A DNA stretch of 64,000 bases, taken from assembly GCA_025786725.1 (NCBI GenBank), contig JAHLTZ010000015.1, positions 1 to 64,000 on the forward strand, given 5' to 3'. Position numbers and translations under genes: made by a program. The notes beneath the pieces were generated by a model that was not told the origin of the DNA, searched no databases, and saw nothing but the letters and a program-made list of their open reading frames with translations. This document shows, piece by piece, positions 1-64,000 of this stretch; position 1 is the stretch's first letter; each line of letters starts with the position of its first letter. This DNA is from Syncephalis fuscata. Lineage: Eukaryota > Zoopagomycota > Zoopagomycetes > Zoopagales > Piptocephalidaceae.

Positions 1-613
1 CTAGACTTGCCGGTTCCCTTTGATAGGAAGGCTTCCATCCCAATAATAATATACTTTTAAATAGTTAAAACCAAATTTGAATCAAGAGATAAGCATATAT
101 GTCTAGTAGAAAAATAAAATGGGTATTTTTACAGATGCGCAATCTAGAATGCTAATCTGTCAACATAGGCCTGAGACTTGAAATGAAGAGAGAAGAAGAA
201 ATAAAATAAAACGCAAAAGTAACTTGGATTAAGAGATCGAGGGCTAAGATCTATTAGACCGAGGAACAAAAATAGAAGCAGTATTAGGCCTATGCCTTTC
301 ACTACACTATAATAGATGCGGTTGGTACAGCAAAGGGCTTATAAAGTCATTGGATATGAAAAGTAAACTTGTGCATGCAATAGGTGAATCTCGCCTTTTG
401 CATAGAACATGAGTTATGTCTAGACCATAGCAGACATGTTACAATATTGGTATCTCAGTATAACCATAGATTTAAATAGCCCACGCAGCACACACAACTA
501 ACTAGTATTATCATCATTACACTCTACTTTCTTCCAATACCCACTACTACTTACTTTATACTAAACAAGCTCTATTGGTGCTTCCACTTAGTTTTCTTAA
601 AATCAATACCAAC
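1..613. other. Upstream flank of the microexon gene
   Basis: No gene is recognised here. The last ~130 bases before the ATG at 614 are a pyrimidine/adenine-rich leader (ACTAACTAG, TTCCAATACC, AACAAGC) of the kind seen in front of other genes in the window, so the promoter and 5' UTR of the microexon gene probably lie here. No clear TATA box could be assigned. Confidence 0.4.
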
Positions 614-2423
614 ATGAAGCTTTCTATTGCCGTCGTCTGCACCATTGTCATGGCTTTTGTGGCCGCCACATCCATGGTGGATGCCAGTCCAGCCCTAGCT
701 CGTCGTGGTACGTTGTAACTACAATAACTAGTTATACATTTAATTAAATATTATTTTAATAACAAATTAATGCTAATAGATCGTAAGTTGGATTGTATAC
801 CAGCCATCTATGTACTAATTGTATGCTATTTACTGTGTGTGTTTAACAACTTGTGTTAATAGCTTGTAAGTAATATTGTATATTTACTAAACATGTACTA
901 AATATATATTATTTACTGTGTGTATTCGATAACTTACATCGATAGATCGTAAGTGACATTGCACATTAATTAGCTATTAATTAAGCATATATTATTCTCT
1001 GTGTGCATAATAAATTGTATTAATAGTTCGTAAGTGCCATTGTATACTCATCAACTACGTACTAATTACATTTTATAAATTGATCATGTTTAATAACTTG
1101 TTTTAATAGAATGTAAGTGGAATTTTATACTAAGTAAATATACTCTAAACATATGTTATATATTGTGTGCGTAATAACCTGTATTAATAGTTAGTAAGTG
1201 GCACTTTATATTTATCAACTATGCACTAAACATATTTCATGCATTTTGTGCAATTAATAATTTGTATTGATAGCTCGTAAGCGTTATTGTATATTATTTA
1301 TTTATACACTAAGCATTTTTCATGCATTGTATTTATTTAATAATTTAACACTAATAGCTGGTAAGCGTTATTTTATATTTAACAACTACGTACTAAACAT
1401 GTATTACGCACTGTATGTGTTTAATAATTTATATTAATAGCTTGTAAGTGCCATTGTATATTTAACAATTACGTACTAAACATGTATTGCACTCTGTATG
1501 TGTAATGACTTGTATTAATAGCTCGTAAGTGTCATTGTATATTTACCAATTATACACTAAACATACGCCGTGCACTGTGTATATTTAATGACTTGTATTG
1601 ATAGCGCGTAAGTGATATTGCATATTTATCAATCAAGCACTAAACGTATGTCATACATCATGTATATCTAATGGCCTATGTTAATAGGTCGTAAGTAATA
1701 TTATATATTTACCAACTATGCTTTAAATATGTCTTATACGTTGTATATTTCTAATAACTTATATTAACAGGTCGTAAGTGTTATTTTATACCCATAAGCT
1801 ATGCACTAAATATATGTCATATATTGTGTGTTTAATAACTTATGATAATAGATAGTAAGTGACATTGTATATTCATTAACTATACACTAAACGCATGCAA
1901 TATACCGTATATTTTTAATAACTTGTATTGATAGCTCGTAAGTGGCAGCCCGTATTCATAAGATATATGCTAAACATATACTATACATTTTATATGCATG
2001 CTTAATAATTTGCATTAATAGGTAGTAAGTAGTATTTTATATTAGTTAAATATGCACTAAACGTATATCATACATTTTATATGTTTAATAATTTATATTG
2101 ATAGACGGTAAGTGATATTGTATACGCATCAACTATGTCTAAACATACATCATGCACTGCTTTTGTTTGATAACTTGTATTAATAGCTGGTAAGTAACAA
2201 TTTATATTTATTAGTTATGCGCTAAACATATGGTATGCACTGTTTATATCTAATGATTTGTATTATTAGTCAGTAAGTAGCATTGCGTATTAATCAATCA
2301 TGCACTAAAAGATGTTTACACTGCGTGTTTAATAATTTACACTGATAGTTTGTAAGTATGATTGTCTAGTGTTGTTTTATACACTAATTATATGATATGT
2401 CGCATTCATTTATAAACATAGAA
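614..2423 (+). CDS. Secreted peptide precursor assembled from 20 three-base microexons
   Basis: Exon 1 (614-707, 94 nt) encodes a classic signal peptide (MKLSIAVVCTIVMAFVAA...) with a likely cleavage after VDA, then SPALARR, ending one base into a codon at donor GTACGT. Then follow 20 exons of exactly 3 nt, each preceded by TAG (once CAG) and followed by GTAAGT or GTAAGC: 780 ATC, 863 CTT, 946 ATC, 1027 TTC, 1110 AAT, 1191 TTA, 1274 CTC, 1358 CTG, 1441 CTT, 1522 CTC, 1605 CGC, 1688 GTC, 1771 GTC, 1852 ATA, 1935 CTC, 2022 GTA, 2105 ACG, 2187 CTG, 2270 TCA, 2349 TTT. The last exon starts at 2422 with AA. Spliced in phase 1 they read DPYLQFTPASPRRHTRNAVI and then TAA across the last junction: 51 residues in all, and 16 of the 20 array codons end in T. 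The array-encoded part begins directly after Arg-Arg, so a Kex2-processed secreted peptide is inferred. I recognise no family. Splicing of every unit is inferred, not shown. Confidence 0.72.
708..2421 (+). repeat. Tandem intron/microexon array, ~83-bp period, 20 units
   Basis: Twenty-one consecutive introns of 70-84 nt (most 78-80) are recognisably homologous to one another. Each begins GTAAGTG(A/C)ATTGTATATT-like, has CACTAAACATAT near the middle and ends in AATAACTTGTATTAATAG-like sequence. Distances between successive three-base segments are 79-87 bp and mostly 83 or 81. Unit lengths are not multiples of three and the units contain many stops, so the array cannot be an open frame unless spliced. 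The three-base segments show 14 different triplets among 20, while the flanking AG and GTAAG bases are invariant. Confidence 0.9.
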
Positions 2424-3495
2424 TAACCGATGCTCTCAAGACAGCAACATTGGCATATAATTACGCTTTTAGCTTAATATTCTTTAGATATATCCTTGGC
2501 AAGAAACAAGATCATTTGATGAATGCCGTCTAGTCTACCTCCATATCAAGTTCTAACCAATGTTCCAGTTTATGCATCTTTAATCAATGATATCATTGTA
2601 TTATTAACAAGTCTGCAGTCAGTTGTGTCTACTCGATATGCAAACTTGTTATAATAAACATATATTTTATTTAATTATATTAATCAAGTGTTTATATGTA
2701 TTCTATGTTTAGCTTGTATCAAAGTGCTAGCAGACATTAGTCAATTAAAGATACCAATACCCTATTTGTACTGTTATGCTATAGTGATTATAAACGTAGA
2801 TTGACTTAATTGTAGTGGTATTCGTATTAATATAATAGCAATACCTTATTTTCAGCAATTTAATAGCACTATTTACTATTTGTAACGCTGTCGAGTGAAT
2901 TAAATATTAAATATTATAAAATTGATATATTTATGCTATTGAACATGCTAACATTTAATTTAAATAACTAATAGACTGTTTATAAAATAGACTGTGTGTG
3001 TATACTAACCAATAATGGCGATTAAAAACAAACAAAAGACATTATGATACAGTGAAGAACAGTAGAAAATAAAGCAATATAGGTAATAATAAGCAGCGGA
3101 TGCTACTGAAATGAATGAATGGTGTAAAAATGGTTAATGCTTATCAATAGCTAATAAATAATATCTATTTTCTCATTAATCGACAGAAAATACAGTTATT
3201 TGCGATGTGAAAGCAAAAGGTAGATTGTAATTGGGACTCAATTTAATTGTGATTTAATTGAACTCAATAAGCAAAGTTGATTCGAGTTCAATTCACCAAT
3301 AAACCCAATACATATAGTAAATAGTATTTTCCTTCGCACAGTTCGCGCTTCCATCGTCTCCTTTATCGATTTATCGTAGTATATGTTCATCCGGAGATTA
3401 TCTCTGCCAACTGAACGACTTCAACTGTTGTGATCAAATAGCGGCCATTGTCAATTAAAAGGCTGTTTATTCTTTCATAAATCTAACAATTGATC
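2424..3495. other. AT-rich intergenic region with poly(A) signals
   Basis: No open frame or RNA gene is recognised. AATAAA occurs at about 2653 and could end the microexon transcript. The last ~150 bases, which include short pyrimidine runs, are the likely promoter of the SWI3-like gene. Confidence 0.4.
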
Positions 3496-6400
3496 ATGGC
3501 GGAAGAAACAAAATCTGCCAATTTTAATCCTTCATTCCATCAGCTCCACAGCGTCATTGCTGGATTTGACACGCTCCGCAATGCAATCAATGTACCAGCC
3601 TCGTTTGCTGGCATTACTGGTGCACAGCTTGCGACGCTATCTGTAGAATTGCTTCGCGTAAATGAACTCTTGTTTGGGCAACAAGCTGGCAACGTTAATC
3701 TACGTGGTCCTAAACTGCCAGTACATTTACTGGACGCGTCAAAACTTACTAGCGACGCACCTGTTTTACGTCTTATCCAAGAGACACTGCTCTTTTGCGC
3801 GGGTAAAAACTGCCACGACTTACAGCTGTCGCAATCTGTCCGAGTTGATGATTTACTTGCACTATTTGGTCATTTGCGATCTGTAGCCATTAATGCAGGA
3901 TGGTGGCGTATACCACGTATCACTTTTGAAGAAACATTGGCCCTGGAACTACAGCAAAAAATAACGGAAATGGTTCATGCATTGGGTGGTAAGTTACTGT
4001 CATTTTATTATCAAATCATTATTAATATTAAAGTAATTATAGGCGAATTAACAGCTAATCACCAGGATGCGACCCATATTATTGTACCAAATGCAGAAGA
4101 GACAGCTAATAACGACCAAGAATGGTATCGTGTTGTTGACCGCCGCGATGGCATGGTTCGTGTACACTGGGGCTACTTTCCCGACTCTTATGACAGCTGG
4201 CTTTCAGAATCTGAGGATATTAAGGGTGATGCTGAGCCGGAACCAGTCATTACACCGCCTCGTCCAGTACTATTTCGTTGGCTAGAGGATAGCGTTAAAT
4301 TCCATGAATGGATGAATGAAGAAGATTATGAGCCAGATAGTTCAACATCGCTTTCACGTCAACCAACAGCACATACAACGATCAGTAAACGCGTTGCCGG
4401 TGACATTGAGCAAAATGCATCCGATAAGCGTCCACGTCATGACATGGATGGTGTTAGCGTAGAGAATGCCACTCCAGTCATCTTGAACAGCGTGCAGAAG
4501 AACTCGGTGCAGCTGGCCGCAATAAACGAGCTGAACTAGAGCCATTAACATCTGGACATCAACTGAATGCATCCCATACTGTAACCATGTCTGTGCACAA
4601 CAAAACATCTAGCACTACAACTGCTCAGGACATACAGCTATGAGTTTAGGCGATAACGAACCAATGGCCCAGGTTAAAGAAGAAACGCCACAGAATGCAT
4701 CTATTGTAGGCGATGGAGCTGTCAGTGGCAATGCTATGGCCGTTGATGCCAGTGGTGTGGCATCTGTTAAGAAACAGTATACAGATGAAGATGCTCGTCG
4801 TTTCTTATCTCAACAAACGCAAGAAGTTATCATTCCAAGCTATGCAGCATGGTTTTCATTCGATAATATTCACGATATTGAAAAGAATGCTCTACCCGAG
4901 TTTTTTAACAACAAAAACCGATCAAAAACACCAACAGTTTATAAGGATTATCGCGATTTTATGATTAATACCAATCGACTTAATCCAGTTGAGTATTTGA
5001 CAGTTACTGCATGCCGAAGAAATCTGGCTGGCGATGTATGCACTATTATGCGTGTACACGCCTTTCTAGAACAATGGGGACTAATTAACTATCAAGTATG
5101 TATTAATAACAAGCTAATTAACTATTGACTAACAAATGACATATAGGTCGATGCAGAAACTCGCCCTTCACTGGTAGCACCTCCATTTACTGGTCATTTT
5201 AGAGTGACGGTAGATACGCCACGTGGTCTACAGCCATTTTTACCAGCAGCTAAACAAAGCACTGCCAAACCACCTGGTCAAATGCCGCCAGCCACACCAA
5301 AGCTAGGTGGAGGTGAAGCAGCCTCCACACCCGCCTCGACAGTGCATCCACAACACCGGCTACTGCTACTGGTAACGGTAGTTTAGCCACCAATCTGACT
5401 GGTGGCAATATGGATTTAAGAAAGAACATTTATGACGCACAAGCCTCTGCAGCTGATACGTCTAGACTAACAACCAACGGTACTGAAGCTAAAGTACCAG
5501 CCAAATACCACTGTTCTACTTGTGGCGTAGAATGTACCGTATTACGTTATCACCACATGAAAAACAAGCTATTTGACGTGTGTCCTAACTGTTATCGTGA
5601 CGGCCGATTCCCATCTAATATGTTTAGCGGTGATTTTATTCGTATTGCAAGCCAACAAGAAACGCCAAGTAACACATGGTCTGATGAGGAGACACTACGA
5701 CTATTAGAGGCATTGGACATGTTTGAAGACGACTGGAATCGTATTTCTGATCATGTACGCACAAAGACACGCGAACAATGCATTCTTCACTTTTTACAAC
5801 TGCCAATTGAAGAGCCATTTCTTGGTGCACGCGAAGGTGATCTTGGACCACTACAATATGCATACCAGCCATTCAGCCAGGCTGATAATCCGGTAATGTC
5901 GGTAGTGGCCTTTTTGGCCTCGGTAGTCAATCCCGGTGTGGCGGCAGCAGCGGCACAATCGGCGCTCAAAGAATTATCAAAGAAAGACAAAAAGACGTCT
6001 AAATCAACGGGAGAAGATGCCGATGGTGATACAGCCATGGGCGAGGAAGAAGTAGAAGAGAAGCCAGTCATTAGTGAGACAACAACAGGTAAGTAGATAA
6101 AACAATATATTAGTAATTAAAGCTTTAATTGCTAATATATATTATAACAAATGATGCAATAGCAACGAATAATGAAACAACTACAGAGCGTTCAATGGAT
6201 CAATCGACGGTAACTAGAGCGGCTAATGCTGCATTGGGAGCAGCCGCAGCCAAAGCTAAGGTATTGGCTGATTATGAAGAGCGTGAAGTACAACGACTAG
6301 TATACGCCGTAGTTGAGTCACAAATGAAGAAGCTTGAATTGAAGATGAACCAGCTAGAAGAGCTGGAACAGCTATTGGAACAAGAACGTCAAGAATTAGA

Positions 6401-6830
6401 CCGTGAACGTCAGCAAGTATTATCGGAACGTTTAGCTTTACGCAATGCCACACTTGCTATATCTAACAGCATTAGTGATAATGCAAGTGCTGCAACTACC
6501 ACTGCTACTTCAACTAATAATAATGATAATAATGATAATAACAATGATGTTAATAGTAATGTAGCGTCAACTACATCTATTGTTCCGGCGTTTACTGGCA
6601 CTGCTGCTCCTATTGTAACCTCGAACATTACTGGTATGTCTACGGCCATAGTACAAGAAACAGATACTTTAATGGAGACTGTTACCACAACACCATTACC
6701 AACCACCACAACCACAACCACCACATCATTACCATTATCAACATCATCAGTAGCACCCATAGGAGCAGCAACATCAGCAACACCAGCCAACACTACAGCT
6801 ACTATTATAACAACAACACTACTACAATGA
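3496..6830 (+). CDS. RSC8: SWI3/RSC8/SMARCC-type chromatin-remodelling scaffold subunit
   Basis: This is the core scaffold of SWI/SNF- or RSC-class remodellers in the nucleus. In order it shows the SMARCC N-terminal module ([18 protein letters not shown] and [13 protein letters not shown]), a SWIRM domain ([20 protein letters not shown] through [13 protein letters not shown]), a ZZ-like zinc finger (CSTCGVECT...CPNCY), a SANT domain ([20 protein letters not shown] ... [12 protein letters not shown]) and a C-terminal heptad-rich coiled coil. Clear introns are 3989-4042, 5096-5146 and 6089-6162. The first two are multiples of three; 3989-4042 has no stop and is read through in unspliced frame. 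Three frame changes lie outside any plausible intron (about 4458-4536, 4613-4640 and 5317-5383), each equivalent to one missing base. The reading is otherwise intact, so sequence error is likelier than a pseudogene. ATG 3496 is the first ATG in frame and follows an AT-rich leader. The C-terminal tail is Asn/Thr-rich low complexity. Confidence 0.9.
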
Positions 6831-6924
6831 CAGAATAAAGAATAAACGCTGTTAATATTTTTAAAACCAACTACTTTAATATTACAATTGAATGAAAAAC
6901 TAACGATAGCACGACTGAAATACG

Positions 6925-8723
6925 CTAAGTGGTCGGTAATCTTTGTTCCCATAAAGTAGCGCTATTGACACCGATAAATCCACATAATACTAATCCGGCA
7001 CCTATCCAATAGCTAACATTTACAATAAGTCCTTTGAATACAATATCGCCAAAGAATGCGATAGGAATCTATAGGTGTATTATTGCTATTATTAGTTGGA
7101 TAGCATTATACAAATAAATATAACTAACCGAAAGAGCCAGGCCCAGTGTAGCGACTAGTGGCGATGTCTATAAGTAGTTGAATTAGTCATTATTATAACA
7201 TACTATGGTGTCCACCTACCAATAGTACAGCAAGTAACCAAAGATAGTCAGATAGAAAAGTACCCAAGAATGCATTAATACAAAGTATGGTCCATATTGT
7301 ACTTGAACCAGGCAGTGCAAACGTCTCAAGGCCTAGCCAGTGAAGTAGTAGCAGTATGGGCCACATACCAAACATATTGAATATACCAACAAATCCAAAG
7401 AATAGTGTTGTATCAGCCCGTGTCTCATTATGCATCTGTCGTTTAAGCAATACAGTATAACAGCCGTAGAAGAATGCACCCAACAAGGCCAGTGCATCTC
7501 CCCATAAATGGCTCGATAATGAAGGTGAGTCACTAGGTGTTGATGACTGAGCAGGAGCATACGTTACTAGTGCCACACCCACTAGACTATTAATAATATC
7601 AATTAGTATAATATAATATAATATAATATAATATATATATATATCAATCGATGATTAGTTTACCTTATAGTAGCCGCAATACAACGAGCAAAGCTTAATT
7701 GTTCCACACCAGCCATCGAACCAACCAGTAAAGTGAATAAGCCTATAAACAGTAATTTATTAGAGGTTAACTGCAAGTAATGTGGCTATGATATCATTAC
7801 CAGAAGTTGAGCCGATTACGGTGCTACTAGCCACTGACGTATAGGCAAGTGATGCATTTTGTGTCCAATTGGCTAAAAACCAAATAATACAAAATTTGGC
7901 ACTTAGACTAGCAATCTAGTAATAAATACAATAAAATAAATAGTAATATTAATAATGATGTGGTTATGATAATGCTAATTACCTCATGTAATGACATTGA
8001 TCTATCTTTTTCGTGCACTGGTAAATGATCATGAGTGGTTGATAAATTGATTTCCATTTTAGCAGTCCATCGATCAATGTCCTCGCCTGTAATGGATGTC
8101 GTCTTGTTGGATGCTGGTGGTACAGACATGAGAGATGCATTGCAGGGGCTTGGCTCAATAGGTGCGGCAATAGTCAATGATGGCGTAACCATGCCAGAAA
8201 AAGAGGATGAAGTAGCATTGGTAATGGTGGTAGTTGTGGTGGTGGTGGTGGTTGGTACTACTACGGTAGTACTTTTCTGCGCTGATAATAATGGCTGTGT
8301 TTCGTCAAAGCTAACATAGTCACCTGACGGTAATGGTTGTCGTCTTATAATGGCCGCCATAGAAATACATGGTATTAGCCATGATTAATATAACAGTCTA
8401 TCTAGTTAGACTACTTACTCGGTTGACCGAGACCAATGTCTTTGATTTGGTGTAGTTGTAAACCAGTAGATAGCCAAGTAAAAGGAAAACGTACACGTAT
8501 TGAAGTAAGTTATAAAGAATGGTTTGCTATACTCAAACTCGGTAAATATGCCCTATCATAACAATAACAACAATAAATAAATTTTGTTTGTTTTTTATAC
8601 ACGTCTACTTACTTGTATGGCAAATGACGAGCCCACCCAACATATAACTACGCCTAGAAGAGCTAATAGTCCTTGAAAGTATCGAGTATTCTTCCATAGA
8701 AACGAGATAGTAGAGGAATTCAT
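6925..8723 (-). CDS. SLC35F/EamA-family membrane transporter
   Basis: A drug/metabolite-transporter superfamily protein like SLC35F5 and yeast YML018C (vacuolar or Golgi membrane; substrate not deducible). Eight exons fit in phase: 8723-8613, 8552-8419, 8310-7983, 7915-7801, 7742-7664, 7586-7220, 7167-7129 and 7068-6925, giving 438 residues. Family signatures are GLLALLGVVICWVGSSFAIQ followed by an F-x-x-Y-x-K-P-F-F motif in the first part, FLANWTQNASLAYTSVASST, then SGLFTLLVGSMAGVE and the second EamA half (LLGAFFYGCYTVLLKR ... FLSDYLWLLAVLLTSPLVAT). About ten hydrophobic helices are visible. A Ser/Thr-rich loop separates helix 2 from helix 3. The acceptor of exon 3 (TTAG at 8311-8312) was chosen on phase. 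A protein starting at the in-frame ATG 8360 would lack the first two helices. Confidence 0.85.
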
Positions 8724-9170
8724 AGCTATAGAATACTTGAATCAATGCCGTATTAAACAATGTATATATGTTGCTCTGTTTAATATAAAAGTAGACTAGT
8801 AATACAGACGAAGAACTACAGTAACTGTAGTAATGAATTCAACACAAACTTCATCAGTGGCTTAGAGTAAATTGGAAAAGCAATAGCTTAAAAGAAATAT
8901 GAGCAAAAATAAAACCAAGTTTTACAAATCATCGTCGTTAATGTTTATTAATGGTAATATATATATATATAAGTGGGTGGTTGGGTGTGTGTTGTGTTAA
9001 GCACGCCATTTAACACATTGGGCACGCTACTCTCTCTGTCTCTCTCCGTCTCTCTTGCCTTCTTTGCTCGCTTTCCTTTACATTCATATTAAACAATAGC
9101 AGTTAAAACTAAACAGTTTCACTCCTTGACCACTTGATATCGTTGTTGCTATTCCACTAAAGCTGCACCG
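8724..9170. promoter_or_regulatory. Divergent promoter between transporter and NDUFA12 genes
   Basis: The two start codons face away from each other across 447 bp. The centre holds an alternating TA run near 8950 and a pyrimidine-rich tract of CTCTCT/GTCTCT type at about 9030-9070, on the NDUFA12 side. No other gene is seen. Confidence 0.45.
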
Positions 9171-9761
9171 ATGTCGCTAGCTCGTTTTGTACGTAACGCG
9201 ATCCAGAGTGGTCGTCGTTTTCCATGGACATTCTATACGATTTGCGATGCTAAGCCACCCGGTCATCTTGTAGGCACCGATCAGTTTGGCAATCGCTACT
9301 TTGAAGATACCAAGAGCGAGATTTGGGGTAAGATCTAGTGTAAATACGTGAATAGACACACGCGTATATATATAGCTATCGACAAAACTCAACTAAGTAA
9401 CTCCTATTGCGATTCATAGCACGTCAACGTTGGGTTGAGTCGCCATCAAGCGATTTTGATTCATCTCAAGTGCCAGCTGAATGGTAAGTGTTTACTAGTG
9501 AAATTATATAATAATATAAATATATACTATTATATTATTGTTCCAGTAAAAACTATTTTCTATTTATTAACGCTATCTAGGCATTCATGGCTGCATCGTA
9601 TTACCGATAAACGAACTGTGCCTACAAATGAAGTAATGATGGATCGTTGGTTGGCCAAACATACGCCTAACTATACAGGTACATCACGCGCCTATCGTCC
9701 GTATAACACAACAGCGCCCAAGATACAAAGCTGGGAACCAACAGCAGCACCGCGCGATTGA
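9171..9761 (+). CDS. NDUFA12: NADH:ubiquinone oxidoreductase (complex I) subunit NDUFA12/B17.2
   Basis: An accessory subunit of the matrix arm of mitochondrial complex I. Three exons (9171-9327, 9420-9483, 9581-9761) give 133 residues, near the family's usual length. Diagnostic segments are HLVGTDQFGNRYFED, RQRWVE, SSQVPAEWHSWLHRITD and the C-terminal YTGTSRAYRPYNTT...KIQSWEP, which separate it from the shorter-tailed assembly factor NDUFAF2. Both introns interrupt codons (phases 1 and 2) and have GTAAGA/GTAAGT donors with TAG acceptors. Its presence shows that this fungus has a respiratory complex I, unlike budding yeast. Confidence 0.92.
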
Positions 9762-10371
9762 ATGATTAATAATAAAGCTAAAGTACACAATATACACACT
9801 CTATTGTGTTATTGTTTAGTCATAACTAATTATAATATATATATCTCTTTATTTGAGTGGCTACATTATTTATCTACTAATAACTATACCGGTTCTTCAA
9901 TATGGATCACATGATTAAAAGTAATTAACTTTACGTGGCACATGATCATAAATAATGAGACGATTCGGCTAATCCATTCCATAACACACTACACTCACTC
10001 AATCATTACTTGACAACATAGTAATCGTCATAATAATGCGTGCTATCCCATCTGTTTGGGGATAAAGGGGACGCGATTGAATATGTGAATAATGTGCATC
10101 GTCTTATTCTTTCACACCTTTCTTTTATTAACCACACCACCACCTCTTCTTCCTTATCACTGCCACTATCAACACCTCTACTCTACTCTACTCTACTTGT
10201 TCGCATTGCTACGTACTCCTCTTCTAGTACTATCTACTCTCATCCACGCACCTCCTGTCATCCAAGTGTGCACTGTTCTACTTTCCTACGCTTGCTATTT
10301 ACACTTTTTACATCTTGCCTCTGCATTTCATTGGTTTTTGCGTTGCCTACATTCGTTAACTATTTAACACA
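9762..10371. other. Intergenic region and YPT7 5' leader
   Basis: AATAAA-type signals lie just after the NDUFA12 stop. The last ~270 bases are a long pyrimidine-rich (CT) stretch leading to the YPT7 ATG, typical of strong fungal promoters. Open frames here are by-products of the pyrimidine bias and match nothing. Confidence 0.4.
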
Positions 10372-11388
<1,017 letters not shown>

Positions 11389-11572
11389 AAGCAACATCAA
11401 TATTGAATTGACTCGTGTTTATGTGTGTGAGGTTTTTTGTTATGGGAATGGGCTTATGGTGCACCAATATACAAATAGCATATTTTATCAATGCAACTAC
11501 TATATACACAATATTACTGAATGACAATTGAAATGCAAAAGATGATATGTTTTGTTTTAACTCTATTTATTA

Positions 11573-12957
11573 TTAATCTCTAATGCCATTTTGGCATAAC
11601 ATGTGACTTAGGCACTGGTTTGCTAATCGATCAAGTATCATACTTGTCTTTGATAGCTTTAATGCTTTTACCATTTTATCAGGTAACTGACAATCGGCAG
11701 AAGTATTCGTTAATAGCCAATCCATAATCTCTAGAAGGGGAAGTAAATAATGAGCAGTTTTGGCATCAATTTTATCTAAATCATTTAAAAATGTTTCATT
11801 GCTATCTATTGAAGTTTTTTCCGACAATCTTTGAACTGGCACTTTTGTTTTGTTGATGCCCTTTGCTTTTTCTATATAACTAAGCCAGCGGGTACGTTGT
11901 TTAGTAAAATCGCCATCATTGAGCAAATCATCTGTTATCGTTTCAAATATCATACGGCCAATGTTGAAATTTTCAGCTCGACAATGACGTACTGATGGCA
12001 TATTAAGATATTTAACATTTGTAAAGTCTTTAACTTCCAACATTGTGCCATCTCGTCCGGCTAATAATTGACAATTATCATAGTCGATAATTGTGGCTTC
12101 AATACTAGTTGGACCGTTGCCTGGCCTAATCATAATATCTATTAAATTGTTATTAAAATAGAACTAAGCATTAAATGTAAACCTTACTCTTTGCTCGAAT
12201 ATCATTATGCAATACATTAGCATTACGCAAATAATTAACACCTACACAATAATTAATGTATTAGTTAGCCGGCTATTACAAAATGGCTATTACTATTATT
12301 ATTATTATTATTACTATTTACCTTTTAGTATTTGATAAAATATAGGTCGCAAATAATTCATCTTTTCCACCCAATTCTTTTCTTCCAAAAATTCGTCAAG
12401 ATCAATGTCACCGGCGTAAGTATAGACAAAGCATTGTCCATTATTAACGGGAAATTCGCTTAATGGGTGTTGAACACGATTACGGCCAAATGTTGCATCG
12501 CCTTTTAGTGTCAGATCCGCTTTACGAATAATCTATTATCCATTTAGTATTAATGATCGTCGAATAATAATAATGGTTTGATTGATTGATAAGTAAACAA
12601 GTACCTCAAAAACTACACGTTCATGTTTATTAAACATTGAGTCGTGCATACACTTTAGAATAGCTTCTTGGTTTTTCCATTGAATTTTGGCCAAACTAAG
12701 ACGAATTTTACCATAAATCCATCGCTCTATTACTAGACCACTGGCCTGCAGATTTCTTGATTTGTTGATTTCTTTAATGGCAAATCCATCCTCTCTTACT
12801 ATACCTATTATTAATAATATATATATCAATAACAGTATTGAATAACAATGATATAATTACCGTTGTGATTACCGCCATTAGCATAGCTAGGCAATACTTG
12901 AAACAACACGAGTGTAAAGCACGTCAGATATGGCAACAGTATTCTAAATTGAACCAT
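11573..12957 (-). CDS. Predicted secreted or ER-lumen protein-kinase-like protein
   Basis: Five exons (12957-12861, 12804-12605, 12532-12322, 12241-12188, 12138-11573) join in phase to 375 residues. The first exon encodes a signal peptide (MVQFRILLPYLTCFTLVLFQ, cleavage probably after SYA). A kinase fold is suggested by LRPIFYQILKGVNYLRNANV followed by a catalytic loop HNDIRAKN (H-x-D-x4-N pattern complete) and by IIDYDNCQL, where DYD replaces the canonical DFG. A glycine-rich loop is not obvious, and the nucleotide-binding lysine cannot be assigned with confidence. An atypical or degenerate kinase of the secretory pathway is inferred; substrate unknown. No transmembrane helix follows the signal peptide. 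The catalytic-loop exon is only 54 nt. Confidence 0.68.
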
Positions 12958-13532
12958 AATAAAAGTAATGGTTATAGACGAGTGGCAATAAGTAATTCTA
13001 ATTAATGAGCGACATTAACTTCCATAGTACTTCGGTACTTATATAAACAGTTTAGCAAATTTATTTTCTGAAAATAAAACAAAAGCATGATAGTACCACA
13101 TGGCCAGAGTAATTATAGAAAGATGATACAACGTGACCATCCCAACTTGTTGTCAATTGTAACAGATTACCATTTGCATATCAGTTATACATGTGCAAAA
13201 CTGGATGGTAGATTAAAAGTATACCAAGTTTTACTTGACTATTCCGTCAATACAAGTGTATATTTAACAGCAATTAGAAGATAAATGGCCAATTACTACT
13301 ATTAACATTAATAACACTTATCACTTCATTTCATTTATGCAAATCACTGATTTTATTTGCATACAACTATGTGTGGAGTGGCTCATCAAAATAATCGGCA
13401 ATGGCACCTGTCATCGCACAGCAACAAAAGCCAAATTACGACATAATGCAACAGTCGCTAAAATAAGCAATAGGAAACAAGGGAAATCGAGTTCGAGTAG
13501 AAAGGATTGTGCAAAAACAGCAAAATAAAATT
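12958..13532. other. Intergenic region between kinase-like and YOP1 genes
   Basis: Apart from a TATATAA-like element near 13040, suitably placed for the minus-strand kinase-like gene, nothing is recognised. The short open frames at 13087-13284 and 13337-13528 have no similarity I can name. Confidence 0.35.
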
Positions 13533-14249
13533 TTACTCTTCCTTGTTATCGAGCTCCTCAACGGCGGCAGCAGCTTGGGCCTTGATGTTGTTAAGAGCAC
13601 CATCAATGCTTGACTGGTGGGAGATGAGATATGGAGCCAACACGGTGTGGTAGACAGTCTCAGCACCACGGAAGTTAGGAAGGTATAGCCAGAGAAGAGC
13701 AAAAGTCTTGACCATATAGTAGAATGGAATCCAGTAAAGGATAGTATCAACGAATGACTCAATTACATTGAAGGCACCGAATACAGTCCAGTATGTAAGC
13801 CATTGGGTGTCATCATCCTTGTGGGCAGTTTCAATAGCCTTGAAGGAGGCGTAAGCTAATAGTAATAACAGTATTAATAAACGGTTAATAAATACTAATA
13901 AAACAAAATAAAATTCCCCTCTCTATCACATGCCCCTTTTGGGTCAACCACATCATCATCACCATCATCATCATCGCTAGTGTCAATTCACTCTAATACA
14001 CAGTAGACACTACAGCAACAACAACACTCTTTAATAATGCAACGCTTTCTTACCTGGATAGCCAAAACCAAGTAGGTTGGTCAACAAGCCACCGGCAATG
14101 TTGAAGAAAATAAGCACAAAGGCAACACCGGCAACACCACCGACCAAGTAGGTCTTCTTCACGCCAGTCTGCTCCTGCAACTGCACCAATTGAGGGATCT
14201 TGGAGAGCTCGACATCAAGCTGAGCTTCGTATTCAAAAACCTTTTCCAT
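13533..14249 (-). CDS. YOP1: Yop1/REEP (DP1/TB2/HVA22) ER-shaping protein
   Basis: A reticulon-like membrane-curvature protein of tubular ER. Two exons (14249-14054 and 13855-13533) give 172 residues. The first exon has the N-terminal helix and a hydrophobic hairpin (TYLVGGVAGVAFVLIFFNIA ... LGFGYPG). The second has the family signature AYASFKAIET-x5-DDTQWLTYW, then FNVIESFVDTILYWIPFYYM and FALLWLYLPNFRGAETVY. The 198-nt intron is the longest clear one in these housekeeping genes and contains an ATC/ATG trinucleotide run. Coding sequence here is richer in G and C than its neighbours, as expected for high expression. Start ATG 14249 is preceded by a purine-rich leader. Confidence 0.93.
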
Positions 14250-15582
14250 GTTGGTAATAAAGAAACAGTAAGGGTCGTGGACCAAGGGACAATGCGTACA
14301 ATGAACAAAAGCTGCAAGTAATCAGCAAACGGAAGAAGGAAGAACGAGAGAAGGAAGAAGCGTTACGCAACCGCCCATCAGTGCCCTTTTTGTTTCTATC
14401 CTGACTCGTGAGTCCTTCCTTGCTCTCATTTTAGCCACTCAGCAACTGCCACACTGCATTAAAGGTTTTAGTTACTAGTCTTTGTTATCTATGCTTGTTT
14501 TATCTCCAACAGACCCATAGAAGGCGATGGAATGACAGGTCGGTCAACACACCTACTAATTTCTATCTATACTATTTTTCTTGCATTCCTTCCTTCTAAT
14601 GGCGCTAACTATGACTGCTACGCGCAAGTAAATAGAAAATAGCTGCCACACAAGGGTGCCACCCATGTTTCTAGAAAATATTGACGTAGAATTAATGATG
14701 AGAACTAATTGGCTAAGACTGTACTGCATCACATGGACATACTCTTTCTAGAACATAGGTCATGGCGGCCATCACGTGAAAATAAAGAGAAATTATTATG
14801 AATATGAGGGGTTTGTGTATTATGGCAGAATTATACTTTAACTCTCACATTTTGAGTCCACAAAGCAAAATTCATTTTAATTGAAGTCATGTCTTTGTTA
14901 TACGCCACATAATTATATTGTTTTCTATTAAAATATTGTTAATAACTGATTTAAATAAACAATGTAACATATTATTTGATTTTTTTGAAACATTTGAGGC
15001 TGATAATTGTTGTTGTTGGCCATGTGTAGAAAGATTGGTCGAATATTAATAAAAGCCATTGATCGCGATTCCATGTCATTCTACATTTGTTGCTGTTACA
15101 TCTATTTACAACATGGATTATTGCATCTGAATGATTTCTTCTACTTTCTAATATTCTACTATTGCATTTTGGGCATATTTGTGATGTAAGATTAGATTAA
15201 TATAATTATTATAAAATTGTTTATTAAATAGATATTTTCCCTATAGCCAATCTGACTAAATAAATGGCATTTGAACAATTAATATCATAATGCCAATGTA
15301 TATATTAAAGCAATAATAAAAATAACTAATTAATTACATTATTGTACTGATAATTACACATAAATTAATAAATGTTGGATGCAATATTATACATGTTATA
15401 TTGATGGATGAGTGTTTAATTGTATTTAAAAGTGCAAGGGATGAAATGAGTAATAAAAAATGTAAAAGTCAAGGCACAATAACTCCTGATTTATAAATAT
15501 AAATAAATAAATAATAATAATAATACTAGCAATAATTTTAGTAGCAATAACGCTAGCGTTAATACTAATACTAATACTAATA
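14250..15582. other. Intergenic region, AT-rich, with a dispersed repeat
   Basis: The first 400 bases are the YOP1 promoter side. The remainder is very AT-rich and has no credible gene. A dispersed repeat lies at about 15210-15330 (separate entry). The 60-codon frame at 15007-15189 is hydrophobic and unsupported. Confidence 0.35.
15210..15330 (+). repeat. Dispersed repeat R2, copy 1
   Basis: About 120 bp closely matching 58510-58640 on the same strand. The best-conserved core is CTATAGCCAATCTGACTAAA followed by TAAATGGCATTT, ACAATTAATATCATAATG and CAATGTATATA with few changes. No terminal inverted repeats or coding potential were seen, so this is probably a fragment of a non-autonomous element. 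Confidence 0.65.
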
Positions 15583-17809
15583 CTAGGCTTGTCGAATAAT
15601 TCGTCGCTTTTCTCTAGTATTAGTACTGGTATTTGTATTATTTGTAATGGTGTTGGATGATGTAGTTTCTGTAAAAGTACTAGATGTAGATGTGGCAGAT
15701 TTAGAAAAAGAAAATAAATTAACAAATAGTGTAATCAAACAAATCCAAAATAGACCAGCCAAGAATTGGTATACATGTTTGATAGCAATGGGTCCTATTC
15801 GCTGATGTAAGCGTAATAAGGCATCAAGTAATCTATTTGCTGTAACTTGATCTTTATCGAGTGGAATCGTTGATTTAATATCAAAAATGACCTGATCATT
15901 TAATGATAGCGCTATTGTTGCCGTTGCCGTTGTCGTATTTAATCCATGCCATGTATCAATTAATCGTTGTCGCTTTGGATCCACTAGTGTATTGATATAG
16001 GCACGAGCAATAAGCGTTTGTGTATCGTAGAGCTGTCGTAGTAGATGGCAGCGACCACCATGTCGTACAAGCCATCCAGCGACTGCGCCACTGCCTGTGT
16101 ACTGTTGGGCAAGTGCGTCATTATTATTGGCCCATAATGAACGCATAGCACGAGATATATCGACATTATCTACACTACGCTCTACAGCTGTCAACATTTG
16201 TGGTAACATAAGCATAGCAACACGGAATTGCACTAAACCAGTACGATCTAAACAGTCCATACAATTAACACGTAAACATCCCTGCTGTTTACGTAAAATG
16301 TGGGGTACAGTATTTACTGATTCATTAGACGATTTGTTTAATTGCGTTGTATCCATTACAGTAAATCCACTGCGACTAGCATAGCTATAAGCACTGGCTG
16401 CAGCATCATATAGACTACCCGATCGTCGAAGTACGGGTGTGGACAAATAGGCTACATTTGGCATATCGGCATAGTGCACCATAAGACGGAAAGCGTTAGA
16501 TAATAATGCTTCTGTACAATCATGGTCACGTATCAAATTGGCAAATGTTACCGATGGACCATGGCGTGCCTGGATCCATTTTACATGTTGACGGAATGCT
16601 TCAAATGCTTCATTCGAGAAAGCCGTAGGTATTGTAGTAGTAGATGGACTAGAAGCAGTTACTGTATCGACTACATCTAATCTTTGGACTGGTGTTGTTG
16701 TTGCCGTTGTTGTCATACTTTGTTCATGCATTGCTTTATCATGACTTGACGGTGGAGATGAACTGGGCAATGTATTTAATAATTTAGCTCTTGGATGACG
16801 TCGAATATCAGTCATTGGTTGTTGCCATTGTAATGGAATACTGCCACGTAGCACGGACCAGCCTGCTGCGTGGCTCGGTGTCGATACAATCATTTCTGTT
16901 TCAACAGTAATGGCTGTGGCACCTGTATGATCAGCACCACGTTGTAGAAATCGTGTACCGGCTCGATGTCTTGACATACGTGATATCACTGTTAATTCAG
17001 TATCATGTAATAGCTGCTTTTGTCCAACAAATCCCCGAATCACTTGTAATTGAAGTGAAGGGTCAAGTTTACCACCTGACATAGCGGATAACATTTGTAG
17101 TAAAAAAGTATTCCACAAGAAATCGTTATTATTATATAAATGTTTTCTATAATGGTATTCATCATAATCCATCCATCATTACCAAAAGGCTCTAATAACT
17201 CTTGGGTATATGTAAAATAAAGAGAACCTGAATGAATTTCCGTTAATGCAGCCATAGCCATTTTAGATGTATAATCTAAAATTAGAAAAGTCTATTATTG
17301 TTTAATTAGTCACATAAATATTAAAATGACATTTCAATGCTAATATTCATGCAACTCACCTGCTTATCGTCCAATTGAATACAGCAACCATCAATAATAC
17401 GATAGATTGATTGACCAGTTACAGTAGCGCCACACTGTGCCACTTTAGTCACTACTACAAATCTTGTTGTTGTTGTTGTTGTTAATGCAGTAGTTGCAGT
17501 GGTTGACCGGTTATCAGTACTGCAGCTAGCTGTGTCAAATGCACCCAGTAGGCCAACAATACCCTTGATGCATCTAAGCCCTTGTACACCGTTGGAAATA
17601 AGCGTGTCTACATCTAGTACAACATAGACGTTATGTTAGTAAACAAATACACCTGTCAACATGTCTATGCCTAGTTACTTACCTTTCGGCAATATTGATT
17701 GCCAACCGTCACTAGATGACCATAGCCAAGACGAATGACCGGCGTAATCATTTAAAAGTAGTAGGCGAGTGCCTGCAAGTGCAACTGCAGTATAAGTAGT
17801 TGTATCCAT
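15583..17809 (-). CDS. SAC1: Sac1-family phosphoinositide phosphatase
   Basis: Removes phosphate from PI4P and related lipids at ER/Golgi membranes. Exons 17809-17683, 17613-17360 and from 17291 onward carry the Sac N-terminal region (GIVGLLGAFD ... RFVVVTKVAQCGATVTGQSI, YRIIDG). The catalytic CX5R-T motif is NCMDCLDRTG, with Gly where the family usually has Asn. A single strongly hydrophobic segment (FLAGLFWICLITLFVNLF) near the C-terminus, followed by basic residues, is compatible with membrane anchoring. Phase 0 at the second junction selects acceptor 17292-17293 over a closer AG. Around 17170-17190 the frame shifts by the equivalent of one missing base, between LLEPFG and the FLWN segment, with no intron that repairs it. 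Low-complexity Thr runs interrupt the Sac domain. Confidence 0.85.
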
Positions 17810-18897
17810 GAGATAATTGTAGTATGCAACGTTATAGAAAAAAAGTCAATGCCAATTCAATAGTGTAATTCTCAAAGAATAGAATGCAAAAATGTATAAA
17901 AAGAAAGGCCCAATTGGGGAATAGTTGTTGATTTAAAAAAGAAAGAACCACATGAGAGAACGCGGTCACACATTCAAGCATCAATTGTACTCAGCTAACC
18001 AGTTAGCTGGTTGACAGCGATACAAACAATAGCAAAAGGCAAGTAAAGGTCCAAGAATAGTAGATGTGGTAGTAACAGTGAGTTCGTTGCTTGAATCCCT
18101 TAACATCAGCTTGTAATTCATTGGTCTCTATTTATATGAGTTAGTGGTTGAGTTATTATTAGTGGTAGAAATGGAAATGATAACAACTACCAATTTAGTA
18201 GTGTGTTTCGTATACACCGTTACACTTGACGTAGCTTATCCCTTTATCCATAGAGAATACACATCAAATACTGTTAGATGGAGGGTGACTCCTGTTACCT
18301 GGTAGTAGATACTCTAATACTGATTATTGTTAATGTATTAATTAAATAACATATTATGAGTGTTGATATTGACTATTTATTAGATAATTCATCATACGCC
18401 ATTTATTATCCCTTGTAATCAATCTAACACGGAAATCGAATAGATGCCAAGAAACGATTCTAATAATCCTGGTGTTGGGGATTTACGGATTTGCATAAAG
18501 GTAGTGTGTTTGATAAGCGTAGCTATAAGGAGTTATTGTGTATCATATTGATTTGTAAGATGAGCGATCAATAATATAATTACAAGTTAAAACTATTATA
18601 GCGGTTTATTTTGTATGTCACAGTGTATCATATAAGTTGGCTTGTAGGTAGAAAAGGCAACAATGTAAACTTTACTACTGTCTATAGAAGACATGTCATA
18701 TAAAATAATAGCTTATTATTATAAAAAGATACGAGCACAATGTAATAAGAGATAACCTTGGACGTAGTAATTTGCAACTTTTATTCCTTTGTAAATAAAG
18801 GATATTGGCTATTTTGTATGATGAATTATTTTGTTGTACGTCTTTCTATTCTAATTTGACCTTTACTATTATTTCTACTACTACTTTTACTTCTATT
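17810..18897. other. Intergenic region between SAC1 and the GCP gene (divergent)
   Basis: Genes on both sides point away, so both promoters must lie in this 1.1 kb. It is AT-rich with scattered purine-rich segments. No open frame, tRNA or repeat is recognised. Confidence 0.35.
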
Positions 18898-21800
18898 ATG
18901 GAATCTACTACTAATAAAGACTCAGTAATAGAGGTTGAATGCGACAATGACCATGATTCATATTCATTTCATACGGGACAGCCATTTGATACGACACTGC
19001 CACAACTATCGTTACTTGGTGGTAATGAAGATCAATATGCTCGTCGCAAGGCGTATATAGATATGAAGAGCCAGCATTCTTTCGTTATTCCGCGTCTATC
19101 CCATCGTCCTATTGATATGTTAGTGCCATTGAATGGTACACGTCATATGCTCAAAGGTGGTAATAACCGCCAATATCCACCTATTAGCACAGAGCCAATA
19201 TCATTAATACCATCTATTGCACCATCTATTGCACCATCAATTGACACGAGTCGTGACCATAACAAAAGGACTATTTTGCGTGATTTAACACAAGAAGAAG
19301 AAAGCGACACGTTATGGGATACAGTAAGACATCAGCCGGATCAATCTATTAAAGTAGGATTATAACAATAATATTATAGACTAGCAACTAATATATAGAA
19401 TATATTATATTACATTATAATTACAGAATACATCATTATCCTGGGATACTAATACTTCAACTCATAATTTAACATCTCCATATTTAACAGAACTGGGTTC
19501 ATCAGGATTTGAAGCACTCTATTCATGGTAAGTTATTAAACGTGTATTTATCCTTACTAATATGAGATAATAGGCAGTTTAAAGACGTGTATTCAAATGA
19601 TGCTCAGCATATTAGTACTATCGATACGTCTATATTAACCGAGGTAAATGAGTATCTATAATACAAATAGATAGATACTAATAATATACGGTATTCAGTG
19701 TTTATTCAGTTTATTACAAGGAGTGGATTCCAAATTATTTGCATGGGATAAGAAATTACGTATATTCAAATCAAACGCCCGTAATTTACGTATTATTGGA
19801 TGTGGATCGACTGGTTTATGGGGGTAAGTAAATCATTTTGTATAATACGATATTTAACACAATAAACAGTTCACTTGATCAAATGTTACGATTTGGCACT
19901 GCTCTTTGTCGATTAGATTGTGTGGTTGAAACATGCCGTGATAATTTAGGGCAAGTAATGATTAATTGCTAGCTATTATCTTAATGACTAGTATAACTAA
20001 TACTTGTTATAGAGTATATGGCATGACATGTATGGCATTTGTTACAGCACTCGATGAATATTTATCATTTGTTAAAGAGACTATATCAGAACATATTAAG
20101 AAAAGACTAGATCAGGATGGTAGGTCATCTTTTGATCAGTCAACAACACCGCCAACGCATCTAGTATTCATTGAGCATGCTATTAAGCCTACCTATAATA
20201 TACTAGAGCGACTCTGTCGCTTATGCGGCTATGTAAGTAGAAATAAGCTATTCAAACAATTCTATTAATTAACATACCATTATTTATAGTCTTCAGAGGC
20301 AGATCCACAATTTACATTTTTACGTGGCAGTGCTCTTTTAAGTCATATTTATACAGCAATATTAGATGAAGACTTTACACGTACTCCTATCTACTTTGAA
20401 CTATTGCTTGTATTAATGGATGCGGCATGTAGGCCATTATTTGAATGGTTAGGTTGTTGGTTAGGTGCACAAACCGGTGAAATGGTCGATGCTTTTAGGT
20501 GGATTGGTGATCCGTGGCAGCCACATGATCCATATCATGAATTCTTTCTTGTTAATACGAATCAGAATGAACACCACTCGGTAGATACAGCACAAGGATC
20601 TTTATTACTACCGAAACAGCAACGGTCTTTTGTTTCTACTGGCGATACATTCTGGCAGAAAGGATATCAATTATCAGATAACGTAGAGGCACCTAATTTC
20701 TTATCGAAATCACTTGTTGACAATCTATTGGCTACGGGCAAATGTCTACGATTACTAAGAGATTGTCGACCTGATCATTCAGTATTTAATATTATGGAAG
20801 AATCCAGTGTAGCCTTGACTGATCGATGGTCATTTCTACCTTATGTAGATATTGGTAAAGTATTTACAAGCAAAAATCCAGCACCAAGCGTATTCCCTTC
20901 TGCCTCCACCATGGGATTTGATCAATTTGAAGCATTTCTATCTGGATCATCTACTTCTCTGCATCAGCCCCACAAAGCATCCAATAATCCAGTAATAACT
21001 ATAGCTAATCGCATTAGTTACTGGATGTCTAATAGTAAAATGGATCTGGATCTATCACGACAACAATTGCAATCAACACCCGTGTCTATTGTGATTGAAA
21101 CGACACTTTGCAAGCAATTACGTCACCGATGCCGTGTCATTGATCTGGCTGTATTACGGCTATTTCTATGTGATTTGAAATTAGTGGATCACCTTGATTT
21201 ACTATATCGATTTGTATTATTACACGATGGATTCTACGTACAAACATTAGCAACAGCGCTATTTGATGACACGAACAAAAGTGGTATTCGATTGAATACA
21301 CGGCCATCATGGCCACCCAAGGTGTATGAATTAAGCACAGCATTACGCGCTGTACTATTGACCTCAGTTGTTAGTAAATCCAATGTTCCTGATGGCATTG
21401 ACGATTGGTTATCATTCGGTATTAAAGAATACGAAAGTGCAGCAGATATCTGTTGTGATCCTAATGGTAAGTTAGGTGGTATTAATAATGTAACAGCATT
21501 AATAACATCTATGTCAATTAGATATTGCGGCATTGGATTTTCTTTATATTGCCTATCATCCCCGACACCGCTTAATATTATTCTAACGGACAGTTGTATG
21601 GAAAAGTATAATCGACTATTTTGCCATTTACTACGCTTAAATCGAATGAGTATGTTAATGGCCGATATTTATCGATTGTGTCACAATGCAACCACTATAT
21701 CAAATGATGTTGAAGTACAACTGGCGCCACTTCGTTTTCAAATGCTACACTTTATTGAAGCACTGCGAGCATATACGTTTGAATGTGCTTTAGCCGAACC

Positions 21801-22374
21801 ATGGCTACGATTAACACGTACATTAGAGCAAGTTGTAAAGATATTGGATGCATCATCTTCATCCAACTTGCATACACCACTTCATCGTAATTCTAACGAC
21901 AATACAACATCTGAAGAGGATGAACAACGGCGTGAAATGGATAGAGCATTACAAGGCATTACTAATCTGGCCGAATTACGTGAATTCCATGAACATACCC
22001 TTGATCGTATGTTAGATCGTTGTTTATTACGACAAGAACATGCTATACTACACAAAATCATTGAGGCCATCTTTGGTCTTGTCATACGACTTGGCCGTAT
22101 ACTTCGAAATGGTCGAGGCATATCGGTCCGTACGGCAAAGGAGCTGGGCCAACGACTATCCAGTTATATCAAAAAGCTACTGCAAGGATTAGTGGCGCTT
22201 GAACGGGAACGTGGTGTACGTGTTTCACGGCGTATGCGTACAGCAGCCATTCATACCACGAGCTGGCGTGCTGAACTCCATCAACAAGAGGAGCGCGAAG
22301 GTCTCAGCTATCTTAACAGTCTAGTAACCCGTATAGATCTCAATGGCTACTATGCTACCGTCAATTTACATTAG
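18898..22374 (+). CDS. Gamma-tubulin complex component, GCP5/GCP6-like (Spc97/Spc98 family)
   Basis: A gamma-tubulin ring complex subunit that nucleates microtubules at the spindle pole body. Seven exons fit in phase (18898-19353, 19427-19527, 19574-19643, 19699-19823, 19870-19950, 20013-20232, 20290-22374) to 1045 residues. The GRIP1 part has SPYLTELGSSGFEALYSW and LLQGVDSKLFAWD. RPLFEWLGCWLGAQTGE and DPYHEFFLVN are typical of the family. The GRIP2 region has YNRLFCHLLRLNRM and ends with SLVTRIDLNGYY. The acidic Ser-rich N-terminus and long insertions suggest a GCP4-6 type rather than GCP2/3; which one is not decided. The fifth intron (19951-20012) fits only with a GC donor (GCAAGT). A repeated Ile-Ala-Pro-Ser motif occurs near residues 105-115. 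Confidence 0.82.
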
Positions 22375-22465
22375 TTAAAGCATAATACCCTTAGCTATTT
22401 ACACCATTTGTATACGTTGATGTAATAATAAATAAAATATGAATACTATGTAAAATCTGTGTTTA

Positions 22466-22903
22466 TTATTTTCCAGTTACATTCTGTGCTTCTCTACGTG
22501 TTGCATCTTGTAATAAAGCAGTATCTACGGCAGCAGCTGGTAAATGTACATAACGTACAACTGAACCACGAATAAAGCAATTTTTTACGGAAATCTATTA
22601 TTTATCGTTATTTATATATGTCGCTTTATCTTCACTTTATGTTTCCTCTCTATTCTACTTACCAAGTGCGGGTGGCGTACTTTATCCATCACGTTAATGT
22701 TGTCCAATTTAATATTGAGAAACTGATCAACCGAGACTAGTTTGCCACGAATGGCCAATTCATTCTTCAATTCCACCGTTACCTCCTGTCCCACTAGCGT
22801 TTTAAAGAAAGAATAGAAAAGCTAATGGTTATGTATATATATAAAAACACAATTAAACAGTTATAATAATAGCCAATGGTATACGTGTCATTATATTTAC
22901 CAT
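22466..22903 (-). CDS. LSM2: U6 snRNA-associated Sm-like protein LSm2
   Basis: Part of the LSm1-7 mRNA-decay ring and LSm2-8 U6 snRNA ring. Exons 22903-22901, 22821-22663 and 22594-22466 give 96 residues, the family length. Sm1 motif: VGQEVTVELKNELAIRGKLV, then SVDQFLNIKLDNI. Sm2 motif: CFIRGSVVRYV, with the conserved RG. The N-terminus (L-F-Y-S-F-F-K-T-L) is characteristic of LSm2. The first coding exon is only the ATG; the donor GTAAAT follows it directly, so the start codon sits against an intron. It lies tail-to-tail with the GCP gene, with 91 bp between stops. Confidence 0.94.
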
Positions 22904-23131
22904 AGTGACGAATTCACAAAGCGATCAATAATAGAAAGTAAAAGGGAATAAGAGTGGAGGAATAAAAGTAAAGAGTAAATTGATACTTGTCTAATGACAA
23001 TAATACCTCAACTATCTATAATGGATTGATTAGTTAGTTAGTTAGTTAATGGTTGGTTATAGATGATATACACGTGACCCTTCTTTTCTTTAACCATAGT
23101 AATACCCACGGTAAAAGTACGATTTGAATCA

Positions 23132-24701
23132 ATGAGCGATACTGTATTAGAATCACCAAGAGTAAAAACGTTGGAACTCGTATTATCCGAAGCAGAGACG
23201 CGTGAACTAGAAACAGGTGTGGTTAATAGGTTATTGCTGTTAGTCTATGGCGTATTTATCAAAAGTTTAATATAGTCGACGTCTATGTAACTCAAGTGGA
23301 TCCAAAGGCAGTGTCCACTGTATTAAGGTAGATGGGCTCATCTATCAGTACTAATTATTGGTTTATTTATAATAGATTTAATGTGATATCAGATTTGCCG
23401 AGAAACAATTACCGCCGTGCACGCAACTAAACCATTTAAAACGGATTAGACGCGAGTGGCCAGATCCACAACGAAAAGGTAATAATAAAAGCAATATTTA
23501 TATAACTATATACCAAATAATAGCAATTCTAATAATATGTAATTTTAAAAGATCAATTTGTTTTAACAATATTACTTTGTCCTGTACAAGAAATTAAAGA
23601 CACAGCACCTTTAACATTAACCGAATTGCAAACGCGTATCGATACGGCGGAATTATCTTCACTGATTAATCCTACAGTGGCCGCAGTACCACGACATGCT
23701 CCATTGACACGTACACAATTTGATACATGGCGTGTTCATTGGCCAATGAACTTCCGAGAACATGTAGAACGGTAATGTGAATAAGTAAATAATAAACATA
23801 AATAGCTAACACCAGTGTATCTCGTAATTGCTTGATTTATAAAGAACAAATTTGCCCAGTGGTGATGAGTTGAAAAAGCATGAGGATTGGATGCGACATA
23901 CCATTCAATTGGCCAAAGAGTATTCAAGCACTATTACGAATACTACGTCAACTATAACTAGAACTAGTCAGACGGTAAATAATAGCTTATTATATCTATA
24001 TTCAACTTATTTTATTAATATTATTATATTGATTTGTATAGTGTATAGCAACACCAACAGCCATTGTTGTTAATCCAACAACTCAACAAATTATGGCTGT
24101 TGGTTATGATACACGAGTCATTGATCAACATCCACTACATCATGCAATTATGAATTGTATTGAAGCAGTAGCGGCCAATGAACGTGATAAAACAACTAGT
24201 AATAACGACAATAATAACGATAATAATAATAATAATAATAATAATAGTAGTAGTAGTAGTAGTAGTAGCAATGACCAAGAAATAGAAACGGTATTGAATA
24301 ATACTAAACAATTAGCACGAAAACGTTCAATCGATTCCGTCATTGGCGATGTATCAAATAGTGGTAAAGGAGCCTATTTATGTAATAATTACGATCTATA
24401 TACGATCCATGAACCATGTACAATGTAATTAACAAAACATTTTAACACCACTAACATTATTAACTAATTGTTACTTTCTATTAGGTGTGCCATGGCATTA
24501 TTACATTCACGTATTGGCCGTGTATTTTATGCACTACCTTGCAATACTGCCTCTAATACAACTGATAGTATTAATAATGGTGGTGGTGGTGCGTTAGGTT
24601 CTCGCTATAGAATTCATACACATCCAAAGTTAAATCACAAGTTTCGAGTATATCGTCATTTACTTTATGATGAAGCATTATCTATCACTGAACCCATTTA
24701 A
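23132..24701 (+). CDS. TAD3: tRNA-specific adenosine deaminase subunit Tad3/ADAT3
   Basis: The structural partner of Tad2 in the enzyme that makes inosine-34 in tRNA anticodons. Exons 23132-23216, 23276-23327, 23393-23478, 23552-23771, 23860-23974, 24042-24424 and 24485-24701 give 385 residues. Signatures: PPCTQLNHLKRIR, W-x-VHWPMNF, the deaminase zinc motif HHAIMN (Ile where active deaminases have the catalytic Glu, as expected for the Tad3 subunit), then HEPCTMCAMALLHSRI supplying the zinc cysteines, and LNHKFRVY at the end. A run of Asn then Ser codons (AAT/AGT microsatellite, about 24200-24270) lies between the zinc motifs. Acceptors 23392 and 23859 were chosen over nearer AGs to keep the frame and family motifs. 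Confidence 0.88.
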
Positions 24702-24861
24702 ATAAAATAAAAAATATAACTAATTCTACGAACTGTTTAATAATATAAATAATAGACCAAGGAATGTAAAGAGAAATTACACAAGCAAGCAAGATTTATC
24801 AAAGGGGTGTAGATAGCAAAACTCAAAAGTAAAAAGACGTGTCATTTAAGTAGTTATGCAT

Positions 24862-27800
24862 CTAGTAAATGAGACCATGAATTTGCCATGACGATGATAG
24901 TGTCGATAAAGATGTAGACTCTAAAGAAGATAGATCAAATAGAGAGGATGTCGGTTCAGATGTTTTCGACATTAGCATGGCTTCACTTGTAGCAGCTGTC
25001 ATTGACGATGGCGTAGATGGACTTTGCGGTGATTTATAGACTAGCTTCTGACCATCCATTGATGTCATACCAGAAGTGGTATGGCAGCCATTGTTGTGGT
25101 TATTATCATGTCTTAAAAGTGTACCCAATGTAGAGGCCAATGTTCGTGGATCGGCATCTAACGAAAAGAGCGATTGACCAGCTAAAAGAGTAAAATCAGT
25201 CATTGGATCGGCATCTGTGCTTAATGTTTTTAGTTGTTTATCTTTGCACGTCGTATTTGTATTTGTATTATAAGCGTGCTTTTTTGCATCAGATAAATTA
25301 GATGCAATGTTGTAAATGGGTGCCGAGACCATATTTGGCATAAAAACTGTCGAAGAAGGCTGCTGCTGTTGTTGTTGTGTGATTGGCTGCCAATTAGACA
25401 ATGATAATAAAGCAGCTTCTTCGTTGGATAATAAAGATTTTGACAAGAGTGCTGTCGTTGATCCGTCAATAGCAGATGATTGCAACAAAGAAGGAACGTG
25501 TTGTTGAGCAGCAATAGGGCGAGTGGTCAATGTATTGTAGTACGAAAGATTAAATGAATCTACGGTAGATAATTCTGTTGCAGTTGCTGCGGGCTGTTTT
25601 ATTGGCTGGAAAGTAGAGGTAGAAATAGGCATCAATGCTGCCAAAGTAGTAGAAGTATTAGCAGCCGTCGATATTGCTGCTGTTGTTTTTGTTGTTTTTG
25701 TTGTTGTTGCTGCAGTAGAAATAAAATTGCAATATGATTTTACTGGTAAACAGCCATAATCATAATTTAATTTCATCGATTTGTTATTGCCATTATTAAT
25801 CTTTTTATTAGACTGAGTAAATGGATCGAGCATTAACTTGAGTAGCTGTTCCAAGTAGTTGGCATGTTCCCAAACGACACCTAATTGATTTAACAATGTA
25901 CAAATGGAGTGTAGCTGATTTAATGCTTCCCAGGCTGTCGATGAAGATGGCGATGTGTATTTATCGTGAATCCATAACATAGATGCCGTCCATAGACTAT
26001 AGGCCATAATAGGGTGCTGGTAGAGGAGTGCATCGCCAGTCAACCGATTAGTGAGTCCAGTTAGTAAAATGGCCGATTGTCGATAAGCGTCAAGCGATCG
26101 TCGATCCAATTCCGTTTCAACTCGGTAACGGTAGTTGTGCTGCGGATGTGGTACAAGTATAGATCGGCTAAGTAGCATAAGTGCAGTGTAATATAAACAT
26201 AACAGTGTAATATGTGTAGAAACAGTGGCCAGTTGATGGTCACGCTCAGTAGGATCAACAGCAAGTGGGATATCTGGACAGCCCTGTAGCGATGCCGGCA
26301 ATTGGTGTGAATACCAATAGGCAAGTTCCTGTTCAAGTTGCTGAGCAGTTTCCTGTTCACGTTTAGTGATAAGGGAAGATGAACCAGAAGTGGAGATGGG
26401 CCGAGGCCGATTAACAAATCGTATAACACGTCCAAGAATAACTAGTAATCGAGGAATATAGATTTGACCAGGTAGTCCATCTGATAGTGACAATGACGGA
26501 TTATTCTCCCCATGACTTGTCGCGCCATCTTTCTTCTCCAAGAATGAATAGGCCACTTGAAAGGTGAATTCATCAATACTAACCGGTTTACCGCTGGACA
26601 TGGCTGATAGCTGATTAAGCATGAAACAACACCACCATGCTCGTCGTTTCTCTTCAAGTACGGCCGCTGAATCTGTTTGGATTTCATTGCCAGGCAATGG
26701 TTGTTCATCAAGTAGATGTAGATTTAACCGAATAGCCATACTAGAATGGCACTAATTAGATTACAGTGCATATTAATACAAATAAATTGACTTACCGAGT
26801 ACATTCTGTGTGTAATAGCAATGCATGTGCCTTGGCTGTATGGTTTAAATAATCCATACCGCCACCTGAAGCATGAATACATAGATTGATCAATGCTTGT
26901 AGTGTTGTTAGGTTCAATGGAGACTGGCGCTGTGACACCGATGGCTGGCATGCCTTTAAAGCAAAAATGGATCGATTGGCATAAGCTTGGCCGGCCATGT
27001 GTCGTTCTTTGGTCGACACATTAGGCAGTTGGGCAAATCGAGCCGCTACAGCCAATACACTATATAATAGAGCAGTAGTTGAATGTTCATTGTGTGAAAT
27101 AGTAGTATTATCACCATTTTCAATGCTAGTAGTGGTGCTAGATGATAATGACGCTATCCGCTGCATAAATGTCTTACGATCGAGTAAATAAAAATGCGGT
27201 GCCATAAATCGAAAATATAATTGAATTAAATGGTCACGTAGTGCAGGTGGTGCTTCAACATTCTGACTTTGGTCATCGACTTCTGGTAGTTGTAATCGAT
27301 AATCACCATTCTGTTGCTGGTAGCTTGATGGTTTGAATACTGATGATAGTTCCGGTGATATCGGTTCAGTAGATGATGGAAATGTTTGTGCATAGCCTGG
27401 TGCTGATGGATGTGTTTGTAATAATTGTTCCATCCATTGTAATCGCTTCTCTAATTGAGCTACATAGTTGGCTCGACTACCACGCTTGCGTATTTCCGTT
27501 TGATAATGGCAGGTGAGATTGTAGCGTTGGCAACAGGAGCAGGTTGGTTTAACACTGTCACACTTCACCTTACGACGACGACAAGCATCACAGGCCAGAT
27601 GGCGTGTTGTTCCAGTGGCCATTTGATGATCGTCATTCAAAGCAGCAGTAGCGGTAGGTGTAGTTGGTGTAGTGGCTGATGTAGGAGATGAAAAGGCATA
27701 TTGACCAGGTGAGTTGGTTGATGATGTAAATACAGTAGATGTTACTCCTTTGGTTGTTGTTATAGGCTTTATGGTTTGTTTAGGAGAAGCTATTGAAGGT

Positions 27801-27985
27801 GTAGGAGCAATAGGGCTTAATAAACTTGTGGATATGGTAAGTCCATTAGAATAGCGTTGCTTCTTTGATGGTTGAGTAGCCGGCGCTACTGCAGTTTTTG
27901 TTGGTTGATTAAATGAGGTATCGACGTTATATGTATTCGAGTTGGATGAATGCTGCACGGTAGAGGCCACACGTTTCCGTGCCAT
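24862..27985 (-). CDS. Zn2Cys6 fungal transcription factor, cluster member 1
   Basis: A nuclear DNA-binding regulator. Exons 27985-26796 and 26740-24862 give 1022 residues. Zinc cluster: CDACRRRKVKC-x6-CSCC-x6-C (CX2CX6CX6CX2CX6C), then a short linker and coiled-coil dimerisation segment (VAQLEKRLQWMEQLLQ). A fungal-specific transcription factor domain follows, with HFYLLDRKTFMQR, RMAIRLNLHLLDE and the KRRAWWCCFMLNQLSAMSSG motif. The C-terminal 300 residues are Thr/Ser/Gln-rich, as in activation domains. The only intron (26741-26795) splits an Arg codon just before MAIRL, a position shared with other cluster members. The upstream ATG-like TTG at 28060 is not used; MARKR is the first ATG. Confidence 0.9.
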
Positions 27986-29403
27986 TATGTAAAAAATCTG
28001 AAGTGAACAATAACAAGAAAAACTGAAATCAATGAGGATAAAGTGTCTTGTAAATAGCAAACGGTTATAGGCAGTGTTGTTGTTAATAACACCAAAATAA
28101 GGTATTGTAAAATCCGTTTATTTAAACGGATTATAATAAAAAAGGAGAGAAAGATATGGTTGTATGGTTAAGTTCTACTGTGGCAAATAAACTGAGCACA
28201 AACAACGTTAAACTAGTATATTCAAGTGCTTACAAGTATATAATAGAGATGAGACTAATGACTAAAGAGCGAATGAGCAAGTGAACAAGCAACGAAGGTG
28301 CTTCAGAGTCACAGAAGAGTGTTGTTTAATCAATGTGTGTGTGTGTGTGTTTGTGTGCGTGTAGTGCAAGTGTGAACGCAGATTTGCGTCCTTGTTCGGC
28401 GTTAAGGCACTGTGCCACTATTTTCTCTCTTATTGCTGCTTCTATTGGTACAATAGATTTTCTATCCACTATTTGTAGAAGCAGTAATATGAAAGAAAAT
28501 GGCAGTGCAGTGACTACAAATCACATAATAACAATAATAATTATTGCTATTCATGTGGATACAGGAACAGCATGCACGAATGGAGACGCATGCTTCTGTA
28601 TAGGTGTGAGATTTTGATTAAAAAAATGCTTGGTTAACTTGTTTTCGGTCCGAAGAGTACTCAACAATGATTGGTCAGTTACTTGTTGCATATCTGTAAA
28701 TGACACAAGAAAAGCAACAGTATATGTATATGTGGATGAATGGGGTCTATGTAGATGTATTGTGTTCAAGCCACTTTTAAAATAGTACAAAGGCAGTATT
28801 AATCATACGATTTAATGGTCGAAGTAAAGCTTATTTATATAGCTAGTAATCCATCATTGTACCTTTCTGAATGTACAGCGTGTCACATTTTACGTATGTT
28901 AACTTAGCAGATTTATACACTAATAATTCTTATATAGTAATCTATTCAGAAAAAATTTAATGCCGCCATTGTTTTGCTAATGATATTGTTCTATGATCGT
29001 GCTTATTTTTATTATTTATTATTTATTCTTCTTATTCTTCTTATTATTCTATTGATGACATATTCTATAATTATATTTGCTTTTATGTAATTGCTTTTTA
29101 TTTTTTGTTTTATTCCACAAGCAATTCCCTCATCTGTATTTCAGTTTGTTCATAGTCTTTTATGTACAATGTCATTTAATTTATAAATTGTATATATTAC
29201 ATTATTTATTGATTAAATAAAAATAGTTTTTTTTACATTAAACGATTTATTAACTATTTAATGTTTGTTTGAATGTCAAATGACTATATTTAATAATATT
29301 TGCACTTTTAAATTGAGCTTTCTTTCTATTGAACATAAAACTAGGGGTAATTCACATCAGAGTCCAAAATACTTATCATCATAGATTTATTATCCAATAT
29401 GCA
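27986..29403. other. Upstream region of TF1 and flank of repeat R1
   Basis: Holds the promoter of TF1 (with a CCG...CGG palindrome, separate entry), a TG-rich microsatellite near 28333-28365, and about 500 bases of very AT-rich sequence. Open frames at 28333-28617 and 29329-29541 have no recognisable product. Confidence 0.35.
28111..28132. promoter_or_regulatory. Perfect 10-bp palindrome with everted CCG/CGG half-sites
   Basis: AATCCGTTTA, two bases, then its exact reverse complement TAAACGGATT, 126 bases upstream of the TF1 start. CGG triplets in paired orientation are the binding signature of Zn2Cys6 dimers; here CCG and CGG are everted with ten bases between. Autoregulation by TF1 or cross-regulation by a neighbour is inference only. 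Confidence 0.45.
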
Positions 29404-30829
29404 TTAGCTTTGACATCATTTTATATACTTTCTTACCGTATATTTACCATTCTATATATTATTCTATACTCGTCTAGCCTTTCTCTATCCAAAGCTGTTT
29501 TTATTCTTGTTCCAGCTTTATTATTCATAAAGTTGGACTAGTGTCGATCATTGATCCTGTATACATGCTCATTAACTTGGACATAGCTAGTCGCTATTTC
29601 ACACCGTAAATTTTTTATATTGCATATCATTCAATTGCCTAGTAAATACGCGCTAGCTACTGGAGTTGTTCGTTTGATTCTAGTACAATTATTAATAAAT
29701 CCCAACTCATTTATCTCATTTATTTAGCAAACTATGTGTAATTGAAACCTATAATAACGTAATGTACTTCGTATAGCATAGAATGATATATATAACAGTA
29801 TAAACATACATCGTTAGCAATATAGATGAATAGAATATATATGCATACTGGATAATAAATCTATAATGAGTATCTTAAACTTTAATGTCATTCACCACCC
29901 AACAGCATGTCCAATAGAAAAAATGTTTAAATGCATAAATATTATTAACTGTAGTCATTTGGCATCAAATCACGCTAAACAATAAGCAACTGTTGGCAAA
30001 CAGCATTAGTTATGGGGTGGTATAACATTTAACATTATAGGACATGACGATAAACAGTCGACTGCCGCATCTACGCATTGCTATAGCAGCACTGTGCTGT
30101 TATAGTCGCAATTGCCATAGTACCGATTATAGGTCGGATCAATTGCGGCTATGAACGGTGCTATGAGTTAAACGTTAAGTATTAGCGTTAGCGTTAAGCA
30201 TGACCACCACTGCTAGCGTGTTAATAGCTCAATGTAATTTAGAGGCCAAATAGTTTTATTTATACCATTCGCGTACTTAAACTACATATTCATTATATTG
30301 CACATGGGATGGATGATGAGTGACATTGGCTATCAGGTTTATTATATGATAAATTTACTATCATGAATGCCCTGTATAGCTCTATCTACTGTAGATACCA
30401 CCATATTGTTGCATTCTCGCAGTATTACAATATTGATGTTTGCACTGTATTTATTCTCTACTTTCTACAACTCCATACCAGCCTATTTGGCATTAACTAG
30501 CCCAGCAATCATTAGTCATGAATGACCAGCCTAATACATATTTTAATAAAGCAATAAGTTTATGCATACCCATATTACTTGTCTTATCCGTATATATGGC
30601 TTAATAAACAAAGCTGGTCAAAGTTTATTGGTAATTGCATTGCAAATAAACGAACAACAGTTATGAATAGTACATGGCTGCTACAAAATAAATGAAATAG
30701 GATAGAGCGAATACAAGTGGAAGTGTACGATTATTAGTGTTAAGTGTATAATGCATAGAACCTTATCATCGATGCATAATATTTATGATCATTGTAAATT
30801 TGGATTGTTTGTTATTTACAACAAATATG
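29404..30829 (+). repeat. 1.42-kb direct repeat R1, copy 1
   Basis: Nearly identical (a few single-base differences visible by eye) to 46789-48210 on the same strand. There is no open frame of note, no terminal inverted repeats, no TG...CA ends and no clear target-site duplication. Inside are a 25-bp near-palindrome at 30081-30105 and a larger potential stem (CATAGTACCG with CGGTGCTATG) just after it. It ends exactly where the fold-back element begins. The nature is unresolved: a recent segmental duplication or non-autonomous element. Confidence 0.9.
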
Positions 30830-31004
30830 ACCATCGTAAAACGTAATATTTCTATTTTCAATAGCTATAATTGTGCTAAAAATACACTAATTTTATTTAT
30901 ACTACCTTGAAACGTTGATAAACCATTATTTTACAAACTAAAGCGTAAAATAATTACGCCAATGCTATAAAAGCAAGCAGCATATTAAAAGAGTGGTTTT
31001 AGTG

Positions 31005-31700
31005 TAGCTAAGTGGCAAAAGATAATAGCAAAATCAATAAAACTAGTTTACTTAATAAATTGTTACTTAGATTATGCTTAGCTTTATGTATGATGGAGCA
31101 AATTGTATGATATTTTGCACAAGTATACGTATAACATATAAGTAGCCATTGGTAAAATATATCGTGAATACATTGCGTGATGGTATAATAGTTGCGATAA
31201 TACACTAATAAATGTACAAAATAGCAGTTTTTTTTACGAATCATGACTTATATACTTAAAATACAGCAAAATGGTTGCTAGATTCGAGTTCTCCATGCTT
31301 AGCTGATCAGACTGGTATGATTTATAGAATAATGATTTTTGCAACAAAAGTTAGTCAACAGTGCAATTTACATGTAAATTAGTTAATGAGAATTTGCTAT
31401 GTGTACAACTAAACATGGAGAACTCGAATCTAGCAACCATTTTGCTGCATTTTAGTTGTGTAAGCCATGATCTGTAAAAACTGCTATTTTGTACATTTAT
31501 TAGTGTATTATCGCAGCCATTGTACCATCACGCAATGTATTCACGATATATTTTACCAATGGCTACTTATATGTTATATGTATACTTGTGTAAAATATCA
31601 TACAATTTGCTCCATCATACATAAAGCTAAACATAATCTAAGTAACAATTTATTAAGTAAAATATTGCTATTATTTTTGACTCATATATTCCATTTTACC
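31005..31700. mobile_element. Fold-back element with ~290-bp inverted arms
   Basis: Left arm about 31005-31302 and right arm about 31409-31700 are inverted copies, roughly 90% identical, around a ~105-bp unique centre. The innermost 25 bp (ATGGTTGCTAGATTCGAGTT...) are exact. Weaker inverted similarity continues outward to about 30822 and 31815. Each arm contains a divergently oriented frame of 78-79 codons encoding almost the same peptide (shared CIHDIFYQWLLICY and YHTICSIIHKAKHNLSNNLL), preserved despite several base differences. This looks like a non-autonomous fold-back or MITE-like element; the coding status of the arms is open. Confidence 0.75.
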
Positions 31701-31843
31701 ACCTAATTACATTAACATCATTCTTTTAAGATAGCCATAGCTACTAAAGATAACAAGTATTACATTTCCATCATAATTATAACTATTAGACATAGCAAAT
31801 GTTACATTTTTATGATGACCATATGTAATAAAATAATAAATGA

Positions 31844-31917
31844 TACGGAACTATTTTACTTTAACCCTGTACTTTTTGGGAATAAAGCTATGGGCCTTGA
31901 AGTAAAATAGTTCCGTA
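31844..31917. repeat. 74-bp hairpin with 17-bp perfect inverted termini
   Basis: TACGGAACTATTTTACT at 31844-31860 is exactly inverted at 31901-31917, with a 40-base loop. It lies 19 bases beyond the TF2 stop codon, so it would form a strong hairpin in the TF2 3' UTR, or it is a very short MITE. Confidence 0.7.
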
Positions 31918-31935
31918 AAAGAAAAAGGGAATAGG

Positions 31936-34900
31936 CTAGGACGTGGCAATGGTAGGTGTCGTTGCTGCGGTCGTCGTCGTTTGCAGTGTGGCCGGCAAGA
32001 TGAGCTTTGTTGCTAAACTAGTTAAAATTGCCAAGTATGTCTCGGATAATCGCCAGTAAGGTCGACATTCTCGTAAAGCGTTTAGTAAAACGATAAAGCC
32101 GTCCTGTGCAGCTGCACGCATTGGATTATTGACTTCTACTGGACTTTCAAGACAGCGAATGAGAATGATGGCGCAGGTAAGGTAGCAGAAAGGCTGTAGC
32201 ACGTGGCATCGTATTGCTACTCGGCCAAGACCTTGTTGAGCAATCTGTGCCACACTAAGTGCCGATTGTACACATCGCAGCAATGACAAATCAGCAGGAT
32301 TCTGACCAGGCATCTTCTCTATTGATTCAAGCATTTCTGGCGTACTACCACTAACATCAGCAGCAACAATCGCACCTGAACCAAGCGGTGCTGTTGCATT
32401 GACCGTCATAGTCGTAAATGCATCGGGTTGCTTGCCTGTAAGCGATCTATAACGTGCACGATGCAATAGCGCTACTGTTACATTATGGAACGTGTGTAGA
32501 CACATAGCATGTGTAGTATAGCGATTTTCCCCAATAGACCGTTGTAAAATATCATTTGGTGAAAAGCTTAACGATGATGGTAGTGTCTTGGACCAGGCAG
32601 CTAGCAATGCATCAAGATGTTCAAATTCTGCATTCTCTTCTGGAGTAATATAACCAAGTCGTGGTCGAATAACAAATTGGTTAACACGGCCCATAATTGT
32701 GCACAGTTGCAACATATATGCATAGCGACTAAATCTTGTATCTTCCGTCAGGCCAAACTGTGCACCAGGCTCCATTTCAAGAAAGGCTCTCGTATCACTT
32801 GGACCCATCATTACACCAGGATGTTCAGTTGGATTTGCGCCTACTTCCCAGTCGGGATCTGGACTCGGTAATGAAACAGCCATATCGCGCGAATCAATGG
32901 CCGATGGAACACCAGCAGCCATAGCACCAGTGCGATCTATAAGGTAGCACACCCACCAAGTACGTCGTTTTGTCTCTTGAGTAACCCAGTCTTCTGGCTG
33001 TCCTTGTCGACGCGCTACAAGTACTGGATCGTCCAATCGGTGCAGCTTTAAAGACTGTGCCATTCGGGTCGCCATACCTAATTGATAGATAATTAGCTAT
33101 CTTTGGCTGATAAGATAATTCGGTAATTTAAATGCCGAGGTATTAAAATAATTATAGGAAATATAATTGGTCGGTTTAAAAACAACCGACCAACAACTGT
33201 ATTATAATCTGTTTCGTTGTTCTTTTCGTTCAGTTATTATTACTATTAACAACTTAAATAATAGCAATACTAGTAATACTAGTAATACCAGCTCTTTCTC
33301 AAACACACACATATATATGTATATGTTTTTATCCGTCTATTATTTGTTATTCATTATTTACTCACCCATATATACCCAGGCGGTAGAGGCACGACCTTGA
33401 GCGTACTCAAAAATGCCAAGAAATAGTACACCTTGAATACCATGGACCTTAGGCGAACTTTGTGAAATGACCAGGTGTTCTTTTGCTCGTTGTGCAAAAA
33501 ATTCACCTGATGCAAGTAGATGATTTGCCTGCAGTGTTGGATGGTCAGAATAACGCGCTGCATTAGCGCACATAGTCCACAGCAGTAGCGGTGAGACCCG
33601 ACGAGCTGCAAGTTGTTTATAAAATGTCGGTGGATGGATCATGGGTCCTAAAGGATAACAGAAGGTAAAGAAAAGAGAAAGTAGATGTTTTAATAAATCA
33701 TCTGGGACTGGTGGCAGTAAGTAGCATTGCCTATGGGTTCATTGGCAGGCGGCATAGTTGCGTGGACACCAATTGGTATAGATGCTGCACTAGCAGTCAT
33801 TGAAGGTATATGTGACATGGATGGTGGTGGTGGTGGTGTTTTAGGTGACATATTGTTGTTTAAAAATGCACTTCCAGCTGAATTCGATAGTCTGGTTTGA
33901 GATGGTGGTGATGGAGAGACTGACGCTTTAGGTGACATCGATGGTGATGGTGAATGGCTTAGTAAATTTGCCGGATTGAGTGGATCTACACCAGTTGATC
34001 GTGGATTCAATAATAGTAGATCAGCTGATGCTGCGGCTGCTTGAGATGAAGCATTAAGTAGTGAAAGTGTACCGGGATCAACAGTTAAATTGTTACTAAC
34101 TGCCTGTGGTACTTCAGTCATCCAAGCTGCTAATAGAGGATTTAGATCGCCAGGTAGACCTGCTGCAGTTACTGCCGCTAAATGGCCATTGCTATTATTA
34201 CCATGGCTGTTGTGTGAGGCAGTAAGATTGTTTCCGCCTAGCATTGCTGATGGATATTTAACATCTGGTTGCATAACTTGTCCTGATGGCGAAATGGTAA
34301 TATTGGCTAGATCTGGTAGACTAGATGATAGTCGTCGAACAAGACGAGCAGTAGAGTTGATATCATTGCCACCGACATTGTTAGCGCTAAGTAGGCCTGG
34401 AATCGAAGCAAGTCGCAAGTCAAGATCGGGTGGCGGTGCATTGTAGTCTTGCATAATACCAAACATTGCTTGTTGTAAGATTGCCGCCTCTGATACACCG
34501 GCTAAGCCGCCAGCACCTGACATTTGGGCAAATTGAGTCGCCATATTTGGATCGGTGGCAGCAGCGGCAACAGCAGCAGCAGCATTGGCTGCCTCAGTCT
34601 GTGTGCGCAATAGTCGTTCCATTTCCAATAGTCGATTCTCTAGCTTTTCAATATATCCTTGGCGTTGTTTGCGTTTTTGATTACGCGGCTGGTAAGCACA
34701 CTGTATACGCAACTGAATGCATTTGTTGCACGATGGGCGTACGCCATCACATTTAACCTTGCGTCGACGGCAATTATCACATGCTTGTGCTAAACGCTTC
34801 TTTTTGGCAGGTGCTGCCTGATCTGATGCTGTCGATGCTTGCGTCGATGATTTGGACGATGAGTCTTTTGCGCCGCTTTCGCCGGATAGTAGCTGCTGAC

Positions 34901-35093
34901 CATGCAACGATGGCGAGCTTCTTTTACTTGGCACTTCGTCGTCGTCGTCTTCGTCATAATCGTCTTCGTCGTCGTAGTCGTAATCGTCATGGTCTAGATG
35001 ATTGTCATCATTAGGCGATTGAGCTATGTGCTGTTGGCCAGAGAACTGGCTAGCGTCCTTCATATCAGTATCCATTAGGTCGGAGCCGTCCAT
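31936..35093 (-). CDS. Zn2Cys6 fungal transcription factor, cluster member 2
   Basis: A nuclear regulator. The N-terminal segment is acidic (Asp/Tyr/Glu run), followed by a zinc cluster (CDNCRRRKVKC-x6-CNKC-x6-C) and a coiled coil (GYIEKLENRLLEMERLLR). A long Ala/Ser/Pro-rich linker leads to the fungal TF domain (DDLLKHLLSLFF, MIHPPTFYKQL, MAQSLKLHRLDD, KRRTWWVCYLIDRTGAMAAG). The clear intron is 33078-33365 (phase 1), much longer than usual, and contains a CGG-N11-CCG palindrome. The frame changes once, within about 33690-33738, by the equivalent of one missing base between NEPIG and VPDDLLKH; no intron explains it. A decayed gene is possible, but both sides are otherwise fully open. The start is ATG 35093, not the in-frame TTG upstream. 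Confidence 0.86.
33167..33193. promoter_or_regulatory. Gal4-type CGG-N11-CCG inverted repeat in the TF2 intron
   Basis: TTGGTCGGTT and its exact reverse complement AACCGACCAA are separated by seven bases, placing CGG and CCG triplets 11 bases apart. That is the spacing recognised by Gal4-like Zn2Cys6 dimers. It sits inside the 288-nt intron of TF2. Function is inferred; it could equally be a chance hairpin. Confidence 0.4.
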
Positions 35094-37472
35094 GGCAGGC
35101 AAGTTAGTTTACAGTACGTAATCAATCTACTTTTGACCGGCAATGATCGAAGGCAAAATAGCAAAGGTACGTACAGTCAAGGACGTCCAAGCTACAATGC
35201 CGTTCGCAGTAGTAATAGTAACAATACCAGTAGGCGTATTGGTAGCCAGATACAGGCACAGCAGTAAAGCAACGTTTAGTGCTAGTGCAGTAACAGGGGT
35301 GTTTAAAGAGTTTAAAACAAGTAAGTCTGTAATAGAAAGATGTGTGTGGCGTGTTGTTGTTTAAGCAAAAAATGTCGTTGCACTGAAATGTCGTCAGTCG
35401 AAGCAATGAAACGGCTTTACTTTACGGCGTGAATAAAGAACAGTAATGAAACAACACGAATAAACCAAAACGCTAAAACTTTGTGTGAAATTACGCAAGC
35501 CAGCAGACAAACAAACAAGTAGCCAGGTGTTGCCACGTTGCCTTATGCATCAACCAAGAAAAAATAAACGAGCAAACAACAACAACTAGTACGTGCGTTA
35601 AACACACGCTGCCTTCGTCAAAATATAATGGAAGATATGGCAAGATGTGTTTGTGTGCGTGTGCGCGTGCATGTGTGTGGGTATAAATAAGTGAGTGTAA
35701 ATTTGTGTGTGCGTGTGTGTGTTTTGTGACCAACGGGTCTATAAAAGCTATTCAAGGCAATTATAATTGCAAATGGGAGATTATCCTTATTAATCATCAC
35801 CACTGCTACGGTACGGCCATAACTTTTTTACATCTCGCTTGAGGCAGTATCAAAATATCAAATCCGTGGGTAAATAAAGCTACATCCGCTCAATGGTCTC
35901 CGCACTCCATGATATTCAGAAACCAAAGAAAAAATAAACAATACTTTGACTATACGGGCATGGCTATATTTGCACGCAGGTGAGAAATAAATACAGGGAA
36001 TAAAGATCCTGGATTTAATAAAGCTTTCTATGTTTGTCTATTGGCTGGTCTGACTTATTTGGTAATAGTTTTATGTGGAGTGGTCGTTGTTGTGATGTTA
36101 CATCTATTCAGTCATTCCAATCATGGGCTCTATTCTGTAGTGCTGCTATGTTGATACTGAAGATAAAGCAATCACATGGAAGCTGAACACTGTTTCATCC
36201 CGCTCTCCATTATTTTCTATTTTATTTATAGTTGCAAGTACCCTATAGTTGATAGGCACCCAACACATTTATTGCAATTCATTTGAAACGGTAAAAAACA
36301 GTCGTGTGCAGAGGACAACATATTTATCTAAATAAATAAATGAAGGAATAAAGGTGCACAGAAACACGGTCGCAGTAGCTATCATAGACGACTGTCGCCA
36401 CCTAACTATTGGGGTTCATCGATCGTCGATTAAAGAGACAGACAGACAGACAGACAGACAGGCAGGCAGGCAGACGGACAAATGAACGCCGACATAAATG
36501 ACCGCATTGTTCTGCCTTGAGCTTTGTTCTTTACTGGTCGAAGCAAATTACTGCCTATTTTCTGCATGTTATACATGTGAATTTTGCACAAGGCGGCTTA
36601 TTTCGACCATGGAAGATTCTTCCTAATTAAAACACTGGCTTTTGTAAAGCTATTCTACCCATAGCAGCCTTATTAGTATTAATACTATATTAATGCTATT
36701 GGTGTTAGATTGCAAGTTAATAAAACTTATTTATTGTTTAAAATAAAAGCATAATGCACGTTATGATAATACTTATTTGTTGTTTTATTCCACAAACGTG
36801 ATAAGAATGTATGGTCGTCGTCATATGAATAGCTCCATACATTAGGCGACAAGCAAGTATGGGAAGCATAAACAGAGTGAATACAGCAAATTACTGGTAT
36901 CGGCGTCATTCGACCATGTAACAAACCACATGATCTGTGCGTGTAGCATGGCAATGCATCCCCAAATAACCTTGAACCGCAACTGACTATTAAACAATTA
37001 GTATACACTAGTATTTTTTTATTTGATGATCCTGCTTTAATCTGTACTCGCTCTTGTGTTTATACTTGTCCACATCAACACACCAACACATTATCAAAGG
37101 TATCGCGCATTTTTGTCACCTTTTATAGCACACACACACACGCACGCACGCATCAGCACAATCCTTTAAGGATTTTATTCAATCTTGAATGCGAAAACAA
37201 TACGGTACAGGGCAACATTTTGCACTTGCTTTAAAACATTAATAGCTAACATTTGTATAAACACTTTTAAATAGCTCAAATAGCAATTGTCTACCATTAC
37301 GTCTATTATATAGACTTTGAAAATAACACCAACAATAGCAACAACAATTATTATACTCACTATCATTAGCATTATTATTATAATCATTTGATTTTATAGT
37401 AATAGACACCCATCATCAGTAATCAGCGTATTACTGTTATTATTGTACGGCAGTATATGAGTGTATTTTACC
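35094..37472. other. 2.4-kb divergent promoter region between TF2 and TF3
   Basis: An unusually long gap for this genome, shared by two head-to-head regulator genes. It contains GT/CA microsatellites (about 35640-35720 and 37128-37152), a GACA/GGCA tandem run (36436-36480) and otherwise mixed sequence. Hydrophobic open frames here (e.g. 36727-37008, minus strand) match nothing I know. Long upstream regions are typical of highly regulated transcription factor genes. Confidence 0.4.
36436..36480 (+). repeat. (GACA)n/(GGCA)n microsatellite
   Basis: About eleven tandem four-base units, GACA changing to GGCA and back, in the TF2-TF3 intergenic region. Confidence 0.85.
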
Positions 37473-40400
37473 ATGAATCATCCTACATTTGATAATAATA
37501 ATAATAATAATGATAACTTATCAGTTAAAAATATTATTGATTTGGTATTAGATCCATCAGCGGAGACTGTACCGCTAGCTCGGACAATTACGAGCGAACA
37601 ATCCGAGATATTTCCCTTAAAACGGAAAAATACTCGTACACAGCATCAGTTATTACCGCCAAAGACTGAAGATTCTGACATTGCAATGCTGTCACATTCG
37701 GACACGGTCACAGCGATCGACGGAGCGACGGTAGAACAGTCCGATGGCCCGGTCGCAATGCCATTGAGTTCAACTGCCGATCTCTCTGATGCAATGATCA
37801 TATCCAAAACAGCTAATCCAGCAAAATCATTGGTAAAAAGGACTGATGATTCATCTGTAGATACGTCAAGTGATTTGAGTAAAAAAAAAGCATTATTGCC
37901 ACTTTCAGCAAAAAACTCGGAAGTCGGCCGTGGTAAGCAATTACGAAATCGACGGGCATTTTCGTGTGATACATGTCGACGACGTAAAGTAAAATGCGAT
38001 CAGCGTCGTCCACAATGTGGTAGTTGTATACACCGTAATAGTACGTGTGTGTACGGGGCTGCCGAAGTAGGCGCATTTGTAGCTGTACTTCGAACATTTA
38101 CTAAGAAAATTCAAAGACGAAAGAAGACGCAATTGCTTTTATTAGCTGATAAGAAAACTGCTTCATTAACTACTAAATCAAATGAATTGAATACAAGTGA
38201 TTTATCGTCAACTGATCAAAGTATACTAAATAATGCTTTTGGTAAAAAGACATTGCCATTACCATCACCTACAGCTGGACAGTATGCAATGTATAGCGAT
38301 AGCCAGCTCGCAACATCAACAACAAATCCGCAAATACAAAAATGTGTTGATTTGCCAAACTCTCCCCCGGAATCGCCGACAGTGCATCCAGTAGCTGATG
38401 AATGGAATAAGAAACATTCATATATAGCATTGACGTCAATGTTATCTTTAACTACCGATAAGCAACTTCCCTCGCCGATGCTATCCGCAACAACACCCGA
38501 GTACGAAGCTGAAAATCCAACGGAATATGAATTGAATTTAACTGCAGTGACCAAACGACGTGAACAAACAAATACATGGATATTTGTACTTGAAAATGCA
38601 ATCTTAAATCCTTCGCTATCAATGCTGCCAGTTGGCAGTCCAGATCCTATAATAGTGCAACATTTAGTAACGCTTTACGTGCAACGAATTCATCCGCAAC
38701 ATCCTATGTTTAGTCTGCAATGGCTAAGCGGAATTATTCGCTCAAAAAGTATTCCATTAGGACTACTTACCGCTATGATGGCCTTGGGCGCGCGATTTTC
38801 AAATAAGCTTGCTCGGTCGACTGAAATATCCAAGCTATTACATAATCAAGCACGATTATTTCTACAGCAAAATATTGATAACTTTGATTTAACAACGGCT
38901 CAAACAGCCATACTAATCAGTATTTATTTATTTATTGAAGGCAATGGACCAATGTCGTTTGCTTGCCAATCACTTGCTTATCGGTAAGTATACGGCTTTG
39001 TTACGCTGCAGTATTAGTACGATAGCAATAGTTTGTAATTGTAAATTTTTGGTAAAAACAATAGCAACTAATAATAGTTTATTTTAGACTTGTAGAAGCA
39101 ATGCATACCAGTATACGAACGCCGTCAAAAAATCATGCCGATAAAATGTTTACAGCGCTAGGCATGAGTCGGTCGAGATATGAAGAACTTCATCATGAGA
39201 CATGGAGGCGCACTTGGTGGTATCTTTATATATTAAATCGCATTTCAGGCTCAAGAACGGGGCAGGCATTTGGTAAACGAATTACTGGTGTACCTATGCC
39301 TACCCAAGAAATTGACGACATGGTGGGTAGAGTTGCTGAACCTAATATCGAAGAACAACATGTTAACAGCTAATCCAAGCAAAACTATCCGGAATTCAAT
39401 GGTCCAGTCCAAGAATCAGTTTCGATGGATAGTAAATTACAGATAGAAAATAGCATTTTAAAACGATTTCGCTACGATAGTTCTTTTAAGCTTGCCATAC
39501 TATTGGAACGCGTTGTACTATTTGTGCGACAAAGTGCCAGCTGGTCAAGCAATACTTCTCAGCAGAACGAAAATCTCATTAGACAGCAACGAATACTTCA
39601 ATATGAATGGTGTCTTGAAGCTAAATCACTCGCAACGTTTAGGGAAATTTACAATCAGCTTACTGCACTAAAAACTGATCGACTAAGTAAACGGTCGATT
39701 GACAAAATAGGTACTCCAAAAGTCGTTACACAACCGTTGCCCACCTTAGCTGCACCGGCCTTACCGACAATGACAGTACAAGATGAGACACAAACAGTGT
39801 CGGCAAAGCTATCGGCCATTCTATACAGCGTATTTCTTCATGCCTTTCATCGTACGATATTAATCCAATTAATGAGCCCACCAATGCCAACATCAATGCA
39901 ATCACTACAATCCAGCGAGTATGAAAGTATTTATGCTCTATTTGATGAACGATTCATTAAGACTACTAGAATTACAAAACTAGCTGATACGATCAAGGAA
40001 GAGGTTGATAATACGACATGCAATAAAACGAACAAATCTCCAAAATCGCCACCATTAAACTTGGAACAACTATCGACCTGCTTGGGCGCTGCCTTGGAGA
40101 TCAGCCGAATAGCCGAGTGTATACCGCTCGATACCATTGCTATTATGCATGGCTATTACCAACAGTGTATTGGAATAACAGCTGATGTATTTCTTAACAT
40201 TCTTGAAAATGAAACTGCTTGGCAGCTCCTTGATCCTATATCAAGTATTACACGATTTGCCCACTGTGCTGACACACTTGGCCAGTATAGCCGTTATTAT
40301 GCCATGGCCGAGTTAAATCGCGTTAATATGGTGTCACGCTTTTGGGAGAAATGCCAGCCCGCTATCCAGCATGCGTATACTACACCAGGGGGCGCACAGC

Positions 40401-40483
40401 TTTTGCAATCACCGGCATTGCAGCGTACCCAGTATCCTGGAACCATGTGGGATCCCAACATTATAGCTTCTTTTGGTATTTAG
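37473..40483 (+). CDS. Zn2Cys6 fungal transcription factor, cluster member 3
   Basis: A nuclear regulator with zinc cluster CDTCRRRKVKC-x6-CGSC-x6-C at about residues 168-195, preceded by a Lys-rich segment. The fungal TF domain includes VQHLVTLYVQRIHPQHPMF, LTAMMALGARFSNKL and the ETWRRTWWYLYILNRISGS motif. Exons 37473-38983 and from 39088; the first intron splits the Arg codon at the position shared with the other members. An in-frame TAA at 39371 is removed if a 93-nt intron 39327-39419 (GTAGAG...TCAG, phase 1) is spliced, giving 937 residues. Otherwise the gene is broken there. The region is a variable loop in relatives, so protein similarity does not settle it. The ATG at 37473 is followed by an Asn run. 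Confidence 0.83.
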
Positions 40484-42964
40484 TAATGCCAAATAACATG
40501 GTGTTTACTAAGGTGCAGCTAATAAAATAACAGCATGCTGTGCTAGAGCCTTGCTTGCGACGTAAAATTACTCATGATGGCAACTTTGAGACAATGGTGA
40601 ATTTCTTTGTAATTAAATGATGTGTACGGAGCAGGCTAAAGTGTCGGCCAATTTCCATTAACATTGCTAAAATGCCGTTTTTGTCATGCAAGTCGTTACA
40701 AGTTTACGCGCTACCCATGATAGAACAGTGGCGATGATCCTGAGTCATATTTACACTATTCTTGTCCTTGTCAATTGAACTGGTTTTAAAATTGTCGCGT
40801 GATCTATGTAATTGAGTTGTAACATATTATTAATAAATTCACATAGATCCTTTTTAGGATTCAATTAATTTTATTGTATTATATTGCGGCATTAATTTGC
40901 ACTGATTCAAAAGTGATAAAGTTGCTGGTTTTTATCATTTACAATAATTTACAACTTATTAAAGATTACAAATCTGATATAAATAGTAACAGGCTGCACG
41001 ATACAAGCATGGCCCATGCAATGAAGCCAAGGTGACGTCGTTAATGGTATTCTCCGGTTCTAACCGATGCACAGTTTTTGGTGTGCCGCTTGATGACTCA
41101 ATAAACAAGTATGATTCATTCCATATCATTACCAACAACAATCAAAACCATCGTTTTAGTACGAATAACCAAATTTGTCAAGTCGACACATTAGTCACAT
41201 TATTGGCTCGCAAAATGTATATTTGAAACAGGCACATGATTTATTGAAGGAAATGGCTTCGGCTATTCACGTTGGCCGAGTTGGAAAAGTCATTTACACG
41301 GTAAACAGTCTGTCTTGGCAACCTGGATCTACTTGCTAAACTATTCTTGGCGCGGTGTACCATTAATCTTAGACGGGGACACTTCTATGGTCTATATTCA
41401 GCACTGGCGTCATAGGACGGGTTCTTCAATGATCATATGCAGCGGTGCGATTTAGTCGGTCTATAAAGTCGTTTATATCTGATGGACAATTAGACGTGAA
41501 TTCAACATTATCATTTTTATTCTTATCATTCATTTGAGCTTTTGTCAATCGTGTTATTTGATTTTTGCTACTTTTTTTTATTAAATCAATTATCTATTAG
41601 CCAGCCAGTCTGTTAGTCAGTCAGCCCATTAGTTAGTTAGTAAACCTGTAGGCAAGCTAGCTGATCAGCCTATTGATTGGTCGCTAGTTATCAGTTTATC
41701 AGAATCTGTTGCCACTTTAAGATTGGCTACTCGCAATACTTTTTTTGTATTTGTCAGCAATTGACACTGTATAGCGGTATTGGTTATAAAGCTGACAAAC
41801 GCAGCCAGTCAATCAGCCAGCCAGCCATTTTGCAACTCAACTCCTGCTTATTATTCGTCCTTTTGTACGAAGCGTCTACAGTACCACTGCTATCTCTGCT
41901 GCCTATCACTGCCGCTGCTGCTGCTAAACTATTGAAACTAGTTGCGCCTTGTTTATTTTCACCTTACGCTTGACGTCATTAACTTGATTGGATTCTTAAA
42001 TACCAAAAATACTTTTTATTTTTCTTATATATTTCTTGCTCCATCTAAATAGCCACAATAACAGTCCTATCGCTGTAAAGTCAAGTTTTATTCGGTGAGT
42101 GAGTATTTTTCGGTCAATCGCGTTTCTTTTCTCCGTCCCGATACGGCTTGCATCTATCGGACAACTGATGGTCTCCTGGTAGTTCACAGTGTTGTATCAA
42201 GTGCAGATATGGGTATCACTGCATCAAACATTTTTATGCATGATCAAGTCTGCCTGTATTGACAAACGTAAGCCATCACTAATCAATTGAAAGTGTATGA
42301 TCAAATATATTAAACCGCGCTTTATTTCACACAACCACTGTATTCTATTTATTATCTACATATTTCCACATAAACACGTGGGTTTATATGGTACAGCCTT
42401 CCATGCTGTCATGGATATTTACACTCTCACAGCCTTATCGTCTTTGCAAGGTTTCCCTTGCTTTGGTACTTGTACTATTCCGTCATTTTTGCCCATTACT
42501 CGCTCACTCTCGTTCCTCCATGTCATTTGCTTATCACTGAACCACGATTAGCATATACGCCATTGCACTATTCTTATCTTTACTTGTTTTATCTCTAAAC
42601 AAGCTTTTGCTTTGCTCTGGACTGTCTGCCGCAATTCCTATCGCTTTCGCCTTGTAAATTGGCTGGACGGCCTTATAGGCTGCTCTAAACACTCACACTT
42701 TCTTTTCATTCCTGTAATCACCGCTACTGCACTCTCTCGTTCACTGTTCTTGGCATATGCTTGCCAATATTTGAAACGCTGACACTAACTGTTTTGTTTC
42801 CTAAATATTTGGGTACATTCTTTCTTTATTTTATAGTAATTCTGAATATATGCGTATGCCTATTGTGCATTGTCATAGAATCCTTGAAAGCGTAGAATCT
42901 TTTCTTTATTAAATCCTGCGGATACACTGTTAGCAAATCTGCCTTTCGTCGCCATTCTACTACT
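40484..42964. other. 2.5-kb intergenic region upstream of TF4
   Basis: No gene is recognised. A 64-codon frame at 41032-41226 and the sequence after it have gene-like base composition but no family I can name; it could be a relic. About 41600-41830 is rich in CAGCCAGTCA/GTTAGTTAG-type short repeats. The last 500 bases are pyrimidine-rich and probably form the TF4 promoter and leader. Confidence 0.35.
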
Positions 42965-45900
42965 ATGAATACATTTCCTGAAAACGCATCGATGTCAAAT
43001 TGGATAAACACCAACGATATGAACAATCGCAACAACGCTGGCACCGCTGCTAATGCAGCCGGCAATACGCAACAGTATGCATTGCCACTCCAACTGTCGC
43101 AATCAGCAGTCGATTTGTTTGACCCAGCAGGTGGTTTATTTGCTGCTGTCAGTAGTCAATCCAATATCTACAATACGCAGCCGGCCAATATTCACATGGC
43201 TAGTAATCATGCAGCATTTACTGCTTCTAATAATACACCTAATGCAAACGCTGGTGCTGCTGCCGCCGCCGCCGCTGCTGCTACTGCTACTACTACTGCT
43301 AGTGCAGCTTCAGCGATTAACAAACCAAAAAAGCGATTCCGTCGTACCCAGGCATGCGATGACTGCCGTCGACGCAAGGTACGCTGTGATGGCAATCGGC
43401 CCAGTTGTACGAGCTGTCTACGACATGGTGTAGCCTGCCATTACCAAGAAACGCTAAAGAAACGTGGTCCAAAGCCAGGCTATATCGAAAAGCTGGAACG
43501 TCGTTTAAATCTGATGGAAAAGATGTTAATGCCACTTTCAGTACCTACAGAGAATGGTTCTGGTCAGACTCAATACTCGCAAAACAAGATGTTTAATTCC
43601 AGTGCAGCAGAAAAGCTAATGCGTGAATTGGCTGAAGATTCGATTGATATGCAAGGACTGTCTAATCAAATGGACTGGTTTTCACAATTAAGCGATACTG
43701 GCAACGCAAATTCACCAACAACGGCCACAACACCGGCACCGGCGTCAACATCAGCATCAGCGTCAACATCAACGCCAGTGATAGCAACAGCAACAACAAC
43801 AGCACCCAGTAGCACCGCTTCGCAGCCTGCCAAAAACGAACTGGCAATTAAGCCAATGAATACATCATCAGTAGCACAATCTATCTGTACGCTAGCATCA
43901 ATCATGAGTGAAGAAAACGATAACAATACTGTTGATTCATTAATGGGTAAACACGGATCACCACCACCGCTACCTAGATTCAACGTAAACGTTGCGGGAG
44001 AGTTAACGAACGTTTTAGTAGATGCGCCAGATATGGCAGATGCCAATAATTCTGTCGTCAACAATCTACCAGTCGACACCAGCAGTATACTCGCCATGAA
44101 TACACCTGATACGACATCACCTCAATTACGCGATCATTTAATCGAAAATGTATTTACGTATGCCTATTACAGCACGCCCTTCCTACATCGTGCTACTTTT
44201 ATACGACAAACGCGCGATAATACTGTTCCTCGGATGTTATTATACGCAGTCATGGCATTAGGCGTGCGATTTTCACCTTTGCCTGAAGTTCGTAACGATC
44301 CATCACTTCGTAATGGTATGGTTTATGTCCATCGGGCGAAGAATTTACTTAAACAAACGGTCGCTATACCTGACGTCACTTCCATTGCCACTCTTTCCAT
44401 CCTTGGTTCGTATATGTATGCTTGTGGCGATATGGCGAAAAGCTGGATTGCTGCAGGTGCATCACTTCGGTAAGTTATAGCATAAATGAGTAATGCGTTA
44501 TTGAATACAAAAACTAACAAAAAATGAATGTTTATTTAGAATGGCACAAGGACTTGGACTTCATGTGTTAGACGATGAAACAGATGATGCTTGCTGTATA
44601 GATAGCGGAATGAAGGACGATTGGATTGGTCGTGAAATGAGACGGCGACTTTGGTGGTCATTAGTGCTTACTGATCGGTTTGCTGGTGTGGCCAGTGGGC
44701 GACCTATGGCTGTTGACGAAGACGACTGTGAGGTGAAGCCAGCATGCGATGACGCTTTATGGCATCAAGATACGCTGGGCGATGGCGTCCCATTGACTGG
44801 CGAGCCAGTTGGTGATATTGGCCATCTTACTGCCTGGACAAGTCGGCCCAGCTACATGGGTATGCAAACGTGGATGCGTCTTGCTTTACTTACTGGTCGA
44901 GTTGCGCGCTATGTTAACCGTCCACGTCAACGAGGCCCCAATGGCATGTATACCGGACCACCGGACGATCGATTTGTCCGGCTTGAAAAGGAACTTATGG
45001 AGTTTGGAAAAGATACGGCGAATATACTTGAAGCGGTTGGACTTACCGATGACCCAACGTGGCCACCCACCAACGTACGTCGTTCGGGTAATATAGAGAA
45101 GTTTGTTGCACGTGATGAAATGGTCCGCTATACAATTCGTATGGTATATCATGTAGCACAACTTTATCTTTATCGATCGATTCTATCAAGCAAATTCAAC
45201 ACCGGCTGTTATGAGGCACACACACCTTACACTATCTCCTATCTAAGACGTGCCCAAACTGCCGCTGATAGTATTTTGGCTATATGTGCTCGTCTACGTC
45301 CTGAGCATTATGCTTACTCTATCCCGCCATTTATCTTTGGTGTGGCGGCTTCATGCCTTATGCAATTGCATACGGCGGTATCGGGCGATTTAGGACCAGC
45401 TGCTGTCACTGCAGCTCAACAGAAATTAGCAACTGCACTTTATGTGCTATCACAAACCGAAAATTACTGGGCCATTGCCGGTCTTCATCGTGGCATGCTT
45501 ACAGAACTATGTCATATGATGGACGAGCGTACTTCATCCCGTCGAGCAGATACACCAATTTCAACCGATAATACTAATAGTAATACTAACAACAGCAATG
45601 ATAGCGATCAAAACAATGTATGGAAAAATGTACGCCTGCCAATAAAAACGTCAATGCGCGAACTTATTCCATTATGGGAACGTGCCGTACAACGTGAACT
45701 TGCCGCGCTATTTGCCGGACAACAACGTTCAAATAATCTTGGTCTATTGCAACCATTTAATGCAGCGATGGAAATGAACGATCTTAGCGGCAGCAGTGCT
45801 AGTAATGGATCAGAATCACCAGAAATTCGCTCACTTACTAACACGCCTACCTTTAAAGATGACGATGATTTAAGTTCATTTACTGATACGCCTTATTCAC

Positions 45901-46139
45901 CAGCAACAGCTACTTCGTCGTCATTTTCCATGGGTCATAATCATTTTAGTTCACCTGTTAATAGTCATAATATGATGAATAACAGTGCTAGCACCACACC
46001 TGCAACATCAATGGCCGATATGTTCCCTTCGCCTATAATGCAGAGTGAACATGGCAATTCTATTTCTGTGGATTATTCACAAATATTACAATCAGCCACT
46101 TCATTTACTGGACTACCTTCATTCCCGCGACAAAATTAA
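42965..46139 (+). CDS. Zn2Cys6 fungal transcription factor, cluster member 4
   Basis: A nuclear regulator of 1034 residues in two exons (42965-44469, 44540-46139). Order: Asn/Ala-rich N-terminus with a poly-Ala run; zinc cluster CDDCRRRKVRC-x6-CTSC-x6-C; GYIEKLERRLNLMEKML coiled coil; Thr/Ser/Ala-rich linker; fungal TF domain with LRDHLIENVFTYAYYSTPFL, LLYAVMALGVRFSPLP, RMAQGLGLHVLDDE and RRRLWWSLVLTDRFAGVASG; Ser/Asn-rich C-terminus. The intron (44470-44539) splits the Arg before MAQ, as in TF1 and TF3. This is the most canonical member, and closest to TF2 in the linker after the zinc cluster (KKRGPKPGYIEKLE against RKQRQGYIEKLE). No breaks were found. Confidence 0.92.
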
Positions 46140-46788
46140 CACAATCAGATGCATCTTTTTCATTTTATTTGAGTTTTATTTTCTACCAATGATACATCAT
46201 ATAACATCTTAAATATTATTTGGCGTATTTACTTTACAGGCACACACACACTTATATATACACATTTATACAAATACTTTTTACTCCATTTCCATTAACG
46301 CGATACAACCTACCTATTCATACATATGTATGTAAGTATTGGTTGTTTATTGGTTAAAGATTAGGAGTCATATCTAGTTTTCGTTCCTCAAATTTATCAT
46401 ACTATCGGTTTGTTTCTAATAATATGTATGTATAGAATGATGATAATGAAACGATACCGATGATAGTTATGTTTTTATGAAGATGCTATTGTTACCATTG
46501 CTATTATGACTGCTAATGATGACATCATCATTGAGCTAAGGCAATTGCGTTTACTAGCTTTTTGTTTTTCTCTTTTGCTTTTGACATCTTAAAGTCATTA
46601 AATTGTTTAAAATTACTTGATCGTTTATTAATTTATTATTTAAATGTACAAAGTGCGGAATTATTGAAATCTGACTAATAGTGGAAATTAAACAAACTAT
46701 AGATCAAATGAATATCATTTTTCTAGTTGTAATATATATTAGAATATCAGTAGAAAAGTAATAAATAATTGTGCGGCAGCGTCATTTA
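46140..46788. other. TF4 3' flank
   Basis: AT-rich sequence with a probable 3' UTR of TF4. It contains a CACACA run and short T runs; nothing else is seen before repeat R1 copy 2. Confidence 0.35.
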
Positions 46789-48210
46789 TAGCTTTGAATC
46801 ATCTTATATACTTTCTTACGTATATTTACCATTCTATATATTATTCTATACTCGCCTAGCCTTTCTCTATCCAAAGCTGTTTTTATTCTTGTTCCAGCTT
46901 TATTATTCATAAAGTTGGACTAGTGTCGATCATTGATCCTGTATACATGCTCATTAACTTGGACATAGCTAGTCGCTATTTCACACCGTAAATTTTTTAT
47001 ATTGCATATCATTCAATTGCCTAGTAAATACGCGCTAGCTACTGGAGTTGTTCGTTTGATTCTAGTACAATTATTAATAAATCCCACTCATTTATCTCAT
47101 TTATTTAGCAAACTATGTGTAATTGAAACCTATAATAACATAATGTACTTCGTATAGCATAGAATGATATATATAACAGTATAAACATACATCGTTAGCA
47201 ATATAGATGAATAGAATATATATGCATACTGGATAATAAATCTATAATGAGTATCTTAAACTTTAATGTCATTCACCACCCAACAGCATGTCCAATAGAA
47301 AAAATGTTTAAATGCATAAATATTATTAACTGTAGTCATTTGGCATCAAATCACACTAAACAATAAGCAACTGTTGGCAAACAGCATTAGTTATGGGGTG
47401 GTATAACATTTAACATTATAGGACATGACGATAAACAGTCGACTGCCGCATCTACGCATTGCTATAGCAGCACTGTGCTGTTATAGTCGCAATTGCCATA
47501 GTACCGATTATAGGTCGGATCAATTGCGGCTATGAACGGTGCTATGAGTTAAACGTTAAGTATTAGCGTTAGCGTTAAGCATGACCACCACTGCTAGCGT
47601 GTTAATAGCTCAATGTAATTTAGAGGCCAAATAGTTTTATTTATACCATTCGCGTACTTAAACTACATATTCATTATATTGCACATGGGATGGATGATGA
47701 GTGACATTGGCTATCAGGTTTATTATATGATAAATTTACTATCATGAATGCCCTGTATAGCTCTATCTACTGTAGATACCACCATATTGTTGCATTCTCG
47801 CAGTATTACAATATTGATGTTTGCACTGTATTTATTCTCTACTTTCTACAACTCCATACCAGCCTATTTGGCATTAACTAGCCCAGCAATCATTAGTCAT
47901 GAATGACCAGCCTAATACATATTTTAATAAAGCAATAAGTTTATGCATACCCATATTACTTGTCTTATCCGTATATATGGCTTAATAAACAAAGCTGGTC
48001 AAAGTTTATTGGTAATTGCATTGCAAATAAACGAACAACAGTTATGAATAGTACATGGCTGCTACAAAATAAATGAAATAGGATAGAGCGAATACAAGTG
48101 GAAGTGTACGATTATTAGTGTTAAGTGTATAATGCATAGAATCTTATCATTGATGCATAAGATTTATGATCATTGTAAATTTGGATTGTTTGTTATTTAC
48201 AACAAATATG
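46789..48210 (+). repeat. 1.42-kb direct repeat R1, copy 2
   Basis: Same orientation and almost the same sequence as 29404-30829, 17.4 kb away. Differences visible include CGTATA for CCGTATA near the start, a C lost at about 47084, and CTTATCATTGATGCATAAGA for the corresponding stretch near the end. The internal near-palindrome is at 47462-47486. The flanks of the two copies are unrelated, so the ends are sharp. Confidence 0.9.
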
Positions 48211-50737
48211 TAACCCAGTTGCGCGGAAATTGTTAATATAATCATTTGCCCACCAAATCACATTAGATAAATTATAAATTAACTTATATAATGATTTCAA
48301 ATGACACACAAATTTCTGTGTAATTAATATATTTATTTGACTAACTAAATACCAGGGCTCACATACTTTTAAAAACTAAAACAAAATAACACAACGCACA
48401 TTTACTAATGTAATAACTTTAACAGATATAAATAAAATGACTAGCTAAATAAATCACTTTGCTTCTAGACCAGCTTACAAGTCCATTAAAATAAAATAAA
48501 AAGTATTTTCTTATTAAAATCTCCTATAGAAATTATTGGAATGTTCTATTGACCAAAATAATTTACAGCATAACACATGGTTCGCATCCAGACATTGATA
48601 TCCATGAATTACAGCATTTTAGATTATTATATCACGTGCTTGTGCAACGATGTCCAGAATTACTAAAAATCAATGCTTCTAAACGGAAAAACAGGTTTCG
48701 CATAACGATACTGCTTATAATTTTTATCCTTCACATCCTTTTCATCCTTCTACTCCTTGCTGTTTGCTCCTCGGCCTCTATGACTGGTAGAACGACATTT
48801 GGATGTTGTTTGTAGCTCTGGAGGGTTTGCGTAACAAACGGTACTGTATAACTTGGGTACCCTCATGCATTTAACCTGTCTTTGCGCTTTGACAACACGC
48901 TATAGTCTGTTGGCATCGGTAACCGAACCAGATGCATTAGGTGCCGTCTAATCTATTACGCTGACACAATGGTTGGCAAAAAGAATTTCTCGAGTACAAA
49001 GCTGAAACGTGTTATAGCAGTAGACACGCATAATTATACATACACATACACACACACATACACACACACACACGTACATTTGTCGATTCATCTGTCGTCT
49101 ATCAATCTATCCATCTATCTATCTGTTCATCTAATTATTCATGCTCTGCCTAAGCTATAGCGAATTGAAGTTTTCCGGTTTATTCCGCTATTGCCAAATA
49201 TCGATGGGTGTAGCAAATTCTAATTATTGGTTTTATTATTCTACTAGTCAAGTAGTTTAATAGTCGGCTAGCCAGTCACTTTGTATTTTATTTCTACTAT
49301 TTATCACACCCCCTTTATTTTTATTTTGCTTTAGCATAGATAAATATACCTTTGTTGCCTACACCACCAAGCATTTGATACCAGAAGTGCTGGTCAGGTA
49401 TCTATAAAAACAGAGAAATAGGCATAGAAGCAAAAGGCTTTGGTTGCACAACGAGGTTCTCTCACATGAGCACAAGTACCAATTACTATGTTTATCCGAA
49501 AATGGCAGCCTTCTTCTTCATCGACTTGTTTCAAGGCGAGTCAGTATGGCAGAAGCTAAGAAGACGATAAAGTCCATATTTTATATTGGTTTGTCCTCTC
49601 TCTCTTTATATATAGGTGTGTTTGTACGTACATAAAACAATATAGTGAAATGAACAATAAATGAAACGATAAAACGACATGTATAGTAATGGGAATTCCA
49701 ATGTAGCAGCAATGGCTTTTTGCAGCTACTTGCAGTCGATGGTGCAGTATTTAAGGTGGCCATAATTATATATATAAACACCCATTTTTCTTACTAGTAT
49801 ATATTAAAAGAAAGCGTGTAAAGACTTCGAACCAATAGTCACATAGCTTTCCTCTCCTACTGAATCAGTCATCAAACATCTATACCACCTTTGTCACGGA
49901 GTATCTTTTACTGTTACCTGTACCTCAGACTTGCTTACCTGCTTTCCTTCCTTCTTCCCTTTCCTTCTCACTCTTTAGGTGTCTGTAAGTGTGCGTGTGT
50001 ATGCACACATGCTATACTGACAACTTAGCTCCTGCTCTTTTTATTCTTCATACTATCACTTCTTTCTTTGCTATTACCCACTCGCACACACACGCACATT
50101 CTACTCTCCGCGTCTCTTTTTCTATATAACTACCGTTATTGAACTACCACGTCCGTGCACGTAAGTATACCATATTTGTTTTGGCCATTCATCTCCATTC
50201 CACTATTTGGTTGACGGCTCTTTTTTTGCTTTTCTAAGCTTGTTCCAGCCTCCTTTTCTCCTTTCTTGCTCTTGCTCTCGCTCTACTCTCGCTCTACTCG
50301 TTTCTCTGCACACCAAAGAGAGAGAAACTACGATATTAGATATAATTGACGCCGTGCGAATCATTTACAATCTATACTCCGTTTCAATCTTTCTTATTAA
50401 CTTGTAAAGGCGACCTGGAAACAATTGGTGTAGGTGTGTGCACGTTTATGCGTCATCGCCTTTACAATACCCAGCTGCCACGATTATTCTTTCGCTATAC
50501 AGTTGCATTGCTCGGTATTAGTTATTGTTATTTTACATGACAACTTAATTCATTGGGTGTGTTTATGCGTGTGTCACTCTATTAAGACGTTCTTTTTATT
50601 TAGCCATTTAACAGAATCCCGTGACGGTAGTAATAGTTGCGTCTCAAGTTTTACGATAATTTTCTATTGCTTTATCTGTGCTGTCTTTTAAAAACGACTA
50701 TTTGATTTGAATATTATCTTTTTTTTTCAAAAACGTC
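48211..50737. other. 2.5-kb intergenic region upstream of TF5
   Basis: No gene can be supported. A frame at 48549-48815 would encode 88 residues with a hydrophobic stretch (ILLIIFILHILFILLLLA) and could be a degraded gene; another at 49444-49635 is weaker. A CA microsatellite lies at about 49030-49075. From about 49900 the sequence becomes pyrimidine-rich (CTCTTT, CTCGCTCTAC repeats), which fits a long promoter and leader for TF5. Confidence 0.35.
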
Positions 50738-53503
50738 ATGGACAACTCAGATACATCGTGGGGAGCAAACCTGGCGTCTTCAACGTCCGAGTTTCTTATC
50801 ACAGACGACGATTTTAGTAATAATCGACAATATTTGGAAAGAATGTTATCTGGAAATGCCGTTGCAGACACATTGCACACTATAAATAATATACCTGCAG
50901 ATGTTATGCAAGCATTTTTGACTAGCGCTACATCAGATGCTACCACTGCCACCACAATGGCATACGCTATTGATGCATCTACAGCTTCTCAGTTGCATCA
51001 TGACCATTCGATCATCGATTTTATGGCAAACAATGAACAAACGATGTAACAGGATTGACTCCACCTTCAAGTCACAGTTCAATATTACCATCTGCCAAAA
51101 CTGGCAAAGGACGTAAGGCTTTTGCGTGCGAAATATGCCGCAAACGCAAAGTACGTTGCGATTTACTGCGTCCCAATTGTTCAAACTGCCAGAAACGCAA
51201 TACTACCTGTGTGTACCGCAATGATTCGCCATCAGCGCGGCGTATGCTTGCTCAAGTGTCGGGCGATATTGCTGATCGACGCTTAGCATCGCGAGCATTA
51301 AGTAATAAACGATTTACTGCACGTAAAGCGAGTCGAGATGAACGTCAGGCAACGCCGCCAGAAATTACTCTTAACAATGACCAGATGCCAGTTATTCCAC
51401 TTGGCTCAACAATGGCCCCTGACTTTTGTTCTGACAATGTGATGACGACAATGAACGGTCTTAATAGTATTTATGAACCAATTTGGCTACAAAGTCCTTC
51501 AATGTCAAATGCATCATCAATGTCGTCATCGGTCAGCGGCTGTTCATCGGTATCGCCGGCACTATTTCCCGTTGGACTTGGACAGCATAGTGGCTATTAT
51601 GAACCGCTTGATTCGCCACCCAATTCACCACCACAAGATGATGCCGATGATATTTACGGAGGCGATGCTAGCCTGCAATTTGCCACAGCAAAACACTCGC
51701 CCAGTGCTTCTTTGTATATGGATTTACCACCAGATCTTGTACAACATTTGGTGACAGTTTATGTCACTGAAAACACGTTTCAAATTGCTTATTTTACTGT
51801 GGGATGGCTACAAAAAGAACTGCTTAAAGGCGGTACAAGCCATGCACTTACCTACGCAATGATGTCATTAGCTTGCCGTAGCAATGGAGCAATGCTTAGC
51901 GGTATTGATACGGTTGCTCTGGAGACTGCCATGACCAATCGTGCGGCCGATATATTGGCAAAAGACACGAGTATGCCTAGCTTGTCGACTGTACAAGCAT
52001 CACTGATGTTGCAAGTGATACACATTTGTAAGGGTAATTCGGCTGCAGCCGGTAGATACCACTACAAAAGTTTAAAGTATGTAGCGATCGGATACAATAT
52101 GTGCATTTATATTAATTGATTAATTAATTACTTTATATACTAGATTGCTACAACTATTAGATCTCAATACACCGCTAGAGTCGGATTACGATTCAAATAT
52201 CACCGAAGGCCATCCCGACTGGGACGAGATGGAGACCCGCCGTCGTGTATGGTGGATGGCCTATATGCTTGATAGATGTATATCGGTGGCCACAGGCAAT
52301 CCGTCCTATCTTGATCATAAACACTCGCGTATTCTATTTCCGGATGACGATGTTGATCTAGAACAAGGAACGGCCGGCACAGACGAGCATACAAGTACTG
52401 AATATCAAGACACGGCAAAAAAAGCCGGCCCATTTAACTGGCGGGCACGTGTCTTGCAGTTGATTGAACTGCAAAGTGAAGCTATACAAGTTAGCAATCA
52501 ATTGCGCGATAGTCCACCAGATATGGATAAAGAAGTGCTTCGCCAGAGACTTCATCAAATTGCGTTGACTTTTAATCGATTGGGCGGCCGAGAGAAAAGC
52601 CTTGAAACTATGGATCGTGTTCGTCGCATTACAGCCCGTCTGGCATATCTACCTGACAGCGATAATGGAGTACGTGCGCTCAAGGCGTACAAGGTATTAT
52701 TTCGTACATTTGCACACTGTTTGCATCGTACGCTGCAAATTATCATTGGCCGTGCACAAATGTCTCTTCTTGACCTGGACTCATCTGGTAATAGTGCAAA
52801 TCTACCCAAGCAAGGCAATAATTTGACAGCTCTATTTGCCAATCGTGTCGATATAGAAATCCGTGAAAGCATTGTCCAAGCAGCCGTAGAGATTGCAGAG
52901 CTAACCCGTCTAATACCTAATGATTTATTATTTTGTACAAATGCATTTCATTCATTTAACGTTGGCATGGCTGGATTTGTTTTCAACGATGTAGCTAATG
53001 CGCCAGATAATGATAGACGCCATCAATGGCCTGGTATTAGCCGTGGTGATGCCGTTTATCATATGGAGTCGCTGGTTTCTTGTCTTGACATAATGTCCAA
53101 TTGGTACAAAACACTTACTTCACGCCGAGACATGTTAAAGGTATTGCTGTTTAAGGCACAGGCGCGATTATCGCCATCGTTGTTCGGCGATCTTGCATCG
53201 CAAGAGATTCTAAAAACCATGCCACCAATTATGGATAACACTATGCGTTCAAGTCGAGTTGTCGTTTCTATGGCCACACCAAAATTAACAACACTGTCAT
53301 TGGCATCGACGTCATCCGTACAAGCTTACCCTTCAATAGGTATGCCAATTGACGAGAATTCAATTATTTATCGACCAGCTCATTGGGACAGTAATCAACT
53401 AGCAACAACAACCATCAATACCGTTAAATCTGAACAAGAAATAACACCTCCACCAGAAGTTAATAGCAATTACCAATATAGTTATAATATTACATCACGG
53501 TAG
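50738..53503 (+). CDS. Zn2Cys6 fungal transcription factor, cluster member 5
   Basis: A nuclear regulator. An acidic N-terminal exon part (MDNSDTSWGANL...) leads into the zinc cluster CEICRKRKVRC-x6-CSNC-x6-C. A Ser/Pro linker follows, then the fungal TF domain (LVQHLVTVYVTENTFQIAYF, HALTYAMMSLACRS, RRRVWWMAYMLDRCISVATG). Exons 50738-52076 and 52144-53503; the intron splits a Lys codon at the same site as in TF1, TF3 and TF4. The frame moves by the equivalent of one missing base in the 10-base overlap 51037-51046 (ACAAACGATG), between NNEQ and TGLTPPSS; a missing A in the AAA would explain it. The protein is most like TF3 around the zinc cluster (short linker, RNxTCVY). Confidence 0.87.
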
Positions 53504-54012
53504 AGGCATATTTGACGACCTATATGTATACATATATACATCATCATCACCACCATTATTGTCACCGCCATTATTATTATTATCAGCATCGTTTATACAA
53601 GTACCATTGTCTTGTTTGTGTTTTCTACGTATGGTACTGCTATTGTTGCCATTATAATTATATCGTTTATTTTACTTTAATACACTTACTGATTCTCTTT
53701 CATGCCTTCCTCCCTCTTCCCTTTACATCTACTTAAAGATGTTGTCATTTGTCATACCTTTTTTCTTTCGCTAAACCACCTTTTTCATTTTCTGCAAAAT
53801 ATATGTATTACTCTTTTCGGCATTCAAGTGTAGCACTGCTTATGTTTGTTCGTTTGCTTATGCACACTGCCTTCCATAGCACAATAAATGATTTACAACT
53901 CTATTTAGCAATGCACTAATAAATAGTCACTATGGAAAAATGAATTGTCTAATAGGTAGAAATGCAAATGAATTAAATTTATCGAAATACACCGTTTGAA
54001 AAATTTACCAAA
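53504..54012. other. TF5 3' flank
   Basis: Contains CAT/ATT trinucleotide runs (about 53535-53590) and pyrimidine-rich sequence. No gene is seen before the transposon relic. Confidence 0.35.
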
Positions 54013-55383
54013 TGTCTATCAAACTATTTAAAGAAGCTATATTTAATAGTATTGAAGAACTGAGGCAGCTGTTGACGAGTTTAAGCTTGTTAACAATTGC
54101 AATTTTAAGAGGAAAAATAGTGATTTAGCAAAATTACAGCTTATTTGTTTTCATGAAGACCGTTCCAGCAACAAATGTCAGTTTGTTTTAACTGCCAGAA
54201 AGCATAAAACTGACCTAGTAAAGATTTTTCAATGCAATCTTGAGCATTTTAATGACTGTCCATATAACACGGGTAATGGTACTATTAAATCTATTAATAA
54301 ATATATTACAAATGATGTTGCTACATTCTCAAATGTAAAATTAAAAGATGTTCAAGTAAAAGCACTGGATACATATTTAATTATTTAATATACATTGACA
54401 ACTGTAATAGTTCAACATGAGTTGATATTTCTTATTACAAAGCTTGATCTGCTCTTAATTTAATGAAAAAAGATATTCACAGCAATATTAACTCTTTTCA
54501 TTTATTAAAATTACCTTATCAAATTCGAACATTTTAATCCTAACTCTGTTCAGCTCTTTTCGCCAAACCAGTCTGGTAATTTTGAAAGTGCGTTTTTATG
54601 TCCTTCATCATCTATTAAAGCTTACCAGTATATTTGTAAAGTGCGGATAATTGATGGCAGCCATTCGAAAGCTTCTTATGCCGGTGTTGCTCTTGCTGTA
54701 GCTGTTTAAGATGGAAATAACAATATTTTCCCTTTGGCTATTACTATAGTATTTTATGAAAATGAAAACAACAGTGTCTTAAACATTTATTAGATTCAAT
54801 ACTTGAAATAAGTATTCACAAGCTCAAGGATTGTTATCTAGTAATACCTATTTGCTGTATAAATCAACATTAACTGACATCAATGATTATATAGTTGAAA
54901 TTATTCTAATACCAAATTTCAAATTAAAACTACTAATTTTGAAGAATTGTGGTTTTTTATTAAACGATTTTATTAATAAATCTTACATCATTGATTATTT
55001 AAGCAAATTATCTGCTCCAGATATTTGTCCGGTTGAAATAGAATCAATTACTGCAGATATTTTGTGTTTGTCACCGAAAATAACAAAGAAAGCCAGTAGA
55101 CCAAAAGTTGAAAGAACTGTATGTTATAATGAAGCTTTGAAAGCCACCCAACGATATACTTGTTGCAATTGTAGCTTAAAAGGACACAATACAAGAACAT
55201 GCTCTGTAAACACAAGCATGAATAACATTGAAACAAACATCTTTATTGAAGAGCAAATGCAAAATACTAATAAAACAGCTATAAAGAAAAGAGAGCGTGT
55301 TATTAAAGAATGTTTAATTTGTGGTAAACGCCATCACAAGAAAACAAAGTGTGGAGCAAACAAACATGATTTTCTTTATTAAA
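54013..55383 (+). mobile_element. Decayed Mutator-like (MULE) DNA transposon, transposase relic
   Basis: Fragments of one transposase can be followed across frames and stops. A basic N-terminal DNA-binding part has FHEDRSSNKCQFVLTA-like sequence (54130-54300). The MULE core around the first catalytic Asp is at 54641-54780: IDGSHSKASYAGVALAVAV, then DGNNNIFPLAI, interrupted by an in-frame TAA at 54706 where the family has Gln. A C-terminal part is open from 54831 to 55382 and holds two CX2CX4HX4C zinc knuckles (CCNCSLKGHNTRTC and CLICGKRHHKKTKC). Several stops and frame changes show it is inactive. Terminal inverted repeats and target duplications were not identified. Confidence 0.75.
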
Positions 55384-55499
55384 TAAATTTAATAATTTAA
55401 AGAGGGATTTATTATGGTGAAATTTAAAACAATGTATTTTTCTAATTAAAATTGCCCATTAAAATATTATTTATTATTATTAGTAGTACTAATTGATTA

Positions 55500-56884
55500 T
55501 TAAATGTGGGTTTGGGTCGATGGTATAGTAAGCGAACTTATAAATTGATCAATTTCCGCGGCTATTATCGTTGTAATAAGTATTATTAAATAGCATAGAA
55601 TTGTATATCAACACTTACCGACAATATCGGGTCTTTCTTGCGCCATCATATGTCCCAACTCTTTCAATATTACAGATTTGCCATTGACGCATTGCTTGGT
55701 AATTGTCTGAATCACGTCTGGTAAACTATTATAAAGTGTTATTAATATGCTTATAGAAATGCTGTAAATACTTACTTGATATTTGACTTAGTTGAGCCTA
55801 TAAACAATACAGGTATTTTAATTTTAGATAAGCTTTCAAAACTACTATAAAGTAAATGTTTGCCACTTAAATATCCCTCCTAAAATTAGTATTAGATCAT
55901 TTGTTATACAATAACGCTTTTTATCACTAACCGATTCTGCTTTTGGAGGCATTTTAAGAGTAAGATGCGCATCTGGATCTACTTCCCGCAACCCATATTG
56001 CTAATAATAATAATTAATCAATATTACAGTTAGCCTATTATTAATTCATTATACAAGTCACCTACAATATACGCATCTAGTGCATCGTTATCCCAGTCAG
56101 CGTACATTCCTCGGCCAAAAAAGTGCTTGCGAGCCATCTCGCTATTATAACTATTAATCAAATACGGCTGCTACAAACCATTCGTCAACTTACCGATTAG
56201 ACCAGTTGGCACGGCGATTTTTGACCATATTAGCAAGATTATCAAGAATTGCAGCTGTGTTGTTTTTTGGAACAGCTGACGGTTCTTTGTGTAAATCAAT
56301 GGTGGACAAAACAGGATCAATAGCAATAATTGCGCTAAATGTGCCTGGATAGGTTGCTTCGGCTAATAAGCTATTTAATAAAGGTAAGTTGTGTATCTTG
56401 TAATTGTTTCTATTACTAACAGTCCTGTTGCACCAGCAGAATGTCCAATACCAATCAAAGGTTTTTGTTGGTTGCTAATATTTAACGATTTTAAGAGGGC
56501 AAGCGTATCTTCACTGTAATCTTTGAAAGCCACTAATAAAATTGCATTAGTATTTTTTACTCATTTTTTAACTGTTACTCATTTACCGGTTGTTGCTTTG
56601 CCATTTTCAAATAATGGCGAGTTCGCAACACTGCTATCCCCATGGTTGCGCAAATCCATAGCAAGTGCTTCTCCATCAACCAAACTTATATGACGCAGCA
56701 GCGGTTCATACACTTCTTTACATAGGCCCGTGGCATGCGACACAAGCAGTGTACAGTTTTTTGGCTTCTTAGTTGAAGCAGCTTTACTTGGCTCCTTAAG
56801 CTGCAATAGGTAGCGACGGTAGGCTAGTCGCAGGTGCGGCTCTGCAGCAGCGGCAAATTTAACGGGCGATACTTTGGTAAGCAT
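55500..56884 (-). CDS. Alpha/beta hydrolase, LPX1-like
   Basis: A serine hydrolase resembling the fungal LPX1/toxin-biosynthesis-type lipase group; substrate unknown. About eight short exons join in phase, the first at 56884-56587 and the last ending with the stop at 55500. The N-terminal strand motif is LLVSHATGLCKEVYEPLL, then MDLRNHGDSS. The nucleophile elbow is GIGHSAGATG, a catalytic acid is plausible near IAIDP or in the VLFIG strand region, and the histidine lies in LKELGHMMAQERPD. RRANWSNREMARKHF is characteristic of the LPX1-type group. The start is ATG 56884 (MLTKVSPVKF). The C-terminal THI is not a peroxisomal PTS1, unlike yeast Lpx1. Confidence 0.78.
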
Positions 56885-58767
56885 AGTAATAACAAACAAT
56901 AGCTAAATAGCTGAGTAGCTAGCCGCAAAATGAACACTATTAGTCGATATACAAGTTATAGATGCGAAAACCACGGATGCTAATGCTGCCCTTATATCTG
57001 CATTGGCTTAATTAAGACACCGCTCGTTGGCTTATCAATGATCAGTGATCCATCCTATTTTGTGCCCTGATCTTTCCCATCATAAATTATATTACCGTTT
57101 GAGGTAATGCTTCACATCCCCAATTCAATAGAATTACCAGACTTTTGCCAGACGCACTTTATGCTCGTGATGCAATGTTTATGTTGTTAAAAATAACGCA
57201 CATATCATACCGTATTCATTCACACACACAAGACCTTGACTTTTTTTAAAAACTAGTGTTAATCACTATATTTTATTAAATAAAAATATTGGAAAACAAG
57301 GAATAAAATATGGCTAACAATTATAACCGGGTTGCGGAGTGTAAACACTGATGGTGTGAGTTGGCGTTGATTTGTGTGGTCGAAAATACGCTTTTAATTA
57401 ACTACTGTTATCAATAGATGGTGTTGAGAACGCAACGCAAAGTATTATTAAATTTTACTCTGTTGCACTGCACAAGGCCTTGACAGTCAGGCAATTGCCA
57501 TGAATTAATTGTCTTATTTAGTAACTATGCTTTATACAATACATGATAAACAAATCTTATTTCAACCAAACGCGTAATAAACTACATCATACCGCGTGAC
57601 TAATTACAATCTGCTAGCTATATAGCAACTAACAAATAGCAAATTTTAATAAAACAATAATTTATTTATAAAATCGATTGTCTTTTGGTGCTACTTTATT
57701 CTAACAGTTTATGTTAGTAAAAATATTATGGAATAGTGCCAGATGGGTTAAAAGCTGACTTGTAGGTAGGGAGTGACATCAAAACAACTAACCAAAGTAT
57801 ATAACGAAAACCAAATAAAACACACAATAAATGACTTAAATTTCTAAACATGTGATAGTATACTAATATATCATTTGGAAATAATTAATAGTATTTTATT
57901 AAATTGCTCAAAGGAGGACTTGGGCTTTTTTCCGTAATAAGCTTCCATTTAATCTCTCAAGCAAATTCAAACAGTTCTACTCTGTAGATGGGACAAATAT
58001 AATAAAAATAGCGGCATTTAAATAATTTTACAAAGCTGAAAAAACCAGGGAAAAAGAGAGCTATGACGAAATAAAAGATAAGAACACAAATTAGAATTCA
58101 ACAATCTATTTTTATTTTATTTGATCAAATGGAGCAACACTTTGTCGTGTGTGTTGTCAAAAATGCTTTCCAGGCTAAGCAAGTTATATTTTTGTTCAAG
58201 CTGGTTTAGCCGCCACGTCTTTACGCAGGTTGGCCTAACAGCACTACGTTAAGGCTATAATCATTAGATAATATTCGGTGTCGAATATCGATCTATCGAT
58301 TAAGTCCCAGCTGCTTGTCGGATCGGAGAAGCCGACCATAAGCCTTACCCTTTATTTTAATAAAAAATACCTTTCTTTGTTTACTTCATGTATAATTTAC
58401 ATTATTACAACTGCATTTGAAGCTATTGAACTGTTAAATCTATAGCTCCATAATGGGGGCAAATGACAAGACATGATTAAATAAAATAAAGACCAAGATT
58501 AACAGAACTACTATAAAAAGGTCGTTTATTAAACAGCCACTTCCCCTATAGCCAATCTGACTAAATAAATGGCATTTTGGACAATTAATATCATAATGAC
58601 AATGTATATACTAAAGCAATAATATAGGTAGGCAATTAAAAAATTAACTAGTTAACTAAATAGCTTAATAAAACCGATTTAAAGGATTAAATTGGTGCAA
58701 TAGTGAAAAAAAGGATTCAAAGTCTAATAGCTCCTAATCTTTGGTTTTATTTTATTACAAGAATAAT
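56885..58767. other. 1.9-kb intergenic region
   Basis: AT-rich and without a credible gene. About 58190-58345 is distinctly more GC-rich and has short complementary segments (TCGATCTATCGATTAAG, CGGATCGGAGAAGCCGACC), so an unrecognised non-coding RNA is conceivable. It does not match U1, U2, U4, U5, U6, 5S or a tRNA by eye. Repeat R2 copy 2 lies at 58510-58640. Confidence 0.35.
58510..58640 (+). repeat. Dispersed repeat R2, copy 2
   Basis: Partner of 15210-15330: shared TTTATTAAA-(C/T)-AG near the start, then CCCTATAGCCAATCTGACTA and following sequence, with scattered substitutions and a one-to-two base indel. It ends about 130 bases before the ASA1-like start codon. Confidence 0.65.
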
Positions 58768-60335
58768 ATGACAGCCGAATCGTCGCCGTTTTTCATACTA
58801 CGCGGTCATGAGGCTCAAATAACATCACTAGCATTTAATAAAGAGAATAGTCAGCTTTATTCGGGGTAGGAGAAAACGAATGACGGACGCAAAGCTATAC
58901 TTATGGCAGCAATGTAAAATATAGTGACGTTGATGGAGACGTAGTAGTTTGGGATCTACGTAGTAGACGGCCCCTTCGGCATATGCATGTTCATACCGGA
59001 GGTGTTCTTTGTGTTGCAAGTTTGGGTGTTGATTATTTATTTACGTAAGTATACACTAGTGCGCATGTATTTATAAAAAATAGTTTAATGATACGGCTTA
59101 GCCATGGTCGTGATCGTCGTGCCTGTATATGGCGATTAATAGACGAAATAACTGCCAAGGAGGCGATTGCTACAGGGAGACGTACGGCGCCGCCACAGTT
59201 AATTCGGCAAGTAGCCGTCAACGATACAAACTTTTGCAAGGCCTCTCTACTATGTTTAGCGCCATCCTCTACCGCAGGTTTGTAATATCACTAAATGTAC
59301 TCGTTTATTTATTGTGAATGATTAGATACAACATTGCCTTTATGTATTATGGCAGCACCGGCCGTATCTCATCACGATAAAGTATATTACTATTATTTAT
59401 CAGTTGGCAATTGAAAATTTATTAAATCAAGTAGATTGATGTGTACTGTTTAAAGACTGAACAAAAGCTATGCACTATCGGTGAAATAGAGGCTAAAACG
59501 GGTAAGACGCTATTACTTCTGATAGATGATATGTTGAATAGCTGCTTTATAGGCGTGTGTATGGCGCTGAGTTTGCTTAATAAGCAACAGCAAGCATTTA
59601 CGTCGGATGCCAGTGCATCTAGTCTATTACAGTATAGCTATTTGCTGGCTGGCTATGAAGATGGCAGTGTTATTGCATGGATGTGGTCCGATACAGCTGA
59701 ATCCACCATATCACAGATGGCATGGCGTGTCTCTGTTTATAAAGAACCTAGTAAGTAATTTGGCATGTTTTTGTTTATTAATTCAGCTCACTTTTTATCT
59801 AAAAGTCATGGCACTTTGCGTAAATCCAGTAAGCCATGTTGTTTACGTAGGCTCAGCAGAGGACCGTATTGGATGCATTCAGTACTCATTGGATCAAGCA
59901 TTGTTTGATGGCAAGCCTGCAGTGTCATATACGAGAATAAAGAATATCAACGGTGTATCGGATGTAGTTTGTCGAGCTGAGCTTGAAACAGTAGCATTTG
60001 CTGGCTGGAATGGCATGCAAGTAGAATTACCAGAACTTTATTATTTATTAACATTTTTATTTAGAATATATTTGTTTAATAATGGAAATACAAAACAGCC
60101 AAGTACTCCGCTAATTTATCATAGAGGCAGCGTAAGTGCATTGGCCATGACTACCTGCCGTTCTACATTGCCATCTAGCGAGGATGGGTTTTCAACATCT
60201 TCTGTGCAGATCAAGCCACGTAGCCAACTTTTACAACGCTCCATCACACGCCAACAAGTCGATCAAACCATGTTGGCAAGTGGCGGGCGTGATGGTCGAA
60301 TAGCACTTTGGCCACTGAATAAAGACTACTGTTAA
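58768..60335 (+). CDS. ASA1: WD40 protein, ASTRA-associated Asa1/GNB1L-like
   Basis: Resembles Asa1, a WD40 subunit of the ASTRA/TTT chromatin and PIKK-maturation complex. Exons 58768-58865, 58925-59044, 59102-59277, 59326-59381, 59435-59750, 59806-60016 and 60065-60335 give 415 residues. The first repeat is FFILRGHEAQITSLAFN with LYSGDVDGDVVVWDLRSRRP, followed by the family-typical THGRDRRACIWRL. Later repeats have LLAGYEDGSVIAW, MALCVNP and FAGWNG. The last is LASGGRDGRIALWPL at the very C-terminus. Two splice sites are unusual: an AAG acceptor at 59805 and a GC donor (GCAAGT) at 60017. Each was needed for frame, so exon boundaries there are less certain. Confidence 0.75.
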
Positions 60336-60403
60336 AGTGTTGCTTGTGCACATACACCTGAGCCGTTTTATATTGTTACTTTACTTTGCTTTTGCTAAAC
60401 ACG

Positions 60404-61413
60404 ATGTTGAGTGACATAATCTCCACTAGCTTAATAGCGCCCGGTATCTATTTGGGCAGGTATGTAGCTAGTGCAATGAGAAATGAAATAAATAGAACGG
60501 CTGTTAAATTATCTGCAGCCAGTTTGCGGTTCGTGATGCTGAAGAGCTAGACAAGATGGGAATTACGCATATTGTACAGGTTACGCACTTTAAGGAAGGA
60601 GTCCACCGCGATGTATGTGTGCTAGTAGAGCGTATTTAGTATCAATACTCATACTTTAAGCAGCAATTTCAATATTTTGTAATTACAGTGCAAGACCGAC
60701 CGGCTACCAATTTGATTCAGTATTTTAACGATACATTTACATTTATTGAAGATTGTATTAGTCAAGGAGGCAATGTATTGGTTCACTGGTAAGTATTGTA
60801 AAGTATGGCAAATAGTTAGCAAATTAATACTTATAGTGTAAACCATTAGTATGGCTGGAATATCGAGAAGCGCCACCATAGTGATTGCTTATCTAATGCG
60901 TAAACATCAATGGACAACATTGGCGGCAATGGAAACTGTACGCAGTTCGCGGAAAATCATTAGGTAAATACAATTGGTTAGATCAGTATTGATGCTTATA
61001 CATTTAGACTAGACCCAATTTTGGATTTTGTCGTCAGTTGGAGCTGTATGAGCGTCTTGAATGGACTGTTGATATAACATCGCCACTCTATCAAGAATGC
61101 TTAGACTGGTGTGAGCGGCCGGACAACAACTCACATGTAGACTTTCGCGAGCGAAGACAAACAGAAAAGTCCGTAAAAAGCATATTTAAGATTATAGCAC
61201 AATATTTTAACTAAAACATTATACAGACAAGTTGCCACGCTTGTTTCTAGCTATGATAGCAAAACTGAAAGGCTAGTGCTTGATGATGATGCTGATGAAG
61301 ATATTGTATTTGATGTTGAAAAAGCTAATGATAAGGCAAGTATTACACATTTTTATATATTTGAATTATACCAACCATCTATATATATATAGATGATGGC
61401 CGATGAAGCTTAG
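60404..61413 (+). CDS. Dual-specificity protein phosphatase
   Basis: A small cysteine-based protein phosphatase. Exons 60404-60459, 60519-60612, 60664-60788, 60850-60963 and from 61013, with at least one more exon. Early residues ISTSLIAPGIYLGSQFA match the DUSP N-terminal strand. A general-acid Asp is in VQDRP. The active site HCMAGISRSAT (HCX5R-S) spans the intron 60789-60849 and is complete. RPNFGFCRQLELYE is the conserved C-terminal helix. An acidic tail (DDDADED) follows. The junction between about 61170 and 61227 does not join in phase with ordinary sites. The last intron could be 61335-61392 with a GC donor, or the gene may simply read on to a stop. ATG 60404 lies 69 bp after the ASA1-like stop. 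Confidence 0.77.
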
Positions 61414-61704
61414 CTGTCAAGTGTTTATTAAATAAATAGATATACTGACAATATATCACTAAGTTAATAGCATGCTTAGTATTATATTATCGATGATATC
61501 CATAAATATGCTTGCTCTTTTTTAGTAGAACCAAGTACTAATATAAACATGTTATTTTCCAATTATTTTATATTTAAGCAACCATAAACTACTCCATGCT
61601 TCTTCTGTAACAAATAATATACAATGGTTTTAATAATCATATACGCTAAATCTCTAATCATATTATTACACGATTAAAAGCGTTTATTTCATGTTATCAA
61701 AAGT

Positions 61705-62304
61705 TTAGTAAGGTCTGCCCGTATTATTCACTTTGTGCTTGTCATCTTTCTTATGATTCTGATGGTTGGCAATTAGACCGCCGGCTACTGCACCCAATAT
61801 ACCGACACCTGCAGCGATGGCGACCGCACCACCTACGCCAATACCCGAAGAGTGTTTCTCCTCCTCTTCCTGCTGCTGCTGTTGTTGGACGTAAACGGTC
61901 TCTTCGCTATAGCCGCTATAGCCGCTATTAGTGTAGCTATTGTTTGGTGGTGGTGGGTTTGTTAAGTTTTGTGGCATGTTGCACTGATTTTCATATGACG
62001 GAGGTCCACAGTCATGATGTTGCTGTGGTGGTGGCTGATATTGTTGTGGCGGAGGTTGATACTGCTGTGGTGGTGGTTGATATTGCTGTGGCGGAGGCTG
62101 ATACTGTGGTGGTGGAGGCTGGTATTGTTGTGGTGGCGGATAAGAAGGATAACCTTGCTGGTAGCCCTGTTCTTTCTGGGCATAGAAAGCTGGGCGTGGA
62201 TCCTCCCAGGTGCGGTATTGTGTAAGTGTATTGGTGAAGAAAAGACGCTGTTCACGGTCGTCGTACTGGCTGGTCCAGTCGGGTGGCAATGGGCGGCTTT
62301 CCAT
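61705..62304 (-). CDS. WW-domain protein with Pro/Gln/Tyr repeats and glycine-rich hydrophobic tail
   Basis: A single exon of 199 residues. One WW domain lies at residues 5-38 (LPPDWTSQYDDREQRLFFTN ... TWEDPRP, with both Trp and the final Pro). Then come about six tandem copies of a QYQPPPQ heptad, which could itself be a ligand for WW or SH3 domains, and a Gln/Glu run. A Gly/Ala-rich hydrophobic segment (GVGGAVAIAAGVGILGAVAG) like a glycine zipper is followed by a His/Lys-rich tail. Role unknown; membrane or condensate association is a guess. The repeat region shows in all frames on both strands, which produces spurious overlapping frames. Confidence 0.85.
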   Translation of the reverse strand: MESRPLPPDWTSQYDDREQRLFFTNTLTQYRTWEDPRPAFYAQKEQGYQQGYPSYPPPQQYQPPPPQYQPPPQQYQPPPQQYQPPPQQYQPPPQQHHDCGPPSYENQCNMPQNLTNPPPPNNSYTNSGYSGYSEETVYVQQQQQQEEEEKHSSGIGVGGAVAIAAGVGILGAVAGGLIANHQNHKKDDKHKVNNTGRPY

Positions 62305-63119
62305 GATAGAAACTAAGATAAAGACTCAAACAATAGAACAAGACGAAAAAATGAAGCAAAAAAGAAAGATGTAGATACGGCCGGCAACGGGACAGATGCT
62401 GCTGCTTTAATAAGGCGGAAACGGTATGGCGTCGATATCATTGCTGCAATCGTCACATCCTGTATCTTTACAGCTAAATAAGATAAAAATAGATTGATGG
62501 GGCACCAATAAATCACTATTCCTCCAATCTTGGCATTGTTCTAACTGATATTTATTTTTCCACACCTTGATCAAGATATACACGTGTCGCACTAGTCTAT
62601 CAACGTATTATTTAGTCTATTGTTGCAATGGCTTACGTTTATTTTGTGTTTTATAATTTGTATAGTACTTTATATCTACTATACTAGCAAAAACCTTTCT
62701 TTCATTATATTAAGTAGAATTAAAAATATATAAAACAAAACACGAATAAAACAAATGCTACCCCTTTAATTGTGATATTTTTTGCATGACCACGAGAACG
62801 ACAACGGAGCAAAGTGCAAAAGAACTCAAACAGCAGAGAGATAAAGTTGTGCGTGGCAGTATCAATTATGCAAAATAATATACAATATACATTTATTAGT
62901 GTGATAACACTAACATAAATAAATACATGAAATCTAAAGACTATTATAAATTACTGTTACAAACGCTGTATCCAGTAATAATTACGATTACGATGTTGAT
63001 GAATACGCCGTTTTTGTAATGCGTAGTGCTTTCATTCACTTTATTATATCTAAACAAAACATGCAAAGGCACCATTGATAAAGAATAACATATACATATA
63101 TTCATTGGTAGGCAAATAG
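62305..63119. other. Intergenic region
   Basis: The first ~300 bases are purine-rich on the WW-gene leader side. The rest is AT-rich and includes the 3' flank of the small membrane protein gene. No gene is recognised. Confidence 0.35.
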
Positions 63120-63440
63120 CTACACTCTGCGTGTAAGAAGACCCAGTTCCGTCTCCTCTAGAATAAATTCGTCAAACGAATTGGCATATCGTGTTCGGTT
63201 TTCTTGTCGAAGCAGCTCTTCATTACTACCATGCTCGTCCTCATCACTAGCATAAGAGTTCCTACGAGCACGACGGGCATACTGTGCCCATAATTCTCTA
63301 CCAAAGCAAGTGCCACAGCATATGCACCACACTAGGGCAGACAGCAATATAAAGCCGCTAAGTAGTCCTACTAGTATCAGCGCTGTCATATCATCCGTTG
63401 TTAGGGGATGATTTTCATTTTTATCAGACGCTGGTGGCAT
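63120..63440 (-). CDS. Small single-pass membrane protein, unknown
   Basis: 106 residues in one exon from ATG 63440; the longer frame upstream has no further ATG. A short polar N-terminus (MPPASDKNENHPL) is followed by one transmembrane helix (ALILVGLLSGFILLSALVWC) directly continued by a Cys-rich stretch (CICCGTCF) that could be palmitoylated. A basic then acidic cytoplasmic tail follows (ARRARRN ... DEDEHGSNEE). The positive charges after the helix suggest the N-terminus faces out. I recognise no family. Gene status rests on composition and a plausible topology only. Confidence 0.5.
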   Translation of the reverse strand: MPPASDKNENHPLTTDDMTALILVGLLSGFILLSALVWCICCGTCFGRELWAQYARRARRNSYASDEDEHGSNEELLRQENRTRYANSFDEFILEETELGLLTRRV

Positions 63441-63932
63441 GATAGCTTGCTTTATATAGATAGACAAAAAGACGGCAAAACCTATGTTGAAGATGGAAAA
63501 AAGACCTTAAGAACAACGGTCATTCAGCAAGTAAAAAGTAAAGAAGCAGAGCAATCTAAGAACCCAATTTGGTCGATGTACAAGAAATAGATTTAATTTT
63601 TTATTGTCATAATATAGTATTGTTTTTACAAGCAACTAATGCACAGCAGCTGCTATTGTGTGTTATACTACCCTTTCCGTCTTATGTTATCCAAGTTATG
63701 TAACAAACTGGGCGCTGTATGCTCGTTTAAACAAGCTTTGGATATAATAGTGTAAAGTAAATTTGTAGAATAAAGAAAATAAATACCCGCCCAAAAATAC
63801 ACTCTTCCCTGTTACACTACCAACAACATAGTCATATTCCTGTAACTGTATTTCCTTTTGTTAGCTGCTTACAATTCCGTTTATTGTTTCAATCAACACA
63901 ACAGCAACAACAATAACATATAGCTATTAATA
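63441..63932. other. Divergent promoter region
   Basis: Lies between the small membrane protein gene (minus) and the gene starting at 63933 (plus). The last ~100 bases carry CAACAACA repeats typical of a 5' leader. Nothing else is seen. Confidence 0.35.
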
Positions 63933-64000
63933 ATGTCCTCTGGAATGCATGTCGATAATGAGCCAGCACCGGCTCCAGAGAATTGCTATAACCTTAGTTA
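63933..64000 (+). CDS. Start of an unidentified gene, cut by the window end
   Basis: An ATG at 63933 after an adenine-rich leader opens MSSGMHVDNEPAPAPENCYN and continues to the end of the window without a stop. Too short to identify. The adenine-rich context and the open frame make a real start likely. Confidence 0.4.
   Translation, partial: MSSGMHVDNEPAPAPENCYNLS

Follow-up and report, generated by a model that had tools for sequence, protein, structure and literature searches.

Predicted genes for secreted peptides built almost entirely from one-codon exons in the fungus Syncephalis fuscata

The window, a stretch of 64,000 nucleotides from contig C57 of the mycoparasitic fungus Syncephalis fuscata, carries near its start a predicted gene whose parts are listed in Table 1. 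Its leader exon encodes a putative signal peptide, called by eye, and ends in a dibasic RR, which we take to be a Kex2-type site. The tandem units behind it, each an intron plus three bases, have the form AG-NNN-GTAAG(T/C) in 20 of 20 cases, with triplets from 780-782 to 2349-2351 at a spacing of 79-87 bases. An earlier note on this DNA had reported the same pattern for all 20 units, with coordinates that are correct to within one base, and its count of 16 of 20 codons ending in T was reproduced from the triplets. As also proposed there, the leader, the 20 triplets and the AA behind the last acceptor join to an open frame that closes with TAA at the last junction, MKLSIAVVCTIVMAFVAATSMVDASPALARR-DPYLQFTPASPRRHTRNAVI-stop. 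If the transcript is spliced as predicted, the CDS would measure 156 nt (94 from the leader, 60 from the triplets, plus AA), and the product would consist of the signal peptide, RR and DPYLQFTPASPRRHTRNAVI.

Table 1. Predicted parts of the one-codon-exon gene (positions in the window)
Feature	Position	Strand	Basis
Upstream region (promoter/5' UTR; 400 bases before ATG)	214..613	+	family-wide comparison of upstream regions
Leader exon (ATG, 31 codons, one base): putative signal peptide MKLSIAVVCTIVMAFVAATSMVDASPALARR and first base of next codon	614..707	+	read from sequence
Intron 1, donor GTACGT, acceptor AATAG	708..779	+	read from sequence
Microexon 1, ATC	780..782	+	triplet shared with paralog L009; identity of flanking introns 97-98%
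Microexon 2, CTT	863..865	+	triplet differs in L009, flanking introns 95-98% identical
Microexons 3-17, each with intron: variable middle block	946..2107	+	unit parse
Microexons 3-8: ATC, TTC, AAT, TTA, CTC, CTG	946, 1027, 1110, 1191, 1274, 1358	+	
Microexons 9-14: CTT, CTC, CGC, GTC, GTC, ATA	1441, 1522, 1605, 1688, 1771, 1852	+	
Microexons 15-17: CTC, GTA, ACG	1935, 2022, 2105	+	
Microexon 18, CTG	2187..2189	+	triplet shared with L009; intron identity 83% and 98%
Microexon 19, TCA	2270..2272	+	triplet same in L009, introns 97-98% identical
Microexon 20, TTT; last T opens stop codon (TAA = T2351 + A2422-A2423)	2349..2351	+	triplet same in L009, introns 97% identical
Last intron, GTAAGT ... 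ATAG	2352..2421	+	read from sequence; acceptor AG at 2420-2421
Terminal exon: AA completes TAA stop, then 3' UTR	2422..2660	+	family motif; 3' end approximate

The unbroken run of predicted 3-nt exons in a fungus, to which the earlier note had drawn attention, is real, but it is not a lone case. Adjacent unit pairs of the form AGNNNGTAAG-N60-90-AGNNNGTAAG occur 3,288 times in the genome versus 16 times with a reversed-pattern control, and the first 30 bases of the signal-peptide leader exon have 243 genome matches versus 0 for the control; 150 homologous leader exons were scored and listed from 315 candidates. The units are thus far more frequent than chance would give. Taken together, the unit pairs and leader starts suggest a genome total of about 174 arrays with some 3,500 one-codon exons, near-duplicates counted. 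S. fuscata appears to carry probably more than 100 small secreted peptide genes in which almost each codon is an exon. We parsed 29 array loci; the parse behind the stop tests below scores splice sites, mildly prefers 3-nt exons and is blind to codons, and early stricter parses had broken arrays at variant splice sites. In the unrestricted parse the 808 exons comprise 758 of 3 nt, 29 of 6 nt and 21 of other lengths, and a unit consists of an intron of mostly 73-80 bases and one codon, always in phase 1. With a leader exon for a putative secreted protein and, behind it, numerous tiny symmetric exons that share one phase, the family would fall into the structural class of microexon genes, of the MEG or bicycle type. 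TACTRAY-like branch-point motifs lie in 261 of 764 introns, without one fixed distance, and a 3' UTR motif, present in the window's terminal exon around TCAAGACA..A.CATTGG, recurs in 28 of the 30 loci parsed for it (at most 6 substitutions). Outside the main counts stand L033 (leader missed by the pattern; later the held-out case), L043 (array cut by a contig end), a second leader in L031 (too few units) and L013 (intronless, with unrelated units downstream); L053 and L008 were analysed apart from them.

The triplets are best read as codons, since both the scarcity of stops and the excess of cysteines hinge on the order of the units and on their phase. In a first set of arrays the predicted phase contained 0 stops in 613 codons, the other phases 52 in 613 and 8 in 664, and order shuffles 27.3 +/- 4.0. 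The 22 non-redundant arrays hold 1 stop in 571 codons versus 29.3 +/- 4.1 in shuffled unit order, and 92 cysteine codons versus 43.3 +/- 4.5. Amino-acid composition agrees with that of the mature peptides of intronless paralogs in the predicted phase (r = 0.80), and far less in the others (0.27 and -0.11). The last base of a unit also carries information on the first two bases of the next one across the intron (z = 19.9), a test with imperfect controls (within-triplet z = 17.3, larger lags z = 2.7-5.7) that included near-duplicates.

These results bear on the possibility that the locus is a plain minisatellite within one long intron, in which the triplets serve as spacer, splicing joins the leader directly to the last exon and AG-NNN-GTAAG persists only through units copying one another. 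The units are indeed tandem repeats of roughly 63-78% identity and change by whole units. The frequent in-phase stops that the earlier note had named as a sign of a minisatellite were not seen in the comparison of paralogs, and a non-coding repeat would show no signal of frame or order. Moreover, part of the family has peptide homology to intronless genes, one array (L053) is ordered as an amphipathic sequence, and a leader joined to the last exon alone would leave almost no mature peptide. We therefore regard this explanation as hardly credible. The earlier note had set gene and minisatellite against each other; but intron plus codon form a tandem repeat as well, in which copy number and unit order change between paralogs, so that for these arrays the two terms are not alternatives.

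In many members the triplets, in order and phase, form open frames with a cysteine pattern. Exactly six cysteines are encoded in 15 of the 29 array loci and none in 6, the window gene among them; C-x2-C-x3-C occurs in 11 of 29 and C-x3-C-x3-C in 6 of 29, with both in L024. By sequence, the family but not the window gene corresponds to cysteine-rich secreted peptides with recurring spacing after a cleavable leader. The held-out array L033 has 39 units for which both parses agree, no stop and a clean six-cysteine peptide, GDESTSAIEYCRQCQWVCFKQANNGDNGDACKRRTCAGPCAGI. L008 taken alone is weak evidence, with 18% or 50% of its order shuffles also stop-free; for L033 the share is 12%. In L053, an array of 84 three-base exons, a stretch of 63 units is stop-free and predicted to be amphipathic-helical, with a hydrophobic moment of 0.448 versus 0.274 +/- 0.047 (0 of 3,000 shuffles as high); this stretch was chosen after reading, and the frame closes three units before the array end in the restricted parse. 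Its mature part had no match at E <= 0.1 in the six frames of its own genome, a search that says little for want of a positive control.

Not every array is regular. Units of 2, 4, 7, 8, 10 or 13 nt (unrestricted parse), large insertions and deviant or absent splice sites occur in some of them, and in 4 of 29 no stop is reached at the terminal exon when the parse is restricted to 3n. Given the odd units, insertions and missing stops, some members of the family may be dead, or may have been parsed wrongly. Such defects, together with annotated proteins that were found without correspondence to arrays, could mean that the arrays are relics, formerly coding and mostly dead now, with the intronless copies as the working genes. 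We consider this very unlikely in view of the single stop in the non-redundant set and of young duplicates (L025/L030, L026/L027, L036/L037) that have kept their cysteine frameworks, except for one extra cysteine in L037. The parsed array loci also outnumber the intronless places about two to one (29 to 13, plus L013).

The intronless paralogs look like natural cDNAs of array genes, since in 8 of 13 places the terminal-exon sequence or motif (at most 5 substitutions) follows directly after the CDS, at the point where array genes would splice; the 14 rows of our list are 13 places, as L016 and the second leader of L017 coincide. They thereby give indirect evidence for microexons in the mature mRNA. 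They have the leader in common with array genes and mostly also the promoter. Seven of the 13 upstream regions match an array gene best (78-87% over 352-405 bases), that of L020, cut by a contig end, is 92% identical over 150 bases, and the other 5 reach 74-82% over only 101-156 bases. Once concatenated, many arrays yield predicted peptides with six cysteines that resemble those of intronless paralogs with the same leader. For instance, array L048 and intronless L046 share CKC-x-D-x-DG-x-CTSC with a score of 69, the best of 300 order shuffles reaching 45. Of the 29 arrays, 11 have a similarity to intronless genes that none of the shuffles equalled, 7 were marginal, and in 11, including the window gene, at least 10% of the shuffles scored as high.

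A profile search found 13 annotated S. fuscata proteins, within the limits set by word matching and protein length. None of them closely matched any of the 29 parsed array peptides, the best pair being L048 and the annotated, intronless P0010 (71% over 14 residues). Pfam searches with two intronless and four predicted array peptides gave sub-threshold matches only and no family above the cut-off, and a PDB sequence search with intronless P0002 gave no match at E <= 10. The predicted fold of P0002 (mean pLDDT 62.5, pTM 0.32) was too poor for a fold search.

The intronless copies also matter for how the arrays may be read out. Almost any skip would be frame-neutral, given the predominance of 3-nt and 6-nt exons in one phase, and steric limits would probably cause some skipping. 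The arrays could then be a combinatorial splicing library in which transcripts include different subsets of microexons, a single gene yields many variants of its peptide and diversity at the RNA level is the purpose. We consider this quite unlikely, as the cysteine spacing, the helical periodicity of L053 and the intronless copies all argue for one main product with full inclusion, and a library would have no need for a maintained unit order.

For the window gene itself, 20 stop-free codons would arise by chance with a probability of roughly 0.4 (from the mean rate of shuffled arrays, 29.3/571), so its open frame is weak evidence alone and the coding case for this gene rests on kinship to the family. 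On that comparison, namely the family, its stop depletion, its cysteine peptides and its composition, the secreted peptide gene of 3-nt exons that had been proposed is strongly supported. Sibling L009 has the same ends (DP...VI-stop) and another middle. The two differ by one gap of 83 bases, and introns flanking microexons 3-17 are mostly 57-85% identical, with single units up to 93%; the best other matches of 1113-2104 in the genome are 72-73% over more than 900 bases. With no cysteine and no order-dependent similarity to intronless peptides (81% of shuffles reach an equal score), this short gene may be a decayed member of a family that is otherwise as described. Decay appears unlikely to us, since both splice sites and the frame are intact in 20 of 20 units, L009 has retained the ends despite its different middle, and the proline-rich L039, another cysteine-free array, is likewise open and gap-free.

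Differences between the arrays of close paralogs consist of whole 80-base units and of replaced blocks, and mosaic arrays occur; between L038 and L039 a single gap of 162 bases corresponds to exactly two units. In 8 of 10 paralog pairs, divergence is greater in the triplets than in the intron interiors, the exceptions being L014/L015 and L038/L039. Codon-specific hypermutation or diversifying selection was considered and dropped, as the triplet excess stems mainly from non-homologous units in the 6 pairs compared unit by unit. Where the flanks are at least 97% identical in these pairs, triplets differ at 7 of 201 bases, a figure that demonstrates neither strong purifying nor strong diversifying selection on single codons.

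We propose, with a probability of about 0.87, that the window gene belongs to a large family of secreted, probably proteolytically matured peptides with the following architecture and mechanism. A conserved leader exon with signal peptide and RR would be followed by tandem units of intron plus codon and by a terminal exon with the stop and 3' UTR. At their length the introns would permit intron definition, and they are probably removed one after another along the transcript because a 3-nt exon presumably leaves no room for two spliceosome assemblies at the same time. Each splice would lengthen the upstream exon by one codon and create a new GTAAGT donor at the junction, in the manner of recursive or "ratchet" splicing. 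Unequal recombination or gene conversion within introns could add, delete and swap whole codons, and the frame would rarely be broken because the introns are alike and nearly all units carry a multiple of three bases. In this way the mature peptides, which would face the fungal host, may diversify, with leader and ends staying fixed. The most likely origin of the intronless paralogs is spliced mRNA, through cDNA recombination. The wider proposal appears to us somewhat favoured: a gene class of "one codon, one exon" with ratchet-like readout and frame-proof cassette shuffling that recombines the secreted peptides down to single amino acids, in which reverse transcription fixes successful versions as intronless genes and skipping may add RNA variants.

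Several known systems share parts of this design. Schistosome micro-exon genes (MEGs) combine a signal peptide exon with long runs of very small symmetric exons, usually longer and more varied than those described here. They are likewise reported to encode secreted variable proteins at the host interface. Unlike in MEGs, nearly every S. fuscata exon amounts to exactly one codon, its introns repeat one another in tandem and there are intronless twins. The exons of aphid bicycle genes are larger. These genes are described as putative secreted effectors with very divergent coding sequence and an average of about 17 small exons, the internal ones almost all in phase 2 (PMC9168663). The S. fuscata arrays differ in being phase 1, with one codon per exon, up to 84 per gene, and tandem-repeat introns. 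Kinship by descent with MEGs or bicycle genes is not indicated, as two protein searches (3 and 13 matches), whose sensitivity is bounded by shared 5-residue words, matched S. fuscata only. Conotoxin-type precursors have a conserved signal and leader, a dibasic site and divergent mature peptides with cysteine frameworks in a large paralog family. The S. fuscata family resembles them in these features, but the conotoxin mature region is not known to be divided into single-codon exons. Known 3-nt microexons are single events or few exons in otherwise ordinary genes. In plants, flies and vertebrates, 3-nt exons are mentioned in several papers, and RPS24 has three consecutive microexons; a gene composed of 3-nt exons by the dozen, one after another, differs from this. 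Titles and abstract openings among the open-access literature matches listed hold no description of such arrays, and a layout of one-codon exons with introns of about 80 bases was not found described among them.

If this reading is true, the arrays are an extreme limit of exon fragmentation, with the spliceosome of a fungus restoring an open frame one codon at a time, in dozens of steps on each transcript. They would challenge the limits of exon length and exon definition and offer a natural system for the order and fidelity of sequential (recursive) splicing. The gene layout would make protein-level recombination nearly frame-proof, and the intronless paralogs would be a record of the spliced mRNA. 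The family seems largely invisible to annotation, none of the 13 proteins being a parsed array, and similar families may hide in other genomes, since aligners unable to place 3-nt exons would miss them.

The ratchet points known so far divide up long introns and as a rule contribute no bases to the mRNA. In recursive splicing an acceptor and a donor lie close together and removal is stepwise with a new donor at each junction, as described in work on ratchet points and RS-exons (PMC8605326, PMC6224609). The S. fuscata steps, across introns of about 80 bases, would by contrast each add one codon, dozens of times. Acceptor and donor are 3 nt apart, not directly joined, in 20 of 20 window units, and the strictly joined form TAATAG|GTAAG (a zero-length exon) occurred 0 times in the 29 arrays. 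In L053, one TAATAGAG|GTAAG could be read as a joined acceptor and donor.

On the evidence of the sequence, the triplets of the arrays are codons. The earlier note had described positions 614-2423 of the window as a signal-peptide exon followed by twenty three-base exons, and this description is borne out: after the leader come 20 units, spaced 79-87 bases apart and each made of AG, three bases and GTAAGT or GTAAGC. The open frame proposed there was confirmed, the leader, the triplets and the two bases past the last AG giving DPYLQFTPASPRRHTRNAVI and then a TAA that begins in the final triplet and is completed by the terminal exon. With stops as frequent as in shuffled arrays, a run of 20 open codons has a chance of ~4/10, so the frame of this single gene is by itself little proof.

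From the list of 150 leader loci, 40 were sampled in order and four from its divergent part; one long array was added. At least eight units were parsed in 30 loci, the window among them. One of these, L013, is an intronless gene with unrelated units lying further along, and the analysis kept the other 29. Parsing was based on splice-site scores and was blind to codons; exon lengths of 1-21 nt were accepted, any departure from 3 nt costing a small penalty. Exons measured 3 nt in 758 of 808 cases, 6 nt in 29 and 2-13 nt in the remaining 21, the parse being approximate at variant units, and 723 of 779 inter-exon gaps spanned 73-80 bases. The first exons of L048 are longer (9 nt by parse, 33 nt by eye), and therefore the one-codon rule is not true of every exon of the family. 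Several arrays may be pseudogenes.

For the stop test, runs were interrupted at exons whose length is not divisible by three. In a first, smaller parse, none of 613 codons was a stop in the phase predicted from the leader exon; the two alternative readings had 52 in 613 and 8 in 664, and shuffles of unit order 27.3 ± 4.0. All 29 arrays together contained 1 stop in 764 codons (shuffles 38.7 ± 4.7). With seven near-duplicates taken out, the 22 non-redundant arrays showed 1 stop in 571 against 29.3 ± 4.1 in shuffles (minimum 11), located in L040 downstream of a 2-nt unit, and 92 cysteine codons against 43.3 ± 4.5. Information shared by the final base of a unit and the first two bases of its successor gave z = 19.9 in the first parse; since its controls were raised as well (within-triplet z = 17.3, larger lags 2.7-5.7), the stop and cysteine tests carry the main weight. 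Amino-acid composition matched the mature peptides of intronless genes, which share the leader, only in the predicted phase (r = 0.80; 0.27 and -0.11 in the others). The held-out array L033, missed by the leader pattern, yielded the same 39 units with or without length restriction and reads GDESTSAIEYCRQCQWVCFKQANNGDNGDACKRRTCAGPCAGI with no stop; 12% of its order shuffles are likewise stop-free.

To read peptides, exon lengths were restricted to 3, 6 or 9 nt, which, in contrast to the stop and cysteine tests, biases the parse towards an open frame. With this parse 25 of 29 loci are open up to the terminal exon, and in L010, L011, L034 and L048 no stop was reached there. Ten of these open loci are gap-free as well, start at most 171 bases from the ATG and show a leader donor that was recognised (L018, L024, L025, L027, L030, L039, L041, L051, L052 and the window gene), the choice of terminal exon in L051 being doubtful. 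Exactly six cysteines occur in 15 of 29 loci, as in L024 (GSYEECKACMVVCKDRGELSKEQCQGKCYNQCNNPQP) and L025 (GTVAECKTCLSHCTRGGDTKKFCSIQCSHNYFPAQC), and C-x2-C-x3-C in 11; six loci, the window gene among them, encode no cysteine. With 84 three-base exons, L053 is the longest array read; a 15-nt exon was also identified there by eye. In this array a run of 63 units, picked after reading, encodes QKLQSFATQLQQEIDSFRPSCSEDIQKLYDQADKLHDELLVKLNKFLNEYIKQYGQLHQQDG without a stop (0.9% of order shuffles likewise). The helical hydrophobic moment of this run reaches 0.448, with shuffles at 0.274 ± 0.047 and 0 of 3,000 as high. Over its full length L053 shows odd-length exons and stops in the unrestricted parse, and in the restricted one its frame closes three units short of the array end. 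P0012, an annotated leader-bearing protein of 111 aa, differs from the cysteine-rich members in having a lysine-rich, helical-looking mature part with internal dibasic sites. By eye, the database models BDF19DRAFT_420694 (P0003; L040, C256:740300-746300) and probably BDF19DRAFT_464749 (P0008; L048) begin at the leader and then run into intron sequence or depart from the array, so that array genes appear misannotated.

Near-identical paralogous arrays differ by whole units. Between L038 and L039 a single 162-base gap equals exactly two units (TTC CTG), with mismatches at 20 of 1,534 intron and 0 of 78 exon bases; a single 83-base gap separates the window gene from L009. The L008 array on contig C1 lacks several units of L030, which lies 57 kb off and inverted, and is still open. 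Six paralog pairs were compared unit by unit. In window/L009 and L036/L037 both ends are homologous and a middle block is replaced, L014/L018 and L042/L045 share the 5' part and largely not the rest, and L025/L030 and L026/L027 are similar nearly throughout. Homology of the window gene to L009 covers two units at the 5' end and three at the 3' end (DP...VI-stop) with differing interiors; 2 of 93 leader bases, 2 of 201 bases of 3' flank and 254 of 1,201 intron bases differ. Triplets were overall more divergent than introns in 8 of 10 paralog pairs. Mutation aimed at codons was rejected as the main source of diversity, because only 7 of 201 triplet bases differ where flanks are at least 97% identical; diversity therefore arises mainly via replaced units. 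L014 and L045 carry ~416-base insertions in array introns (416-base gaps against paralogs), possibly a dispersed mobile element, with neighbouring units apparently intact, and L040 has large stretches between units.

Intronless short genes occupy 13 leader places in the sample, some of them duplicates, L013 being a further one. The 3'-end motif of array genes directly follows the coding sequence in 8 of the 13; in L023, L028, L029, L046 and L047 no such motif turned up within the mismatch limit used. L017 ends in TGC GCA TAATCAATGGTTTCAAGACATTAGCATTGG and array genes in ...TACAG/CATAATCGATGGTTTCAAGACATCAGCATTGG, thus the joint coincides with their splice point. Upstream regions are likewise common to both kinds of gene: of 31 array-side upstream sequences, L012, L016, L017, L019, L020, L021 and L022 matched 26-30, L028 and L029 25, L023 19, L046 and L047 two, and L044 one. 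In part of the family the peptides also resemble one another in residue order. Array L048, one of the four loci with the stop missed in the parse, has CKC-x-D-x-DG-x-CTSC in common with intronless L046 (score 69 against 45, the best of 300 order shuffles). The best peptide score to intronless genes was reached by no shuffle in 11 of 29 arrays and by fewer than 1/10 in 7; it was not above shuffles in 11, window gene included. Since the promoter is retained, the simplest history would be that intronless copies derive from spliced mRNA via cDNA recombination; the opposite route would require an intron to be inserted after every codon, always in one phase, and is far more difficult to imagine.

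Array introns are mostly 73-80 bases long, with ends GTAAGT, in which GTAAG had been prescribed by the search, and TAATAG; this size and these ends would suit intron definition. Stepwise removal is likely, because a 3-nt exon would be unable to be bound from both sides simultaneously. Once intron n is out, the upstream exon would end with the new codon, next to a GTAAGT set for intron n+1. The leader, recognised by eye, would direct secretion, followed by cleavage after RR, presumably by Kex2. S. fuscata (Zoopagales, Piptocephalidaceae) is a parasite of fungi, and it is plausible that its secreted peptides, which change fast and are often rich in cysteine, serve against or on the fungal host.

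The 28.95-Mb genome, in which the window occupies bases 1-64000 of contig C57, contains 3,288 adjacent unit pairs (1,410 forward, 1,878 reverse; reversed-pattern control 16), which, with 18.9 strict pairs to each parsed array, suggests about 174 arrays and roughly 3,500 single-codon exons. Distinct genes are fewer, because some contigs are near-duplicates. The leader protein scored at 150 places among 315 candidates, and its first 30 bases had 243 matches at no more than 3 mismatches (control 0). Near-identical duplicates of array genes are frequent, either inverted or located on different contigs, which suggests recent segmental duplication or haplotype contigs. Protein searches sensitive to shared 5-residue words, one with an intronless member as query, returned S. 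fuscata only and no kin outside it.

The claim that such a run was not known to be described held among the open-access entries listed, mostly titles and abstract openings, where no account of long single-codon exon runs was found. We know of no system in which single-codon exons go together with introns copied in tandem and a shuffling of codons that spares the frame, and for this reason rate the layout as categorically new; on stricter judgement it could be an extreme variant of microexon genes. The nearest known mechanism is recursive splicing, and the nearest architectures are MEGs and bicycle genes, the latter with ~17 exons on average and internal exons almost all of phase 2 (PMC9168663).

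Coordinates of array features and of further genes in the window
Feature	Position	Remarks
Leader exon	window 614-707	MKLSIAVVCTIVMAFVAATSMVDASPALARR + one further base
Near-identical array copies	C1:475325-477501 and C1:531727-534399	
Near-identical array copies	C2:601079 and C61:6432	
Near-identical array copies	C24:477760 and C24:543274	
Zero-length-exon candidate (ratchet point) in single-codon array	L053:2345-2366, minus strand	TTAATAGAG/GTAAGTT
Zn2Cys6-like ORF	window 26792-27985	by eye
Zn2Cys6-like ORF	window 33690-35093	by eye
Zn2Cys6-like ORF	window 37473-38987	by eye
Zn2Cys6-like ORF	window 42965-44473	by eye; Pfam support for 42965-44470, the only one of the four

The Zn2Cys6-like ORFs, all of them long, sit close together elsewhere in the window and form a predicted cluster of fungal transcription-factor genes.
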